Below, piece after piece: positions 1 through 64,000 of a DNA stretch of 64,000 bases. The DNA comes from Desulfuromonas sp. AOP6. GTDB lineage: Bacteria > Desulfobacterota > Desulfuromonadia > Desulfuromonadales > SZUA-540. Each line of letters starts with the position of its first letter. The stretch's first letter is position 1. A model generated the notes under the pieces. That model was not told where the DNA came from. It saw nothing but the letters and a program-made list of their open reading frames with translations, and did no database searches. The translations under genes and the position numbers were made by a program. Location of the stretch: contig NZ_AP022810.1 of assembly GCF_009731355.2 (NCBI RefSeq), positions 1,950,001-2,014,000 on the forward strand, written 5' to 3'.

Positions 1-275
1 AAGGCGGCCAGGCCTTCGGCATAGGCCTCCTCCGTGGCCAGATCGATTTCAGGGCAATAATTGAACAAGGCTTCCAGTGGATCCCCCTCCGGCTCCGCTG
101 CTCCAGAGGAAATCATTCCCATCGGCGACAAGGGGGTGGCTGGAACACCTTGAATGGCCGGCAGTGTCCCCTTTATTCCATCCACTGCGGCAGGGGAAGC
201 GGCGGATTTTGGAGCGGACTTTTCCTTTTCGGCCTTTTGAGCCTTGGCTTTTTTACGAATATCAGCAAGATCCAT
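1..275 (-). CDS. Partial protein, possibly CheW-like, N-terminal part only
   Basis: The gene runs off the left edge; about 91 residues are visible. The ATG at 275 lies 21 bases past the stop of the ExeA-like ATPase gene, so it is probably the last visible member of the same operon. The start of the protein is a lysine-rich segment (MDLADIRKKAKAQKAEKEK), followed by an Ala/Pro-rich low-complexity linker and an acidic stretch. No conserved domain is reached. A CheW-type adaptor behind such a linker is a guess from the CheA/CheY neighbours, not from a visible motif. Confidence 0.4.
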   Translation of the reverse strand, partial: MDLADIRKKAKAQKAEKEKSAPKSAASPAAVDGIKGTLPAIQGVPATPLSPMGMISSGAAEPEGDPLEALFNYCPEIDLATEEAYAEGLAA

Positions 276-296
276 ACGCACAGATTCCTGTTCTGC

Positions 297-1103
297 CTAG
301 ATGAGAAGATCAAGCTCGTTCATCACCGACTCCAAAACAGCAGAATCAATGGAGCGAGCTTCCCGGCCGAACCCTTCCAGCAAAGCCAGTGAGGCAATCT
401 GGTTGATCTTTCGCGGCACCCCGCCGGAAGCCTGGTGAATCAACTGTACGGCGCTATCCGAAAAAAGCCCCGGCAAGCCTCCGGCCACGGCAAGCCGGTA
501 ATCGAGGTAAGCCCTGGTATCTTCCAGATCCAGAGACTGCAGATCAAACTGCATGCCGATGCGCTGACGCAGGGGCTCGAAGGACCGATGGGCCAGGCGC
601 TTTTTCAATTCCGGCTGTCCCATCAGGACAATACTCATAAGATTCTGGTCATCCAGCTGAAAATTGGTCAACAGCCGAATTTCGTCGAAGGTTTCCTTAT
701 GAGGAACCAACTGAGCCTCGTCGATCACCAGGACCGGACAAACGCCCTCCTGATAAAACCGGTAGAGGGCGGCGCCAATCTCTTCAAGGAGATCGGTTTT
801 AAAACGGGAGGGTTCGTTAATATCCAGGCGCAAAGCCAGGGAACGGAGAAACTCCATGGGAGTAAGGCGCGGATTGATGAAAAGCATAACCCGAAAGCCT
901 TCTCCCAGTTCATCCATCAGGGCACGTGAAAGCGTCGTTTTGCCGCAGCCTATGCCCCCTGTAAGCAGCACGAGGTCTCTTTCTTCGACGGCGTAGGTCA
1001 GGCGCGCCAGAGCCTCGCGATGCATCCGACTCAGATAGAGAAAACGAGGATCGGGCGTCTTGCTGAAGGGTCGTTCGGAAAACCCGTAGAAGTCTTCATA
1101 CAT
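297..1103 (-). CDS. ExeA-like AAA+ ATPase in chemosensory operon
   Basis: 268 residues, the usual size for stand-alone ExeA/GspA-type P-loop ATPases. The N-terminus (MYEDFYGFSERPFSKTPDPR) is the family signature. Walker A is GGIGCGKTT (about residues 49-57), Walker B is VLVIDEAQ, and a GGVPRKINQ segment resembling sensor 2 follows. ExeA relatives help envelope-spanning machines assemble or act as transposition-type regulators; this one has no C-terminal peptidoglycan-binding domain. The start overlaps the end of cheA by 8 bases, which implies translational coupling. It is a paralogue of the ATPase at 29898-30800. Its role beside CheA is unknown. Confidence 0.85.
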   Translation of the reverse strand: MYEDFYGFSERPFSKTPDPRFLYLSRMHREALARLTYAVEERDLVLLTGGIGCGKTTLSRALMDELGEGFRVMLFINPRLTPMEFLRSLALRLDINEPSRFKTDLLEEIGAALYRFYQEGVCPVLVIDEAQLVPHKETFDEIRLLTNFQLDDQNLMSIVLMGQPELKKRLAHRSFEPLRQRIGMQFDLQSLDLEDTRAYLDYRLAVAGGLPGLFSDSAVQLIHQASGGVPRKINQIASLALLEGFGREARSIDSAVLESVMNELDLLI

Positions 1104-3171
1104 AGAAAGAAGAATCTCCTCGCAAGGACTCGCTCATAAGACCGCCGACGTCGAGCACCAGTACGGTCTTCTGATTACCGAGGTCGGCGGCACCCGCGAT
1201 CCCCCGGACGAAAGACAGGGTGCTTCCCAGGGATTTGATGACCACATCCTGCTGACCAAGCAGATCGTCGACCACAATTCCCATCTTTTTATCGGCCAGG
1301 CCCACCACAACCACAAACAGCTTGCTGGGCGAACCTTCTGCGGTCGGCAGCCGAAACAGGCGACTGAGTCTCACCAAGGGCAGTGTATGCTCGCGCAGGT
1401 CAATGACTTCAAGGCGCTCGATGGTACGGATCGAAGCCGTCTCGACCAGAAGAGTCTCCATGACGGAATTGATGGGGATGGCATAGGCCTTGCCGCTGAC
1501 TTTGATGACCAGGGCTTTGATGATCGCCAACGTGATCGGGAGGGTGATGGTGACCGCCGTACCCTGGCCGAAGGTGCTGTCGAGTTCGAGCATGCCGGAA
1601 AGGGCCGCAATGTTGTTGCGAACCACATCCATGCCGACGCCTCGGCCGGACAGGTCGGTAACTTCATCACGAGTAGAAAAACCGGGGGCCAAAATGAGGT
1701 TGAAAATGTCGTCCCGCGACAATTCGGCCTCGGCGCTGATCATTCCTTTTTCCAAAGCTTTTTTCCGAACCCGCTCGGGATCGATGCCGCGTCCGTCATC
1801 CCGAATTTCGAGGACGACGTGATTCCCTTTTTGGGAGGCCCACAGGTAAATGCGGGCCTTTTCTGGCTTACCCGCTGCTCGACGCTCCTCCGGCGACTCT
1901 ATCCCGTGATCCACGGCATTGCGGATGATATGCATGAGTGGATCGGAGAGATCCTCCACGATGAGCTTGTCCAGTTCGGTATCGGCTCCCCGGATATCCA
2001 CCTCGACTTTTTTCCCCTGCTCGTTGGCCACGCGCCGGATAATACGGATGACCTTTTCAAAAAGCTGCGACACAGGGACCATGCGCACATCCATGACCCC
2101 TTTCTGCAGATCATGAAGGCGGCGCTCCAGTACCCGGGTGACTTTCTGCAGATCGCCGGCCAGGGCATTGTTCTGGGCCTTGAGCTGATCGCACAACATG
2201 GCGACCGCCCCCTTGGACAGAACCAGTTCACCGACGATATTCATGAGATAATCGAGTTTATCGATATCGACCCGCACGGTTCGGCTGATCGAGCGCAAAG
2301 ACGCCCCTCCCCCGTCTGATTCAGAAAGAGTTTCCTTGATGACATCCAGTTTTCCTGGGGGACTGGCGACCGGCGGTGAAGCGGGAGGAACCGTGATGGC
2401 CGTGGAAGGCCGGACCGCAGCCTCAGAAGAATCCTTGACTATTTCGACGACAGCATCGGGACGGTCGAGTTTTTCCTTGATTTCGGCGTGAGAGAGGGAG
2501 GTGGCAACCAGGATCTGAAAGGCGATCTTGTCAGCGAAATCTCCGGCGCAAGGCAGGGTGCTGACAATCTCACCGTTGCTTTTCAGCACGTCGGAAATTT
2601 CACCCAGTTCCTGATCAAAGCTGGCCAGCGCAAAGGCCACCTTGACCAGCAGAATATGGCGCCCCTTCTCCAGATTGTCGCGAAGGCGGTGCTCCTCGTA
2701 TTCGGTGAGTACGTTCAGAACCGCAGGGTCCAGGGGGAGCGCCCTGATAGGATCGTCAGCTTGAGGAGGAGGCGCATTCAACAACGCAGCGATACGTGCC
2801 TGCATCGGAGCCCCGTCCAGAGTGAATGACTCAGACGTGCCTTTGCCGTTGACAAGGCGAAGCAGCAGGTCAAGTCCCTCGAAAAGCGTTTCGACAAGTA
2901 ACGGAGAAAGGGAAACCTTGCCCAGCCGAAGGTGGTCAAGAAGGTTTTCCATGGCGTGGGAAAGCGAGCTGATGTCATCAAAACCGAACATGCCCGCCAG
3001 CCCCTTAATGGAATGGGCACTGCGAAAGATGCTGTTGAGAAGATCGGGATCCGTATCGCGGCCGTCATTGCCCTCACCGAGAGCCATGAGATCGATGCTC
3101 AGCTTCTCAATGATCTCTTCGGCTTCCGCGAGAAAGTCTTTAATGGCGCGAGATGACGAATTGCCGGACAA
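1096..3171 (-). CDS. cheA: Chemotaxis-type sensor histidine kinase CheA
   Basis: 691 residues. An N-terminal Hpt domain carries the phospho-accepting His in RSAHSIKGLAG (His53). A long variable region follows, then a dimerisation helix pair, the HATPase domain with N box (NAVDHGIESPEERR), G1 box (DDGRGID) and G2 box (GRGVGMDVV), and a C-terminal CheW-like domain. This is the full set for autophosphorylation and transfer to a CheY partner, which is encoded directly upstream. No canonical CheY-binding P2 domain is obvious. The start is TTG at 3171, chosen because an AGGAGGGG ribosome site sits 7 bases before it and the cheY stop is 9 bases upstream. No MCP, CheR or CheB gene is in the window. 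Confidence 0.93.
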   Translation of the reverse strand: MSGNSSSRAIKDFLAEAEEIIEKLSIDLMALGEGNDGRDTDPDLLNSIFRSAHSIKGLAGMFGFDDISSLSHAMENLLDHLRLGKVSLSPLLVETLFEGLDLLLRLVNGKGTSESFTLDGAPMQARIAALLNAPPPQADDPIRALPLDPAVLNVLTEYEEHRLRDNLEKGRHILLVKVAFALASFDQELGEISDVLKSNGEIVSTLPCAGDFADKIAFQILVATSLSHAEIKEKLDRPDAVVEIVKDSSEAAVRPSTAITVPPASPPVASPPGKLDVIKETLSESDGGGASLRSISRTVRVDIDKLDYLMNIVGELVLSKGAVAMLCDQLKAQNNALAGDLQKVTRVLERRLHDLQKGVMDVRMVPVSQLFEKVIRIIRRVANEQGKKVEVDIRGADTELDKLIVEDLSDPLMHIIRNAVDHGIESPEERRAAGKPEKARIYLWASQKGNHVVLEIRDDGRGIDPERVRKKALEKGMISAEAELSRDDIFNLILAPGFSTRDEVTDLSGRGVGMDVVRNNIAALSGMLELDSTFGQGTAVTITLPITLAIIKALVIKVSGKAYAIPINSVMETLLVETASIRTIERLEVIDLREHTLPLVRLSRLFRLPTAEGSPSKLFVVVVGLADKKMGIVVDDLLGQQDVVIKSLGSTLSFVRGIAGAADLGNQKTVLVLDVGGLMSESLRGDSSFYV

Positions 3172-3180
3172 AAGCCCCTC

Positions 3181-3549
3181 CTAACCCAGGTATTTTCGGA
3201 CCAGTTCCTGCAGCTGTTCAGGCGAAAAAGGTTTAACCAGATAGGCGTCCGCCCCCAGTACCATGCCTTTTTCCCTGTCCCTTTCACTCCCCTCTGTGCT
3301 GATAATGATGAGTGGCGTGGATTGATAGTTGGGGTTGGTTTTGATAAAACTGACCAGCTCAAGACCATTGATATCCGGCATATTGATGTCAGTAATAACC
3401 ATATCCACTTTTTCACGGGGAAGGATTCTCAGCGCTTCAAAGCCATTGGAGGCTTCAATCACTTCAAAGTTTCCAATCGCCTCGATGGTCGAGGCGATGA
3501 GTGCCCGCATGGTCGGCGAGTCTTCCGTTATCAGTATTTTTTTCCGCAC
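3181..3549 (-). CDS. CheY-like single-domain response regulator
   Basis: 122 residues, a stand-alone receiver domain. The acidic pocket is Glu9/Asp10, the phospho-acceptor Asp54 lies in VITDINMPD, the conserved Ser/Thr is in IIISTEG, and the conserved Lys is Lys106 in LVKPF. It is the likely phosphorylation partner of the CheA encoded 9 bases downstream. With no output domain it must act by protein contact, perhaps with the ExeA-like ATPase or the DUF4388 protein of the same operon (inference). The start is GTG at 3549, preceded by GAGG at 8 bases. Confidence 0.92.
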   Translation of the reverse strand: MRKKILITEDSPTMRALIASTIEAIGNFEVIEASNGFEALRILPREKVDMVITDINMPDINGLELVSFIKTNPNYQSTPLIIISTEGSERDREKGMVLGADAYLVKPFSPEQLQELVRKYLG

Positions 3550-3609
3550 GTTGTGAGCCTCACTTTTCGAGGGATTAAATCAGAGGAGACCGCAGGGCTT
3601 CCCGGAAAA

Positions 3610-4899
3610 TCACCCAGCGTTTTTCGAATGCCCTCGCCGGTCTGCCAGGGTTCGTTCCATGGCCAGCCCGGCTTGAGACAAAAAGATCTCGAGAGCCTCT
3701 GTGTCACCGACAGGCCTTTTTTCCGGGAGGTTGTCACCATAAAGGACAGCAACAACCATACCGTCGCTGATAATCGGACCAAGAAAAACTTCGACCGGAG
3801 AATCGCCACCCAACTGGTCCTTCAGGTAGGTGTCCCAATATCCCGTCCCCAACGGAACCTTCTCCACAATCTTCCCTTCAATCACCCGATGGAAAACCGA
3901 AGGCTCGGTCCGGGATACTTTCATGCGCCGAACCCGAAGGTCCGCGCTTTCACCGGCAGCAATGCCAAATTGCCCAAGGCCGACAATCTCATCCTCCTTG
4001 ACAAGGAAAATGACGGCCCGATTCATCAACTCACTGGCGAAGCGAAGAACCAGTAGAATAACCCCGCCGCCAAGAGACGGGTTGTTCAATTCCTGCAGCA
4101 TTCCCTTGAGAAGGCGAAGCCCTGGGGACTCGGGCCCTTTGGATGCCACACCAAGAGTCTCCTCACCCAATTCAGCCATCAGTTCAGCGCCAAAGTTGAC
4201 CAATCTGGAAGGATTATCGATACCATGACAACTATGATTATAAAGAACAGGGCCTGACTCGTCCCCCTCCGCCGTCCCTGTTGCGGGGGCGAGACGCGAC
4301 ACCTCGGACAAAGGCCCCGCCTGTGGTGAATCAGAGTCGTCGCCCCAAAGGAAATTCTCGTCCTTCTCCTGCCCCGCTTGCTCCTGCCGGCGCCTTTCGT
4401 CCAGAAGTCGGCTTCCTTCCATGGCCAGCCACTGGGGGTTGAGTCCCTGGTCCAGCATGAACTGCAAAGGATCAACCCGGGTTTCACCCAGGGTCTCCGG
4501 TTCTCTGAGCTCAAAAGCGAAGGTCCCTTCCGTCCAACCAAAAAATCCGTACACCAACTTTTCGATTTGCTTGCGTACGACGTTTTCGATGTCCACGGCA
4601 GCAATACGGAAATGTTCGGTAAGGAGGGCTCCCAGGCGCAGCAATCCCCCACTCTGTCGCTGGCGCTCCAGGGCGGCGTCAAGTATATCCAGACTGACGA
4701 CACCGGATCGGACAAGGAGATCGCCGAGATTCTCCGGCACGGTACTGGAAGCGGCCCGGATCACCTGTCCGTTTTTGAAATAAATCCATCCTTGTCGACC
4801 ACGACTATGCAGCGAGAGCACCCCGGACTTGCGGCTCAGACTGACAATCTGGAGAATTTCTCCCAAACCAAGGTCTTCAAGATTTCCGACTAAACTCAT
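3610..4899 (-). CDS. DUF4388 domain protein with GAF-like C-terminal region
   Basis: 429 residues. The first ~95 residues match the DUF4388 pattern (LGEILQIVSLSRKSGVL, then GWIYFKNGQVIRA), common in Geobacter and Myxococcus chemosensory and PATAN-type proteins. A ~100-residue helical segment follows, then an acidic low-complexity linker. The C-terminal ~200 residues look like a GAF fold (LFVKEDEIVGLGQFG-like strands, and VLYGDNLPEKRPV near the end), but the assignment is by pattern only. It is first in the operon, 60 bases before cheY, with a candidate promoter at 4949-4977. DUF4388 proteins are thought to link receiver proteins to other partners; the target here is unknown. Confidence 0.82.
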   Translation of the reverse strand: MSLVGNLEDLGLGEILQIVSLSRKSGVLSLHSRGRQGWIYFKNGQVIRAASSTVPENLGDLLVRSGVVSLDILDAALERQRQSGGLLRLGALLTEHFRIAAVDIENVVRKQIEKLVYGFFGWTEGTFAFELREPETLGETRVDPLQFMLDQGLNPQWLAMEGSRLLDERRRQEQAGQEKDENFLWGDDSDSPQAGPLSEVSRLAPATGTAEGDESGPVLYNHSCHGIDNPSRLVNFGAELMAELGEETLGVASKGPESPGLRLLKGMLQELNNPSLGGGVILLVLRFASELMNRAVIFLVKEDEIVGLGQFGIAAGESADLRVRRMKVSRTEPSVFHRVIEGKIVEKVPLGTGYWDTYLKDQLGGDSPVEVFLGPIISDGMVVAVLYGDNLPEKRPVGDTEALEIFLSQAGLAMERTLADRRGHSKNAG

Positions 4900-4948
4900 G
4901 GCGATCTAGAGCCAAATACACGTAAGGGTTCAAAATTAAATAGAAAAC

Positions 4949-4977
4949 AATATATCCCAGCACCTGGCGCAAGTAAA
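4949..4977 (-). promoter_or_regulatory. Candidate sigma70 promoter for the chemosensory operon
   Basis: On the minus strand a TTTACT -35 element and a TATATT -10 element are 17 bases apart, about 50 bases before the DUF4388 gene. The match is 4/6 and 5/6. It is a pattern match only. Confidence 0.42.
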
Positions 4978-4983
4978 GGCTTT

Positions 4984-6309
4984 TCACCCCTGACCTTTGC
5001 GTTCGCGGTCCCTGAAAATCAGGCGAATAGGGACTCCTTCAAAACCGAAAGCCTCCCGAAGCTTGTTTTGCAGGTAGCGTTCGTAAGAGAAATGGATTCC
5101 CTCAGCCTTGTTGGCAAAAATCACGAAAGTGGGCGGACGCACCTGGGTCTGGGTCATATAGAAAAATTTAAGTCGCGATCCCTGAACCATAGGGGGCGAA
5201 TGGCTGCGCACAGCCTCTTCGAGAATCCGATTCAGAGCGGCCGTGGGAATCTGGCGGTTGAATTCAGCGGCCACAGCCTCGACTTCGCCCATAATCTTCG
5301 CCACCCGTTGACCGGTGAGAGCCGAAACAAAAAGAATCGGCGCAAAAGGAAGGAACTTGAAACTCATCCGTAATTTTTCGGTGTACTGTTGCAGGGTTTT
5401 GTTGTCTTTTTCAATTTTGTCCCATTTGTTGACCACAAGAATGACGGCCCTGCCCTTCTCATAGGCATACCCGGCCACCGTCAGGTCCTGATCCGTAACC
5501 CCTTCTTCGGCGTCAATGACCACCAGAACCACGTGGGAACGATCCATGGCTTTCAGCGCCTGAATAACGCTGAATTTTTCAAGTTTCTGGCTAACCCTCC
5601 CTTTGCGCCGGATACCCGCCGTATCAATGAGCACGTAGCGTTTCTGATTATAGGTGAAGGGCGTATCGACGCTGTCCCGGGTGGTGCCAGCCATGGGATT
5701 GGCCAGGACGCGCTCGTACCCCAGCAGGCGGTTGACGAGGGAAGACTTGCCCACATTGGGACGCCCGATGACAGCCAGACGCACTTCCTCCGTCTCCGTC
5801 TCCGACTCTTTTGCCGGAGGAAGATGGGCCAGCACGGCATCTACCAGATCCCCGACCCCCACGCCGTGTTCGGCCGAAACAGGGTGGAGTTCATCCAGGC
5901 CCAGAGCATAGAACTCGGCCATGGTTTCCTCCTGCTTGGGACCATCCACTTTGTTGACCACAAAGAGCACGGGCTTGTCGACGCGGCGCAGCATGGCGGC
6001 AACTTCCTCGTCCGAGGGGGTGAGCCCCTCCCGCCCGTCCAGAACAAAGAGGATCACATCGGCCTCTTCCACAGCCAACTGCGACTGCTCCCGCATCTGC
6101 ACCAGCAGGCGTTCTTCGCTGGCCGGCTCGAAACCTCCCGTATCCATCAGGATGAAGGGCACGTCGTACTTGGTGACTTCGGCATAGTTGCGATCCCGGG
6201 TGACCCCCGGGAAATCTTCGACGATAGCTTTACGCTGGCCGAGAATGCGGTTAAAAAGCGTAGACTTGCCGACATTGGGGCGGCCGACGATCGCGACGAG
6301 TGAACTCAT
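4984..6309 (-). CDS. der: Ribosome assembly GTPase Der (EngA)
   Basis: 441 residues, the normal length. Two tandem Era-like GTPase domains are visible: GRPNVGKST at residues 9-17 with DTGG and NKVD, and a second GRPNVGKSS at 182-190 with DTAG and NKWD. A C-terminal KH-like domain follows, ending near residue 435. Der is essential for 50S subunit maturation. It is last in the rnc-radical SAM-era-der run, 38 bases after era. A 915 bp open frame on the opposite strand is a codon-bias shadow. Confidence 0.97.
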
Positions 6310-6347
6310 GTTTTTATTTTCCGTTCTTTCCTGAATGACTTCATGGA

Positions 6348-7250
6348 CTATTCGTAGCCGAAATCTTTCAACAGTTTGTCGGATTCCGTCCAGTTTTTCT
6401 GTACCTTGACAAAGAGCTCGAGGTAGACGCGCGTACCCAGCATCTTTTCGATATCGACCCGTGCCGCCTTGCCGATGGAGCGAATCTTTTCGCCTCCTTT
6501 GCCGAGAATAATCTTTTTATGGGGATCCCGCTCGACCAGAATCGCTGCCGCAATAACCACAATATTTTTTTCCGGCTTTTCGGTAAAGCTCTCCACCACC
6601 ACGGCAACGCCATAGGGCACCTCGTCCCGAACCTGCTTAAGGATCTGTTCGCGTATCATTTCGGCGACGATGAAGCGCTCGGGCAGATCGGTGACCATGT
6701 CTTCGGGGTAGTAGCGCGGGCCGGATGGCAGCAGGTCGTGAGTGGCTTTGATCAGGGCGTCGACACCGCTGCCCGTCATCCCGGAAATGGGGATAATGGC
6801 GGCGAAATCGCGCTTCTGTGCATAAATTTCGATAAGAGGGAGCAAAGCCCCTGGCGACACCTTGTCGATCTTGTTGATCACCAGAATGACGGGCACAGAG
6901 CTCCGGGAAAGGACGTCAAGAATGAAATCATCCCCTCCCCCGGGACGATCCGTGGCCTCGATAAGAAAGAGAACGACATCGACATCGGAGCAGGCCGCCA
7001 TGGCCTGGTCGACCATATAACGGTTGAGTTTGCCGGTGGCGCGGTGGATACCGGGAGTGTCGAGGAAGAGAATCTGGCCGTCGTCTAGGTTGTGGATGCC
7101 GAGAATCCGGTTGCGAGTCGTCTGCGGCTTGGGCGAGGCGATAGCGATTTTCTGTCCGAGAATCCGGTTCAGCAGAGTTGATTTGCCGACATTGGGGCGT
7201 CCGATGATCGAGACAAAACCGGAGCGAAAAGGGGTCTGTTCAGTGTTCAA
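6348..7250 (-). CDS. era: Ribosome-associated GTPase Era
   Basis: 300 residues, typical. The G1 motif is GRPNVGKST (17-25), G3 is DTPG, and G4 is NKID. The C-terminal KH domain has the RNA-binding loop [13 protein letters not shown]. Era binds the 3' end of 16S rRNA during 30S maturation. The start is TTG at 7250, with AAGGA 8 bases upstream; the ribosome site overlaps the end of the preceding radical SAM gene. Era beside rnc is a widely conserved arrangement linking rRNA processing and assembly. Confidence 0.97.
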
Positions 7251-7261
7251 TGAGAAGATCC

Positions 7262-8272
7262 TTAGTAAGAGGCCATTTCCATGAGTGAAAATGACTCGGA
7301 GCCAACATGCAGTGTCCCGCGGGAGATGCCCTTTTGGGCGGAGATGGCAAAATCTCCGGTGCGGGTTCGAATATATTCCAGGTTCTGGCGATGCTGCCCC
7401 AAGGCGTCAGACAACTCCGAGGAACAGACAAGCACTTGACAGGCCGAGGTGATTTCGAGGACGCGAAGCAATGCCCGCCGCCAGAGGCGGGAGCGCACAA
7501 GCTGCCCGAAGGCAGGATGATAGGGACCGGCGATCACCCCCGTCGAGCTGTCGAGCTCCCGGGTGGGTTGCAGGCCCAGGCGGATGACGGGCACCTCGAC
7601 CTGCCAGCAGCGCCAGAGCATTGCAGCGCAGATTTCTACCGCCTCTTCCAGACTGAGCGGTTGAAATTGGCCCCGCTGGAACAGGGGTTCCAGCGCGCTG
7701 CCAGCCAGCACCACCGTCGGGTAGATGCGCAAAAAATCAGGTTTCAAAGCCAGTGCCGCCCCCAGGGACGACAGCGCTTCAGTCCGGTCGCCGCCAGGGA
7801 GTCCCGGCATCAGCTGCAAACCAACCCCAATCTTGGCGCACCGTACTCTCGCTACGGCGCCCGCAGCCGCCTCGGCACGGTGCCCTCTGCCGGAAAGAGC
7901 CAAAACGTCCGAATCAAAGGACTGACAGCCGATCTCGATCGTACGCAGGGGGAATCCCTCCAGTACATCGAGATGACGACTCTCCAGGCCGTCAGGTCGG
8001 GTGGAGATGCGAATGCCTCCAGCACGCCCGGCGCGAATAAATGGCAAAGCGGCCGCCAGGTAGTCCTGCTGGCGCGAGTCCGGCAGCAACGTAAAAGAAC
8101 CGCCGTAAAAGGCAATATCCCCGTCACCGGCGGCAGGCAGTATCCGATTCAGCTCTTCGGCGACCTCAGAGGACAGAGGTGCCGTCCAACGACCGGAGGT
8201 CTTCTCCTGCTGGCAAAAAAGGCAGCGATGAGGACACCCCTCGTGGGGAATAAAGATGGGAAATACCTGCAT
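7262..8272 (-). CDS. Radical SAM protein (Elp3/MiaB-type core)
   Basis: 336 residues from the ATG at 8272. The [4Fe-4S] cluster motif is at the N-terminus (HEGCPHRCLFCQQ: Cys13, Cys17, Cys20, a CxxxCxxC). GGSFT, then RISTRPD and IEIGCQSFD, match the Elp3/NifB class of radical SAM TIM barrels, and LQLMPGLPGG follows. Genes of this type are often found between rnc and era, but the substrate is not established. The open frame extends a further 78 codons upstream into rnc; that extension is Arg-rich shadow sequence, so the ATG is preferred. The gene begins 10 bases after the rnc stop. Confidence 0.85.
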   Translation of the reverse strand: MQVFPIFIPHEGCPHRCLFCQQEKTSGRWTAPLSSEVAEELNRILPAAGDGDIAFYGGSFTLLPDSRQQDYLAAALPFIRAGRAGGIRISTRPDGLESRHLDVLEGFPLRTIEIGCQSFDSDVLALSGRGHRAEAAAGAVARVRCAKIGVGLQLMPGLPGGDRTEALSSLGAALALKPDFLRIYPTVVLAGSALEPLFQRGQFQPLSLEEAVEICAAMLWRCWQVEVPVIRLGLQPTRELDSSTGVIAGPYHPAFGQLVRSRLWRRALLRVLEITSACQVLVCSSELSDALGQHRQNLEYIRTRTGDFAISAQKGISRGTLHVGSESFSLMEMASY

Positions 8273-8282
8273 ACGTCCGCGC

Positions 8283-8984
8283 CTAGGGGCTTTCCATCTC
8301 CAGCAGAGCCTTCCGGGCCGCCTCCTGTTCCGCCGCTTTTTTCGTCCGCCCACTGCCCTGCCCGATGGCCTGGTCGTCAAACCGAACCTCAACCGTATAG
8401 AGACGTTCATGGTCAGGCCCCTCGGCACTGACCATGAAATAAGACGGCGTCCTATTATGCCGCCCCTGCAGCAAGACTTGCAGCCGCGTCTTGTGGTCGA
8501 CGCCAAACTTGCATTTTACTGATTTGGCAATATCTTCAGAGAAAAGCTGACCGACGATGGGCGTGACAGCGGCGTACCCCGCATCGGTAAAGATGGCCCC
8601 CAGCAGAGCTTCAAAGGCGTCAGCAAGCAGACTGTCTTTTTGTCGTCCTCCGCTGCGCTCTTCCCCCCTCCCCAGCAGCAGACAGGCGCCGATATCCAGT
8701 TTTCTGGCAATGGTCGCCAGGCCTTTTTCGCGGACGACCTCGGCGCGGACCCGCGTCATCTCCCCTTCGGGCAGCTGGGAGTAACGGGTGAATATATGTT
8801 CACTGACAGCCAGGTCAAGCACCGCATCACCGAGAAATTCGAGACGCTCGCTGAAAGGCATATCGTTGCTGTCCTGCTCATTGCTGTAGGACTTGTGCGT
8901 CAAAGCCTCACGCAAAAGATCTGTCCGCACAAAGTGGTGGTCCAGCTTTTGGCACAGAGCCACCTCACATTCTCTAAGTTGCAT
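8283..8984 (-). CDS. rnc: Ribonuclease III
   Basis: 233 residues. The RNase III signature ERLEFLGDAVLDL (residues 46-58) includes the metal-binding residues; the second catalytic patch is in LLADAFEALLGAIFTDAG. A double-stranded-RNA-binding domain ends the protein (last ~70 residues, with GSGRTKKAAEQEAARKAL). It cleaves double-stranded RNA, including rRNA precursors. It is first gene of the minus-strand run rnc-radical SAM-era-der, under a near-consensus promoter at 9043-9071. Confidence 0.97.
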   Translation of the reverse strand: MQLRECEVALCQKLDHHFVRTDLLREALTHKSYSNEQDSNDMPFSERLEFLGDAVLDLAVSEHIFTRYSQLPEGEMTRVRAEVVREKGLATIARKLDIGACLLLGRGEERSGGRQKDSLLADAFEALLGAIFTDAGYAAVTPIVGQLFSEDIAKSVKCKFGVDHKTRLQVLLQGRHNRTPSYFMVSAEGPDHERLYTVEVRFDDQAIGQGSGRTKKAAEQEAARKALLEMESP

Positions 8985-9042
8985 TTCTTCTCTTTCAAAA
9001 AGAACCCAAGGCAGGCCCCTTCAAGTGGTTAAATCGGCTGGG

Positions 9043-9071
9043 AGTATACTAAATTCCCATGGTCTTATCAA
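9043..9071 (-). promoter_or_regulatory. Strong candidate sigma70 promoter for rnc operon
   Basis: The minus strand reads TTGATA, 17 bases, TATACT, ending about 60 bases before the rnc ATG. Both hexamers match the consensus at 5/6. It lies back to back with the tmk promoter at 9100-9129. Confidence 0.65.
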
Positions 9072-9099
9072 TGGTTACCCTGAGAATGGAATCTTTTCC

Positions 9100-9129
9100 T
9101 TGATTCTGCGTTGTTTCATTCACTATAAT
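9100..9129 (+). promoter_or_regulatory. Strong candidate sigma70 promoter for tmk operon
   Basis: TTGATT, an 18-base spacer, then a perfect TATAAT at 9124-9129. Transcription would start near 9136. That excludes an in-frame ATG at 9128 as the tmk start and supports the ATG at 9170. Confidence 0.65.
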
Positions 9130-9169
9130 GTCGAATTTAAAAGATATTCTTGTCATCAGCCTGGATCCC

Positions 9170-9817
9170 ATGAACCTCTTTATTACTTTTGAAGGCATCG
9201 AAGGCTGCGGAAAAACCACCCAACTGGGGCTGCTTGCCCAGGATCTGGTCGCGCAGGGTTTTGATGTAGTCACCACGCGCGAACCTGGCGGCTGCCCCAT
9301 TGCGGATGCCATCCGGCAGATTCTGCTCGACCCCGACAACCAGAGCCTGGTTCCACGGTCGGAACTGCTGCTGTACGCCGCCGCCCGAGCCCAGCATGTC
9401 GATGAGGTCATCCGACCGGCGCTGCTGTCGGGAAAAACCGTCCTGTGCGACCGCTTCACGGATGCCACCTGCGCCTACCAGGGAGAGGGCCGGGGACTGG
9501 ATAGAACACTCATCCACAGCCTCAACGACCTGGCTGCGGGCGAAACCTGTCCTGACTTGACCATCCTGCTGGACATGCCCGCCGAAGAAGGCCTGCGGCG
9601 CGCACAAAGTCGCAACACAGTACAGACGCTGGAGCATGAGGGCCGCTTCGAACAGGAATCTCTCAGCTTTCACCGCCGGGTCCGTCAGGGATACCTGGAT
9701 CTGGCCCAGGGGCAAACCCGTTTTCTGATCATTGACGCTCTCGGATCCCAGGAAACTGTCGCCAGGCGGATAAAGGAAGCCCTGAGGCAACGCCAGCTCA
9801 TGAGAATACCGACATGA
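9170..9817 (+). CDS. tmk: Thymidylate kinase
   Basis: 215 residues from the ATG at 9170. The P-loop is FEGIEGCGKTTQ (residues 7-18). The DR(Y/F) motif appears as CDRFTDATCAYQG, and a LID-type region follows. It phosphorylates dTMP to dTDP. The ATG at 9128 is in frame but lies inside the -10 element of the likely promoter, so it is rejected. The gene ends overlapping holB by 4 bases (ATGA). The order tmk-holB-ricT-metG-tatD recalls the Bacillus tmk-holB-yaaT cluster. Confidence 0.95.
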   Translation: MNLFITFEGIEGCGKTTQLGLLAQDLVAQGFDVVTTREPGGCPIADAIRQILLDPDNQSLVPRSELLLYAAARAQHVDEVIRPALLSGKTVLCDRFTDATCAYQGEGRGLDRTLIHSLNDLAAGETCPDLTILLDMPAEEGLRRAQSRNTVQTLEHEGRFEQESLSFHRRVRQGYLDLAQGQTRFLIIDALGSQETVARRIKEALRQRQLMRIPT

Positions 9818-10782
9818 CTTTTGGGCAGGTTCTCGGACACGACAGACAAAAGGATCTTCTGCGACGAGCCATCGCTTCCGGCCGTCTGGCACACGCCTAT
9901 CTGTTTTATGGCGCAGAAGGCATCGGCAAACGCCTGATAGCCCTGGCATTCGTCCGCGCCGTTTTTTGCCAGAACGGTACGGGATGCGGGACCTGCAGCG
10001 CCTGTCGCAAGGTGGATCACTACAACCATCCGGATCTCCATATTCTGGAACCTGATGGGGCCACCATTAAAATAGAACAGGTACGGGCAATACAGAAGGA
10101 GCTGTCCTTTCGCCCCCTGGAAGCACCCAAGAAAATCTGCCTGATCGACAGCGCTGAAAAACTGAATCCTGCCGCGGGAAACGCGCTTCTGAAAACACTG
10201 GAGGAACCCAGGGGGGAGGCTCTCATCATCCTGCTGTCCTCCCAGAAAGAACGGGTGTTGCCGACCATCAGGTCACGCTGCCAGCAGATTCCCTTCCATG
10301 CCCTCTCCCGTCCCCTCCTGCAGCAGGCGCTGCAGGAAAAACTGGGACTGAACGAGTCTCAGGGGCATATTCTTGCGGCCCTATCGGAAGGGAGTTTCAA
10401 AAAAGCGCTGGGGAAAGACAAAGATCTTTTTCTCGAGCAGAGGCGGGAATTGCTCAAGTCTCTTACCGCACTGTCACCCGGGAGCATCATCGCTCTTTTC
10501 AAACTCGCGGAAGAACTTTCCAGCGACAAAGAGCGGTTTCAGGAAATCCTTGAGCTCTTTCAAGCCTTCTATCGCGACCTGCTCCTGCACAAGCAGGGGA
10601 TGCCTGAAAATGAGCTGGTCAACATCGACCTGCTGGAAAAGATTCACCGGGTGGCGAAACGTGAAAGTATCAGTACCCTGCTGGCTAAACTCGAAGCCAT
10701 TGCTGTCAGCCGCCGGCAGGCTGACCGAAACGTCAACAAACAGCTGGCCATGGAGGTTCTGCTCATGCGTCTGGCTGCCTGA
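9814..10782 (+). CDS. holB: DNA polymerase III delta-prime subunit
   Basis: 322 residues. The AAA+ clamp-loader fold starts FGQVLGHDRQKDLLRRAI. The P-loop region is YGAEGIGKR, and a zinc-binding cysteine cluster follows (CGTCSACRK). LNPAAGNALLKTLEEP and the SRC motif (TIRSRCQQ) are family hallmarks. It is a stator subunit of the clamp loader that places the sliding clamp on DNA. The ATG overlaps the tmk stop, indicating translational coupling. The P-loop ends GKR rather than GKT, consistent with delta-prime subunits that do not hydrolyse ATP. Confidence 0.93.
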   Translation: MTFGQVLGHDRQKDLLRRAIASGRLAHAYLFYGAEGIGKRLIALAFVRAVFCQNGTGCGTCSACRKVDHYNHPDLHILEPDGATIKIEQVRAIQKELSFRPLEAPKKICLIDSAEKLNPAAGNALLKTLEEPRGEALIILLSSQKERVLPTIRSRCQQIPFHALSRPLLQQALQEKLGLNESQGHILAALSEGSFKKALGKDKDLFLEQRRELLKSLTALSPGSIIALFKLAEELSSDKERFQEILELFQAFYRDLLLHKQGMPENELVNIDLLEKIHRVAKRESISTLLAKLEAIAVSRRQADRNVNKQLAMEVLLMRLAA

Positions 10783-10887
10783 CACAAGGGATAGACTCAT
10801 GACCAAAGGCCCGAGTCACAATATCCGGGTCGTCATTTATCGGCATTTTGTGCCGCACCTTCCACATAGAGGAAACGACAGAGAACC

Positions 10888-11922
10888 ATGATCCGAATTA
10901 CTTCGGTTAAATTCCGCACGGCGGGAAAACAGTATGACTTTAACGGCCAGGATCTCCCCCTCGAACCCGGCATGCGGGTGGTGGTGGAAACAGATCGGGG
11001 TCGCGCGCTCGGCACTGTAGTGCAGACACTCCGAGAGATCGACGAAAAAGACGCCGCCAAGGAACTCAAAAACATTGTCCGTATCGCCACCGATGAGGAT
11101 CTGGCCCTGGCCGCGTCCAACGCCGACCGGGAAAAAGATGCTTTTCGCATCTGCGCCGCTCGTATAAGTGAGCGCAAGATGGAGATGAAACTGGTGCGCG
11201 CCGAATATCTCTTCGACGGCTCCAAGATCGTCTTTTACTTCACCGCCGATGGGCGCGTCGATTTCCGCGAACTGGTAAAGGATCTGGCGCATTACTTCCA
11301 TACCCGCATCGAGATGCGCCAGATTGGCGTCCGCGATGAGGCCAAACTCATTGGGGGGTTGGGCGTCTGCGGCAGGGAACTGTGCTGTTGCACCTTTCTG
11401 ACCGACTTCGCCCCCGTTTCCGTGCGCATGGCCAAGGAACAGGGGCTTGCCCTCAATCCCAGCAAAATATCTGGACAGTGCGGCCGCCTCCTCTGCTGCC
11501 TGGGCTATGAATTTGAAACTTATTGCTCGCTGCGCAAGCAATTGCCCAAATGCGGCCGCAAAATCCTGGTTGATGGGCAGGAAGGCGAAGTGATCGATCA
11601 GAATATTCTGGCCCAGAAAGTCACCATTCGTCTCGGTGATGGACAGACCCGGGTAGTTACCGCCGAGGATCTGGACCAGGCGGAAAAATCCGGGACGCTG
11701 CCCTCACCTGCCCCAGGCAAGGAGGGAAGACGTCCCGAAGGGGGCCGTCGTGACTCCTCCAGAAATCGCAAGCCTCGACCATCCGGCGAAAACAGGCCCT
11801 CGCAGCCAAAGCCGGAAAAGGTGAAACCCCAGACCACGGAACCGGCCAAGCCGACCGGCGAAGAAGGGGCCGCCAGCCCCCGCAAACGCCGCAGAGGCCG
11901 TCGTCGTCCCAAAAAGAAATAA
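10888..11922 (+). CDS. ricT: PSP1 domain protein, RicT/YaaT family
   Basis: 344 residues. The first ~265 residues match the PSP1/YaaT family: VKFRTAGKQYDF at the start, then the cysteine-rich stretches GRELCCCTFL and QCGRLLCCLGYE. In Bacillus RicT joins RicA and RicF in an Fe-S complex affecting RNA processing; no ricA or ricF is in the window. The last ~75 residues are a Lys/Arg/Pro-rich low-complexity tail ending in RKRRRGRRRPKKK, probably disordered and possibly RNA-binding (inference). A 105-base gap separates it from holB. metG begins 17 bases downstream. Confidence 0.88.
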   Translation: MIRITSVKFRTAGKQYDFNGQDLPLEPGMRVVVETDRGRALGTVVQTLREIDEKDAAKELKNIVRIATDEDLALAASNADREKDAFRICAARISERKMEMKLVRAEYLFDGSKIVFYFTADGRVDFRELVKDLAHYFHTRIEMRQIGVRDEAKLIGGLGVCGRELCCCTFLTDFAPVSVRMAKEQGLALNPSKISGQCGRLLCCLGYEFETYCSLRKQLPKCGRKILVDGQEGEVIDQNILAQKVTIRLGDGQTRVVTAEDLDQAEKSGTLPSPAPGKEGRRPEGGRRDSSRNRKPRPSGENRPSQPKPEKVKPQTTEPAKPTGEEGAASPRKRRRGRRRPKKK

Positions 11923-11939
11923 CCTCAGGAGCTTCAAAC

Positions 11940-13472
11940 ATGAGCAAAAACTTCTACATAACGACCCCTATCTATTACGTCAACGACGTCCCTCATATCG
12001 GCCACGCCTATACTACCCTGGCCTGTGACGTTCTCGCCCGCTACAAAAAATCCCGCGGGTATGACGTTTTTTTCCTGACCGGGACGGACGAACACGGTCA
12101 GAAGGTCGAAAAAGCCGCCCAGACTGCGGGAGAAACGCCCCTGGAACTGGCCGACCGCGTGGTCAAGCGCTTCCAGTCGTTGTGGGAAAAACTCAACATC
12201 GAAAACACCGATTTCATCCGCACGACCCAGGAACGCCACAAAGACGGAGTTCGCGAACTCTTCCGCCGCATAGAAGCCAAGGGAGATATTTACCTCGGTG
12301 AATATGAGGACTGGTACTGCACTCCCTGTGAGACCTTCTGGACCGAGACTCAGCTCCTCGATGGCAATTGCCCCGACTGCGGCCGGCCCACGGACAAGCT
12401 CAAGGAAGAGTCCTATTTCTTCCGCATGAGCAAATACCAGGAACAGCTGATTCGCCACATTGAGGAGCATCCTGACTTCATCCAGCCCAAAAGCCGGCGC
12501 AACGAGGTGCTCAACTTCATCAAGGAAGGCCTGCGGGACCTCTCCATCTCCCGCACGACTTTTTCCTGGGGAATTCCCGTGCCGGGGAATGAGGCTCACG
12601 TTATCTACGTGTGGTTCGACGCCCTGACCAACTACATCACCGCTCTCGGCTACCCCAACGACCCCGACGGCAACTTTGCCAAGTTCTGGCCCGTCGACGC
12701 CCACGTCATCGGCAAGGACATCCTGCGTTTCCACACCGTCTACTGGCCGACCTTCCTGCTGGCCGCCGGCGTGCCCCTGCCCAAAAAGGTCTTCGCCCAC
12801 GGCTGGTGGACCGTCGAGGGGCAGAAGATGAGCAAAAGCCTGCGCAACGTGGTCGAACCCAACATGCTGATCGACAAATACGGGGTTGACGCCATCCGCT
12901 ACTTCCTGCTGCGCGAAGTCCCTTTTGGGCTTGATGGCGACTTCTCCCATACCGCCCTCATCCATCGCATCAACTCCGACCTGGCCAACGATCTCGGCAA
13001 CCTCATGAGCCGCAGTTCGGCCATGGTCAACAAATACTTTGACGGTGTTCTTCCTGAGCCGACGGCTGCCGACGACATGGACAAGCCCCTCCTCGACCGA
13101 ATCCCCGAAACTCTGCGGGCCGTCGACGAGCACATGGACGCCATGGCCTTTAACAAGGCCCTGCAGCTGATCTGGGAACTCATCAGTGCCGGCAACAAAT
13201 ACATCGATGACACGGCACCCTGGGCTCTGGCCAAAGACGAGAGCAAACGGCCCCGACTCGGCACCGTCATGTATAATCTTATGGAAATTCAGCGTCTGGT
13301 CGCCCTGCTTATCGAACCCTTCATGCCCGATACGGCTGAGAAAATGGTGGAAATCCTCGGGATCGATCCGACCAGCCAGTCCCTCGAAGAAAAAGGCGTC
13401 TGGGGTGGCTTGCGCCCCGGTACCCGCATTCAGAAAGCGGCCCCCCTGTTCCCCCGTATCGAACAGGAATAA
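11940..13472 (+). CDS. metG: Methionyl-tRNA synthetase
   Basis: 510 residues. The class I motifs are HIGH (PHIGHAYTTLA, near residue 21) and KMSKS (GQKMSKSLRN). The zinc knuckle is present as CTPCETFW ... CPDCGR. It charges tRNA-Met. The protein ends after the anticodon-binding helical domain and lacks the C-terminal tRNA-binding (Arc1p-like) dimerisation domain found in the ~680-residue E. coli form, so it belongs to the short type. CAGGAG lies 9 bases before the ATG. Confidence 0.97.
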   Translation: MSKNFYITTPIYYVNDVPHIGHAYTTLACDVLARYKKSRGYDVFFLTGTDEHGQKVEKAAQTAGETPLELADRVVKRFQSLWEKLNIENTDFIRTTQERHKDGVRELFRRIEAKGDIYLGEYEDWYCTPCETFWTETQLLDGNCPDCGRPTDKLKEESYFFRMSKYQEQLIRHIEEHPDFIQPKSRRNEVLNFIKEGLRDLSISRTTFSWGIPVPGNEAHVIYVWFDALTNYITALGYPNDPDGNFAKFWPVDAHVIGKDILRFHTVYWPTFLLAAGVPLPKKVFAHGWWTVEGQKMSKSLRNVVEPNMLIDKYGVDAIRYFLLREVPFGLDGDFSHTALIHRINSDLANDLGNLMSRSSAMVNKYFDGVLPEPTAADDMDKPLLDRIPETLRAVDEHMDAMAFNKALQLIWELISAGNKYIDDTAPWALAKDESKRPRLGTVMYNLMEIQRLVALLIEPFMPDTAEKMVEILGIDPTSQSLEEKGVWGGLRPGTRIQKAAPLFPRIEQE

Positions 13473-13513
13473 TGGCCCCGCGTGGCTCACAGAAAACTTC
13501 GTTTTTCATCCCC

Positions 13514-13543
13514 AGGGGGCGCTTTTGGTGCCCCCTTGTTTTT
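13514..13543 (+). terminator. Rho-independent terminator after metG
   Basis: A perfect 7 bp stem AGGGGGC/GCCCCCT with a 9-base loop is followed by TGTTTTT. It lies in the 85-base gap between metG and the TatD-radical SAM gene, so the latter may have reduced, attenuated or independent transcription. Confidence 0.6.
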
Positions 13544-13557
13544 CAAGAGAGATCGCT

Positions 13558-14949
13558 ATGACCGAACAGCAGCCTTGGCTCATCGACACCCACGCGCATC
13601 TGGATCATGGACAATTCGATCACGACCGGGAGGAAGTCATCAGCCGGGCCCACGAAGAGGGCATCCGCTATATCCTCACCGTGGGTTGCGACCTGGAGAG
13701 CTCCCGACGGAACCTGGAGATCGCCGGAAAGCATCCGTTTATTTACGCCGCCGTGGGCGTTCATCCCCACGATGCCGCTCAGCTTGACGAAAAGGCTCTG
13801 ACGCAGTTGCGCACCTGGATCCAGGAAGGCAGCAAGGTGGTGGCCGTGGGTGAAATCGGATTGGACTTCTACCGTGATCGTTGCCCCAGAGATATTCAGC
13901 GCCAGGCCTTTCGTCAGCAGATCCGTCTGGCCCGCGAGCTCAAAAAGCCCATTATCGTTCACGACAGGGACGCCCACGCTGAGGTGCTGCAGATCCTGAC
14001 GGAGGAAAAGGCTGTTGAAGTCGGCGGCGTCGTCCATTGTTTCAGCGGCGATTTGGCCATGGCCCGCGCTTGCATCGAAATGGGTTTTCTCATCTCATTT
14101 CCCGGCTCCATCACCTACCCGAAAAACGAGGAAGTCCGCGATCTGATCCGGCAGATTCCCGTCGATCATTTTCTTGTCGAGACCGACTGCCCCTACCTGG
14201 CCCCCCAGCCTCGACGAGGGAAAAGAAACGAACCGGCCCTGGTCCGACATACAGCAGCAACCATCGCCGATATCAAGGGGTTATCGTTGCAGGATGTCTG
14301 TCGGGTCACCAATCTCAATGCCTCCAAGCTCTTCGGTATTGGCGAAGCGGACCAGGCAAGCCGCATCGCCTATCCTATCCGCGATGCCCTCTACCTCAAC
14401 ATCACCAACCGCTGCACCAACAGCTGCGCCTTCTGCGCCAAATTCAAGGATTTCACGGTCAAAGGCCATGGTCTGCAACTGGATCACGAGCCCTCCTCGG
14501 AGGAGATTATCGCCGCCATAGGTGATCCAGCCGGCTACAGTGAAATCGTCTTCTGCGGATACGGCGAACCCCTCATCCGCCTGGAGACCGTCAAGGAGGT
14601 GGCCGCCTGGCTCAAGGCCCGTGGCGCCAAAGTGCGCATCAACACCGACGGGCAAGCCAACCTGGTGCACGGCCGCGACGTTCTGCCTGAACTCAGGGGT
14701 CTGGTGGACGCCATTTCCGTCTCCCTGAACGCGGCCGACGCGGAAACTTACCAGCGCATCTGCCACTCCCAATTCGGCCTGCCGGCCTATGAGGGCGTCA
14801 AAAACTTTCTGCGTGAGGCTCCGGCCCATATCCCCTCGGTGACAGCCAGCGCCGTCGCCATGCCCGGCATCGACATGCAAGCCTGTGAGGCTGTAGCGCG
14901 GGAACTGGGAGTTGACTTCAGGGCGCGCCCTTATAACGATCTCGGCTGA
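13558..14949 (+). CDS. TatD-type metal hydrolase fused to radical SAM domain
   Basis: 463 residues from the ATG at 13558 (AAGAGAGA upstream). Residues 1 to ~262 are a full TatD deoxyribonuclease-family domain: DTHAHLD, GEIGLDFYRD, IVHDRDAH, HCFSG and ETDCPYLAP give the metal ligands. Residues ~275-463 are a compact radical SAM domain with NRCTNSCAFCAKF (CxxxCxxC) and GYGEPLIR. The two families are known as linked neighbours (TatD-associated radical SAM); here they are one chain. The radical SAM part is short (~190 residues), so its barrel may be partial. A role in nucleic-acid or tRNA quality control is possible but not shown. Confidence 0.88.
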   Translation: MTEQQPWLIDTHAHLDHGQFDHDREEVISRAHEEGIRYILTVGCDLESSRRNLEIAGKHPFIYAAVGVHPHDAAQLDEKALTQLRTWIQEGSKVVAVGEIGLDFYRDRCPRDIQRQAFRQQIRLARELKKPIIVHDRDAHAEVLQILTEEKAVEVGGVVHCFSGDLAMARACIEMGFLISFPGSITYPKNEEVRDLIRQIPVDHFLVETDCPYLAPQPRRGKRNEPALVRHTAATIADIKGLSLQDVCRVTNLNASKLFGIGEADQASRIAYPIRDALYLNITNRCTNSCAFCAKFKDFTVKGHGLQLDHEPSSEEIIAAIGDPAGYSEIVFCGYGEPLIRLETVKEVAAWLKARGAKVRINTDGQANLVHGRDVLPELRGLVDAISVSLNAADAETYQRICHSQFGLPAYEGVKNFLREAPAHIPSVTASAVAMPGIDMQACEAVARELGVDFRARPYNDLG

Positions 14950-14969
14950 CCGCCGTCCAAACTCAAGAC

Positions 14970-15011
14970 AAAAAAAAGAGCCTGTCAGTCACCTGGCAGG
15001 CTCTTTTTTTT
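14970..15011. terminator. Bidirectional terminator between tatD fusion and uraA
   Basis: A 12 bp stem with a TCAC loop (14977-15004; one T-G wobble) is flanked by an A-run on the left and a T-run on the right. It can stop both the plus-strand tmk-tatD operon and the minus-strand upp-uraA operon, whose genes converge here. Confidence 0.9.
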
Positions 15012-15029
15012 GTCCTTAACGACGCGATC

Positions 15030-16316
15030 TTAATGGGGTGCCGCGGGTCCCCGCGCCTCACTCCCACCGGTGGTTTTATCGCCCTGGGGAAGAATGAGGT
15101 TGAGCAGTACCCCGAGAATCCCGGCCAGACCGATGCCTGAGAGAGTCACCGAACCCAAGGGGATACTCATCCCCCCTACCCCGAAAACGACCACGAGAGA
15201 AACAATGGCAAGATTGCGCGGTTCAAGAAGATCCTGCCCAGCGCGAACCAGGGTGTTGAGACCAACAACCATGATGGCGCCGAACAACAGCAACATGATT
15301 CCCCCCATGACAGGAACGGGAACCGACTGCAGAAGAGCTCCTACCTTGCCGACAAATGCCAGTACAATGGCCGCCAGAGCCGTCCAGGTCATAACGGCGG
15401 GATTATAAACCTTGGTCAGGGCCACGGCGCCCGTCACTTCTGAATAGGTGGTATTGGGTGGCCCTCCCAGCATGGAGGCCATGGAAGTAGCCAAACCATC
15501 TCCGAGCAGGGTTCGGTGAACACCAGGATCTTTCAAGTAGTTTTTCCCCGTCACTGAACTGACGGCCAGGACGTCACCAAAGTGTTCAATGGCCGGCGCG
15601 ATAGCCACCGGGATCATAAACAGGATCGCCGCGGCATTCCATTCGGGCAAAACAAAATCAGGCACGGCCAGCCAGGCTGCCGCGGTGACACGAGAAAAAT
15701 CGACGATGCCATAGAAAAGCGACAACAGGTAGCCAACCGCCAGTCCGCATAAAATCGGGATGAGCCGCACAACACCCCGACCAAAGAGAGAAGCCAGCAA
15801 GGTTGCTCCCAATGAGGCCATAGAGACGATAATGGCTGTCGAGCCGTCAACCAGAATGATGGCGCCATCCCCGGACTTGCCCAGAGCCATATTGACAGCG
15901 ACAGGCGCCAGAATAAGTCCGATGACCATGATGACCGGTCCGGTGACAATGGGCGGGAAAATTCGGGCGATAGCCCGGGTGCCCCGCCAGCGCACGAACA
16001 GGCTGAGCAGGACATAAAAACCTCCGGCGGCCATAAGACCACACATGGTGGAGGCAATTCCCCAGGTCTGCACGCCATAGATGATGGGCGCAATGAACGC
16101 AAAGGACGAGGCCAGAAAGACGGGGACCTTGCCTCCGGTAATCCATTGGAACAGCAAGGTTCCGGCGCCGGCCGTAAAAAGAGCCACATTGGGATTGAGG
16201 CCGGTCAGCAAGGGCACCAGAACGAGCGCTCCGAAGGCGACAAAAAGCATCTGGGCGCCGAGCAGGCTGTCTTTTAGACGAAAACGATAATCCGTGGGAG
16301 AGGTTTGTTCAGTCAT
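15030..16316 (-). CDS. uraA: Uracil permease, UraA/NCS2 family
   Basis: 428 residues, highly hydrophobic, with about 12-14 membrane segments. The N-terminal QMLFVAFGALVLVPLLTGLNP and the mid-protein APAIEHFGDVLAVSSVTGKNY with PPNTTYSEVTGAV are characteristic of proton-coupled uracil transporters. The Glu in the IEHFGD helix and the Glu in YSEVTG correspond to the substrate-binding acidic residues of the family. It lies 42 bases after upp, so uptake and phosphoribosylation of uracil are encoded together. Confidence 0.95.
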   Translation of the reverse strand: MTEQTSPTDYRFRLKDSLLGAQMLFVAFGALVLVPLLTGLNPNVALFTAGAGTLLFQWITGGKVPVFLASSFAFIAPIIYGVQTWGIASTMCGLMAAGGFYVLLSLFVRWRGTRAIARIFPPIVTGPVIMVIGLILAPVAVNMALGKSGDGAIILVDGSTAIIVSMASLGATLLASLFGRGVVRLIPILCGLAVGYLLSLFYGIVDFSRVTAAAWLAVPDFVLPEWNAAAILFMIPVAIAPAIEHFGDVLAVSSVTGKNYLKDPGVHRTLLGDGLATSMASMLGGPPNTTYSEVTGAVALTKVYNPAVMTWTALAAIVLAFVGKVGALLQSVPVPVMGGIMLLLFGAIMVVGLNTLVRAGQDLLEPRNLAIVSLVVVFGVGGMSIPLGSVTLSGIGLAGILGVLLNLILPQGDKTTGGSEARGPAAPH

Positions 16317-16358
16317 CCTGACCTTCCAGTTAAAGGGTCGAAAAAGGGGAACAGAAAT

Positions 16359-16985
16359 TTACTTGGTTCCGAAGATCTTGTCCCCGGCATCTCCGAGACC
16401 GGGAAGAATGTAACCCTGTTCATTGAGTTTTTCGTCGACAGCAGCCACATAGATGTCCACATCGGGGTGGGCGGCCTGCAGTCGTTCGATGCCCTCCGGG
16501 GCGGCGACAAGAAAAAGCCCCTTGATTTTCTGGCAGCCCGATTTTTTCAGCATGTCAATGGCGGCCACCACGCTGCCGCCGGTGGCCAGCATGGGGTCGA
16601 GGACGAGGGCCGTCCTATCCGACATTCTGCGAGTGAACTTCTGGTAATAACTGACCGGCAACAGGGTTTCCTCGTCCCGGTAAAGGCCGATTACCCCGAC
16701 CTTGGCCCCGGGAATCAGATCGAGAACACCGTTCAACATCCCCAGTCCCGCTCGCAGGATGGGAACGATGGTAATCTTTTTCCCCTTGATCTGTTCCACC
16801 TCGACCGGTCCGGCCCAGCCCTGCACGACGGCCGTTTCCGTCTCCAGGTCTTTGGTGGCCTCATAGGTGATCAGGCGGGCCACTTCAGAGGCTAGCTCCC
16901 TGAAATCCTTGGTGCTGATATTCTTTTTGCGCATGATCCCCAGTTTGTGCCGAACCAGGGGATGGGTCACTTCAATAACAGCCAC
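16359..16985 (-). CDS. upp: Uracil phosphoribosyltransferase
   Basis: 208 residues, the same length as E. coli Upp. It converts uracil and PRPP to UMP. Typical segments are [14 protein letters not shown] at the start, [10 protein letters not shown], and the PRPP-binding [10 protein letters not shown]. The start is GTG at 16985, chosen because AAGGAGG lies 6 bases upstream and family alignment begins there; the frame is open a further 27 codons. A near-consensus promoter lies at 17038-17066. Confidence 0.96.
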
Positions 16986-17037
16986 GGCTGCCTCCTTGTA
17001 TCGATTTGCCTCATCACTATCGTCTTTTCGGTGACCG

Positions 17038-17066
17038 AGAATATTGCAATGAGACCCAGGGGTCAA
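17038..17066 (-). promoter_or_regulatory. Candidate sigma70 promoter for upp-uraA
   Basis: The minus strand reads TTGACC, 17 bases, TATTCT, about 50 bases before the GTG start of upp. Both hexamers match at 5/6 and 4/6. No known uracil-sensing leader structure was recognised downstream of it. Confidence 0.58.
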
Positions 17067-17087
17067 GAATATGTGGTAGCCGATGCT

Positions 17088-17119
17088 AAAAAAGGCACTT
17101 CCCGAAGGAGGTGCCTTTT
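17088..17119 (-). terminator. Terminator after ferritin-like gene
   Basis: On the minus strand a GC-rich 9 bp stem (GGCACCTCC / GGAAGTGCC, one wobble) with a TTCG tetraloop is followed by TTTTTT. It begins 24 bases after the stop of the ferritin-like gene. Confidence 0.8.
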
Positions 17120-17142
17120 AAAGAGCAGGGTGATCGCGGCGG

Positions 17143-17634
17143 TTATTTGCCGGATATTTTGGCCTTGCGTTCCTTAAGAACCTGGGCGTGGCGATCCTCT
17201 TCGGCAGCCAACCAGGAAAAAGCCTCCTTGCCGTCTTCAGTTCGTGCCTGCGCGGCGGCCTTGTGGAAATATTCGGCAAAGCGTTCTTCTGCTTCGATGG
17301 CGAGGTCCAGGGCTTCCAGGTCGGAATTGTCCCGTTTCAGAACCTCTTCCAGGCGGGCGGGCGACGGGAATATCTCACTGGCGGAGAATCTCCGCAGGTA
17401 AGGAAGAAATACTTCCTCGTTTTCCCAGAAGGCACCATCCTCGTATTTCGGCGCCAGGTCTTCCAGGGTTTTCAGGTGTCCAACTTCGTCCTGCGCCAGC
17501 CAGGTAAAAATTTCCTTGGCGAGGGGACTTTTTGCTTTGGCCGACATGGTGGAATAAAACCGATGTCCCTGTTTTTCTACTTCCATGGCAGCGCGAATGA
17601 CTTCAAAACCGCTGTATTCTTCCAGTCCAGTCAT
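17143..17634 (-). CDS. Ferritin-like (rubrerythrin-type) diiron protein
   Basis: 163 residues, all helical. Two ExxH-type repeats provide a diiron site: the first bundle pair has MEVEKQGHRFY and DEVGHLK, the second has EAEERFAEYFHKA and EEDRHAQVL. There is no rubredoxin-like C-terminal domain, so it is an erythrin-type protein rather than full rubrerythrin. Such proteins act in peroxide or oxygen protection in anaerobes. It is monocistronic by sequence: its promoter candidate and terminator flank it. An exact substrate cannot be given. Confidence 0.87.
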   Translation of the reverse strand: MTGLEEYSGFEVIRAAMEVEKQGHRFYSTMSAKAKSPLAKEIFTWLAQDEVGHLKTLEDLAPKYEDGAFWENEEVFLPYLRRFSASEIFPSPARLEEVLKRDNSDLEALDLAIEAEERFAEYFHKAAAQARTEDGKEAFSWLAAEEDRHAQVLKERKAKISGK

Positions 17635-17663
17635 CGATGGGTATCTCCTGTCTTTTTTTCAGA

Positions 17664-17692
17664 CCTGTAGCATGGTGGCCGCAACCTGTCAA
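17664..17692 (-). promoter_or_regulatory. Candidate promoter for ferritin-like gene
   Basis: The minus strand has a perfect TTGACA -35 and a weaker TACAGG -10 with a 17-base spacer, about 30 bases before the ATG. The -35 overlaps the last codons of the AsmA-like gene. Confidence 0.45.
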
Positions 17693-20088
17693 CGGCCAAA
17701 CAACCCCCGAATGGTATCTTCCAAAACCTTCTTACCGGCATCCTTGGCCGGATCGGATTCCCCTGCGGCGGGTTCGTCGCCTTTGAACAGTTTCTTCTCC
17801 AGCTGACGTTGCAGTTCCTGGGCGGCCTTTTCCTTGACCTGCTCTTTGGCCGCACTGGTATCAAGGCCAAAGCGGGGCTTGTCGAGAGTTCCCGCCAGCC
17901 GCAGAGGGACGAGCCCCCAACCGTCGGAATCAGTCAAAAATTGACTCACCTTGCCCTTGTTGTCCAGCTTCCGCGACAACTCGGGTGAAAGGCGCAGATC
18001 AAGAGACAGATCCAGGGAACCGTCCATCCCCAGGGCCCCCTTGGGGCTGAACCGCGCATTGCTTCCGGCAAAAGTGCTCTGAATCAACACCTTCCCTTTT
18101 TCGATAGCAAAACTGCCGGCCGACTCCCGCACATTGATTTCCCGGAGCTCCTCAAGGGACAGAAACTCGGCCAGGCCCTTCACCAGGGCACTGCCCGAAA
18201 GCTTGCCATCCTTGAAGAGAAAGTCACCTGAACCCGAGAGATTGCGTCGTATGTCGGCCAGAGAAACACCCTTGCCTTTCAGGATAAGATGGAGATCGAG
18301 GCCGCCTTGCACGGTGTCAGCCGATTTGGGCAGAAAAGCGCTGATCAAGGGATTCATCTGGGCACCTTGAACGCTAAAGGTCGAATCATACACCAGTCCT
18401 TTTTTACCGAGATCGACAACGGCCTTTTCCGTAAATGTCCCTCCGGCCACACTCCCCGTGAGGGTCTCCAGGGTAAAAATGTTATTTTCCAGGCGGTACT
18501 TGGCGACCATGTTCTCTATATTCATGCCACGATAGACTGTTTGTCCGATACGCGCCTCGCCGGAAACGACAAGAGGCAGATCGAAGGGGCCGATATCGCC
18601 AGCCTTTTCCTCGCTGGCTTTCCCGGTGGAAGACCCTGCTTCGGCGGCGGCAGCTCCTTGTGACCCTGCTCCCTGCAACAGAGGGTCAAGGTGCAGCCGG
18701 TCAGCCGTAAGGCTGTTTTCGATGCGAAGAGGCTTGCCAAAGAGGTTGGACACTTTCAGATTGATGGCCGCCGTGGTATCGCCCATCTTCAGTTCAAGCT
18801 GCTGCGCACTGATGGCATCCCCCTTGAGGGCCAGGCGACCGGTCAGCGCTGGCCGCAGGGAAGCCATACTGGCCTGAACCCCGGACAGGACAACTTCACC
18901 ATCACGCAGCAATTTCAGGGGGTCATCCGCTGTCCCGGCAAGATTGATGCGGGCACTGATCTTGCCAGCGGGATCCAGATCACCAAGATCGGGGAGAAGT
19001 CCAGCCGGAGCGGCCCGCAAGGCGGAGCGGACATCCAGATCAGGCAATTCAACTGTCATGTCCAACTGGGGCACGGCTCCGTAGTTTGACACACGCCCCT
19101 GCATCCGTGCCACGATACCGTTTGCCGTCAGCGTGGTCGGCCTTATGTCCAGCGCCTTCTGGGTCAAGTTGATATCGAGGTCGTAATCAAGCAAGAGAGA
19201 GGCATCACGGACAGGAACATCCTTAAGAGCGTCCAGAAGGATATCGAGATCCGTGAGACTGACCTTTCCATGAGAGGAAAAACCCGCACTTCCACCTTTG
19301 ACAGCAAGGTCAAGGGCGACCTGAAGAGCATCGAGACGCCCTGGCAGCTGTTGCCTGAAATAGGGGGTGAAGGGTGTGATATCGAGGGGTGAAAGTTTCA
19401 GGCTGGCCTCACCACTGGCCGTAGCCACATTGGTTTTGCCGGCCACGGCCAGAGTCGCCTCACCCAGTACAGCCTCAAGGGAGAAGGGGAAATCCTTATC
19501 CAATGAGATGTCCCGGGCAGAAACATTCAGGCCGCTCACCTTGTAGCGATACGGCGCTTCGCCACCGAAGCTGCGGTCGAGGAAAAGCACCTCGCCTCCA
19601 TTCAGGACAACCCGGGAAATCAAAAGATCAATGCCGCCATCTTTGCCGTCCGATTCCCGACCCGGCGAGGATGGCATTTCTTCCGTTGAAGAATTCTTTG
19701 CGGCCATCAGGTCGCTGAAATTGAAAGATCCATCCTGCAGACGCTCGACGCGAATTCTGGGCTCTTCAAGGCGGACTTCATCAACCACTACCTTCATGAA
19801 GAGAAGCGGCCAGAAACGGTATCGCAAAACGAGTTTTTCAGCGGTGACGAAATATTCATCACCTTGAGCTTCGCCAATGCGAAGCTGGCTGAGGCTGATC
19901 CCTGAGAAGAGACTGACCTGGACCTCGCCCAACTCGACTTTGCGATTGAGAGATTTTTCGGCCAGCGGCAGGACCGTGTCTTTAACCCGTTCCGGGGTAA
20001 TCAAAATCTTGGCAAGTACGCCAATTGAAATGCCGAGAGCCACCAACACAGCCAGAACTATCGCGGCAATCTTACCCACCTTTTTCAT
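17689..20088 (-). CDS. AsmA family protein
   Basis: 799 residues. A single N-terminal membrane helix (about residues 7-30) anchors a long, beta-rich periplasmic region. The start VLLPLAEKSLNRKVELGEV-like segment and the C-terminal DLHLILKGKGVSLADIRRNL and LSGSGDFLFKDGKLSG segments match the AsmA/AsmA-like bridge proteins, thought to carry phospholipids or influence outer-membrane assembly. A Ser/Ala/Glu-rich interruption sits near the middle. The C-terminus is charged. It is 27 bases downstream of the EVE-domain gene, so the two may be cotranscribed although their functions look unrelated. Confidence 0.85.
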   Translation of the reverse strand: MKKVGKIAAIVLAVLVALGISIGVLAKILITPERVKDTVLPLAEKSLNRKVELGEVQVSLFSGISLSQLRIGEAQGDEYFVTAEKLVLRYRFWPLLFMKVVVDEVRLEEPRIRVERLQDGSFNFSDLMAAKNSSTEEMPSSPGRESDGKDGGIDLLISRVVLNGGEVLFLDRSFGGEAPYRYKVSGLNVSARDISLDKDFPFSLEAVLGEATLAVAGKTNVATASGEASLKLSPLDITPFTPYFRQQLPGRLDALQVALDLAVKGGSAGFSSHGKVSLTDLDILLDALKDVPVRDASLLLDYDLDINLTQKALDIRPTTLTANGIVARMQGRVSNYGAVPQLDMTVELPDLDVRSALRAAPAGLLPDLGDLDPAGKISARINLAGTADDPLKLLRDGEVVLSGVQASMASLRPALTGRLALKGDAISAQQLELKMGDTTAAINLKVSNLFGKPLRIENSLTADRLHLDPLLQGAGSQGAAAAEAGSSTGKASEEKAGDIGPFDLPLVVSGEARIGQTVYRGMNIENMVAKYRLENNIFTLETLTGSVAGGTFTEKAVVDLGKKGLVYDSTFSVQGAQMNPLISAFLPKSADTVQGGLDLHLILKGKGVSLADIRRNLSGSGDFLFKDGKLSGSALVKGLAEFLSLEELREINVRESAGSFAIEKGKVLIQSTFAGSNARFSPKGALGMDGSLDLSLDLRLSPELSRKLDNKGKVSQFLTDSDGWGLVPLRLAGTLDKPRFGLDTSAAKEQVKEKAAQELQRQLEKKLFKGDEPAAGESDPAKDAGKKVLEDTIRGLFGR

Positions 20089-20115
20089 AGAATCCCCCGT
20101 AAATCGCCAAAAACC

Positions 20116-20604
20116 TCAGCATTCACTGTCCACCAACTCCCCGATCTTCAGCACAGCCTGCCATTCGTTGGCACGCACCGGCTGCACGGAAAGACGGTTA
20201 CCTTTTTTAAGAACATCCATCCCCCGGAGCACCGGATGAGCCCGCAGATCGGTACGTGTCAGCGGGTGCGCGAGGGGGGCAACATAGTGCACGTCCACCA
20301 TAAACCAGATGGGATTTTTTTCGCTCGCCCGTGGATCGAAGTGATCACTGCAAGGATCGAGCGCCGTATGGTCGGGATACCCTTCGCGAACGACCCTGGC
20401 GACTCCGACAATAGCGGGTTCTTTGATGTTGCTGTGGTAAAAAAGAACCCCATCACCCACCTTGATCTCATCACGCAGCAGATTCCGGGCCTGATAGTTA
20501 CGCACGCCATCCCAGTGTTCGGTGCCGTCGGGACGATTTTTCAAATCAGCAAAGGAGAAACATTCCGGTTCCGATTTCATCAGCCAGTAACGTCTTGGCG
20601 GCAT
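20116..20604 (-). CDS. EVE domain protein
   Basis: 162 residues, almost all EVE domain: RYWLMKSEPECFSF at the start, then WDGVRNYQARNLLRD, VGDGVLFYHSN, and WFMVDV. EVE domains belong to the PUA-like superfamily and read modified bases in nucleic acid; stand-alone copies occur widely in bacteria with unknown targets. The start is ATG at 20604, preceded by AGAGGATAGGG; a TTG six codons upstream is in frame but has no ribosome site. A promoter candidate lies at 20632-20659. Confidence 0.9.
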   Translation of the reverse strand: MPPRRYWLMKSEPECFSFADLKNRPDGTEHWDGVRNYQARNLLRDEIKVGDGVLFYHSNIKEPAIVGVARVVREGYPDHTALDPCSDHFDPRASEKNPIWFMVDVHYVAPLAHPLTRTDLRAHPVLRGMDVLKKGNRLSVQPVRANEWQAVLKIGELVDSEC

Positions 20605-20631
20605 ATCCCTATCCTCTTTCAAAACAGTTTA

Positions 20632-20659
20632 AGAATACCAGGAGCTTAGAGATTTTCAA
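20632..20659 (-). promoter_or_regulatory. Candidate promoter for EVE-AsmA genes
   Basis: The minus strand has TTGAAA, a 16-base spacer, then TATTCT, about 28 bases before the EVE gene ATG. Confidence 0.4.
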
Positions 20660-20694
20660 TACGCCTGGGCCTCATTTTGGCCAAAGGGGTGGAA

Positions 20695-20723
20695 TTGCAT
20701 TTTTACACGGGGTGCTTTATGAT
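20695..20723 (+). promoter_or_regulatory. Candidate sigma70 promoter for fmdB-like gene
   Basis: TTGCAT and TATGAT are separated by exactly 17 bases, ending 30 bases before the ATG at 20754. Confidence 0.6.
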
Positions 20724-20753
20724 ACGCGGCGTCAACACAGAAAGGAGACCATC

Positions 20754-20942
20754 ATGCCAATTTTCGAGTACCAGTGCCAAACCTGCGGTCAGATTTTTGA
20801 AAAAATCCGTTCAACCTCTTCGGAGCATGAGAAATGTCCCAAGTGTGACGGTGTCGCTGTACGCAAGGTTTCCATTACCGCCGCCTCGTCTTCTTCGGCC
20901 CCATCCTCTTCTGCCGCCTGCGGCAGCGGCCGTTTCGGCTGA
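20754..20942 (+). CDS. FmdB-family zinc ribbon protein
   Basis: 62 residues. MPIFEYQCQTCG starts the classic FmdB/CxxC_CxxC_SSSS zinc ribbon, with Cys8, Cys11, Cys28 and Cys31 in two CxxC pairs. A Ser/Ala-rich tail follows. The ribosome site AAAGGAGA is well placed before the ATG. The function of this family is poorly defined, with proposed regulatory roles. It is a single gene with its own promoter and terminator. Confidence 0.92.
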   Translation: MPIFEYQCQTCGQIFEKIRSTSSEHEKCPKCDGVAVRKVSITAASSSSAPSSSAACGSGRFG

Positions 20943-20980
20943 GCCTGATACGGCGGCGGAGTTTCCGCTGCACCTGAATC

Positions 20981-21014
20981 AAAAGGAGGATCCTCAGGGG
21001 ATCCTCCTTTTTTT
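20981..21014. terminator. Bidirectional terminator between fmdB-like and phosphohexomutase genes
   Basis: A 12 bp stem built on AAAGGAGGATCC and its complement is followed by eight T on the plus strand and four T on the minus strand. It lies between convergent genes. Confidence 0.88.
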
Positions 21015-21026
21015 TCTCTGCCGGTT

Positions 21027-22451
21027 CTAGGCCCCCCGCACGAAGTTGGCGGCGGCGTTCATCAAACCATCCAGATCCTGCGGTGTCCCCGCTTCACCAT
21101 AAACGCGAACGACTGGCTCCGTTCCGGATTTACGGAATAGCACCCAGGAACCATCGGAAAAGAGGAATTTGCAGCCATCGATGGTGATAACCTGTTCCAC
21201 GGCTTTGCCAGCAAGCACCTTGGGTGGGTTTTTGAGTTTACCTGGCAGGGACTTTTCCAGCTCAGGGCTCAAATGGATATTCACCCGACGGGTATAAAAC
21301 TCGCCAACACGCCGATAGAGATCCTGCAGGAGCTCAGAGAGGGATTTCCTTTCCACAGCCACCATTTCCGCCACCAGCAGACAGGCCAGAATGCCGTCCT
21401 TGTCGGGCACATGCCCACGGATAGTCAGGCCGGCGCTCTCCTCACCCCCGATGAGAATGCGATCATCACGGATAAACTCGCCAATGAACTTGAAACCGAC
21501 GGGCGTTTCCAGCACTTCGAGGTGATGATGCCTGGCCACCGCATCAATGAAATGGGAGGTGGCCACGGAACGGGCGGCGGCCCCTTTCATCCCTTTTACG
21601 CGGACCAGGTAGTCCAGCAAAAGGGCCAGCACATAATTGGGCTCGATGAAAGTGCCATCGGCATCGACAATGCCATAGCGGTCGGCGTCGCCGTCCGTGG
21701 CTAGCCCCAGTCCGATATGCGCATTTTCACGAACCCTCTTGATGAAATCACCGATACTGCTGGCCGAAGGCTCGGGCGGCAGGCCGCCAAAATAGGGATC
21801 ACGCTGATCATTCATGGTGACGACGTTGACACCAGCCTCCTGCAGCAGGGTGTCGAGATAGCCCCGTCCCGTCCCATAGAGGGGGTTGACGGCCAGCGTC
21901 ATGCCGCTGCGGCCGATAGCCTCCAGATCGACCAGTTTTCGGATGGCGGCGAAATAATCGGCCCGGGGATCGATCTCTTCAATCAGCCCGGCGCGAAAAG
22001 CCTGGTCCAGGGGCATCTGACGGTAGCAGACCTCACCAAGCATCGCATTGGCCCGATCTTCAATATCCCTGGTCGTCTCAGGCAATGCCGGCCCTCCCCA
22101 AGCCGGGGAAAACTTCAGGCCGTTGTAGTCATAAGGGTTATGGCTGGCGGTAAAATTAATGCCGCCGGCAGCCGAGCGGCGCAGAATTTCAAAAGCGATA
22201 ACGGGCGTCGGCGTGTCCCGATCGCACAGAAAGGTCTTGATGCCGGCACCGGCCAGCACGCGAGCCGTCTCTCTGGCGAACCGATCCCCCATGAAGCGGG
22301 CATCATAGCCCACGACCACCCCGTGGGAGCCGATCTTCTGGGCATTGAGATGATCGGCAATGGCCTGAGTCAACACACGCACATTCTCAAAGGTGAAGTC
22401 CTCGCAGAATATCCCCCGCCAACCGGAGGTACCGAAACTGATGCGGTTCAT
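21027..22451 (-). CDS. Phosphoglucomutase/phosphomannomutase
   Basis: 474 residues, alpha-D-phosphohexomutase superfamily. GTSGWRG opens the protein; the phosphoserine loop is TASHNPYDYNG; the metal loop is DGDADRYG; the sugar-binding loop is GGEESAGL; and the phosphate-binding loop is RKSGTEPVVR. All four active-site loops are intact. It should interconvert hexose 1- and 6-phosphates, feeding glycogen or surface polysaccharide synthesis. Whether it prefers glucose or mannose cannot be told from the sequence. AAGGAT precedes the ATG. Confidence 0.93.
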   Translation of the reverse strand: MNRISFGTSGWRGIFCEDFTFENVRVLTQAIADHLNAQKIGSHGVVVGYDARFMGDRFARETARVLAGAGIKTFLCDRDTPTPVIAFEILRRSAAGGINFTASHNPYDYNGLKFSPAWGGPALPETTRDIEDRANAMLGEVCYRQMPLDQAFRAGLIEEIDPRADYFAAIRKLVDLEAIGRSGMTLAVNPLYGTGRGYLDTLLQEAGVNVVTMNDQRDPYFGGLPPEPSASSIGDFIKRVRENAHIGLGLATDGDADRYGIVDADGTFIEPNYVLALLLDYLVRVKGMKGAAARSVATSHFIDAVARHHHLEVLETPVGFKFIGEFIRDDRILIGGEESAGLTIRGHVPDKDGILACLLVAEMVAVERKSLSELLQDLYRRVGEFYTRRVNIHLSPELEKSLPGKLKNPPKVLAGKAVEQVITIDGCKFLFSDGSWVLFRKSGTEPVVRVYGEAGTPQDLDGLMNAAANFVRGA

Positions 22452-22535
22452 AGATGGGATCCTTCCTGTTATTTAATTTGATGACCAGTCAAAGCATAGC
22501 AGATTGCCATGAACTTGAAAGGCAGCGACTGCGCC

Positions 22536-22826
22536 TCACGACGACTCTTTCTCGCTCCACAGCCTGGGCGCCCGGTACCGTTGAAGGTCAGCCACATAGG
22601 GACAGTCAGCAGGAAGAATGCCCCTCTCGAAGATCTCGGCAGACAAAGGCACACAGCCGGGGCGAGCTTCGTGTCTGTGGCCATACACCGTGCAGAGGCG
22701 CGTCTTCAGGTCGAGAAACTCACAAGGCTCATCGGTATAGAAGATTTCCCCATCGTGATCGATCTTTTCATAACAGCAGCGACCACAGCGTTGGCAGACT
22801 GCTTCCCAGGATGTTTTGTCCTTCAT
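22536..22826 (-). CDS. YkgJ-family cysteine cluster protein
   Basis: 96 residues from the ATG at 22826, which has GGGGAGGAG upstream; the frame is open a further 36 codons but without a ribosome site. Eight cysteines occur in the YkgJ/CxxCxxCC pattern: CQRCGRCC (Cys11, 14, 17, 18), then CEF, LCTVYGHR, PGCVPL and ADCPYV. The family is predicted to bind zinc or an Fe-S cluster and has no proven reaction. It is transcribed away from the PxxKW cysteine-rich gene. Confidence 0.87.
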   Translation of the reverse strand: MKDKTSWEAVCQRCGRCCYEKIDHDGEIFYTDEPCEFLDLKTRLCTVYGHRHEARPGCVPLSAEIFERGILPADCPYVADLQRYRAPRLWSEKESS

Positions 22827-22967
22827 TGGCACTTCTCCTCCCCGGCGGTGGCCAAGATTAGCCGAGACGCTGATCGAGGTCAACCGGGAAAGCATTTTGC
22901 CGTCGACCAGCTTTCGGAAAGGATGACCCGACAAACCTCAAAAAAGAGTCAGGCAGCCAATTTGTCG

Positions 22968-22996
22968 TTGACATAAATGGAAAAAAGCGTTAGAAA
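22968..22996 (+). promoter_or_regulatory. Candidate sigma70 promoter for PxxKW gene
   Basis: A perfect TTGACA is followed after 17 bases by TAGAAA. The expected transcript start near 23003 lies downstream of an in-frame upstream codon at 22977, supporting translation from 23043. Confidence 0.6.
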
Positions 22997-23042
22997 CTCA
23001 GTTTCAGATCAGGAACAACAGCAAACCAAGGAGGCAACATCC

Positions 23043-23330
23043 ATGCAGTGTCAAACTGTTCTTCCCGGTACCGAGTGTACCTTTTGGGCCAAAAAAGGCT
23101 GTAATTTTCAGGGCGGCTCCTGCCAGAACGTCGTCGAAGAGTGCCAGGGCTGTGAGCGCATCGTCAAGGGCTCCATCGGTGAAGTCTGTTCCGTGGCTCC
23201 CTCCCCCAAGCAGAAATGGGTCGGCGGCCTGTGCAATTTCGCCACGCACCGCAAAGTGGAGATTCAGAGCGTCGAGACCAAGATGAATCCCCTCAAGGCT
23301 TCGAAAAAGGCGGCGGGCAAAAAGAAATAA
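23043..23330 (+). CDS. PxxKW family cysteine-rich protein
   Basis: 95 residues from the ATG at 23043, which has AAGGAGG 8 bases upstream. Eight cysteines (3, 12, 20, 27, 34, 37, 49, 64) precede or flank the PKQKW motif (55-59), after which GGLCNFATH and a Lys-rich tail ending GKKK follow. The pattern matches the PxxKW cysteine-rich family seen in Geobacter relatives. The cysteine spacing suggests one or two metal or Fe-S sites (inference). No function is established. The gene is monocistronic with its own terminator. Confidence 0.85.
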   Translation: MQCQTVLPGTECTFWAKKGCNFQGGSCQNVVEECQGCERIVKGSIGEVCSVAPSPKQKWVGGLCNFATHRKVEIQSVETKMNPLKASKKAAGKKK

Positions 23331-23358
23331 CCGGTTTCACCCTTCGATTGTTTCCTCG

Positions 23359-23389
23359 GGCAGGCGCCTTCAAGCGCCTGCCTTTTTTT
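23359..23389 (+). terminator. Terminator after PxxKW gene
   Basis: A perfect 9 bp stem GGCAGGCGC/GCGCCTGCC with a 6-base loop is followed by seven T. Confidence 0.9.
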
Positions 23390-23397
23390 ATGCTTTT

Positions 23398-24093
23398 TCA
23401 ATGAAACAGGACGAAAAGCAGAGGGATCAGAAAGGCGGACACAAGGCCGTTGAGCCCTATGGCCAGGCCGGCCATGGCACCCCCCAATTGCCCAATCTCC
23501 AGCATCCGCGACGTGCCGATACCATGGGCAGCCGTCCCCACCGCCAGACCGATGGCGGCCTGATCCCGAATGCCAATCAGACGACAGAATTCCGGCCCGA
23601 AGACTGCCCCCAGGCAGCCGGTCAAGACCACCAGGGCGGCTGTAAGGGGAGCAATTCCACCAATTTTTTCCACAATACCGATGGCAATGGGAGTCGTTAC
23701 CGACTTCGGTGCCAGCGACAGCACCACCTCCCTGCTTCCCCCCAGCAGCCAGGCAATGCCCGAGGCCGACACGGCCGAGGCAAGGGCACCGGCAAAGACA
23801 CCGACGAGGATGGGTCCCTTTTTGGCCAGGATTTCGGCGCGACGCACATAGAGGGGTATCGCCAACGCTACAACGGCGGGCCCCAGCAGAAAGAGGATGA
23901 TGCGCCCCCCCTCGGCATAGGCCTCATAGGAAATACCCGCCCCTTTCAGAAAAAGAATAATCGTCAGAATCGAGACCAGCACCGGATTGAGCAGCAGGTA
24001 GCCAGAGCGACGGTAAAGCCATTGCGCGATGGCAAAAAAGCCCAGAGTCACCATGATGCCGAACAGGGGGGTGACCACCAGCTCATTCCACAT
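23398..24093 (-). CDS. lrgB: LrgB/CidB family membrane protein
   Basis: 231 residues with about 6-7 membrane segments. LAPKSVTTPIAIGI and GTAAHGIGTSRMLEIG are the conserved LrgB core. LrgB acts with LrgA as a holin/antiholin-like pair, or as a metabolite (pyruvate or glycolate) transporter in some species. Its start overlaps the end of lrgA by 11 bases. Confidence 0.93.
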   Translation of the reverse strand: MWNELVVTPLFGIMVTLGFFAIAQWLYRRSGYLLLNPVLVSILTIILFLKGAGISYEAYAEGGRIILFLLGPAVVALAIPLYVRRAEILAKKGPILVGVFAGALASAVSASGIAWLLGGSREVVLSLAPKSVTTPIAIGIVEKIGGIAPLTAALVVLTGCLGAVFGPEFCRLIGIRDQAAIGLAVGTAAHGIGTSRMLEIGQLGGAMAGLAIGLNGLVSAFLIPLLFVLFH

Positions 24094-24436
24094 GCCGCCT
24101 CCCCTTTCTGGCGACGAGGGATTCCGTCCAGGCCGTAACGGCCATGACCACGAAAGTGCTGATGACGGTGGCTGCGACGATAGGCAGCCACTGCCTGGCG
24201 ATGAGATCCAGATAGACCATCACCCCGACCCCGGCCGGCACAAACAGCAGAGCCAGGTGGGAAAGGAGCAGATCCGCAGCCTCCTGCACCCATTCCAGGC
24301 GCACGACACCCAGACCCAGCGCGGCAAGCAGCAGTCCCATTCCCAGCACATTGCCCGGGATAGGGATTTCCAGCCCCCGCGAAACGACTTCACCGACAAA
24401 TTGCATGATCAGCAGAATAGACAGGCCCTTGACCAC
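24083..24436 (-). CDS. lrgA: LrgA/CidA family membrane protein
   Basis: 117 residues with four hydrophobic helices. PIPGNVLGMGLLLAAL and LLLSHLALLFVPAGVGVM are the family's conserved stretches. It is the small partner of LrgB. The start is GTG, with GGAGGAGGG 5 bases upstream. It sits 33 bases after the TPR gene, so it may be cotranscribed with the upstream radical SAM-TPR pair. Confidence 0.93.
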   Translation of the reverse strand: MVKGLSILLIMQFVGEVVSRGLEIPIPGNVLGMGLLLAALGLGVVRLEWVQEAADLLLSHLALLFVPAGVGVMVYLDLIARQWLPIVAATVISTFVVMAVTAWTESLVARKGRRHVE

Positions 24437-24469
24437 CGTATCCCTCCTCCTTGCCGCGGCAGTGCGCCT

Positions 24470-25255
24470 CTAGAGTTCTTCCTTGAGCCCGGCAATGACA
24501 GCGGCCACTTCCTCGCGAATATCCCGGGAGGATTCAGAGCGTTCATGCAGCAGAAACTCCTGGAAATACTGTATCGCCAAGCGGGTTTTCTCCTGATCGA
24601 GATAAAGATTTCCCAGGGTCAGGTACGCAAATGACAGCCCCGGATCTAGACGGACAGCTTCGCGACACTCCCTTTCGGCCGCCTCCAGATCATCCAGGTC
24701 ATAGGCCATTTCACCAAGATTGAAATGAGCCTGGGCATCTTCCGGATCCAGTGCAACGGCTTTCTGGTAGCTCGCCAGCGCCTCGTCATTTTCGCCCCTG
24801 GCATAGAGGGTGTCGCCCAGGCAGTTGAGGGCGAAGACCGAGTCCGGCTCGACCTTCAGCGCCTTTCGATAGCACCGCTCCGCTTCTTCCATCTGCTCCA
24901 GATGAAAATGAACCAGACCAAGACTGACCAGGGCATCGGACTGGGCTGGGTCCTCCTCAAGAATACGCTCATAGGCGTGACGGGCCTTATCGTTCAACCC
25001 TTGTTCGAAGTAAAGGTCCCCCAAGGCGTAGAGCGCCTCCGTGTGAAGGGGATCCTCTTTCAGGATACGCTCATAAACCTCGAGAGCCTCCTTGATTTGA
25101 CCATCCTCGGCCAAGGCCTCGCCCAGAAGTTCCTGAACCTCAAGGGAAGACGGTTCTTCCTGAAGAGCCTGCCGAAAAAGGCGAATGGCCTCCCGGAATT
25201 CTCCGACATCCATCGTTTCGCGTCCCTTGTTAAGCCATTGCTCGACATTTTTCAC
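24470..25255 (-). CDS. Tetratricopeptide repeat protein
   Basis: 261 residues from GTG at 25255, which has AGGAGA 9 bases upstream. Nearly the whole protein is canonical 34-residue TPR units (for example HTEALYALGDLYFEQGLNDK and DAQAHFNLGEMAYDLDDLEA), about seven in a row. There is no signal peptide, so it is probably cytoplasmic. TPR proteins mediate protein contacts; the partner is not evident. It lies 32 bases after the PDZ-radical SAM gene. Confidence 0.88.
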   Translation of the reverse strand: MKNVEQWLNKGRETMDVGEFREAIRLFRQALQEEPSSLEVQELLGEALAEDGQIKEALEVYERILKEDPLHTEALYALGDLYFEQGLNDKARHAYERILEEDPAQSDALVSLGLVHFHLEQMEEAERCYRKALKVEPDSVFALNCLGDTLYARGENDEALASYQKAVALDPEDAQAHFNLGEMAYDLDDLEAAERECREAVRLDPGLSFAYLTLGNLYLDQEKTRLAIQYFQEFLLHERSESSRDIREEVAAVIAGLKEEL

Positions 25256-25287
25256 GGTGATTGCTCTCCTGACAAAAAAAGGTTTGT

Positions 25288-26592
25288 TTATTGACCAGAC
25301 GGCAGAGCTTCGAGGGCCTCCAGCAAACCCCAGGGGCTGGTGGGCACACGGCACACGGAAACGCCCAGAGCCTCGGCAAGCTGCGGCAGGGTGAAATCGT
25401 CGAGAAAAACATCCTCGCCTTCTTTAAGCACCACATCGGGCACCATCAGACAGCGGCCAAGCTCTTTACCCATAAGTTGCGACACGACATCCCGTCCTGT
25501 CAGCAGCCCGGTAACGGTCACCTGCCCGCCGAAGAAATCGTTGCGGATGGCATAAACCCGGAGCTCGATACCGGTGCGCCGAGCCAGGCCCTGGGCAAAA
25601 GTCTCAATTTCCCGAAAGGCCGATTCGCCGGTAATGACCGACACGGTCCCCGAGCCGAGGGCACCCGCTTCCGCCAGGGCATCTGCCGCTTCAAGGCGAA
25701 AGAGCGGGATGAGGCCGACGCCATTTTCCACCTGGGCCAGATCCTCATAGTCTTCAAGAGGAGGAAAATCCGTGCCTGCCTTAAGGTAAAACTCATCGGC
25801 GGCATAAACAAAACGTGAACCGCTCTCGGCCAGAAATTCCTGCTGAAATTCGTGAACCCGGGCCAGAAGCTCGACTGCTTCTCTTTGGGTCGGTGGCCGT
25901 AGATCCGGCAGACGTTCACGGTATCCCGTCAGCCCCACCGGCACAATAGCCAGGGACAGAATTCCGGGACGCAGAGCATAGAGATCGGTTATGGTGCGAA
26001 CCAATTCATCGCCATCGTTGTATCCGGGGCATACAACGATCTGGGTATGAAGTTCGATACCGCCATCGCAGAGGCGCTTAAGCAGCGGCAGGATAGCCGG
26101 CCCCTGGCGACCGAGCATCCGGGTCCGCAGGTCCTCCGCTGTCGTATGTACGGAGACATAAAGAGGCGACAGACGCTGGTCGAGAATCCGCTGAATTTCA
26201 CTCTCCTCGATATTCGTCAAGGTGACGTAGGAACCATAAAGGTAGGAGAAACGGTAATCCTCGTCCTTGACGTATAGCGTAGACCGCATTTTTGGCGGCA
26301 GCTGATGAACGAAACAGAAGATGCAGTTGTTGCCGCACTGCACAGGGGCCGGATGCTCCAAATGAATACCCAGGCCATCCTCCAGGTCCTTTTCAAATTC
26401 AAGATCCCAAAGTTCGCCATTCTTTTTGCGCACCTCCAGCAACAATTCTTCCGTCGCCACGTAGATCTGGTAATCGAGCAGATCCCGCACGGGCTGGCCG
26501 TTCATGGACAAAAGAAGGTCGCCGACCTCCAGTTCCAGTTCTTCCGCGATACTGCCCTTGTCTACTCCTATGATTTCAACCACCAGCAGCAT
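25288..26592 (-). CDS. PDZ-radical SAM-DUF512 protein
   Basis: 434 residues. An N-terminal PDZ-like domain (residues ~1-60, with ELEVGDLLLSMNGQPV) precedes a radical SAM domain with QCGNNCIFCFVHQLP (CxxxCxxC), and a C-terminal DUF512 domain (from about residue 250, with ITGESAFREI and NDFFGGQVTVTGLLTG). This is the standard architecture of a widespread, uncharacterised family sometimes found near der. GTG at 26583 has a better-spaced ribosome site (AAGGA) and could be the true start. Confidence 0.87.
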   Translation of the reverse strand: MLLVVEIIGVDKGSIAEELELEVGDLLLSMNGQPVRDLLDYQIYVATEELLLEVRKKNGELWDLEFEKDLEDGLGIHLEHPAPVQCGNNCIFCFVHQLPPKMRSTLYVKDEDYRFSYLYGSYVTLTNIEESEIQRILDQRLSPLYVSVHTTAEDLRTRMLGRQGPAILPLLKRLCDGGIELHTQIVVCPGYNDGDELVRTITDLYALRPGILSLAIVPVGLTGYRERLPDLRPPTQREAVELLARVHEFQQEFLAESGSRFVYAADEFYLKAGTDFPPLEDYEDLAQVENGVGLIPLFRLEAADALAEAGALGSGTVSVITGESAFREIETFAQGLARRTGIELRVYAIRNDFFGGQVTVTGLLTGRDVVSQLMGKELGRCLMVPDVVLKEGEDVFLDDFTLPQLAEALGVSVCRVPTSPWGLLEALEALPSGQ

Positions 26593-26675
26593 CCTTTTCC
26601 AGACACCTTGCGCGGACTGTCATGGCCCGCAAGGCGCCCTGCTTAAATAAACCCTGTTCTCCAAGCATTCTTTCC

Positions 26676-26706
26676 AAAAAGAAAAAGACCCCTGCAAGGA
26701 GGTCTT
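26676..26706 (-). terminator. Terminator downstream of hfq
   Basis: On the minus strand a 6 bp core stem AAGACC/GGTCTT, extended by further pairs, is followed by TTTTTCTTTTT. It lies about 100 bases past the hfq stop, after the larger inverted repeat at 26763-26804. Confidence 0.7.
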
Positions 26707-26762
26707 GGTCTTACCACGACAAGAGCCTGTTTTCAACGAATAGTGCAAAGCCGAAAGAGTAC

Positions 26763-26804
26763 AGGTTGTCCCGGCAGGGCATTTACATCCTGCCGGGACA
26801 ACCT
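26763..26804. repeat. Perfect 16 bp inverted repeat just after hfq
   Basis: AGGTTGTCCCGGCAGG and its exact complement flank a 10-base loop, starting 2 bases past the hfq stop codon. There is no T-run on either strand, so it is not a standard terminator. It would form a very stable 3' hairpin on the hfq transcript. Confidence 0.85.
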
Positions 26805-26806
26805 AC

Positions 26807-27040
26807 CTAGTCCTTGCCCCCATGGAGACGGAAGGCACCGTCAGCTGAGGTGATCGAACTGATGGCATGCTTGTAGAGCAGAATATCACCGCTGCTTTCA
26901 ACAAGCAGACAGAAGCTGTCGAAAGACTTGATATACCCGGTCAGTTTTTCGCCGGACATCATCATCACGATTACCTTGACCCGCTCCTTGCGGGCCTGGT
27001 TGAGGTACTGATCCTGGATATTGAACGGGGTCTTGGCCAT
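26807..27040 (-). CDS. hfq: RNA chaperone Hfq
   Basis: 77 residues, the normal short length. The Sm1 motif (VIVMMMSGEKLTGYIKSFDSFCLLV) and the Sm2 motif (LYKHAISSI) are intact, with the conserved Gln8 (NIQDQYLN). It forms a hexameric ring that pairs small RNAs with mRNAs. The start is ATG at 27040, with AAAGGAGA upstream; an in-frame ATG 24 bases earlier overlaps miaA. The order mutL-miaA-hfq is conserved across Proteobacteria. Confidence 0.97.
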   Translation of the reverse strand: MAKTPFNIQDQYLNQARKERVKVIVMMMSGEKLTGYIKSFDSFCLLVESSGDILLYKHAISSITSADGAFRLHGGKD

Positions 27041-27050
27041 ATCCTCTCCT

Positions 27051-27998
27051 TTATGATGCGACATAAAAACATTCCATCAACTCGTGGATTTTATCAGACT
27101 CCTTTGAGGAATCAACCCAAATAATGGTGGAATCTCGCCGGAACCAGGTCATTTGTCTCTTAGCGTAGCGGCGGCTCTGCTGCTGTATCCGTGCTATGGC
27201 CTCATCCAGAGAAATTTCCCCCTGCAAAAAATGGATGATCTCCCGGTAGCCGATGGTCTGCATCGACTTGAGAAGGGGCGAGTATCCCTTGGCGAGAAGA
27301 CTCTCGACCTCATCCACCAGACCCATTTCCACCATCCGGTGTACCCTCTCGTCGATGCGCCGGTACAAGGCGTCACGATCCGCCGTTACCCCGATTTTGA
27401 GCAGGCGAAAAGGGTTATCGGAAAAGCCATGCCGCGCCTGCAGTTCGGAGAGACGTCTCCCCGTCAATTCGAATACTTCGAGAGCCCTGACAAGGCGCAC
27501 CTGATCACGGGGTGAAAGCCGCTCTGCCATGACCGGGTCGACCTGCTGCAACCGCGCATGAAGGGTTCCCATCCCCTGTTGATCTTCGAGGTCGGTCAGG
27601 CGGGTACGCAGCGATTCGTCGGCAGCCGGTGCCTCCAGCAATCCCTCCGTAAACGTCTTGATATAGAGCCCTGTCCCCCCTACCAGCAGAGGGCGGTGGC
27701 CGCGAAGAGTAATGGACCTCAAGGCCGCCCGGGAGAGGGTTACAAAACGACCGGCGGTGAACTCTTCGTCGGGATCGACCACATCGACCAGATGATGCGG
27801 AACAGCGGCACGTTCCTGTCCGGTCGCTTTGGCCGTGCCGATATCCATCCCCCGGTAAACCTGACGGGAATCCGCTGAAATGATTTCGACAGGGAATTTT
27901 TCGGCAAGGTTCAGGGCCAGGGCGGTTTTTCCCGAAGCTGTCGGACCACAGATGACCACCAGAGGCAGCGGGCCCTCTTGGGAAAAATCAACACTCAT
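27051..27998 (-). CDS. miaA: tRNA dimethylallyltransferase MiaA
   Basis: 315 residues. The P-loop is CGPTASGKTAL, followed by ISADSRQVYRGMDIGTAK and VGGTGLYIK, all diagnostic. It adds the dimethylallyl group to A37 of tRNAs reading UNN codons. Its start overlaps the mutL stop by one base (TGATG), and hfq begins 10 bases after its stop, so the three genes form a tight operon. Confidence 0.97.
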   Translation of the reverse strand: MSVDFSQEGPLPLVVICGPTASGKTALALNLAEKFPVEIISADSRQVYRGMDIGTAKATGQERAAVPHHLVDVVDPDEEFTAGRFVTLSRAALRSITLRGHRPLLVGGTGLYIKTFTEGLLEAPAADESLRTRLTDLEDQQGMGTLHARLQQVDPVMAERLSPRDQVRLVRALEVFELTGRRLSELQARHGFSDNPFRLLKIGVTADRDALYRRIDERVHRMVEMGLVDEVESLLAKGYSPLLKSMQTIGYREIIHFLQGEISLDEAIARIQQQSRRYAKRQMTWFRRDSTIIWVDSSKESDKIHELMECFYVAS

Positions 27999-29797
27999 CA
28001 GGTCCTCTTGAACATCTTTTCGATCTCTCCCCGTGACAGACGCTGCATAACCGGGCGACCGTGCGGACAGTGACCTTTAAAATCGACTGTGTCCATATCG
28101 TTGAGCAAAGCCTGCATCTGCGGCAGGGACAATTTCTGATTGGCCCGGACCATGGTGTGACAGGCCATAAGGATGAGGACCTGGTCCAGAGCTTCTTCCA
28201 GCATATCACTTTGGCCGATCTGGGCCAGTTCTCCGGCGACGTCCCGCAGCAGGGCGACGGGATCGGCCTTGTGCAGCAGCTGTGGCACGGCCTTGAGAAC
28301 AAAACTGTTGCCGCCGAAAGGCTCCATTTCAAAACCGAGACGCTGCAGATCGTCCAAATGTTCCTGCACAAGAGCCGCCTGCCGAAAGTCGAATTCCAGC
28401 ACATCAGGAAAAAGCAAAGCTTGCCGCTCAATCTTTCCTTGGCGCAATTGACTTTTGAGACGTTCAAAGCCGATGCGCTCATGGGCCGCATGCTGATCGA
28501 TAAGAATGAGATCGTCGCCTTCCTGGCAGAGTAGATAGGAATGACCGAACTGTCCGATAAGAATCAGGGAGGAAAAGAAGCCGGCGGACGAATCCCTGCA
28601 AATGTTCTTTTCCGGAAGCGAAAGTGCCGGTGCCGAAGGCGAACCAAAGGGATCTGCCACTTCCCTGGCCTCGAAACGCGGGGCGGACGACGGCGCCGGC
28701 AGCGGCAAACCCGGGGGCAAAGGGGACGATATGGGGCGACTGGCATCTTCCCACGGTGCACGAGCATCCCGGCCGATCTCCGGCCGAGGCTCCTCCTTCA
28801 ACCAGGCAGCCGGACGCAGAGCGTCCCGCACGGTCGCCGCGATAAAATCATGAACCAGGGATTGCTCGCGAAAGCGCACTTCGTGCTTGGTCGGATGAAC
28901 ATTGACGTCCACCAATTGCGGGTCCATCTCGATGAAGAGAACGACCACCGGGTACCTCCCCTTCAAGAGCAGATTCCGGTAACCGTCCAGGATGGCGTGC
29001 TGTATAACACGATCCCGCACATAGCGTCCGTTCACGAAAGCAAACATGGCCGATGTCGTCGAGCGGGTGGAGGACGGCTGGGAAACCAGTCCGGTGACCT
29101 TCAAATCCTGCCCGTCGCCTTCGACGGCAACCAGATCGCTGGCCAGGGTTTTCCCTAGAAGGGCAAGGGCTCTCTGTCGAAGGCTGTCGTGCCGGTAAAC
29201 ATCGAGCAGGACGCGGCCGTTATGGCTGAGCTTGAACTGAACATCGGGACGGGCCAGCGCCATTTTTGTCACGACGTCACCGATGTGGCCCAGCTCCGTT
29301 TCCTCGCGACGAAGAAATTTTCGCCGTGCCGGTAGATTGAAGAAGAGATTGCGAACCTCGATTGTTGTCCCCCGGGGCATGCCAATGGCATCCGCCCGTC
29401 TGACGGTACCGCCTTCAAGATAGATCTCGCTTCCTTCGAGAGAGTCCTCCTCCCGCGTTCGCAAGGTCAGGCGCGAGACAGCGGCAATGGAAGGCAGAGC
29501 CTCACCGCGAAAGCCCAGGGTGCGAATGGCGAAAAGATCCTCATCCGTCCTTATCTTGCTGGTGGCGTGGCGTTCCAGGGACAAAAAGGCGTCCTCCCGT
29601 CCCATACCGGAACCGTTATCCACGATACGGATCAGGCTTCTGCCCCCCTTTTCAACTTCAACGCGCACTTCGGTAGCGCCGGCGTCCAGGGAATTTTCCA
29701 CCAGCTCTTTCACGACCGAAGAAGGCCGCTCGACCACTTCGCCGGCAGCAATCTGGTTACACAGTTTTTCGGGGAGCAGTTGAATACGGTGTTTCAT
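27998..29797 (-). CDS. mutL: DNA mismatch repair protein MutL
   Basis: 599 residues. The N-terminal GHL ATPase has the N box ELVENSLDAGA, DNGSGM and GFRGEAL. A Pro/Ser-rich linker spans about 340-395. The C-terminal domain carries the endonuclease metal motif DQHAAHERIGFE (434-445), ACHTMVRA, and CPHGRP (577-582). This places it in the nicking MutL class used by bacteria without MutH. Partners MutS and the beta clamp are not in the window. Confidence 0.96.
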   Translation of the reverse strand: MKHRIQLLPEKLCNQIAAGEVVERPSSVVKELVENSLDAGATEVRVEVEKGGRSLIRIVDNGSGMGREDAFLSLERHATSKIRTDEDLFAIRTLGFRGEALPSIAAVSRLTLRTREEDSLEGSEIYLEGGTVRRADAIGMPRGTTIEVRNLFFNLPARRKFLRREETELGHIGDVVTKMALARPDVQFKLSHNGRVLLDVYRHDSLRQRALALLGKTLASDLVAVEGDGQDLKVTGLVSQPSSTRSTTSAMFAFVNGRYVRDRVIQHAILDGYRNLLLKGRYPVVVLFIEMDPQLVDVNVHPTKHEVRFREQSLVHDFIAATVRDALRPAAWLKEEPRPEIGRDARAPWEDASRPISSPLPPGLPLPAPSSAPRFEAREVADPFGSPSAPALSLPEKNICRDSSAGFFSSLILIGQFGHSYLLCQEGDDLILIDQHAAHERIGFERLKSQLRQGKIERQALLFPDVLEFDFRQAALVQEHLDDLQRLGFEMEPFGGNSFVLKAVPQLLHKADPVALLRDVAGELAQIGQSDMLEEALDQVLILMACHTMVRANQKLSLPQMQALLNDMDTVDFKGHCPHGRPVMQRLSRGEIEKMFKRT

Positions 29798-29830
29798 ACG
29801 GTTCCCTTGTCCATGCGGCCAAGTCTTTGG

Positions 29831-29870
29831 GAAAAAAAGAGACGGCCGTAGGGTCCCGGCCGTCTCTTTT
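29831..29870 (-). terminator. Terminator between ExeA-like ATPase and mutL
   Basis: A stem of at least 11 bp (AGAGACGGCCG and complement) with a short loop is followed on the minus strand by TTTTTTT. It ends the TPR-ATPase transcript 28 bases past the ATPase stop. Confidence 0.88.
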
Positions 29871-29897
29871 CGTGTTCAATTCCTGGATACGGACTTT

Positions 29898-30800
29898 TCA
29901 GGAGTTCTGTTCAAGACTTTCGAGCATGTTTTCGATTTCGTCAAAATCAGCCAGGTCGTCTTTTTGGGAGCCGCTGGAGAGGGGCTTGCTCAAAAGACCC
30001 AGATCTCCTGCCACACTTGAGACAACCTTGAGGCTCACGGAGGGGAGCTTCTGCAGGTAGGCCTCAAACAGGCAGTTGTCGCAAATTGTGTTGATCAGGC
30101 GCGGAACACCTCCGGCAAAGCTGTGAATGGCCGCAATGGTATCCGGCTCAAAAAGCATCCTTTTTGATTTGGCCACCCGCAGACGATGCTTGATGTAGGC
30201 CTCGGTGGCTTCGACGGTAAAGGACTTGAGATTGTATTTGACCGCCACCCTTTGGGCCAGGGGTTCATCTAGCCGCAGGCAGTCTTCCACTTCGTGTAGG
30301 CCGAAGAAGACAATATTCAGCAGTTTCTTCCCGGGGATTTCCAGATTGAGGAGTCCGCGGAATTCTTCCATGAGTTCCTTGGTCTGCATCATCTGAGCCT
30401 CGTCGATGAGCACGACGGCCTTGCGGCCACTCTCTTCGATCTCCAGCAGACGCTCGAACAGCTGTTTGATCAAGGTGAGACGATCAGGCGCGGGATCTTC
30501 GACCCCAAGCTGCATGGCAATTCGGGTCAGAATCCATTCCGGCGTCACACTGGAGTGAATCATGACCAGAAGGGAGGATTCGTACTTGTCGTCAGGAAGA
30601 CTGTCGAGCATGCGGCGAGCCAGGGTCGTCTTGCCAGTGCCGATCCCACCTACCAGTAGCGCCAGTCCTTTGTTGGAATCAACAGCGTAACGCAGGCGGA
30701 TCAAGGCCTGACTGTGCTGTTCACTATTGAAGTAAAAGCGAGCGTCTGGAGCGTTGGAAAAGGGCTCTCTTTCCAGGCCGAAATGTTCGCTGTAACTCAT
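29898..30800 (-). CDS. ExeA-like AAA+ ATPase paired with a TPR protein
   Basis: 300 residues. It starts with the same family signature as the ATPase at 297-1103 (FGLEREPFSNAPDARFYF). Walker A is GGIGTGKTTLA (about residues 51-61), Walker B is VVLIDEAQMM, and SFAGGVPRLINTICDN resembles sensor 2. A ~35-residue acidic tail (DDLADFDEIENMLESLEQ) is absent from the other copy. It begins 25 bases after the TPR gene stop, with AGAGG upstream. ExeA-type ATPases often power envelope-complex assembly; the role here is unassigned. Confidence 0.86.
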   Translation of the reverse strand: MSYSEHFGLEREPFSNAPDARFYFNSEQHSQALIRLRYAVDSNKGLALLVGGIGTGKTTLARRMLDSLPDDKYESSLLVMIHSSVTPEWILTRIAMQLGVEDPAPDRLTLIKQLFERLLEIEESGRKAVVLIDEAQMMQTKELMEEFRGLLNLEIPGKKLLNIVFFGLHEVEDCLRLDEPLAQRVAVKYNLKSFTVEATEAYIKHRLRVAKSKRMLFEPDTIAAIHSFAGGVPRLINTICDNCLFEAYLQKLPSVSLKVVSSVAGDLGLLSKPLSSGSQKDDLADFDEIENMLESLEQNS

Positions 30801-30825
30801 GAAATACCTCTGAACTCAAAACAGG

Positions 30826-33015
30826 CTAAACGAAAGAAATTCGATCTTTTTTGGATTTTCCGGCCCCGTCGTCATTCCCGGCCGCCCTTGAAATTCCGAG
30901 ATCATTGCCAAGGAGGGTCAACTTTTCCGAAACATTGCGGAAAAAGGAGTCGGCCGAGGCAACGCGCTTGAAACACTCAAAGGCCTCGCGGGGTTTACCC
31001 CACACCTCATAAAGCAGGCCAAGTTCATAATAGATGCTGATACGCTCTTCATTGTCCAGCCCGTCATTGGCCAGACCCGTCTTGAAAGTGTGTTCGGCGT
31101 TTTCGAAAGAGCCTTTTTCTGCCAGACAGATGCCCTTGGCGGTAATGCCGTCGACAAATCGGGCCGGATTTTTCATGGTCTTTTCGAATTCAACGATGGC
31201 ATCATCCAGAAGACCCATTTCCTTGTAGGCAATCCCCAGGCTGTAGTGGGCTTCGGCATCTTCGCCGCCGATCTGGGCATCGACCCCTTTTTTGAACTCG
31301 GAGAAAACACCGTCAAACTGGAATCGATCCGACTCATCAACCCCTTCCATCCCTTCCGTGGCGTCGAGCGCACCATCGTCCATGATTTCTGCAGCCAGAT
31401 CGAAGTAGCCATCATCCGGTTCCTCTGCAGGAGCGGGGGCAGACTGAAGTCGGCGGGACTGTATTTCACCAAGCTTTTCCAGAGCGGCTTCAAGAGACGG
31501 ATCCGAGGCCAGCAGGCGCTGACAGATCTGCTCAGCCTCGTCTAGCAGATCCTGCTGCAGATAAAATTGCGCCTCTTCAAGCTCGGACTCGACCGTAGGC
31601 GCGGGAACCGACTCGACGGGGACCTCGTCCTCTTCAAGGAGTTCCTCTAGATCTTCTTCAAGGTCGGCAACAGGCTGCAGATCAAGTTCTAGATCGACAA
31701 CGCCATCATCCACATCATCTTCGACTTCCTCAGCAAGCTCGATCTCTTCATCGGCGACCTCCAACTCGAGATCCATCTCGATTTCCTGGTCGTCAACCGC
31801 CTCGACAAGGTCAGCCTCCGCAAGCGTGTCTACACCATCAGGCTCAGCTATTTCGTCCAGGGCCAGGGCATCGACCTCCTCCGCTTTCGACTCTTCCAAT
31901 TCCTCCAATTCTTCAAGAACGGGCGGAGATTCTTCCGTGGTCGCGGAGGATGCCTCGTCGACAAAAGAACCATCGCCGGCGCGTGAAAGCAGATCGAAGA
32001 GTTTGTCGCCCTCCCCGGCCTCTTCATAAAGACTTTTAAGGGTCCCGATAACCCGTTGATCCTTAGGCAAAGCCTCAAACAGACCTTCGTAAAGATCCTT
32101 AAGAACATCGACCTTTTCCGCTTTTTTGAACGCTTCCCTGACCGGCTCCAGGGCCTCCAGGGCAGCGGCGGCCTTGTCCAGTTGCAAAAAGAGTCGGGCG
32201 TGCTCTTCCTGCATGACCAGGTCGGCGGGATCAACTTTAAGGAGATGGTTTACCGTAACCCGCGCATTTTCCAGATCACCCGTTTCCCTATAGGCCCAAG
32301 CCAGGGTCTTAAGGATGAAGACATTGTCGGGATTATTCTTGATCAGGCCCTTGAGCCACTGCATCCCTTTTTCGATCTCCCCCTCACGAATGAAGGTCTG
32401 GGCAAGGCCGGCTTTCAGGTCGATATTGTCAGGGAAAAGGGGGATAAAAATTTCGTAGAGCTTCAGAAGCCTGGGCCAGTCCTGTTTCTCTTCGAGAACC
32501 TTGCACACTTCGTCGAATTCAGTGAGGGCTTTATCGGGGCTGCCACCATCCACATAGCTCTCGGCAATCTTTACCCGGATGGAAAGATTCTCGGGATCAA
32601 GCTTTTTCATTTTTTCCAGAACACCGACAGCCTCGCCGGGCTTATTCTGCTTTTCATAGAGGCTGACCAGGGAACGGTACTCGGCCAAGGCGTTGCCGGC
32701 CAGACCCTGTTTTTCATTGAGCTCGGCCAGACGCTGATAAAACCGAGGCTGGGCCGCATCCAGCCTTTGCATCTGCTTGTAGACAGCAATGGCCTTCAGA
32801 TAAAAACCGGTATCGGAAAAATGCTTGGCGACCGCCTCATATTCGACAATGGCCTCTTCAACCATTTTGGCCCGGCTCATCAGTTCAGCCAGTTTCTGCC
32901 GGTGGCGGATATCCTTCGCATCGACACTGACCAGCTTCTGGTAGTCCTTGATGGCCTTGCCCAACTGACCTTTCTGGATATTTTTCTGCGCGGACGCCAG
33001 TAATTTTTCTTTCAT
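30826..33015 (-). CDS. Large TPR protein with acidic central region
   Basis: 729 residues. The first ~340 residues are TPR units (for example QKNIQKGQLGKAIKDYQKLV and AWAYRETGDLENARVTVNHL). A ~130-residue segment follows that is extremely rich in Glu and Asp with hydrophobic residues at intervals (such as EIEMDLELEVADEEIELAEE), then a second TPR block to the C-terminus. There is no signal peptide. The acidic block resembles those of Geobacter-type TPR scaffolds and may bind a basic partner. It is in an operon with the ExeA-like ATPase. Confidence 0.87.
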   Translation of the reverse strand: MKEKLLASAQKNIQKGQLGKAIKDYQKLVSVDAKDIRHRQKLAELMSRAKMVEEAIVEYEAVAKHFSDTGFYLKAIAVYKQMQRLDAAQPRFYQRLAELNEKQGLAGNALAEYRSLVSLYEKQNKPGEAVGVLEKMKKLDPENLSIRVKIAESYVDGGSPDKALTEFDEVCKVLEEKQDWPRLLKLYEIFIPLFPDNIDLKAGLAQTFIREGEIEKGMQWLKGLIKNNPDNVFILKTLAWAYRETGDLENARVTVNHLLKVDPADLVMQEEHARLFLQLDKAAAALEALEPVREAFKKAEKVDVLKDLYEGLFEALPKDQRVIGTLKSLYEEAGEGDKLFDLLSRAGDGSFVDEASSATTEESPPVLEELEELEESKAEEVDALALDEIAEPDGVDTLAEADLVEAVDDQEIEMDLELEVADEEIELAEEVEDDVDDGVVDLELDLQPVADLEEDLEELLEEDEVPVESVPAPTVESELEEAQFYLQQDLLDEAEQICQRLLASDPSLEAALEKLGEIQSRRLQSAPAPAEEPDDGYFDLAAEIMDDGALDATEGMEGVDESDRFQFDGVFSEFKKGVDAQIGGEDAEAHYSLGIAYKEMGLLDDAIVEFEKTMKNPARFVDGITAKGICLAEKGSFENAEHTFKTGLANDGLDNEERISIYYELGLLYEVWGKPREAFECFKRVASADSFFRNVSEKLTLLGNDLGISRAAGNDDGAGKSKKDRISFV

Positions 33016-33066
33016 AGATTCTATGCCACCTGAAGGAGAAATCCGCTAGTGAAAATGCGTCCGTCT

Positions 33067-33096
33067 AACCTAAACTATCGTCACCTGGACTGTCAA
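33067..33096 (-). promoter_or_regulatory. Candidate promoter for TPR-ATPase operon
   Basis: The minus strand has a perfect TTGACA followed after 18 bases by a weak TAGGTT, ending about 50 bases before the TPR gene ATG. Confidence 0.35.
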
Positions 33097-33167
33097 GGCT
33101 AAAGAAGACTGATTTTATCTTTAGAAAACAAAGAGGTAGGACTTCTTGTCCACCATCTGGGGTCCAC

Positions 33168-34562
33168 CTAGACAAAGCGCTCCTTGACTCCCCGAAACCA
33201 GTTGTCGAAAGCCTGACGTTTCTGGTCGTACCCTTTTCGCCCCATCAGAGCGTAAGTGTACTCCTTGCCTTCCTCGACGCCCGGCTGATCGAGAGGATCG
33301 ACACCGAAGAGCCCGCCGGCAAAGACGGTCTGCACCTCAAGCATGTAGACCAGCGCCCCAAGGGAATGGGCCGAAAGATCGGGCAGAGTCAGAGTGCAGT
33401 TGGGTCGACCGTTGGTGGAAAGAGCCATAGCTGTTGCCTTTTGTTCGCTGCGAATCAGTTCGGCCAGGGTTTTGCCCTGCAGATAGTCGAGTTCCGGTGC
33501 TCCCGGCACCGCCGGGATAATGAGATCTGCCCCATAGTCATCCAGGGCCAGAAAGGTGACGACTTTGTCAAAAGGCCCTTCCATGTACAATTGCACCTGG
33601 CTGTGCTGATCGGTGGTTCCCAGCGCCTTCACAGGAGTAGGCCCCACGTGAATCACCTGTCCATCCAGGCCGTATTTTTTCCCAAGGCTCTCCGCCCAAA
33701 GCTGGCGGTACCAGTCGGCCATATCCCGCAAACCGTCACTGTAGGGCATCATGACCGAGATCGGCATGTTCTTGCGGTAGGCCAGATACTGCAGGGCCGC
33801 GTTGATATAGGCGGGGTTTCTGCGGAAATCCTCCAGGGTGGCCCGTTTCTCCATGGCCATAGCGCCGGCAAGAAGTTCACGCACATCGACGCCAACGGCC
33901 GCCAGGGGCAAAAGCCCGACAGGCGTGAAAACAGAAAAACGCCCTCCAACCTCCGCTGGGATGGAAAGGGAACGGTAACCCTGTTCGTCGGCCAGCCGTC
34001 GCAGCACGCCCTTGTCCGGATCGGTGATAAGAATAAAGTGGCGGTTCACCTCTTTACCGCAGACGCCCGCCGCCCACTGGCGGGCAATAGCGAACTGGCT
34101 CATGGTCTCAACGGTGGTGCCCGACTTGCTGATAATCAGAAAAACAGTGCGCAAAGGATCGAGCAGATCGAGGGTCTGGGCCACACCGGCGGGGTCCACA
34201 TTGTCCAGAACATGCAGGCGGGGATAGGAGCCCCTCTTCGCTGACGACAGCAGGTTGTGATGAAAAGGACGCAGGGCCCTGAAAAGAGCCAGGGTTCCAA
34301 GGGCAGAACCACCAATACCCAGAACGACAAGATCGTCAAAATCCCTGCGAAGATCGGCCGCCAGAGTGATAACCTCTTCGAGGGTCGCCCGGTCAAAAGG
34401 AAGATCGTAAAAAGGAAGGCTTCCCTGTTGGCGCGCCGCCATCAGTTGACGATGAATCTCCAGGGTCCTGGGCTCCAGGGCGTTGAGATCGGCATCGTGG
34501 ATTCCCTGCATCTCTCCCACGGCATCAGCCATCATATTGGTGTAATCAAGACGAATTTCCAT
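33168..34562 (-). CDS. pgi: Glucose-6-phosphate isomerase
   Basis: 464 residues, shorter than the ~550-residue E. coli enzyme and similar to the compact bacterial form. VVLGIGGSALGTLAL and the sugar-phosphate-binding IISKSGTTVETM are intact, as are EVGGRFSVFT and QLWAESLGKKYG with the catalytic Glu, and TDQHSQVQL with the catalytic His. It converts glucose 6-phosphate and fructose 6-phosphate, here likely in gluconeogenesis. The 152-base gap downstream of the TPR gene holds only a weak hairpin and that gene's promoter candidate. Confidence 0.95.
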   Translation of the reverse strand: MEIRLDYTNMMADAVGEMQGIHDADLNALEPRTLEIHRQLMAARQQGSLPFYDLPFDRATLEEVITLAADLRRDFDDLVVLGIGGSALGTLALFRALRPFHHNLLSSAKRGSYPRLHVLDNVDPAGVAQTLDLLDPLRTVFLIISKSGTTVETMSQFAIARQWAAGVCGKEVNRHFILITDPDKGVLRRLADEQGYRSLSIPAEVGGRFSVFTPVGLLPLAAVGVDVRELLAGAMAMEKRATLEDFRRNPAYINAALQYLAYRKNMPISVMMPYSDGLRDMADWYRQLWAESLGKKYGLDGQVIHVGPTPVKALGTTDQHSQVQLYMEGPFDKVVTFLALDDYGADLIIPAVPGAPELDYLQGKTLAELIRSEQKATAMALSTNGRPNCTLTLPDLSAHSLGALVYMLEVQTVFAGGLFGVDPLDQPGVEEGKEYTYALMGRKGYDQKRQAFDNWFRGVKERFV

Positions 34563-34623
34563 AACGGCTCCCTCATGGACAGGTGGTTGGCACTAAGGAA
34601 TGAATGGTCAAGTATGCCAGAGA

Positions 34624-35346
34624 TCAGAGCCTTTTCAATCGGCTGACCTCGGCCGGGGTGAGATGCCGAAACTTGCCCGGAGGAATATCCTTGAGGTCCA
34701 GAAAGGCCAGGCGAACGCGTTTGAGACGACTCACGGGGTGGCCAACCGCCTCGCACATGCGCCGCACTTGCCGATTGCGCCCTTCATGGATGGTGATTTC
34801 GAACCAGGTGTGGCTGCCGGACTGACGCACACGCTCGACCCGGGCCGGCGCCGTAGGGCCGTCCTCCAGGTTAACGCCCTCCTGCAGCCGCTTTTGGGCA
34901 GCCGCGGTCAGAGCCCCTCGCACCCGAACCAGATAGGTCTTGTCCACCTCATGACGGGGATGGGCCAGACGCTGGGCGAAATCGCCATCATTGGTCAGGA
35001 TGAGCAACCCTTCCGTCATGAAGTCGAGACGTCCGACCGGGTAGAGCCGGGCATCCACCTCACGCACCAGGTCCGTGACCAGAGGGCGACCCTGGGGATC
35101 CCGCAGGGAAGTCAGATATCCTGCCGGCTTGTTGAGCAGGATATAGGTGCGGCGGCCTTGGATGGCCAGAGGTTTGCCGTCGACTGCCACCTCATCGCGG
35201 GCCATGTCGGCCGTGTCTCCCAGGGTGGCCAGGCGGCCATTCACCGTCACCCTCCCCGCCTCGATCCATTTTTCCGCCTGCCTTCTGGAAGCGAGTCCGG
35301 CCGCAGCGATGATCTTCTGCAGCCTTTCGGCGGCGCCTTTATTCAT
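34624..35346 (-). CDS. rluB: RluB/RsuA-family pseudouridine synthase
   Basis: 240 residues from ATG at 35346. An N-terminal S4 RNA-binding domain (RLQKIIAAAGLASRRQAEKW) precedes the catalytic domain with the Asp of VGRLDFMTEGLLILTNDG. HEGRNRQVRRMCEAVGHPV is the second family motif. It should modify 23S rRNA (U2605-type); RluB versus another small-subunit target is inferred from similarity. The start overlaps the scpB stop by 8 bases, with GAGG upstream. Following scpAB is a common arrangement. Confidence 0.92.
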   Translation of the reverse strand: MNKGAAERLQKIIAAAGLASRRQAEKWIEAGRVTVNGRLATLGDTADMARDEVAVDGKPLAIQGRRTYILLNKPAGYLTSLRDPQGRPLVTDLVREVDARLYPVGRLDFMTEGLLILTNDGDFAQRLAHPRHEVDKTYLVRVRGALTAAAQKRLQEGVNLEDGPTAPARVERVRQSGSHTWFEITIHEGRNRQVRRMCEAVGHPVSRLKRVRLAFLDLKDIPPGKFRHLTPAEVSRLKRL

Positions 35347-35938
35347 CCAACTCATCCTCGGGCCAGCCGTGCCCCGCCCCGTCTTCAAGATGCGCCCCTT
35401 CCGTTTCCAGCGTTTCCGGAGTCAACTCGCTGAACTCTTTCAAGGTCGGCAGACTGGAAAGGTCGGCCAAGCCGAATACCTGCAGAAACTCGGCAGTCGT
35501 TCCATACAGCAGAGGCCGCCCGGCGATATCTTTTTTGCCCAGGATACGGATGAGATGCTTATCCAGCAGGGTTTTGACGACGCCGCCTGAATCGACCCCA
35601 CGCAGATATTCGACCTCGGCCCGTGTCACCGGCTGTCGGTAGGCGATAATGGCAAGGGTCTCCAACGCCGCCCGGGAAAACTTGAAGGGCCGGTTCTTCT
35701 GCAGACGCCGCACCCATTCGGCATATTCGGGACGGCTGCGGAACTGGTAGCCTCCCGCCACCTCCTGCAGGTGAAAACCGCGCCGCATGGTCTCATAGTC
35801 GCGCACCAGTTCCCGCAGAACCGTCACGATCACCTCTTTGTCCACGTCGAGGGCCTCCGCCAGCCTCTCCGCCTTGATCGGCGCCTCGGAAGCAAAAACA
35901 AGGCTCTCTACGATGGTCTTGATCTCAGTGGTATCCAA
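35339..35938 (-). CDS. scpB: Segregation and condensation protein B
   Basis: 199 residues if translated from TTG at 35938 (M-DTTEIKTIVESLVFASE), preceded by GAGGAG; an ATG at 35950 is in frame but lacks a ribosome site. Winged-helix segments such as LVRDYETMRRGFHLQEVAGG and the signature RAALETLAIIAYRQPVTRAE are conserved. ScpB binds ScpA and SMC to form the chromosome-condensing complex. The start overlaps the end of scpA. Confidence 0.93.
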   Translation of the reverse strand: MDTTEIKTIVESLVFASEAPIKAERLAEALDVDKEVIVTVLRELVRDYETMRRGFHLQEVAGGYQFRSRPEYAEWVRRLQKNRPFKFSRAALETLAIIAYRQPVTRAEVEYLRGVDSGGVVKTLLDKHLIRILGKKDIAGRPLLYGTTAEFLQVFGLADLSSLPTLKEFSELTPETLETEGAHLEDGAGHGWPEDELDE

Positions 35939-36692
35939 GGGTCTCCTCATCCACGGGGCAGGTCGCCCCCTCGGCGCTCCCCTCCGCGGGATAAAGCCAG
36001 ATAGGGCCATGTTTTTCGTTCTGCATCAGGCGGAGCAGACGCAACTTGACCAGTTCGAGCATGGCCAGGAAGGTGACCACGATCTCATGCCGGTCGGGCT
36101 TTTCGCTGAACAGTTCGGTAAAGAGCAGGTTTTCACGGCTATTAAAGAGATCCAGAATGCCATGGATACGTTCGGTAACGGAAAGCCTCTCCGCATCCAC
36201 CTCGTGCGCCGGCGCTTCGGGATGTTCCTTCAGAAAAAAACGAAACGCCTCGACCAGTTCGTAGATGCCCACGGCCTCGAACTCCGTCTCTGTCGCCACT
36301 TCGGCCTCGGGCTCCAGAAAATCCCGCACAAAGACATCCCGCTGCAGCTGCGGAAAGGCATCGAGCATCTCCGCGGCATCCTTGTATTTCTGGTATTCGA
36401 GCAGACGGCGAACCAGTTCGGCGCGGGGATCTTCCTCTTCCTCCTCCTGTTCCTCCTCTTCGCTGGCCGGCAGCAGCAGGCGCGACTTGATATGAATCAG
36501 GGTCGCCGCCATGAGCAGAAACTCTCCGGCCACGTCGAGATTGAGATTTTTCATGGCATCGATAAAGGCCAGATACTGGGCGGTGATCGCCGCCATGGGG
36601 ATATCGTAGATATCCATCTCGTTCTTTTTGATGAGATGGAGGAGCAGATCGAGGGGCCCTTCGAAATTTTCAATTTTAACCTGATAGGCCAT
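35925..36692 (-). CDS. scpA: Segregation and condensation protein A
   Basis: 255 residues. The kleisin N-terminus FEGPLDLLLHLIKKNEMDIYDI and the helix AGEFLLMAATLIHIKSRLLLP are diagnostic. An acidic run (EEEEQEEEEEDP) lies near residue 85. The C-terminal winged helix includes FLAMLELVKLRLL. It bridges the SMC heads with ScpB. It starts 12 bases after the site-2 protease stop. Confidence 0.95.
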   Translation of the reverse strand: MAYQVKIENFEGPLDLLLHLIKKNEMDIYDIPMAAITAQYLAFIDAMKNLNLDVAGEFLLMAATLIHIKSRLLLPASEEEEQEEEEEDPRAELVRRLLEYQKYKDAAEMLDAFPQLQRDVFVRDFLEPEAEVATETEFEAVGIYELVEAFRFFLKEHPEAPAHEVDAERLSVTERIHGILDLFNSRENLLFTELFSEKPDRHEIVVTFLAMLELVKLRLLRLMQNEKHGPIWLYPAEGSAEGATCPVDEETLGYH

Positions 36693-36704
36693 GAAGCAGT
36701 GGCC

Positions 36705-37391
36705 TCAGTTTCCGAAAAGAAATTGCATGACATATTCCACCACACCCACCTGGGGACCGGCCAGTTTGCCAACCACGAACCAGATGAGGGGGTAAAGAAA
36801 AAGTCGCCAGACATCGGTGAAGAAAATGACGAAGATGATGATGACAAACCCGAAAGGCTCCAGGCGAGCCAGCATATCGGCCTGTTTCTTGGGGAGAATG
36901 CCAGTCAACACGCGGCCGCCGTCGAGAGGGGGCACGGGAATCAGGTTGAAAATGGCCAGGATGACATTGATCAGCAGACTGAAGGATACCATGAGCACAA
37001 TAGGTTCAAAGGCGGCCTGCAGCAGGGTTCCTTCCAGAATTTTCAACTCGGCTATCACTGCCATGACACGCAGCAGCAACGCCGAAAGTAAGGCCAGGGC
37101 GAAATTGCTCAAGGGGCCGGCCAGAGCCACCCAGACCATGTTCTGCTTGGGATTTTTAAGGTTGTTGAAATTGACGGGGACGGGCCGCGCCCACCCGAAG
37201 CCGAAAAACAGCAGGGCCAGCGTACCGATAGGGTCGAGGTGCTTGAGCGGATTGAGAGTCAGGCGGCCTAAAAGACGGGCAGTCGGATCACCGAACTTTT
37301 CGGCAAAAAAGCCGTGGGACAACTCATGCACGGTAACCGCCAGCAAGGCGGGAACCAGCATGATCGAAATTTTGACCAGAATTTGTTCCAT
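36705..37391 (-). CDS. Site-2 protease family membrane protein (M50)
   Basis: 228 residues with about six membrane segments. The zinc ligands are in VTVHELSHGFFA (HExxH in the first helix) and the second motif PPLDGGRVLTG. It lacks a PDZ domain, placing it in the short YwhC/FtsH-independent group often encoded beside scpA. Its substrate is unknown. The ATG at 37391 is followed directly by the hydrophobic segment ISIMLVPALLAVTV. Confidence 0.92.
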   Translation of the reverse strand: MEQILVKISIMLVPALLAVTVHELSHGFFAEKFGDPTARLLGRLTLNPLKHLDPIGTLALLFFGFGWARPVPVNFNNLKNPKQNMVWVALAGPLSNFALALLSALLLRVMAVIAELKILEGTLLQAAFEPIVLMVSFSLLINVILAIFNLIPVPPLDGGRVLTGILPKKQADMLARLEPFGFVIIIFVIFFTDVWRLFLYPLIWFVVGKLAGPQVGVVEYVMQFLFGN

Positions 37392-37499
37392 TGTGGCAGA
37401 TCCGTTTCGAGAGCAGGGTAAAATTTCTTAACAGATACGGCAGAGCAAGTCAATGAATCCCTCGGCCCGCCTCAGCCTTCCAACCTGATGTAAGGGCTT

Positions 37500-40166
37500 C
37501 TATTCATGATCATCGCCCTCGGTTGACAAAAAACGCTTGCGCACCATGGCCAGTTCATCCTCACGGGTGACCACGCGCCCGGCAAGACGCGCCTTGAGCA
37601 GAGCGGCCAGAATCGTTTTGTACTGGGGGCCAGGCGGAATACCGAGACTGCGCAGATCATGTCCATTGAGCAGCGGGACGACATCGCGCAACTGAGTGAC
37701 AAAAAGGGAGATCCAGCGTCTCACTTCTTCGCAGGAGGCCCGGGCCATGAGAAAGAGCAGGATCTCGGTGGAGAGGGGGTCCAGCCAGCGGTGCAGGTCA
37801 ACAGGACCGGGGAGCGATTGCCGACTGTGGCGGCGTTCCAGAAGCTGCAGGACGCGCAGACCTTCCCGACGTTCCTCCATAAACACCTGCCGCTGCCTGG
37901 GCGGGACATCCAGGCGTTCACAGCACCCGCGCACGGCAGCATGATCAAGATCAGCGAGCAGGCAGAGAAAATAGACCTGCCAGGCCTGGCAGGTTTTCCC
38001 CGTGTAGAGCAGTTCGAACCAGTTCAGAATACGCGGCGCCCTCTCGAAAAGCTGCCGGATGCCAGGGTTCACCTCGAGCCCGGCCTGCAGGCGTTGAAGG
38101 AGGCCGAACTCTCCCATGCGCAACAGGGCCGGCAAAGGCGCCGCCTCTTTTAGAATAATGACCAGTTCGTTATAGATGCGACGCCCTCCCGCCTTGGCAA
38201 GAAAGCCCATGCGCACGGCACTGAGGAGCAACTGCTGGGTGTGAACGCCAAGATGAAAGCCAAGGCGCTGTTCAAAGCGTATCGCGCGAAAAATGCGGGT
38301 CGGATCCTCGACAAAGCTCAGGCTGTGCAGAACACGGACAGCCTTTTCTTTGAGATCTTTCTGGGCGCCAAAAAAATCGATCAGCTCACCATAGTGGGCC
38401 TCATTTAGAGCAATTGCCAAAGTGTTGATGGTGAAGTCGCGCCGATAAAGGTCGAGCTTGATGCCGGCATGCTCGACCTGGGGCAAGGCACCGGGGGCGG
38501 TGTAATATTCCATGCGGGCCGAAGCGATATCGAGCTTGAAGCCGTCCGGAAAAATCAGCACCGCCGTGCCGAACTTTTTGTGCGAACGGATGCGACAGCC
38601 CTGATCCGCCGCGCAGGCTTCAGCAAAGGCGATGCCGTCACCTTCGACCACGATATCGATATCGAGATTTTCCTGCTCCAGGAGCAGGTCGCGCACAAAA
38701 CCGCCGACAGCGAAGATGCTGACACCCTGCTCATCGGCAATGCTCCCGAACCGCCGCAGAAGGTCCTGAATGCGCTGGGGCAACTGTTCGGCCAGCATGC
38801 GCTCAACCCGTCGTTTTTTAAGACCGCCGCCGCCAACAAGGGTATCGATCGCCTCGGTCCCTGTACGCAGGGCGCGGGCGCCAGAAATCATATGACGCAG
38901 AAGGTCTGTACGGGTGATGGCGCCGACGAGGCGGCCTTCCTCCACCACCGGGATAAAACGCTGATTACGCTCCATCAGCTGTTCCTGCAGCACGGCAATA
39001 GGGGTACGGGGATCGACCTCGAAGAAATCTCCGGTCATATAATCGTTGACCGGCTGCTCGGCCAGCCCATGGTGAACAGCCCGGTCCGCCAGCTGGCGGG
39101 TGATCAGCCCGACCACCCGGTTGTCGTCCACCACGGGAAGCGCATTGATGTTGTAGCGGGTGAAAATAGCGCGCGTATCACGCATACTGGCGTTTTTAGC
39201 GATGGTTTTGACCGGCGAGGACATGAGGTGGCGGGCTTCCCAGCGGGGTTGAACATGCTGCTGCAACACCGAGGGAAGTCGATCGACGATTTCCAGCAGG
39301 GTCAGATCGCGCACCGTCGCCGAGGCGGCAAAGGAATGACCGCCACCACCGAAGCGGGAGAAAATCTGGCCCATGTCGACTTCGGGTGCCCGGGAGCGTC
39401 CCACCATAAAGACCCGTCCGCCCAGGCGCACAACCACGATCAGGGCCTGCGTCCCTTCCATGTCCATGAGCTTATGAGCCAATACGGCAAGATCGCCGAC
39501 AAAGTGGTCGGCCGAGGCCTGGGCGATGACCACTTCGACACCGGCGATGTTGAGAATGGTGCGGGACTCGATCAGATCATGCAGCAGTGCCACCTGGTCG
39601 GCGGTCAGTTCCTGGGTAAGAAAATCGGCGACCGTGTTGAGGTCGGCGCCATGGGAGAGGAGAAAGGCGGCGGCCAGATAATCATCCGTGGTCGTGGAAC
39701 TGAAGAGCAGGCTGCCGGTATCTTCATAGAGGCCGAGCATCATCATAGTCGCCTCTGCCGCCGTCGGCTCGATGCCCCGCTGTCGGAAGATACCGGTCAG
39801 GACCGTCACCGTGGAGCCGACCGGCTCAATGTGCTCCACGACCCCTTTGAGATCAGCCTTGCCGGCCGGATGGTGATCGTAGATATGAATTTCCACATTG
39901 TCCCGGCGGGACACTTCGCCGAAAGGGCCAATGCGGTCGGACTGACGCACGTCCACCAGGATAAGACGGCTGACCTGCTCCAGGTCGATATCCTTCACGC
40001 GCTTGAAAAGGCCCGGATCCACCTCCCCTTCCTGCAGAAACTCACGCAGATTTCTCTCCTGCGCCCCGGCAAAGACCATATGGGCCCCAGGGTAGAGCCG
40101 ACGGGCGGCAATCATGCTGCCAAGGCAGTCGAAATCGGCATTGACGTGAGTGGTGATAACTTCCAT
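37500..40166 (-). CDS. DHH-CBS-tRNA nucleotidyltransferase fusion
   Basis: 888 residues. Residues ~1-300 are a DHH/DHHA1 phosphoesterase (NADFDCLGS, YDHHP at 96-100, FGGGGHSFAA at 272-281). Two CBS domains follow (~312-430). From ~465 there is a class II poly(A)/CCA nucleotidyltransferase head with GGFVRDLLL (488-496) and the catalytic LDIDIV (501-506), then the RRDFTINTLAI and EDPTRIFRAIRFEQRLGF body. In Geobacter relatives such proteins are the A-adding half of split CC- and A-adding enzymes; whether this one adds A or CCA cannot be told here. DHH and CBS may recycle oligonucleotides and sense adenylates. Confidence 0.9.
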   Translation of the reverse strand: MEVITTHVNADFDCLGSMIAARRLYPGAHMVFAGAQERNLREFLQEGEVDPGLFKRVKDIDLEQVSRLILVDVRQSDRIGPFGEVSRRDNVEIHIYDHHPAGKADLKGVVEHIEPVGSTVTVLTGIFRQRGIEPTAAEATMMMLGLYEDTGSLLFSSTTTDDYLAAAFLLSHGADLNTVADFLTQELTADQVALLHDLIESRTILNIAGVEVVIAQASADHFVGDLAVLAHKLMDMEGTQALIVVVRLGGRVFMVGRSRAPEVDMGQIFSRFGGGGHSFAASATVRDLTLLEIVDRLPSVLQQHVQPRWEARHLMSSPVKTIAKNASMRDTRAIFTRYNINALPVVDDNRVVGLITRQLADRAVHHGLAEQPVNDYMTGDFFEVDPRTPIAVLQEQLMERNQRFIPVVEEGRLVGAITRTDLLRHMISGARALRTGTEAIDTLVGGGGLKKRRVERMLAEQLPQRIQDLLRRFGSIADEQGVSIFAVGGFVRDLLLEQENLDIDIVVEGDGIAFAEACAADQGCRIRSHKKFGTAVLIFPDGFKLDIASARMEYYTAPGALPQVEHAGIKLDLYRRDFTINTLAIALNEAHYGELIDFFGAQKDLKEKAVRVLHSLSFVEDPTRIFRAIRFEQRLGFHLGVHTQQLLLSAVRMGFLAKAGGRRIYNELVIILKEAAPLPALLRMGEFGLLQRLQAGLEVNPGIRQLFERAPRILNWFELLYTGKTCQAWQVYFLCLLADLDHAAVRGCCERLDVPPRQRQVFMEERREGLRVLQLLERRHSRQSLPGPVDLHRWLDPLSTEILLFLMARASCEEVRRWISLFVTQLRDVVPLLNGHDLRSLGIPPGPQYKTILAALLKARLAGRVVTREDELAMVRKRFLSTEGDDHE

Positions 40167-40182
40167 GATTCTCCGGCCAGCC

Positions 40183-41133
40183 TCAGAGTTGCAGGCTGCC
40201 TATCAGCTGATGGATATCCGAGATCCCCTCTTCCACACAGAAAGCCTCGATGCCGTCGATAATGGTGATCATGGCGGCGGGATCGACAAAGTTGGCGGTT
40301 CCCACCTGCACGGCCTTAGCCCCCACGATGAGAAACTCCAGGGCATCGACAGGACGCATGATGCCGCCGACGCCGATGACGGGTACCTTGACGGCCTGCA
40401 CTACCTGGTGAACCATGCGCACCGCCACCGGCCGGATGGCCGGCCCTGAAAGGCCACCCGTCCTGTTGGCCAGGCGCGGCCGCCGGGTCTTGACGTCAAC
40501 GGCCATGCCGGTGAGGGTATTGATGCAGCAGATGGCATCAGCTCCCGCCTCTTCAGCCGCCCGGGCCGTCACCGAGATATCCGTAACGTTGGGAGTCAGC
40601 TTGACGATAAGGGGTTTGTTCAGATGTTTGCGTACCAGGCCGACCACTTCGGAGGCGGCCACAGGGTCGGTACCGAAGACGATGCCGCCCTGCTTGACAT
40701 TGGGACAGGAGATGTTCAGTTCCACTCCGGCCACCTCGGGAATATCGGAAAGCCGCCGGGCCACCTCGCCATACTCATCCAGGGTATTGCCGAAGAAGTT
40801 GACGATGACCGGTGTGTTGATCTCCCGCAGGAAGGGAAGCTTATGCTGGATAAAGGCATCCACGCCGACATTCTGCAGACCGATGGCGTTGAGCATGCCG
40901 CTGATGGTCTCGGCGATGCGCGGCGTCGGGTTACCAGCCTTGGGCGCCAGCGACAGCCCCTTGGTCACGATGGCTCCGAGGCGCTCGAGGTCCATAAAGG
41001 GCGCATATTCTTCGCCGTAACCGAAGGTACCCGAGGCCGGCATGACCGGGTTCTTCAGCTTAATGCCGGCGATCTCCACCGCCAGGCTGGGGCGTTTGTT
41101 CTTCATTCCGTTTTCTTTGGTCTTTCCGCTCAT
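40183..41133 (-). CDS. pyrD: Dihydroorotate dehydrogenase, class 1B
   Basis: 316 residues from ATG at 41133, overlapping the pyrK stop by 4 bases (ATGA), with GAGGG upstream. FMN-binding segments include MPASGTFGYGEE, VELNISCPNVKQGG and GVGGIMRPVDA; the catalytic residue of class 1B enzymes is the Cys in ISCPN. A shorter start (MKNKRPS, 41106) is possible. With PyrK it oxidises dihydroorotate to orotate using NAD+, the fourth step of pyrimidine synthesis. Confidence 0.95.
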   Translation of the reverse strand: MSGKTKENGMKNKRPSLAVEIAGIKLKNPVMPASGTFGYGEEYAPFMDLERLGAIVTKGLSLAPKAGNPTPRIAETISGMLNAIGLQNVGVDAFIQHKLPFLREINTPVIVNFFGNTLDEYGEVARRLSDIPEVAGVELNISCPNVKQGGIVFGTDPVAASEVVGLVRKHLNKPLIVKLTPNVTDISVTARAAEEAGADAICCINTLTGMAVDVKTRRPRLANRTGGLSGPAIRPVAVRMVHQVVQAVKVPVIGVGGIMRPVDALEFLIVGAKAVQVGTANFVDPAAMITIIDGIEAFCVEEGISDIHQLIGSLQL

Positions 41134-41987
41134 ATCTTGCATCCCTCGCAATATCCGGGCTCCTGCCCCAGTTTCGTCCAATCCAGTTGTTCTGCCCGAA
41201 AGACCGGCCCCTCCTTGCAGGAGCATAGATAACGTGGGCTGGCCTCGCTGTGCCCGGCGCCTTTGACCACACAACCGAGACAGGCACCGACTCCGCAGGC
41301 CATGAGGGCTTCCAGCGACACCTGCAGGGGCACCCCGCGCGCGGCACAGATTTCCTGCACCGCCTCAATCATCGGCATGGGTCCGCAGGCATAGACGGAG
41401 GCGTTGGGATACTTGTCGAGCTTGCGCAACAGCACCTGGGTCACCAATCCCTCTTCCCCCAGGCTGCCGTCATCGGTGGATACATAGGTCTCCACCCCTA
41501 AACGCTCGAATTCGGTCACGGCCAGGATATCTTCCCGCGTTCGCCCACCCATCAGCAGGCGCACAGAGCTTTTCCTGGTTAACTCTCGGGCCAGCATGTA
41601 AAGAGGTACGAGACCGATGCCACCACCCACCAGAATCTTCTGCTCACCGGGTGCGCCCAGATCAAAGCCCCTGCCCAGCGGACCGAGAACTTCCACTTTG
41701 CTGCCTACCTGAAGATGGCTCATGATCTCCGTGCCACGGCCGACGACCTTGTAGAGAATCTCCACAAACTCCTTGGGAGGCTGGCCGTCGCAGTCGGCCG
41801 GCATGAAACCCATGCGGAAGATCCCGAAAGGACGCCGCAGCAGGGGCGGCAGGGACGTTTGCACCCGGAACATGAGGAACTGGCCGGGCTTGGCCTTGCT
41901 GCCGAAACCGGGCGCCAGGATACGCATGCGATAATATCCGCTGGATATCTCCTGGTTGGACAGCACTACGGTTTTGTAATTCTTCAT
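41130..41987 (-). CDS. pyrK: Dihydroorotate dehydrogenase electron transfer subunit
   Basis: 285 residues from ATG at 41987 (AGGAGAGAG upstream). A ferredoxin-reductase-type FAD domain (PGQFLMFRV, LRRPFGIFR) and an NAD-binding domain (LVGGGIGLVPLY) are followed by a C-terminal [2Fe-2S] cysteine set (CGVGACLGCVVKG, then LCSCKEGPVF). It passes electrons from PyrD to NAD+. The frame is open nine codons upstream, but with no ribosome site. It is translationally coupled to pyrD. Confidence 0.95.
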   Translation of the reverse strand: MKNYKTVVLSNQEISSGYYRMRILAPGFGSKAKPGQFLMFRVQTSLPPLLRRPFGIFRMGFMPADCDGQPPKEFVEILYKVVGRGTEIMSHLQVGSKVEVLGPLGRGFDLGAPGEQKILVGGGIGLVPLYMLARELTRKSSVRLLMGGRTREDILAVTEFERLGVETYVSTDDGSLGEEGLVTQVLLRKLDKYPNASVYACGPMPMIEAVQEICAARGVPLQVSLEALMACGVGACLGCVVKGAGHSEASPRYLCSCKEGPVFRAEQLDWTKLGQEPGYCEGCKI

Positions 41988-42031
41988 ACCTACTCTCTCT
42001 CCTGTTAATCCCAATCTAAGTCCGTGAGTAC

Positions 42032-42086
42032 GAGTGAGGGGTGAGGAGTGAGGGGTAAAAGCTCACACCTCACACCTCACACCTCA
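42032..42086. repeat. Inverted array of 9-base units overlapping rimI 3' end
   Basis: Three plus-strand 9-base units of the form TGAGGnGTG (42032-42056) face three of the form CACCTCACA (42062-42086) across a short AAAAG-type loop. The right arm includes the last codons and the stop of rimI. The whole folds into an imperfect, purine/pyrimidine-asymmetric hairpin of about 24 bp. Confidence 0.85.
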
Positions 42087-42517
42087 AGCTGCATCACCAA
42101 GGCATCCTCGCCATCGCCATAATATCCGGGGCGACGGGAAATCTCCCGAAAGCCGAAACGCCGATAAAGGGCGATGGCGTCGGCATTATGAATACGCACT
42201 TCCAGAAAAACCTTCTCCAAACCGGCTGCTCGACCCTGCTCCAGCGTCTTTTCGAGCAGCCTGGCAGCGACTCCCCGGCGGCGACACGGCGGGTCGGTCG
42301 CCACGTTGAGAATGGTCATCTCGCCGCACACAAGACTGGAGCAGAGAAAACCCGCCAAACGATCCTCGATAAAGAGCAGATCGATACGGCTGTGTGGATT
42401 TTCCAGCTCGGCCCGAAAAGAGGCTGCCGACCAGGGATGCGAATGGCAGCACCCTTCAATGCGCAGAACCTCTTCCAGGTCCTGAAGCGTCATGGGGCGG
42501 ATAAACGCAGGATCCAA
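42077..42517 (-). CDS. rimI: Ribosomal-protein-alanine N-acetyltransferase-like GNAT
   Basis: 146 residues if started at TTG 42517, which has AGGGAG 7 bases upstream; GTG at 42523 is too close to it. GNAT motifs are present: LNVATDPPCRRRGVAARLL is the acetyl-CoA-binding loop and HNADAIALYRRFGF is motif B. RimI acetylates the N-terminus of S18, and the gene often accompanies tsaB; here it neighbours pyrK instead. The last codons lie in a 9-base repeat, so the end of the protein (after MQLE) may vary between strains. Confidence 0.85.
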   Translation of the reverse strand: MDPAFIRPMTLQDLEEVLRIEGCCHSHPWSAASFRAELENPHSRIDLLFIEDRLAGFLCSSLVCGEMTILNVATDPPCRRRGVAARLLEKTLEQGRAAGLEKVFLEVRIHNADAIALYRRFGFREISRRPGYYGDGEDALVMQLEV

Positions 42518-42743
42518 TCGCACTCTCCCTGAAACAGAGGAACCACCATGGGCAGGCCGGCACGGTATAGAGGAAAAATTTGCCGTGACATCAGGGCAAA
42601 TTCGGATAAAATATGGAACCTGCGGAGACAATTTACGGAAGCGCCGCCGCGATCGCCCCATGTTGTGGCCCGCTATATTAATGCACCCCTTCCCCCCCTG
42701 TAAAGAACTAATGCGGACCCGGTCTTCTGGCGGCAGATTGCCA

Positions 42744-42772
42744 TTGACAAGGGGGGATCATTGATTTACAAA
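42744..42772 (+). promoter_or_regulatory. Candidate promoter for purM
   Basis: A perfect TTGACA at 42744 is followed after 17 bases by TACAAA, about 35 bases before the TTG start of purM. The rest of the 289-base rimI-purM gap shows no gene, and no purine riboswitch was recognised. Confidence 0.5.
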
Positions 42773-42806
42773 GGGTCCACTTTTCACCATCAAGGAGGCT
42801 GCAGCG

Positions 42807-43856
42807 TTGAGCCAAAAAGACAAAAGTACCTACAGGGACGCCGGCGTGGACATTGATGCCGGCAATCGCTTTGTGCAGATGATCAAACCCCTCGTCAAGG
42901 CCACCACGCGCCCCGAGGTCAAAACCGATATCGGCGGATTTGGCGGCCTGTTCTCCCTTCATGCCGACAAGTACAAGAGGCCTACCCTCGTCTCCTCCAC
43001 CGATGGAGTCGGGACCAAGCTCAAACTGGCCTTCATGATGGACAAACATGACACGGTGGGCATCGACCTCGTGGCCATGTGCGTCAACGATATTATCGTT
43101 CAGGGCGCCGAGCCCCTCTTCTTTCTTGACTACCTGGCCACGGGCAAGCTTTCTCCTGAAAAAGCGGTGGAGATCGTCAAGGGCATCTCCGAAGGCTGCG
43201 TCCAGGCCGGCTGTGCCCTCATCGGCGGGGAAACCGCCGAGATGCCCGGCATGTACAGCGAGGGGGAATATGACCTGGCCGGTTTCACTGTTGGCGTGGT
43301 CGACGACGACAGAATCATTGACGGTTCCAGCATCACCGTCGGTGATGCCATTATCGGCATTGCTTCGAGCGGTCTGCATTCCAATGGCTATTCCCTGGCC
43401 CGCAAAGTCTTCTTCGAGAAAATGGGCCTGTCCGTCGACAGTCGCCTGGATGAACTGCAAGCCCCTCTGGGAGAGACTCTGCTCACTCCCACCCGCATAT
43501 ACGTCAAAGCGATCCTCAACCTGATACGCGACTTCCAGATCAAAGGCATGGCCCACATCACCGGGGGCGGTGTTCTTGAAAACATCCCCCGCGTACTCCC
43601 TAAAAACTGCCGGGCCATACTGAAAAAGGACAGCTGGCCCAAGCCGGCCATCTTTGAAGTGCTGCGCCAGGGCGGCAACATTGACGAAACCGAGATGTAT
43701 CGGACCTTCAACTACGGTATCGGCATGGTTCTCGTCGTGCCGGCGGCTGAAGCCGAAGATATCCTCAGCCGTCTCGGCGGGCTTCAGGAAAAAGCCTTTC
43801 TCATCGGCGAAGTGGCCAAATGCCCCGACTGTGACGAGCAGGTAAAACTGGTCTGA
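42807..43856 (+). CDS. purM: Phosphoribosylformylglycinamidine cyclo-ligase
   Basis: 349 residues. The start is TTG at 42807 with AAGGAGG 8 bases upstream. [11 protein letters not shown] (ATP-binding), [47 protein letters not shown] and [10 protein letters not shown] are all diagnostic of AIR synthetase. A DCDEQ segment ends in an extra CPDC pair at the very C-terminus, unusual for the family. It makes AIR in purine synthesis. It is 55 bases upstream of purN. Confidence 0.97.
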
Positions 43857-43911
43857 ACCCTTGCTGGCAGTCGAAAAGGTCCTGACTCATTCATCACACA
43901 CAAGGGAAACC

Positions 43912-44583
43912 GTGGCACAGAAAGTACGCATAGGCGCTCTCGCCTCGGGCGGAGGCACAAACCTGCAGGCCATTATAGACCGTTGCCTGGATCTTTCCAT
44001 CGACGCCGAAATCGTCCTGGTCATCAGCAACAATCCTGAGGCTGGCGCCCTGGAACGGGCCCGCAAGGCCAATCTCCCCTACCGCTGCGTCAACCACCGC
44101 GATTATGACTCCCGCGAGAGCTACGACCAGGCCCTGGTGGATACCCTGCAGGAAGCCCGGGTCGATCTGGTGGTGCTTGCCGGTTTCATGCGCCTGCTCA
44201 CCCCTGTCCTGCTCGATGCCTTTCCTGGCCGCATCATGAACATCCACCCTGCCCTGCTCCCTGCCTTTCCAGGTCTGCACGTGCAGCGCAAAGCGATCGA
44301 GTACGGCGCCCGCTTTTCCGGTTGCACCGTCCATTTCGTCGACAGCGGTGTGGATACCGGCCCGATCATCATCCAGGCCGTGGTACCGGTTTTGGACGAC
44401 GACACCGAGGAAACCCTCGCCGCCCGCATCCTGAAACAGGAACACCGGATCTACCCCCAGGCTATCCAGCTTTTTGCCCAGGGCAGACTGCATATTGAAG
44501 GTCGGCGCGTTCGCATCATACCGCCCCTCCCCGCCCCGGAGAACGCTCTCACCAACCCCCCCGTCGAGATTTCCAAGACCTAA
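43912..44583 (+). CDS. purN: Phosphoribosylglycinamide formyltransferase
   Basis: 223 residues from GTG at 43912 (AAGGGA upstream); a longer frame begins at a TTG at 43861 without a ribosome site. ASGGGTNLQAI binds GAR; the folate-binding MNIHPALLPAFPGLH and the catalytic Asn/His/Asp set (NIHP, HFVD) are present. It transfers formyl from 10-formyltetrahydrofolate to GAR. It is paired with purM as in many Proteobacteria. The next gene begins 16 bases downstream. Confidence 0.96.
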   Translation: MAQKVRIGALASGGGTNLQAIIDRCLDLSIDAEIVLVISNNPEAGALERARKANLPYRCVNHRDYDSRESYDQALVDTLQEARVDLVVLAGFMRLLTPVLLDAFPGRIMNIHPALLPAFPGLHVQRKAIEYGARFSGCTVHFVDSGVDTGPIIIQAVVPVLDDDTEETLAARILKQEHRIYPQAIQLFAQGRLHIEGRRVRIIPPLPAPENALTNPPVEISKT

Positions 44584-44599
44584 GGCGCGAGAGATCAGC

Positions 44600-45853
44600 G
44601 TGAGACAAAAACACTACGACATTGCCATCCTTGGGGAAAGTCTGGCCGCGAGAGTGGCAGCCGCCCTGCTCGCCCGCCGAGGCTACAGGGTTGCCTTCTT
44701 CCGGGAACCCCATACCGTCTCGCCCTGGCTTTTCTCTTCCTTTCATCTGCAGCAGCTGCTGTTGTCCCTTGGCGGGCGCTCCTGCGCTGCCTCCGCCCGC
44801 CCTCTGCAGATTCTGACCCCTCAGTCCCGCTGGGAAATCCACGGACGCCATTCCAAACAGGAAGAGCTCTTTCGCGAATTTCCTGATCAGCATGAGCAGG
44901 TTACTAAACTGCTCAAGGAGCTGGCCGCCAGAGGCGAACGTCTGGAGCGCAGCCTCTGGCGAAACCGCAAAGATTCCCTGGCGAGTCGTCCCCTTCATGC
45001 CAATCTGCGCGCCAGGGGTCTGTTCAGGCTCTTCAGGAAGCCTTTGTTCGCCGCCATTGAGCAAACTCTTGGGGACAGCGCGGCGGCGGCATCCCTCATC
45101 ACGCTGTTTGAAGGAGTTTCAGGCCAACCCATAAGAAAGCTTTCCCTGGCAGAAGGCGCCCTGCTCTGGAGCTGGGTCCGACAACATGAAACCGTCTCCG
45201 TTTCCGGCCTCGAAGAACTACTGCTGCACCGCTTCGACCAGTTCCACGGGGACACTCTTGAGCTTGCCGAGGTCGCGACCCTGACCAGGGCCGGTCGCCA
45301 TCTGCAAAGCCTTACGCTCAAGGATGGCGGCGTCTGCTCTGCCGACCATTTTGTCCTCGGCAGCCTCGCCGGCGCCTGGCTGTTGCCACCGCCCTTTGAA
45401 CTGCCGACCTCCGAGCCCACGGCAGCGGCCTTTGTGACCAGCCCCTTGGCCCGCCTTTCGCCCATGTTGGCACGACGGATGATCCTGCGGGCATCGTCCA
45501 CCATCCGGCTCACCCTGACCGCCACCCCCCCGCGCACCTGCCGTATCGAGACAATACCCTCACAGACTGCCTCCGACATCAGTTCAGCGACCTTGCGCGA
45601 AGAGCTAACCCCCATTTTTCCTTTTATTGATTTCACCTTGAGTGAGGCCCCTTCTCTTGAGAGGATCCCTGCCTTAAGCAAGCCATTTTTCGCTCGTCCT
45701 TTGCCGGGATTGGTCAATTCAGTCCAACTTCAGGGGAACCTGCTGCTGGCCGAGGGAGCCAGCGTATGGCCGGCCCTTGGCCTCTCGGGCGACATCCTGG
45801 TTGGCTATGCCGTGGCCGAAAGGCTCAGTGGAAAAGCCTTCAAAAACGATTAA
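44600..45853 (+). CDS. Putative FAD/NAD-binding protein, unrecognised family
   Basis: 417 residues from GTG at 44600. The N-terminus, YDIAILGESLAARVAAALLARRG, is a dinucleotide-binding beta-alpha-beta with GESLAA in place of the usual GxGxxG. The rest is amphipathic and mostly helical, with a late GLSGDILVGYAVAERLSG that fits the closing nucleotide-binding strand of phytoene desaturase-like flavoproteins. No clear substrate motifs were seen. Following purM-purN by 16 bases suggests cotranscription but not a purine role. Function unknown. Confidence 0.7.
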   Translation: MRQKHYDIAILGESLAARVAAALLARRGYRVAFFREPHTVSPWLFSSFHLQQLLLSLGGRSCAASARPLQILTPQSRWEIHGRHSKQEELFREFPDQHEQVTKLLKELAARGERLERSLWRNRKDSLASRPLHANLRARGLFRLFRKPLFAAIEQTLGDSAAAASLITLFEGVSGQPIRKLSLAEGALLWSWVRQHETVSVSGLEELLLHRFDQFHGDTLELAEVATLTRAGRHLQSLTLKDGGVCSADHFVLGSLAGAWLLPPPFELPTSEPTAAAFVTSPLARLSPMLARRMILRASSTIRLTLTATPPRTCRIETIPSQTASDISSATLREELTPIFPFIDFTLSEAPSLERIPALSKPFFARPLPGLVNSVQLQGNLLLAEGASVWPALGLSGDILVGYAVAERLSGKAFKND

Positions 45854-45931
45854 TCACCGTGAAAGACTTCCTTTTAAAACCGGTATTAGGCGTAAAGCGA
45901 TTGCAATAGTCCAGGGCGCTTGGATCACATC

Positions 45932-45959
45932 TTGACAAACGAACCCGGCGATATACAAT
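45932..45959 (+). promoter_or_regulatory. Candidate promoter for toxin-antitoxin operon
   Basis: TTGACA and TACAAT are separated by 16 bases. The expected transcript start is near 45966, inside the palindrome at 45960-45974. Confidence 0.6.
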
Positions 45960-45974
45960 GCTATCAAAAATAGC
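45960..45974. promoter_or_regulatory. Small palindrome, possible antitoxin operator
   Basis: GCTAT, five bases (CAAAA), then ATAGC. It overlaps the likely transcription start between the -10 element and the ribosome site, a position typical of ParD/CopG autoregulation. This is inferred from position only. Confidence 0.4.
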
Positions 45975-45984
45975 GGGAGGCAAC

Positions 45985-46260
45985 ATGGTTAAGACGCGAC
46001 AGAAAAATCTTCGCCTAAACCCTGAGGATGAGAAAAATCTGCAAAGGATTGCTCAATTCGAGGGGCGCTCTGAGCAGGACGTACTGCGAGACTCCCTCCA
46101 CATGTACGTGCGCGCTGTTGATGAACGTCGAGAGTTTTTGGCCTCTGTCGAGCAAGGGTGGATGGAAATTCACTCCGGCCTGGGCACAACGGTAACCGAT
46201 ACCGACGACTTTTTTGAGTCCCTTCGCAGTGGTCTAAGTGACAAAAATGCTCCCGCTTAA
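45985..46260 (+). CDS. CopG/ParD-like ribbon-helix-helix antitoxin
   Basis: 91 residues from ATG at 45985, with GGGAGG upstream. KNLRLNPEDEKNLQRIAQFEG followed by RSEQDVLRDSLHMYV matches a ribbon-helix-helix DNA-binding fold. The C-terminal half is acidic, suited to wrap a basic toxin. It likely represses its own promoter and neutralises the ParE-type toxin whose gene overlaps its end. The more upstream in-frame ATG at 45958 lies within the -10 element and is rejected. Confidence 0.82.
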   Translation: MVKTRQKNLRLNPEDEKNLQRIAQFEGRSEQDVLRDSLHMYVRAVDERREFLASVEQGWMEIHSGLGTTVTDTDDFFESLRSGLSDKNAPA

Positions 46261-46603
46261 ACGGTCTCCCCAATATGAGCGGCGCATAAGATTCTATGTA
46301 GAGAACATAGCAGAACGTTATGGTGTGGCCGTTGCTGAAACTTTCATCGCGGCAGTCGAGCGACAAGAAAAGCTTATCAAGGAACACAACCAGGTCGGTG
46401 TAAACGTCCCCTACATTTTGGCTGGACGCCAGGTTATCCTGAAGGAGCTCACCTTCGACTCCGGTCCCATGAGATATTGCCTGATTTACGAAGTTTTGGA
46501 TGACTGCGTTCCCTTGATTTCCTTGTGGCATGGAGTCGGTGCTCGCAGCGAAGCATATCTGACTCGACTGTGGCGAAGGAGCGACCCTTCGCGCCAGGAC
46601 TGA
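46247..46603 (+). CDS. RelE/ParE-family toxin
   Basis: 118 residues from ATG at 46247 (a GTG three codons upstream is also possible). The fold pattern is that of ParE: KRSPQYERRIRFYVENIAERYG, then AAVERQEKLIKEH, then MRYCLIYEVLDDCVPLISLWHG. It overlaps the antitoxin gene, as is usual for such pairs. ParE toxins inhibit DNA gyrase and RelE toxins cleave mRNA; sequence reading alone cannot separate the two. Confidence 0.82.
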   Translation: MLPLKRSPQYERRIRFYVENIAERYGVAVAETFIAAVERQEKLIKEHNQVGVNVPYILAGRQVILKELTFDSGPMRYCLIYEVLDDCVPLISLWHGVGARSEAYLTRLWRRSDPSRQD

Positions 46604-46751
46604 TGACTGTGATCGATAGACTGTTATTCCCCGGCTCAATGCTTTCTTTTCCAGCAAAAAGCCAAAATTTTTATGAGGCAAAATTTTCTTGCAATACGCC
46701 GAAATGCGTGATAACAATTGGCGTTCGAAACTTCCAGGAGGTCAAATTACC

Positions 46752-46943
46752 ATGTCTAAGGTCTGTGAAATTTGCGGCAAGGGTCGCACTACTGGCAACA
46801 ATGTCAGCCATGCACACAACAAAACGCGCAAAGTCTGGCTTCCCAATCTGCAGAAGGTCAAAACCGTCAGCAATGGCACCGTCCGTTCCGTCAAAGTATG
46901 CACCCGCTGCATCCGTTCCGGGGCGGTAACCAAACCTGCCTGA
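46752..46943 (+). CDS. rpmB: 50S ribosomal protein L28
   Basis: 63 residues. [21 protein letters not shown] and [11 protein letters not shown] are conserved. It has the zinc-binding cysteine form: CEIC near the start and CTRC near the end. AGGAGG lies 9 bases upstream. It is monocistronic, ended by the hairpin at 46966-47006; rpmG is not adjacent. The 148-base gap upstream holds no gene and shows only a weak promoter-like pattern. Confidence 0.96.
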
Positions 46944-46965
46944 TTGCACCGTTGCCGTCATCATC

Positions 46966-47006
46966 AAAAAAGAGGGGCTGCCTTGAACAGGCGCCCCTCT
47001 TTTTTG
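46966..47006. terminator. Bidirectional terminator between rpmB and ridA
   Basis: A stem of AAAAAAGAGGGGC and complement, with inner GCCT/AGGC pairs and a short loop, has A and T runs on the two sides. It serves convergent rpmB (plus) and rel-ridA (minus). Confidence 0.88.
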
Positions 47007-47034
47007 TATCTTCTCTGCATCCAGCCAAAAGTTT

Positions 47035-47415
47035 TCAGCCTCGGAAAGCCACCCACTCGATCTCAATCGCTGCCCCTTTGGGCAGGGCCGCCACCTGCAC
47101 GGTAGCTCTCGCCGGATAGATCCCCGAAAAAAACTCGCCATAGATGCCGTTGACCACAGTAAAGTCCGCCAGGTCCGTCAGGTAGATCGTGGTCTTGACG
47201 ACATGAGAAAAGTCGAGCCCGGCCGCCGCCAGCGCCTCCCCCATATTGGCCATGACTTGCCGCGTCTGTTTGTCAATGCCGCCAGAGACCAGCTCCCCGC
47301 TCGCCGGCTCCAGCGGAATCTGTCCTGAATAAAAGACAAAATCACCCGCCGCCACCCCCTGGGAATAGGGGCCGATAGCGGCTGGCGCCTTATCCGTCTC
47401 GATTTTTTCCATCAT
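47035..47415 (-). CDS. ridA: RidA family enamine/imine deaminase
   Basis: 126 residues. IGPYSQGV, VFYSGQIPLEPASGEL, VKTTIYLTDLADFTVVNGIYG and PARATVQVAALPKGA are the family landmarks, including the Arg in PARAT that binds substrate carboxylate. It hydrolyses reactive enamines and imines made by pyridoxal enzymes. The start is ATG at 47415, with GAGGAG upstream. It follows rel by 23 bases; rel-ridA is a common pairing in this group. Confidence 0.95.
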   Translation of the reverse strand: MMEKIETDKAPAAIGPYSQGVAAGDFVFYSGQIPLEPASGELVSGGIDKQTRQVMANMGEALAAAGLDFSHVVKTTIYLTDLADFTVVNGIYGEFFSGIYPARATVQVAALPKGAAIEIEWVAFRG

Positions 47416-47438
47416 CAACCACTCCTCTCCCCGTTGCC

Positions 47439-49592
47439 TCAGTTCCGTATACGCTCGACCTTGTAGACACCCTTGACCTTGCGAATCGCCGCCATGACCC
47501 GGTTCAGATGTTCCAGATCCTGCACATCGACCTCGAAGGTGTTGACCCCCTTGTGGTCTGGCGTCGAATGAACACTGGCGGTGATGATATTCGCCTCGCA
47601 GTTACTGATAGCCCCGGAGATACCGGCGAGTATGCCCTTCTGGTTCTGGCAGTAGGCCCGAATCTTGACAGGCCGGGAAGTCTTTTTCTTGCGGTCCCAC
47701 TCCAGCACGACGCGCCTCTCCGGATCCCCTTCCATGGCATGGGGGCAGTCTTCCGCATGCACGGTCACTCCCCGGCCGCGGGTGATGAAGCCGATAACGG
47801 GGTCACCGGGCAGGGGATTGCAGCATTTGGCGAAACGCACCAGGATATCCTCGATGCCGTCAATCTTCAGGGCGCTGGTGGGCTTCCGGCGGATTTTATC
47901 CAGAACCTTCTCGAAGCGCCCCGGGGTGGGACGCTCTTCCCGCAGTTTTTCCTGGGGCACGACACGACCGATCACCTGTCCGAGGGAAACCTTGCCATAA
48001 CCGAGAGCGGCCAGCAGATCGTCCACCCGCTTGAAGCCGAGTTCCTCAACAGCATGGGCCATTTCCGGGGAAACGGCCACCTTCTTCAGCGAAAAACCAT
48101 ACTTGCGCAGTTCTTTTTCGAAAAGATCGCGGCCAAGCTCAATACTCTTCTCGCGCTGTTCGGTCTTGACCCACTGACGGATCTTGTTGCGCGCCTTGGA
48201 GGTACGCACAAAGGCCAGCCAGTCCTTGCTCGGTGACTGGTTCTGTGAGGTGATAACCTCGACGATGTCCCCGTTGTGGAGGGGTGTCTTCAGGGGTACG
48301 AGTTTGCCGTTGACGCGGGAGCCGACACAATGATGCCCCACATCGGTATGAACGCTGTAGGCAAAATCGACCGGGGTGGAACCGCGGGGAAGTTCCTTGA
48401 CATCGCCGTCAGGCGTGAAGACATAGACCTCTTCGGGGAAAAGATCGACCTTGACCGTCGACATGAACTCGCGGCTGTCGTCAAGCTCACGCTGCCATTC
48501 GAGGAGCTGGCGCAGCCAGGCGAATTTCCGGTCTTCACGGGCGGCGGCCGGAGTGCTCCCCCCCTCCTTGTACTTCCAGTGGGCGGCGATTCCCTCCTCG
48601 GCGATCCCGTGCATTTCCTCGGTGCGGATCTGCACCTCCATGCGCTCCCCGAAAGGGCCCATGACCGTGGTGTGCAGGGATTGGTAGAGATTCGCCTTGG
48701 GCATGGCGATGTAGTCTTTGAAGCGACCAGGGATCGGTTTCCAGGTGGAGTGGATAATGCCGAGCACCGCATAACAGTCCCGTACCGACTGCACAATGAT
48801 GCGAAAAGCGATGAGATCGTAAATCTGATCGAGATCGATGCCTTGCCGCAGCATCTTGTTGTAGACCGAGGCCAGGTGTTTCGAACGGCCGCTCACCTCA
48901 CCGTCAATGCCATTCTCCTGCAGTTTTTTATGGATAATGCCCTTGACGTCGTTGACATATTTGACCCGTTCCTTGATCCGTTTGTCGATGCCGGCGGCCA
49001 GTTCTCTGTAGGTCTCGGGCTCCAGATAGCGCAGGGAGAGGTCTTCCAGTTCGCTCTTGATCCAGCTGATTCCCAGGCGGTTGGCCAGGGGTACATAGAT
49101 ATCCTTCGTCTCCTGAGCGAGCATCCGGCGTCTCGGTTCCGGCTGGCGGTCAAGGGTCCGCATATTGGCAAGTCGATCGGCCAGCTTGACGAGAATGACA
49201 CGGATATCCCGCGCCATGGCCAGCAGCATCTTGCGGAAATTCTCCGCCTGCCGCTCCTCATTGGTGCGAAAGGTCATTTTGGCGATCTTGGTGACGCCGT
49301 CTACCAGCGCGGCCACTTCGTCGCCAAACTCTTGCCGCAGGGTGTCCAGGGATACGATGGAGTTTTCGATGGTGTCGTGCAGAAGGCCGGTCATGACCGT
49401 GGCCACGTCCATGCGCAGCTGGGCCAGAATGTTGGCAACCTCCATCACGTGGTCGAGGGAGGACTCACCAGACGGGCGTTGGCGCCCCTCGTGAATACGG
49501 GTGCTGTAGTCGCATCCTCGGCGCAGCAAGTCGAGATCGGCGCCGGGATGGTACTTTTGAACTTTCTTGAGGATGTCTTCTGGCTGGGTCAT
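47439..49592 (-). CDS. rel: Bifunctional-type (p)ppGpp synthetase/hydrolase Rel
   Basis: 717 residues. An N-terminal HD hydrolase domain (SSLDHVMEVA, GLLHDTIEN), a synthetase domain (GRSKHLASVYNKM, DLIAFRIIV, YIAMPKANLYQSLHT), a TGS domain (VYVFTPDGDVKELPRGSTPVDFAYSVHTDVGH), and a C-terminal ACT domain are all present, with a zinc-finger type CCNPLPGD and HAEDCPH. The synthetase loop is RFKD, the RxKD form associated with bifunctional enzymes. The start is ATG at 49592; an open frame of 17 further codons has no ribosome site. It lies downstream of rpoZ. Confidence 0.95.
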   Translation of the reverse strand: MTQPEDILKKVQKYHPGADLDLLRRGCDYSTRIHEGRQRPSGESSLDHVMEVANILAQLRMDVATVMTGLLHDTIENSIVSLDTLRQEFGDEVAALVDGVTKIAKMTFRTNEERQAENFRKMLLAMARDIRVILVKLADRLANMRTLDRQPEPRRRMLAQETKDIYVPLANRLGISWIKSELEDLSLRYLEPETYRELAAGIDKRIKERVKYVNDVKGIIHKKLQENGIDGEVSGRSKHLASVYNKMLRQGIDLDQIYDLIAFRIIVQSVRDCYAVLGIIHSTWKPIPGRFKDYIAMPKANLYQSLHTTVMGPFGERMEVQIRTEEMHGIAEEGIAAHWKYKEGGSTPAAAREDRKFAWLRQLLEWQRELDDSREFMSTVKVDLFPEEVYVFTPDGDVKELPRGSTPVDFAYSVHTDVGHHCVGSRVNGKLVPLKTPLHNGDIVEVITSQNQSPSKDWLAFVRTSKARNKIRQWVKTEQREKSIELGRDLFEKELRKYGFSLKKVAVSPEMAHAVEELGFKRVDDLLAALGYGKVSLGQVIGRVVPQEKLREERPTPGRFEKVLDKIRRKPTSALKIDGIEDILVRFAKCCNPLPGDPVIGFITRGRGVTVHAEDCPHAMEGDPERRVVLEWDRKKKTSRPVKIRAYCQNQKGILAGISGAISNCEANIITASVHSTPDHKGVNTFEVDVQDLEHLNRVMAAIRKVKGVYKVERIRN

Positions 49593-49679
49593 GACGACTC
49601 TACCCGGCTCGTGTTCGACATACGACCGGCAGGCGATTTCCACCTGCCGGTTCGCGTAGAGTCAGGAAGGAAGAAGGGT

Positions 49680-49889
49680 CTAGCTCTTTTTGCGGGTGGG
49701 AATTTCGTAATCCACCTTGCCGGCGGCGATCTCACGCAAGGCCAGAACAATCTTCTTGTTGCGGGCCTTGTTTTCGATCAGGGCAGCCCCCCCTTTATAC
49801 AGCTGCTTGGAACGCTTGGCGGCGATCATGACAAGCAGAAAGCGATTCGGGACTTCTTTAAGACAGTCTTCAACAGTAATACGGGCCAT
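49680..49889 (-). CDS. rpoZ: RNA polymerase omega subunit
   Basis: 69 residues. [20 protein letters not shown] and AAKRSKQL, then [15 protein letters not shown], are diagnostic. Omega helps assemble the beta-prime subunit, and in E. coli it forms part of the ppGpp-binding site, consistent with its place between gmk and rel. The last residues are basic (PTRKKS). Confidence 0.97.
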
Positions 49890-49941
49890 GAATGAGTTCT
49901 CCTGAGGCGTAATAAGGGAATCGCGATCGATCCCAAAGTTT

Positions 49942-50613
49942 TTAGATAAAATCCTGGGTCAGCATGTCTTCGACCAGTCCCGGATACCGTCGGACCCGAC
50001 AGCGTTCCGCCAAAATAATGGCTTTGAGCTGTTCCAGAGCCGTGGCAAAAAGGTCGTTGATCACCACGAAATCGTACCGCGGCACCTGGGCAATTTCGTG
50101 GCGGGCATTGGCGAGACGCCGGAGAATAACTTCTTCACTGTCCGTCTGGCGTCCCTGCAGCCGTCGCATCAGCTCATCCAGGCTCGGCGGCAGGATGAAG
50201 ATAAAGACTGCCTGTCGGCAGGTCTTGCGCAACTGCTCCGCCCCCTGACAATCGATATCGAGCAGGACATCCTCGCCCTGCTCCATCGCCTCTGTCAAGG
50301 TGGCAAGCGCCGTGCCGTAGCGGTTACCATGAACCTCGGCCCATTCGGCGAATTCGCCGCGCGCCACCATGGCGGCGAAGGTCTCGGCGGAAACAAAATG
50401 GTAGTCGATGCCGTCCACTTCCCCCGGCCGCATGGGGCGGGTCGTGTAGGAAACAGACTGCCGCAGAGAGGGGAAAAAGTCAATGACTTCCTTGCACAAG
50501 GAGGTCTTCCCGGCCCCGGAAGGGGCGGAGATGACGAAGAGGCTGCCCAGGCCATCCGTCGGCTTTACAGCCCCGGACTGGCGCTGATCCGCCCTTTTGG
50601 CCTCACTCGACAT
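49942..50613 (-). CDS. gmk: Guanylate kinase
   Basis: 223 residues. The P-loop is [11 protein letters not shown], and [21 protein letters not shown] is the GMP-binding region. It converts GMP to GDP. A ~22-residue N-terminal extension of low complexity precedes the fold, longer than the E. coli enzyme. The ATG overlaps the end of yicC by 11 bases; LFVISAP would be the start of the core. Confidence 0.96.
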
Positions 50614-51481
50614 TCTGCACCTGTTCCCGCACCTTTTCCAGTTCGGCCTTGATGGCCACCACCTGCCGGGTCAACTCGGCGTCGTTGGACTTGGAACCCA
50701 TGGTATTGACTTCGCGGTTGAGCTCCTGCACCAGAAAATCCATCTGCCGCCCCACCGGTTCGTCACTGCGGAAAAGACCGCGGAACTGACTCAGATGACT
50801 GCGAAAACGCACGAGCTCTTCACTGATGTCACAGCGGTCGGCAAAAACGGCGATCTCCTGGGCGACGCGCTGTTCGTCAACGGCTACGTCGCCGGCCAGA
50901 CGGGCCAGGCGCTCTTTCAGCTTGCCCTGCCATTCGGCCGCCACCTGGGGCGCCCTTCCTTCGACAGCGCCCAGTAACTTTTCCATGACTTCCAGCCGCG
51001 CCTCCATGTCACGCAGGGTGGCCTCCCCTTCCCGCACCCGCATCCCCTCCAGGGCCTGCAGGGCCTGGCTCAAGGCGCTGTCCAGGCAGGCTTTCAGGCT
51101 CTCCTGCGGCAGATCCCCCTCCTTCAGGGTCACCACCTCTTTCTGAGACACCAGCAGAGAGAGGGGAATGCCGCCATCCACGGGAAATTCCGTGCGCATA
51201 TCCTCGAAAAGGGCCACATAAGCAGCGGCCAGAGGGCGGTTCAGGGTCGGCACCATGACACCGTTGCCATTAATTTCCTGGGTGATGAAGACATCGATCT
51301 TACCGCGCTTGAGCTTTTCGCTGACGCCCTTTTTGATCTCCGTCTCCAGGGCCATCATCGTGCGCGGCGCCTTGATGGTCACATCCCCGTAGCGATGATT
51401 GACCGATTTGATCTCCACGCTCAGAGCCAACCCTTCCCCTTGGGCCTGGCCCTTGCCATAGCCCGTCATGCTTTTAATCAT
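50603..51481 (-). CDS. yicC: YicC family protein
   Basis: 292 residues, typical. MIKSMTGYGKG at the start, VEIKSVNHRYGDV, and the C-terminal [31 protein letters not shown] are family signatures. YicC in E. coli has been reported to be an endoribonuclease affecting small RNA stability; that activity is not tested here. It is the first gene in yicC-gmk-rpoZ-rel-ridA, and starts 10 bases after the epimerase stop, so the operon may extend into the polysaccharide genes. Confidence 0.94.
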   Translation of the reverse strand: MIKSMTGYGKGQAQGEGLALSVEIKSVNHRYGDVTIKAPRTMMALETEIKKGVSEKLKRGKIDVFITQEINGNGVMVPTLNRPLAAAYVALFEDMRTEFPVDGGIPLSLLVSQKEVVTLKEGDLPQESLKACLDSALSQALQALEGMRVREGEATLRDMEARLEVMEKLLGAVEGRAPQVAAEWQGKLKERLARLAGDVAVDEQRVAQEIAVFADRCDISEELVRFRSHLSQFRGLFRSDEPVGRQMDFLVQELNREVNTMGSKSNDAELTRQVVAIKAELEKVREQVQNVE

Positions 51482-51491
51482 CGTTTAATCC

Positions 51492-52529
<1,038 letters not shown>

Positions 52530-52530
52530 C

Positions 52531-53865
52531 CTAACGCCGTCCTATGCCGTTGTATGCAAAGCCGGCTTTTTTCACCATCGCCGGTTCGTACTGGTTACGG
52601 CCGTCAAAGATGATCGCCTGCTTCATGGCCCGCTTCATGGCGTTGAAATCGGGGTGACGGAAAGGCTTCCATTCCGTCACCAGCACCAGGGCATCCACGC
52701 CGGCCAGGGCCTCATACTGGTTTTTCACCAGCTCGAGCCGGCCATTTTCAAACCAGTCGGCCGGCAGCACCTTGCGGGCCATGTCCATGGCCACGGGGTC
52801 ATAGGCTTTCACCTTGGCGCCGGCGCCGATGAGTTCATGCAGCAGCACCTCAGCGGGCGCCTCCCGCATGTCGTCGGTCTCCGGCTTGAAGGCCAGTCCC
52901 CACAGACCAAAGGTCAGGTGGGAGAGATCACTGCCGAAGTGCTCGGTGATCTTGCTGAACAGCACATGCTTCTGCACCTCGTTGCGGTTGTGAACCGAAC
53001 GCAGCACCATGGAATCGAAGTCGACCTCTTCCGCCATGCGGATCAGGGCGCGGACATCCTTGGGAAAGCAGGAACCGCCATAACCGCAGCCCGGGTAGAT
53101 GAAGGAATAGCCGATGCGGCTGTCAGAGCCGATCCCTCGCCGCACATTCTCCACATCGACCCCGAAGGCATCGCACAACCGGGAGATTTCGTTGATAAAA
53201 GAGATCTTGGTGGCCAGCATGGCGTTGGCGGCATACTTGGTCATTTCGGCGTCACGCACCCCCATGAAAAGCGTGCGCTCATGATTGCGGTTGAAGGGCG
53301 CATAGAGCTCCCGCAGCATTTCGCTGGCCCGCTCGCTCTCCGTTCCGATAATAATACGATCGGGGCGCATGAAATCGGCCACGGCCGAACCTTCCTTGAG
53401 AAACTCGGGGTTGCTGGCCACATCGAAGGGAATCGACACCCCGCGTTCCGCCAGAGTGTCCCGGATGGCGGCCGCCACCTTGTCCGCCGTTCCCACCGGC
53501 ACCGTCGACTTGTCCACCACCACGCAATAGTCCCGCATATGACGGCCGATCTCACGGGCCACGGCCAGCACATACTGCAGGTCGGCCGAGCCATCCTCCC
53601 CGGGAGGCGTACCCACGGCGATAAAATAGACGGAAGAATCCACCATGGCCTCGGCCAGCTCGGTAGTGAACTGCAAACGCCCTTCGCGGACATTGCTCTC
53701 CACCAGATCATCCAGCCCGGGTTCGTAAATAGGGATGATCCCCTGCTTCAAACGTTCAATCTTGTTTCTATCGACATCGACACAGGTAACCGTATTGCCC
53801 ATTTCAGCAAAACAGGCCCCGGTCACCAACCCGACGTAACCGGTTCCGACCACGGTGATATGCAT
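52531..53865 (-). CDS. ugd: UDP-glucose 6-dehydrogenase
   Basis: 444 residues. [23 protein letters not shown] is cut by the usual GxGYVG dinucleotide motif. The catalytic cysteine lies in YGGSCFPKD, with [20 protein letters not shown] preceding it. It oxidises UDP-glucose to UDP-glucuronate with two NAD+. Promoter elements lie at 53930-53958, with the 502-base repeat-bearing gap behind them. Confidence 0.97.
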
Positions 53866-53929
53866 AACCTATATCCTTTCCGGAAATAAAAAAAGGCAGC
53901 AGGAAAACAGCCTTTACTTACCATATTTC

Positions 53930-53958
53930 GTTATAGAAACCCAAGACTTTGCTGCCAA
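53930..53958 (-). promoter_or_regulatory. Candidate sigma70 promoter for ugd-epimerase
   Basis: The minus strand reads TTGGCA, 17 bases, TATAAC, about 65 bases before the ugd ATG. Both hexamers match well. Confidence 0.58.
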
Positions 53959-53970
53959 TCAGGCGAAAAC

Positions 53971-54378
53971 TTCTTTTCACCACCAAGGCACGGTGACACC
54001 AAGGAGAATCTATAATGGCCACTAAAACAAAGATCTGATCATCAACCCGAACCAGCCCTTCTTGGTGCCCTGGTGTCTTCGTGGTAAACCGCCTGTCAGC
54101 TTTTGAAAAGTTCTTTTCACCGCCAAGGCATGGAGAGACCAAGGAGAATCTAAAATGGCCGCTAAAACAAAGATTTGGTCATCAAGCCCTTCTTGGTGCC
54201 CTGGTGCCTTGGTGGTAAACCGCCTGTCAGCTTTTGAAAAGTTCTTTTCACCACCAAGGCACAAAGACACCAAGGAAACCCCTAAATTCAAACGGGACCC
54301 AGGTACGGGCTGTTATCCTTAAGCCAGCCCTCCTTGGTGCCCTGGTGTCTTCGTGGTAAACCGCCTGTCAGCTTTTGG
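53971..54378. repeat. Triplicated palindromic repeat array
   Basis: Three consecutive units start with TTCTTTTCACCrCC at 53971, 54111 and 54242 (lengths 140, 131 and ~137). Each has a left arm CACCAAGGCA...ACCAAGG and a right arm CTTGGTGCCCTGGTG..., which are inverted relative to each other. Each ends with the same CCGCCTGTCAGCTTTTG at 54089, 54220 and 54361. Units 1 and 2 share a core; unit 3 has another. The last copy of that end sequence contains the stop codon of the beta-CASP gene. Short minus-strand frames inside the array are not genes. The gap between ugd and the beta-CASP gene holds only this and the ugd promoter. Confidence 0.93.
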
Positions 54379-55819
54379 TTTGCCCCAGCCTGACTTGCAA
54401 CGAAGGCACCGCTTCCTGCAGTTTCTCCTTCAACGCCTGCCGGGCCGGTCCATCGCCATGCACCAGCACGACCTCGCGGGGGTGACGCCGCATGCCGCGC
54501 ACGAAACGCACCAGGTTGCTCTGGTCAGCGTGGGCCGAATAACCACTGATGGTGTGCACGCGGGCGCGGATGTCATAACGCTGGCCGTCCAGAACCACGT
54601 AACCCTGGTTGGGGCCGTATTGCTGAATAGCACGGCCGGGCGTGCCCTGGGCCTGATAGCCCACAAAAAGGACATCGGTACGCTCATCAGCCAGCAGCGC
54701 CTTGAGGTAGTTGACAATGCGTCCGCCGGCGCACATGCCGCTGGCAGCGATCACAATACAGGGGCGGGCGTTCTTTTTGAGATAAGCGACCGTATGCAGG
54801 TGATCCTCATGACTGTCAACGGTGGTCAGCTGTTCGAAACAGAGGGGATGACGCCCCTGCGACAGGCGCTTTTTCGCCTCCTGGTCCCAGTACGGTTTGA
54901 GCTGACGGTAGGCTTCGGTAAAGCGGGAGGCCAGGGGAGAATCGACAATGATCTCCAGCTCCTCCCAGGGGAGACCGCGAGCGACATAGTCCTGCCGATG
55001 GCGATGGATCAGCTCTTCCAGCTCGTAAAGGAGTTCCTGGGTGCGCCCGATGCTGAAGGCCGGCACCAGAATAACGCCCCGATCCCGCAGGGCCAGATCA
55101 ATCACCTCTTTGAGGCGACCCCGCCGCTCGCGCCGGTCATCGTGCAGCCGGTCGCCGTAGGTACTCTCCAATATAAGAATATCGGCACGATCAGGCGCTT
55201 TGGGGGCCGGCAGCAAGGGTGTGTAGGGCGCACCGAGGTCGCCGGAGAAGACCACGCGCACGGTTGCCGACTCCCCCTCGGGCTGCACCTGGCACTCCAC
55301 ATAGGCCGAGCCAAGGATGTGCCCCGCCGGTCGGAAACGCACCGTGAGCGTGCTGGCGCTGCCGGTATGCACCTCGGCCCACTGCCCGCAGGGCACCGCC
55401 ACAATCTGACGCTTGAGCCGTTGGGCAAAACGCTCCAGCAAGCGGCGATCGCGGGTAAAACCCACCTTCACGGCATCTTCCAGCACCAGCGGCAAAAGCA
55501 GCGCCGACGGCTCCGTACACAGAATCGGCCCCTCAAAACCGGCCGCCAACAGATGGGGAATGCGGCCGACATGGTCGATGTGCACGTGCGTGACCACCAG
55601 GGCCCGGATATGCCCGATGGGAAAGTCGATTTCCTGCCCATTCTGGCCGGCATCCTCCCGGGGCGCGTCATTTCCCTGAAACAGGCCACAGTCGATCAGC
55701 ACCGCCGCCTTGTCATCCAGGCACAGTTCATGACAGGAACCCGTCACACCGTTGGCAGCACCGTGATGAAGAACATGGGGATACATAAAAGATTCGCTCT
55801 TTGTCATTTTACTTGGCAT
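54368..55819 (-). CDS. Beta-CASP metallo-beta-lactamase, RNA-processing type
   Basis: 483 residues. The metal motif HVHIDHVGRIP (HxHxDH), then SGDLG, and the beta-CASP motifs LILESTYGDR, IIVDSPLA, GMCAGGRIVNYL and SGYSAHADQ match the CPSF73/YSH1-like and RNase J-related group. Such proteins are RNA endo- or exonucleases. ATG at 55786 (MYPHVLHHGAANG) is a plausible alternative start, since the family aligns from there. It stands amid polysaccharide genes without an obvious link. Its 3' end is within the repeat array. Confidence 0.9.
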   Translation of the reverse strand: MPSKMTKSESFMYPHVLHHGAANGVTGSCHELCLDDKAAVLIDCGLFQGNDAPREDAGQNGQEIDFPIGHIRALVVTHVHIDHVGRIPHLLAAGFEGPILCTEPSALLLPLVLEDAVKVGFTRDRRLLERFAQRLKRQIVAVPCGQWAEVHTGSASTLTVRFRPAGHILGSAYVECQVQPEGESATVRVVFSGDLGAPYTPLLPAPKAPDRADILILESTYGDRLHDDRRERRGRLKEVIDLALRDRGVILVPAFSIGRTQELLYELEELIHRHRQDYVARGLPWEELEIIVDSPLASRFTEAYRQLKPYWDQEAKKRLSQGRHPLCFEQLTTVDSHEDHLHTVAYLKKNARPCIVIAASGMCAGGRIVNYLKALLADERTDVLFVGYQAQGTPGRAIQQYGPNQGYVVLDGQRYDIRARVHTISGYSAHADQSNLVRFVRGMRRHPREVVLVHGDGPARQALKEKLQEAVPSLQVRLGQTKS

Positions 55820-55850
55820 GAGAACATGAAACAGAGGCTGCTAAATCTTT

Positions 55851-55950
55851 GCCACGAATAAAATCAGATAAAAGCAAATGAAAGCGAAAACTAAGTTTGG
55901 GGACGTTTCTCAAAGTTTTTATTCGTGTTCATTTGTCTGTATTCGTGGCT
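55851..55950. repeat. Imperfect inverted repeat across WbpM-like 3' end
   Basis: GCCACGAATA at 55851 faces TATTCGTGGC ending at 55949, with further inner matches (AAATGAA opposite TTCATTT; AATAAAA opposite TTTTATT). The right arm includes the final codons and the stop of the WbpM-like gene. The CACGAATA type of repeat differs from the array at 53971-54378. Confidence 0.7.
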
Positions 55951-57869
55951 GAATTGCCTTTACGGGCTTCATAAATGCTGTTTTCAGCCGGACGGTACTC
56001 CGGCACAATCTCTTTCAGCTTGGCCAGAACACCGGGCAAATCCATGACGCGGGCAAGGCCATAGAGTTCCTCAATCTGCCGACTAAGAATTGTTTCATCC
56101 CCTATCGCCGCCTTCGCCACCCGGATTTTTTCGTGTTTGGTGGGAATCACCCCTTCCCCCTGCAGCAGCAGCTCCTCGAAAAGTTTTTCGCCAGGGCGCA
56201 GACCGGTGAAGACAATGTCAATATCTTCGTAAGGTTCATAGCCAGAAAGCCGGATCAACTCCTCGGCCAGATGGACAATTTTTACCGACTCCCCCATATC
56301 GAGCAGGAATATATCCCCGCCCTTGCCCATGGAACCGGCTTGCAGCACCAACTGACTCGCCTCGGGGATGGTCATGAAAAAACGGGTCACCTCGGGGTGC
56401 GTCACCTTGACAGGCCCCCCTTTGGCTATCTGTTCTTTGAAAATGGGGATAACGCTGCCGTTGCTGCCCAACACATTGCCAAAACGCACCGTGACGAAAT
56501 GGGTGCGGCTTCGCTGGGCCAGAGCCTGCACGTACAATTCAGCCGCACGCTTGGTGGCCCCCATGACGTTAGTGGGGTTCACCGCCTTGTCCGTTGAAAC
56601 CATGACGAAGTTCTGCACACCGAACGTATGGGCCGCATCCGCCAGAATCTTGGTGCCCCGTACGTTGTTGTTGGCCGCTTCGGCAGGATTGTGCTCCATC
56701 ATCGGGACATGCTTGTAGGCAGCGGCGTGAAAAACAACCTCTGGCATAAACTCGTCAAAGATCGCTTCAACCCTGGCGCGAAAGCGGATATCCCCCACAA
56801 TAGGGCTGATGGGTATACCGGGAAATTTCTGGATCAATTCCTGTTCGATACTGAACAGCGGCGTTTCGCCGTTTTCAAAGAGGATGAGCTTGCTCGGCTC
56901 AAAGCGGGCCACCTGGCGACAGATCTCACTGCCGATGGAACCGCCAGCCCCCGTTACGAGGACACGCTTGCCCTGAAGATAGGATCGAATCTGCTCAACA
57001 TCGAGGCGAACGGTTTCACGCCCCAGCAGGTCTTCAAAACTGACATCGCGGATGCTCTGGATAGACACCTTGCCATCGATCAGATCACCCACCCCTGGCA
57101 ACGTTTTGAACTTTACCCCGATTTTTTGACACTTCTCCACGATAGCCCGCACCTGCTTGCCACTGGCAGAGGGCACGGCAATAATGACTTCATCGACCCC
57201 TTTCGTCCGGCAAACCCAGGCGATATCATCCTGATTGCCCAACACTTTTATCCCCTGAAAGGTTTGTCCCTTTTTCATGGTATCATCGTCGAGAAAACCG
57301 ACAATCTGCCTTTCAAGTCGTTTGTTAAGCCTAACCTCACGAACGATAGCCTGCCCAGCATCCCCCGCCCCGACAATAAGGGAGCGAGACTTCGGTCGCC
57401 CAACACCAAGCACCATGGGAAAGTAATTTTCACGGAAGGCGCGTGTCACAAAACGGACACCTCCCATGAGAAGAAAGGAAAAAATAGCGTCAAGAATAAG
57501 AACCGAGCGGGGGACATGGGTGAGTCGTATGACAAAAACGGCATACAGCAGAACCCCCAGCGAGGCCAGCAGATTGCCGCGCAGAATGGTAATCAGATCA
57601 GACATGGAGACATAGCGCCACCAGCCACGGAACAGACCCAGCCACCAAAAAACGGCCAACTTAATGCCCAACACAACCGGGAGCAGTGAGTAAAACCGCT
57701 TAAGATGGACTGGGGGAATATGAAAGTCAAAGCGAACGGCAAAAGCTATCCACAGCGACAGCACGATAATAGCGGCCTGCAGGGCAACAACCAGAAGGAA
57801 GCGCACTCGTTCCCAGGTTTTTACTGCACCGGTTTTTTGCGAATCTTGATTATCGTTCATAAGTGACAT
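55929..57869 (-). CDS. WbpM/PglF-type nucleotide-sugar 4,6-dehydratase
   Basis: 646 residues. Four N-terminal membrane helices (~residues 22-150) are followed by a first Rossmann domain (VGAGDAGQAIVREV) and a second catalytic SDR domain (TGAGGSIGSEICRQ, about residue 315 on). The catalytic region reads STDKAVNPTNVMGATKRAAE, with Met in place of the usual Tyr of YxxxK, as in the WbpM/PglF/FlaA1 group. It makes UDP-4-keto-6-deoxy-GlcNAc. It is the membrane-bound type, and the end of the polysaccharide cassette here. Its last codons lie within a repeat. Confidence 0.93.
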   Translation of the reverse strand: MSLMNDNQDSQKTGAVKTWERVRFLLVVALQAAIIVLSLWIAFAVRFDFHIPPVHLKRFYSLLPVVLGIKLAVFWWLGLFRGWWRYVSMSDLITILRGNLLASLGVLLYAVFVIRLTHVPRSVLILDAIFSFLLMGGVRFVTRAFRENYFPMVLGVGRPKSRSLIVGAGDAGQAIVREVRLNKRLERQIVGFLDDDTMKKGQTFQGIKVLGNQDDIAWVCRTKGVDEVIIAVPSASGKQVRAIVEKCQKIGVKFKTLPGVGDLIDGKVSIQSIRDVSFEDLLGRETVRLDVEQIRSYLQGKRVLVTGAGGSIGSEICRQVARFEPSKLILFENGETPLFSIEQELIQKFPGIPISPIVGDIRFRARVEAIFDEFMPEVVFHAAAYKHVPMMEHNPAEAANNNVRGTKILADAAHTFGVQNFVMVSTDKAVNPTNVMGATKRAAELYVQALAQRSRTHFVTVRFGNVLGSNGSVIPIFKEQIAKGGPVKVTHPEVTRFFMTIPEASQLVLQAGSMGKGGDIFLLDMGESVKIVHLAEELIRLSGYEPYEDIDIVFTGLRPGEKLFEELLLQGEGVIPTKHEKIRVAKAAIGDETILSRQIEELYGLARVMDLPGVLAKLKEIVPEYRPAENSIYEARKGNSATNTDK

Positions 57870-57876
57870 GATGCCG

Positions 57877-58443
57877 CTACTGCCCTTTTACTCTATCCCC
57901 AGAACCCTTGCCGAGAACGGTCTGTACGATATACGAAAAATATTTGCCGACAGTAAGATTGAAAATCATCTTCGCATCAGTCTCAGCTAAAAGCTGAGGA
58001 GTTGACATATCAATGCCGTTGACCTGCGCCAAGCCGGTAATACCAGGCCTTACGGCATAAACCCCGCGCTGCTCACGCTCATCAATGAGTTCCTGCTGGT
58101 TAAACAGGCAGGGGCGCGGTCCAACCAGACTCATCTCCCCTCGCAGCACATTCCAGAGCTGCGGCAATTCATCGAGTTTGGTCCGGCGCAGAAAATGTCC
58201 AAGAGGCGTAATGGATGAAGTGCTGGCCAAGTGACTGGCCACCGAGGCGGTGTCGCGCTTCATGGTGCGGAACTTAACCAGCACAAAGGATCTTTTGTGA
58301 CGACCAACTCGCTCTTGCCTGAAAATAGGTGATCCCGTGTCAAAAAAACCAATCAGGGTAATAATCACCAAAAGTGGCAAACCAACAACCAGGCCCAAGG
58401 TCGAAAAGAGGATATCGAATGTACGGAAAAGAAATTGTTGCAT
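57877..58443 (-). CDS. Undecaprenyl-phosphate sugar phosphotransferase (PglC-like)
   Basis: 188 residues from ATG at 58443; the frame is open 13 codons upstream. A re-entrant N-terminal hydrophobic segment ([20 protein letters not shown]) and the catalytic motifs [40 protein letters not shown] and [11 protein letters not shown] are those of monotopic phosphoglycosyl transferases. It loads the first sugar phosphate on the lipid carrier. Its sugar specificity cannot be read; a 6-deoxy or N-acetylated sugar is likely given the neighbours. Confidence 0.93.
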
Positions 58444-58537
58444 GCGAATTCTTTCTAAAGTCACGTTGTTGCAAGAAAGCAAAGTTGAAAGGTTGCGAGA
58501 TAGCTAGATAATGAGATAGTTCGAATTCACCAGATCA

Positions 58538-59494
58538 CTATTTAACGGCCTCCCCCTTCACCGCCCGGCGCAATCCTTCATCCAGACCCACCGGCGGTTT
58601 CCAGCCCAATACGTTACGTGCCTTAGAAATATCCACCTGCAGGTTTCCGCACAGGCGTTGTGCTATGGCCTGCTTGCTAAGCAGTTGAGCCCCGAACTTA
58701 AGCATCCCCATGGGCACCGGGATAAGGCGCGCGGGTTTATCCATAGCTTGGCCAACGCGCCGCAGCAGAGCAGTGGTGGAAAGATCTTCCCCATCAGAAA
58801 CGAGGAAGGTCTGATTGGCAGCGGCGGGGTGGTCGATGCAGGTGATGATGAAATCGATAAGATTATCGAGGCCAACCAGGCTACGTTGGTTGTGGATCGC
58901 GCCAAGGGGCAAGGGGATGCCTTTGGCGACCCAGTGCATCATACTGGAGAAATTACCCTTAACGCCAGGACCGTACACTAGTGGTGGGCGGATGATGACA
59001 ATTTCTAGGCCGGTCTCTTCCGCCAAAAGACGCAGACCTTCTTCCGCTTCATGCTTTGAGATGCCGTAAGGGTCCTGGGGGTGGGGCGCATCCTGTTCTG
59101 TGAAAGGTTGATCTGCGGTCGTTTCTTCTCCGTTGATTTTAACAGTACTAAGGAAGATAAAACGTTTGACGCCGGCAACAACCGCTTCTCGCGCGAGGTT
59201 GATGGTGCCGGCAACGTTGATGCGTTGGAACGCGGCAAGTGGGTCACGCATGCTTTCGTTCATGACATGCACACGGGCGGCGAGGTGGATGACGGTGTCA
59301 GCACCCCTTAGCGCCTCCACCCACTGTGTATCAGGACCGATGTCGCCGACAACGATTTCAGTTGCATTAGATGACTGCCGGCGCACAGCGCAGCACACAG
59401 CGCGCGCATCTGCCTTTAAACGAGCACAGAGTCGGCGACCAACAAAACCCGTAACGCCAGTAATTAAGATTTTTCTACTTTCACTAATAATCAA
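58538..59494 (-). CDS. NAD-dependent SDR epimerase, WbpV/Gnu-like
   Basis: 318 residues starting at TTG 59494 (AAGGGTG upstream). GVTGFVGRRLC binds the cofactor; the active site is FLSTVKINGE and PYGISKHEAEEGL. The family includes Gne, Gnu and WbpV 4-epimerases acting on N-acetylhexosamine nucleotides or their lipid-linked forms. Its place beside the phosphotransferase favours a 4-epimerase on the lipid-linked sugar or its nucleotide precursor (inference). Confidence 0.85.
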   Translation of the reverse strand: MIISESRKILITGVTGFVGRRLCARLKADARAVCCAVRRQSSNATEIVVGDIGPDTQWVEALRGADTVIHLAARVHVMNESMRDPLAAFQRINVAGTINLAREAVVAGVKRFIFLSTVKINGEETTADQPFTEQDAPHPQDPYGISKHEAEEGLRLLAEETGLEIVIIRPPLVYGPGVKGNFSSMMHWVAKGIPLPLGAIHNQRSLVGLDNLIDFIITCIDHPAAANQTFLVSDGEDLSTTALLRRVGQAMDKPARLIPVPMGMLKFGAQLLSKQAIAQRLCGNLQVDISKARNVLGWKPPVGLDEGLRRAVKGEAVK

Positions 59495-59504
59495 CGAAAC
59501 ACCC

Positions 59505-60725
59505 TTATGATGTCAGTTCAAAAAACCAGTTTTCCAATTGGTCGATTAGTTTCGCTCTATCGAATTCTTTTTTTGCGTAAATTTTTGCATTGTCCCCCAA
59601 AACTTTTAAAGAATCGGGCGGTAGCTGCGACATGCTGATAATATTTTCGGCAAGTAGATCAAAATCCCCTGAATCAGCGACGTACCCACATTCGGCCTCA
59701 GAAACAACACGCGACCCCTCGCCTGAAATCATGGTCAATATTGGTTTTCCTGCAGTCATGTATGACTGAACTTTACAAGGAATTGTCATTGAAAAAACAG
59801 GACTGTCTTTTAACGTGGCAAGCAATGCATCAGCCGAGGCATAAAAACTTGGCATGGATTCCAAGGGGTGTCTTCCAAGCAACGTAACATAGTCTTCTAG
59901 ACCGCCCTTAATAATCTCATTCTTTAGCCAGTCCAACATGCGCCCGTCACCAACAATGTAGAACCTGGTTTTTGCACCTTGTTTTTTCAACAGCTGTGCT
60001 GATCTTAAAATTGCAGGAAAGTCTTGGGCTTCACCGACATTACCAGCAAAGAGCACCTTGAAAACATTTTTATCGGCTGCAATCTCCCCTATGGGTTCAG
60101 TTTTTTGTACAGAAAAAACATTCTCAGACCAATTAGGGAAATATCGAATCTTGGCTACATTTTCACAGTATTTTGCAATACCAGGATAAAAGGCTCTTGA
60201 CTGGCCGAGGATCAAATCACAGCGATTGTAGATAAAACGAACCAATTGTCCAATAAGGGCCAGAATCTTAGGAGATTTCACCACCCCGATTGCCTCAAGG
60301 GTCTCCGGCCATAAATCCTGAACCCAAAATACGACAGGAGTTTTTTTTATTTTTTTGATGAAAATTGCCGGAAGACAAACCGTGACAGGCGAAGGTTCAT
60401 ATACGAAAGTTACGTCAAAATGGTTTTTCCTTAAACGGAAGGAACCAAAAATACTGGCAGAGACAACAAAGGCGGAATAATTCAGCATCAACCTGAGCGC
60501 ACCTTGCCCCCGTGCAATCATGGGGACACGTACAAGCTTACACCCTTGATAGTGGAGATATGCGCCAGGATTCGCTTGGTATTCTGGGAATACTTTGCCT
60601 ACAGGATAATTCGGTTTTCCTGTTAATACGGTGACTTCATGGCCTCGCTTTACTAATTCAGCACACAAATCATTAATGCGAAAATTTTCGGGCCAGAAAT
60701 ACTGGCTTACCACCAGGATTTTCAC
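59505..60725 (-). CDS. Glycosyltransferase, WbuB-like (GT4)
   Basis: 406 residues from GTG at 60725, overlapping the upstream stop by 4 bases (GTGA). The start ILVVSQYFWPENFRINDL and the C-terminal half with LFAGNVGEAQDFPAIL, LGRHPLESMPSFYASADALL and the acceptor-like YMTAGKPILTMISGEGS match the GT4 WbuB family, which transfers L-FucNAc or a relative to a lipid-linked sugar. The DNA from about here rightward is markedly richer in A and T than the rest of the window. Confidence 0.87.
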   Translation of the reverse strand: MKILVVSQYFWPENFRINDLCAELVKRGHEVTVLTGKPNYPVGKVFPEYQANPGAYLHYQGCKLVRVPMIARGQGALRLMLNYSAFVVSASIFGSFRLRKNHFDVTFVYEPSPVTVCLPAIFIKKIKKTPVVFWVQDLWPETLEAIGVVKSPKILALIGQLVRFIYNRCDLILGQSRAFYPGIAKYCENVAKIRYFPNWSENVFSVQKTEPIGEIAADKNVFKVLFAGNVGEAQDFPAILRSAQLLKKQGAKTRFYIVGDGRMLDWLKNEIIKGGLEDYVTLLGRHPLESMPSFYASADALLATLKDSPVFSMTIPCKVQSYMTAGKPILTMISGEGSRVVSEAECGYVADSGDFDLLAENIISMSQLPPDSLKVLGDNAKIYAKKEFDRAKLIDQLENWFFELTS

Positions 60726-61849
60726 TTTTTCCAAACCGTCCGGTTTACATATTCAGTATAGCTAAGAATAATCCTAAGAACCTTATGTGACACATTGTCC
60801 GTGTCATAGTCCTGCACCAACCGGAAAGTTCGCTGCCCGTTTGCGCTTTGGGCAATAACTACCTCAAGGGACTCGATAACCCGCTCAGCCTGCAAACCAC
60901 ACATAATCAGAGTTCCTTCGTCCATCCCTTCCGGCCTTTCGTGGGCCTGGCGGATTGTTACTGCGGGAAAATTAAGAACAGAGGACTCTTCGGTAATGGT
61001 GCCACTGTCTGAAATAACACACTTAGCATGCATTTGAAGCTTTACATACTCAAAGAAACCCAGTGGCTTTAAAAAACGAATATGTGAAGACAAACTGTCA
61101 GAGTCTCGGCTTTCAAGACGTTTTCGGGTGCGCGGATGGGTTGAAAATATAATGGGCCGGTCATAGTGTTTAGCGATAGCGTTCAGAGTTTCAAGCAAAT
61201 TGGTAAAGTTTTCATCGCTGTCAACATTCTCTTCCCGATGGGCACTGACGACAAAATACTCTCCGGCTTCCAACTCCAGTGATTCAAGAACATCAGATGA
61301 TTCAATGCTGTGTTGGTAATGCTGAAGCACTTCCTTCATCGGCGATCCGGTTTTGAGAACCGTCTCCGGACGCAGACCTTCAGCAAGTAGATAGCGACGT
61401 GCGTGTTCTGTATAGGTTAGATTGATATCGCTGAGGTGGTCGACAATCTTGCGATTGATTTCTTCCGGCACCCTCAAATCAAAGCAACGATTTCCAGCCT
61501 CCATGTGAAAGATGGGGACCTTTCGACGTTTAGCGGAAATAGCTGAAAGACAACTGTTGGTGTCCCCTAGCAACAAAACAGCATCGGGATCTACCTGCGC
61601 CATCACTTCATCCGCTTTAGCAATTACATTCCCGATGGTCTGGGCAACTGAATCACCAACGGCGTTTAAAAAATAGTCGGGTTTGCGAATACCGAGTTGC
61701 TGAAAGAAAATTTCATTTAATTCAAAATCATAGTTTTGTCCAGAATGGACAAGAATATGATCCGTGTGGCAATCCAATTCATGAATAACCCGACAAAGTT
61801 TGATGATTTCAGGCCGCGTGCCGACGATGGTCATGACTTTAATGCGCAT
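60722..61849 (-). CDS. UDP-GlcNAc 2-epimerase-like enzyme (WecB/FnlC/WbvD group)
   Basis: 375 residues. GTRPEIIKLCRVI, DTNSCLSA, HMEAGNRCFD, PEEINRKIVDH, AHREENVD and SDSGTITEES are the non-hydrolysing 2-epimerase motifs. In L-FucNAc/L-QuiNAc pathways this protein inverts C2 as the last step. It follows the reductase gene with an 11-base overlap. Housekeeping WecB is less likely given this context. Confidence 0.9.
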   Translation of the reverse strand: MRIKVMTIVGTRPEIIKLCRVIHELDCHTDHILVHSGQNYDFELNEIFFQQLGIRKPDYFLNAVGDSVAQTIGNVIAKADEVMAQVDPDAVLLLGDTNSCLSAISAKRRKVPIFHMEAGNRCFDLRVPEEINRKIVDHLSDINLTYTEHARRYLLAEGLRPETVLKTGSPMKEVLQHYQHSIESSDVLESLELEAGEYFVVSAHREENVDSDENFTNLLETLNAIAKHYDRPIIFSTHPRTRKRLESRDSDSLSSHIRFLKPLGFFEYVKLQMHAKCVISDSGTITEESSVLNFPAVTIRQAHERPEGMDEGTLIMCGLQAERVIESLEVVIAQSANGQRTFRLVQDYDTDNVSHKVLRIILSYTEYVNRTVWKK

Positions 61850-62690
61850 GCTTCAATTCCTCAATCATTGTGTCCCAGGTCGGCGGTGTATATAAAAATT
61901 CTTTTCGGAAACGGGACGAATCAAGACTCCGGTCACAGGTAAAACTGGCATCAGGAATGATTTCTATCTTGTGCCCAAGTATTTCCTTAAAAAGCAGAAG
62001 AAGATCGTACTTGGTAATGGGATCGCTGGAAACCTGATATACACCCGATGCCTGTGGATGATCAACCAGCATCGTTTCAATAATCCGGCTCATTTCAAGG
62101 GTAGTGAAGCCAGTGTAGATTGCCTTGGTGAAACCCTTCACCGTACCCGATTGAGACAGAAACCAATCGAGAAGGCTTTTATGCCGAGAAAGTTCCCGAC
62201 CAATAATAGACGTACGCAGTGTCAGGCAGTGACTGTCCTGAGTCTCACCCAAAAACTTCGTTTTTCCATAAAGGTCTTCGGCATCAGAGAGGTCGCTCTC
62301 CTGGTAATTGCCTTTTTTTCCTGAGAAAATACAGTCGGTACTTAAATGGATCAGTCGAGCACCAACAGCCTTGCAGATTACCGCGAGGCGATGTGGCAAT
62401 AGGGCATTAATCTCCAGGCTGGGGATACTTTCTTTCGCTGTAGGCCGTTGCTTGACAATACCCACAGCATTAATAACTGCCTCAGGGCGAAAGTCAGCCA
62501 TAATCTCGATGAGTCGATCATATGCGCGCACGTCAATCCCGGTATAGGCATTACTGGCGCTAAACAGTTTATAGGGCGCATAAATGTCAATATCCTGACG
62601 AAGCGTTACCCTTACTTCATGCCTCTGCGCTAACGTCTTTAGGAGTTGGTGCCCGAGCATACCGTCACCACCAAGAATCAGTATTCGCAC
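61839..62690 (-). CDS. RmlD-like NAD(P)-dependent sugar reductase
   Basis: 283 residues. GGDGMLGHQLLKTL binds the cofactor. STDCIFSGKKGNY is the serine motif, and YGKTKFLGE is the YxxxK. This small RmlD-like reductase is the WbvR type of V. cholerae O37, not the larger cupin-bearing CapF/WbjC of L-FucNAc clusters. That favours an L-QuiNAc or L-RhaNAc product. The overlap with genes on both sides shows a tight operon. Confidence 0.88.
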   Translation of the reverse strand: MRILILGGDGMLGHQLLKTLAQRHEVRVTLRQDIDIYAPYKLFSASNAYTGIDVRAYDRLIEIMADFRPEAVINAVGIVKQRPTAKESIPSLEINALLPHRLAVICKAVGARLIHLSTDCIFSGKKGNYQESDLSDAEDLYGKTKFLGETQDSHCLTLRTSIIGRELSRHKSLLDWFLSQSGTVKGFTKAIYTGFTTLEMSRIIETMLVDHPQASGVYQVSSDPITKYDLLLLFKEILGHKIEIIPDASFTCDRSLDSSRFRKEFLYTPPTWDTMIEELKHAH

Positions 62691-63706
62691 TCAGCACCTC
62701 CTGTGAGTTCCTGCTGAATATAATCAAGGGAAAGCAGCTTTTCTTTGATTTCGGGAACAGTCAGCCGTTGGGTATTATGGGAATTGTAGTCCTGGGCCAA
62801 AGAGAGCTGTTCTTCCCCTTCAACAAAGTATTTGTTGTAGTTAAGATCGCGGTTGTCGGCGGGGATACGATAGTAACCCCCAAGATCTTCAGCATGGGAC
62901 ATCTCCTCACGGGTCATTAGTGCCTCAAAAAGCTTCTCCCCGTGCCGAGTGCCGATTATTTTAACTTCATTGTTAGCATTGAAGAGTTCCTTGAGCGCCT
63001 GGGCCAAATCACCGATGGTGGCCGCAGGAGCTTTCTGAACAAAGGTATCGCCCTGTTGGCCATGTTCATAAGCATAAAGGACCAGATCTACAGCGTCGTC
63101 CAACGACATCAGGAAACGGGTCATGTTCGGGTCAGTCACCGTCAAAGGTTTGCCTTCTCTGATCAATTTGATAAAGAGTGGAATGACAGAGCCACGCGAA
63201 GCCATCACGTTACCATACCGGGTACAATTAAATGTCGTTTTCGTTTGTTCAATAAACCTCGACTTGGCAACAACGATTTTTTCCATCATAGCCTTGGATA
63301 TTCCCATGGCATTAATTGGGTAAACCGCCTTGTCAGTACTCAAAGCAATCACACGCTCAACGCCTTTAGCGATGGCGGCGTTCAAAACATTTTCTGTACC
63401 CAGGACATTCGTCTTAACTGCCTCTAAAGGATAAAATTCACAGGAAGGAACCTGCTTAAGTGCGGCTGCCTGGAAAACGTAATCGACACTTTCCATGGCA
63501 GTATAAAGACTGTCGTAATCACGAACATTGCCGATATAAAACTTAACCTTGGGGTTGGCCAGATGGATCCGCATATCTTCCTGTTTTTTTTCATCGCGGC
63601 TGAAAACACGAATTTCTTTAATGTTGGTATTAAGAAAACGGCGGAGAACGGCGTTACCGAAGGATCCGGTGCCGCCGGTGATCAATAAAGTTTTGTCTTT
63701 AAACAT
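62678..63706 (-). CDS. UDP-GlcNAc 4,6-dehydratase/epimerase (WbjB/CapE/FnlA-like)
   Basis: 342 residues from ATG at 63706, preceded by AAAGG; the frame is open 16 codons upstream. TGGTGSFGNAVLRRF binds NAD; the catalytic motifs are LSTDKAVYPINAMGISKAMMEK, with Met in place of Tyr, as in the family. It removes water across C4-C6 and epimerises C5 (and C3) of UDP-GlcNAc, the first step toward L-configured aminosugars. It is the soluble type, unlike the membrane-bound WbpM-like enzyme downstream. Confidence 0.92.
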   Translation of the reverse strand: MFKDKTLLITGGTGSFGNAVLRRFLNTNIKEIRVFSRDEKKQEDMRIHLANPKVKFYIGNVRDYDSLYTAMESVDYVFQAAALKQVPSCEFYPLEAVKTNVLGTENVLNAAIAKGVERVIALSTDKAVYPINAMGISKAMMEKIVVAKSRFIEQTKTTFNCTRYGNVMASRGSVIPLFIKLIREGKPLTVTDPNMTRFLMSLDDAVDLVLYAYEHGQQGDTFVQKAPAATIGDLAQALKELFNANNEVKIIGTRHGEKLFEALMTREEMSHAEDLGGYYRIPADNRDLNYNKYFVEGEEQLSLAQDYNSHNTQRLTVPEIKEKLLSLDYIQQELTGGAECEY

Positions 63707-63753
63707 AATGAACCTTTCTATATAATCTTTTGTTTCATTCAAGAATCGGCACA

Positions 63754-64000
63754 TTACTTTGCAATTGTACTAATAAATGAAAAGGTTTCGTTAGCACAGC
63801 GCTCCCAGGAATATATTTTGCTGCGCTCAAAGCTTGCACTAGCCTTTTTATCACGAAGCTCAGGTGAAAGAATATATTCTTTAATAGTACTTAATATATT
63901 AATAGGATCTTCAGGGTCAAAATAAAGACCAGCTTCACCTAATATTTCGGGCATCGGGCCTCGGTTCGAACAAGCAACAGGCAAACCTGCGGCCATTGTT
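63754..64000 (-). CDS. Glycosyltransferase, C-terminal end only
   Basis: The gene runs off the right edge; the last ~82 residues are visible. MAAGLPVACSNRGPMPEILG with AGLYFDPEDP is the donor-binding region of GT4 glycosyltransferases (with the Glu of the EX7E motif in PEILG). The C-terminal helix follows. It belongs to the polysaccharide operon, with a 47-base gap before the FnlA-like gene. Specificity cannot be read. Confidence 0.87.
   Translation of the reverse strand, partial: TMAAGLPVACSNRGPMPEILGEAGLYFDPEDPINILSTIKEYILSPELRDKKASASFERSKIYSWERCANETFSFISTIAK

Follow-up and report, generated by a model that had tools for sequence, protein, structure and literature searches.

The window analyzed here is a stretch of 64,000 nucleotides of the Desulfuromonas sp. 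AOP6 genome, which consists of a single contig of 3,269,909 bp. At 53965-54377 of the window lie three tandem units whose starts, as given by direct-repeat families, are at 53965, 54105 and 54236, with spacings of 140 and 131 bp. On one side of this array is a gene for a UDP-glucose/GDP-mannose dehydrogenase (52531-53865, minus strand, from the list of open reading frames), and on the other a gene for a beta-CASP metallo-beta-lactamase (54368-55819, minus strand; Pfam Beta-Casp, RMMBL and Lactamase_B), the 3' end of which abuts the array. Epimerase, polysaccharide synthesis protein and sugar transferase genes are also close by; the dehydrogenase gene next to the array belongs to a polysaccharide region.

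Each unit of the array, none of which has an assigned strand, carries a left arm on the plus strand and a right arm on the minus strand. These arms lie at 53978-54004 and 54059-54085 in unit 1 (53965-54104; 140 bp, direct-repeat family D1), at 54118-54144 and 54190-54216 in unit 2 (54105-54235; 131 bp), and at 54249-54275 and 54331-54357 in unit 3 (54236-54377). A first-pass annotation, made from the sequence of the window, had recognized three tandem inverted-arm units that end in an identical sequence, and the direct-repeat families bear this out, as do the three copies of that sequence. It was right that the arms are inverted and that two of the units measure 140 and 131 bp; the third is about 142 bp rather than about 137 bp, and the arms are built not of one CACCAAGG sequence but of about three tandem 8-bp units of the CACCAAGR type, as in the three of the left arm of unit 1. 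Its observation that two units have a common core and one does not also stands: the cores of units 1 and 2 match with a score of 69, while that of unit 3 has no match to them and is instead common to an array at 730 kb (best score 90), approximately 1.27 Mb away.

The 17-bp sequence CCGCCTGTCAGCTTTTG closes each unit and is identical at 54089-54105, 54220-54236 and 54361-54377, the third copy being at the beta-CASP gene itself. It comprises the stop codon of that gene (54368-54370), two codons and one further base of its coding sequence, and 7 bp of 3' flank. The copying of the gene end into the other two units, as originally proposed, is therefore real but short.

The array belongs to a dispersed family. 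The AOP6 genome contains 22 matches to the 408-bp array (the array included; next best E value 3.5e-45), and a degenerate pattern for the arms has 30 matches, 15 on each strand, versus one for a reversed control pattern. These counts indicate that the family is not due to chance, and they refute the alternative that the first-pass annotation had left standing, a local duplication with no other copies. Inverted pairs of arms are present at nine loci (384, 730, 965, 2004 [the window], 2035, 2617, 2628, 2630 and 2636 kb), three of which hold tandem arrays: those at 384 kb (three units), at 730 kb (four) and in the window (three). In the 384 kb array each unit copies about 103 bp of the end of the neighboring gene. 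The nine loci also show the suspected preference for gene 3' ends, one lying no more than 33 bp away at six of them (the value for the window comes from the list of open reading frames, and the 2630 kb site has no gene assigned). Among 13 elements we found no target-site duplication, the longest word common to the 14-bp flanks being 5 bp, with exact ends uncertain.

One member of the family encloses a gene. At 2035 kb the same arms surround a gene of the GxxExxY family (TIGR04256), which is broken by a frameshift into two matching pieces. The only other GxxExxY gene that we found in the genome is intact and located at 2025 kb, where the arms on either side of it have a 9-bp period (ACAGGGATG type); directly next to it are two tandem gene-less units of the same 9-bp motif (L045:1247-1887). 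As the two genes lie between different arm motifs, each of the two arm classes in this one genome has a gene of its own.

These genes match the TIGR04256/PF13366 family above the curated profile cut-off. The product is a predicted PD-(D/E)XK nuclease of about 120 residues (Pfam profile PDDEXK_3, E value 1.6e-43) in which D65, E75 and K77 are invariant among 36 aligned sequences. An AlphaFold2 model had a mean pLDDT of 93.5, and its top structural match was the Cas4 protein 4ic1 (Z 10.0, rmsd 3.5 over 100 residues). Further matches were to restriction-endonuclease-like folds, Holliday junction resolvases and Cas4-like proteins; nearly all of these had Z scores below 8, and a common arrangement may be all that they mean. 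Foldseek gave no match with an E value of 0.001 or less, and a sequence search of the PDB gave no solved relative of GxxExxY. The protein has the D...ExK residues of PD-(D/E)XK nucleases, and its confident model shows their core fold. In some GxxExxY frames (L082, L084) the C-terminus appears to enter the downstream arm, so that the arm would be partly translated.

We considered and set aside two other settings for these genes. Close relatives were present in 8 of 72,556 plasmid records and in none of 50,697 phage records, in a scan that sees near relatives only, and we therefore rejected phage or plasmid cargo; two loci with GxxExxY relatives in viral contigs both had an inverted match between their flanks (scores 48 and 34). 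A role in defense was likewise rejected, since the matches from PADLOC were weak (PDC-M36A, E value 0.0089; Cas4 models, 0.012 to 0.059). The open-licence papers in PubMed Central yielded no function or flanking repeat for GxxExxY (TIGR04256, PF13366, PDDEXK_3), no link between GxxExxY and a repeat, and neither of two arm strings; because the search was limited to these papers, a prior description elsewhere is possible. In the available text of two of them GxxExxY is mentioned by name only (PMC8934634, PMC12085832).

The arrangement of a GxxExxY gene with inverted arms extends well beyond AOP6. We scored a locus as positive when the two flanks of the gene, taken to a maximum of 400 bp each, gave an inverted local alignment with a score of at least 28. 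GxxExxY genes were found in 42 of 58 genomes of the same order, and 70 of the 80 genes tested in these relatives had an inverted flank match (of 89 match rows, eight short fragments were dropped, and 80 of the remaining 81 had sufficient flank). Among named GTDB genomes from 15 phyla the match was present at 58 of 75 genes with enough flank, taken from the best 80 of 585 confirmed stretches; these loci represent one clade because they were found by a scan for the pattern GPGLLES[AVT]Y. Within the same best 80 of 585 stretches, 13 of the 15 phyla had at least one positive locus, with Bacteroidota weaker (13 of 22). By comparison, genes for YraN, a small family of housekeeping nucleases in the superfamily to which GxxExxY belongs, had an inverted match at only 2 of 27 loci (30 were sampled, and three were cut by contig ends), and control windows elsewhere in the same GxxExxY loci matched in 6 of 184 pairs. 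Pairing the flanks of different loci gave 155 matches in 1,247 pairs, a rate raised by arm classes that are common to several loci.

Some matches that pass the score-28 test are something other than tandem arms (for example L138, L139 and L144); under a stricter test, which required each side of the gene to carry at least two units of the same motif out of seven, 97 of 161 loci were positive. At 77 loci with arms of the C-R-C-N-R-A-G class, the nearest arms pointed inward at 51, outward at 13 and in mixed directions at 13, indicating that the gene mostly sits within a pair of arms but can also fall between elements. The family can be described as a GxxExxY gene lying inside or next to a pair of inverted arms, each composed of about three units of 8-10 bp, together with gene-less copies that keep the arms, and we regard the link between the repeat family and the nuclease gene as firm. 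The first-pass annotation had missed this tie; of its overall interpretation, growth by duplication is supported and structure maintained through base pairing is not.

The class of the arms follows the phylogeny of the nuclease. On a tree of 153 of the 161 proteins, 96 of which carry an arm label, arm class changed 20 times compared with 44.9 times for shuffled labels, and none of 200 shuffles gave a count as low; this was a quick tree of 128 columns with many unresolved forks, and the motif classes were defined after the arms had been seen. All 76 labeled proteins in the main clade (114 rows) have C-R-C-N-R-A-G arms, and the 20 labeled proteins in the other clade (39 rows) have other arm classes. 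Shuffling labels within the seven genomes that hold differing labels gave 17.45 changes versus 10 observed, and none of 500 shuffles was as low. The host alone therefore does not explain arm class.

Arms far from the gene are also associated with a nuclease gene of the matching class. At least five CCAAG arms more than 800 bp from the gene were present in 4 of 4 genomes with a class-matched gene versus 10 of 54 without one (P 0.0024), and the corresponding figures were 4 of 4 versus 5 of 54 for TTCCGTG arms (P 0.0003) and 5 of 5 versus 16 of 53 for CGCAGAG arms (P 0.0044), all three P values being rough because the genomes are related and the patterns can cross-match. By the same counts, 10, 5 and 16 genomes, respectively, hold at least five arms and no class-matched nuclease gene. 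Distant TTCCGTG arms are often local: no match listed for genome G051 is farther than about 5 kb from the gene, and most of the matches in G050 are within 3 kb, while those in G025 are spread over the chromosome and some of those in G024 are three-mismatch matches of the CTCCGTG type. Clustered, cassette-like groups of TTCCGTG arms were seen in G007 (C12, 370-408 kb), G050 (C39, 12-17 kb) and G051 (C1, 733-740 kb).

A parallel system is present in the same relatives. Genes for four-helix-bundle proteins (TIGR02436; L171-L200), S23-like proteins encoded in intervening sequences of 23S rRNA, had an inverted flank match at 27 of 29 loci tested (one of the 30 sampled was too short), as against 1 of 50 control window pairs. 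In both systems the gene has on its two sides inverted arms that are made up of short tandem units; they differ in that GxxExxY is by name another protein family and in that the arms of the four-helix-bundle genes have a sharp period of 7 bp. Among nine single-contig genomes with both gene types, four have the two within 25 kb of one another, compared with 0.27 expected, and only 1 of 20,000 rotations gave as many; the test used strong four-helix-bundle rows, and the 25 kb limit was set after the distances had been seen.

Comparison with one sister species gave a view of how the elements change; sites at the window, 730 kb and 2035 kb were judged by eye, from their flanks, to be the same in both genomes. 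The dehydrogenase stretch (window 52600-53985) has 92% DNA identity to the sister, in which a single degenerate element follows the same dehydrogenase gene (L202). The sister yielded no DNA match to the beta-CASP gene, and the site of the array is therefore a break in gene order. At 730 kb the sister has one unit versus four in AOP6. These single units opposite three and four, together with the repeated gene end at 384 kb, sustain the original proposal that the array grew by duplication. Elsewhere the sister has no unit and one right-arm remnant (384 kb), an arm remnant where the element is missing (2628 kb), one arm shorter by a single 8-bp unit (2630 kb) and a decayed copy (2636 kb). At 2617 kb the flanks are collinear and the core that they enclose is turned around in one species relative to the other (L043, L205), with a score of 50 in the inverted and 14 in the direct orientation, and none of 2,000 shuffles scored as high. 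We found no clean insertion or empty site in this comparison; the two sites where the sister has no element, at 384 and 2628 kb, both keep arm remnants. Loss, inversion and tandem change are the forms of rearrangement expected of breakage and recombination at the arms.

At the sister site matching 2035 kb, an open GxxExxY frame lies between CACCAAG arms (L203:1917-2279). This frame has glycine at the name-giving glutamate, a residue that is invariant in sets of 23 and 36 aligned sequences. With the CACCAAG-class gene frameshifted in AOP6 and the glutamate lost in the sister, both copies may be inactive.

Several known systems share features with this family. In REP/RAYT systems, as described in the available text of two papers (PMC3733652, PMC3116915), inverted doublets lie between genes, mostly downstream of coding regions and with many gene-less copies, and the enzyme gene is flanked by repeats to which it is specifically paired. 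The array family likewise has inverted doublets near gene 3' ends. Its arms, however, are direct tandem units of 8-10 bp rather than palindromes of 20-40 bp, and single arms from 13 elements fold at 0 to -5.9 kcal/mol; either of the GTAG and CGTC tags that consistently mark one end of REP repeats, or its complement, is near an end in only 4 of the 13; and the flanked gene found here is a PDDEXK_3 gene, not a RAYT tyrosine transposase gene. By analogy, the family would follow the same logic as REP/RAYT with unrelated parts. In Geobacter metallireducens, the available portion of Aklujkar et al. 2009 describes opposite-strand pairs of three or four tandem 8-9 bp repeats (classes 1 and 2), at variable distance, as predicted sites for a global regulator, possibly IHF/HU (PMC2700814). 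Judged by that description, those sites resemble ours in being opposite-strand pairs of three tandem 8-9-mers, but unlike the GxxExxY elements they are not linked there to a nuclease gene. Multicopy intergenic families in Geobacter bemidjiensis and Pelobacter carbinolicus, palindrome-based or of direct repeats according to the available text (PMC2996986, PMC3543383), are similar in these same respects, a comparison of descriptions rather than sequences. Like MITEs, the elements are short, non-coding and present in several copies with terminal inverted repeats; unlike MITEs, they show no target-site duplication in the 13 elements and have no known parental transposase. Integron attC sites have the core sites GTTRRRY/RYYYAAC; we rejected this candidate because core sites occur in only 4 of the 13 elements, three of which are units of one array. 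Heptamer repeats have reportedly been described in Beggiatoaceae.

We consider it modestly probable that these observations reflect a family of inverted-arm elements, a GxxExxY nuclease acting on their arms, and amplification driven by repair, with the window array representing three tandem gene-less copies of such an element. The matched arm and protein classes would be explained most simply if the nuclease acted on the arms, and what suggests that the elements are mobile is their shared cores and dispersed copies. On this model the nuclease would be specific for the units repeated in its own class of arm and would cut at the arms, perhaps upon their extrusion as a cruciform, and the breaks would be repaired by copying, template switching or recombination of arms with one another. 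Such repair could produce tandem units that take the end of the neighboring gene with them, cores that are inverted or swapped, elements lost with an arm left as a scar, and gene-less copies that spread, many of them to positions just 3' of genes.

A different role for the units would be as transcribed hairpins that act in RNA as 3' end structures, stabilizers or processing sites for their neighbors. The three units of the window fold at -33.5 to -54.5 kcal/mol, below mononucleotide shuffles, so the earlier expectation that they are able to form structure holds, and these energies, like the position of six of the nine loci near a gene 3' end, speak for such a role. The idea that compensatory changes maintain the structure was not supported. 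Across 17 elements, arms paired with their own partners in 368 of 425 cells versus a mean of 372.1 for re-partnered arms (1,754 of 2,000 re-pairings were as high), there was only one both-side change, and positions between the motif units varied regardless of pairing. This test left out units 2 and 3 of the 384 kb array, which are near copies, the 2630 kb element, whose right arm is short, and the degenerate and decayed elements of the sister species. With no compensatory changes in the arms, recognition of a motif is favored over RNA pairing; the arms appear to be constrained as motifs for sequence recognition, and pairs of them could still form cruciforms. We therefore rejected RNA structure as the main constraint. 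Moreover, no Rfam family matched the array at its gathering score, and we took weak matches to a microRNA family (E value 0.015) and a viral element (E value 0.77), far below the cut-offs, as chance. An RNA role alone also does not predict that arm class should track nuclease clade, and overall we think it unlikely that the units serve as transcribed hairpins.

The arms might instead bind a host DNA-bending or regulatory protein of the IHF/HU type, with GxxExxY as a passenger. The similar paired sites that the available text on G. metallireducens treats as predicted global regulator sites (PMC2700814) lend this some appeal, but a general host factor fails to account for differing arm classes that coexist in seven genomes and track the nuclease clade, and we hold this to be the least probable of the explanations. 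The elements could also be moved by a transposase or RAYT whose gene lies elsewhere, with GxxExxY as cargo that travels with its arms. Co-inheritance of cargo and arms would also yield the signal on the tree, and we know of no transposition activity for GxxExxY; the same layout around the same protein family in 13 of 15 phyla, however, is not expected of cargo, and the absence of target-site duplications also argues against it, so that this explanation too has only a small probability. Finally, the array could be inactive at present, a tandem duplication in decay, which we regard as quite possible, if just short of probable. This is compatible with the preferred explanation of arm-directed cutting and repair, which concerns origin. 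The window array may well be a relic, given that the CACCAAG-class gene is perhaps dead both here and in the sister and that several elements have decayed or been lost in the sister; decay nevertheless leaves the origin of the dispersed family and its link to the nuclease unexplained.

Taken together, our findings suggest a simple self-spreading element together with an enzyme that matches it, apparently without previous description. Tentatively, we propose as possible, though short of probable, that these are widespread selfish elements in which a nuclease of about 120 residues reads units of 8-10 bp, with arm and protein classes that diverge together, several classes coexisting in a genome and many gene-less copies, and that a parallel system exists of four-helix-bundle proteins and 7-bp units. 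If so, the two systems could account for a substantial fraction of the inverted repeats that lie between genes in many phyla, and the elements may help to reshuffle surface-polysaccharide loci such as the one in which the window array sits. The matched pair gives a testable role both to GxxExxY genes and to arms, neither of which had an assigned role in the open-licence PubMed Central papers searched. It would also provide a natural set of putative DNA-recognition specificities in a very small nuclease, as well as a route for tandem growth, the copying of gene ends and rearrangement beside genes.
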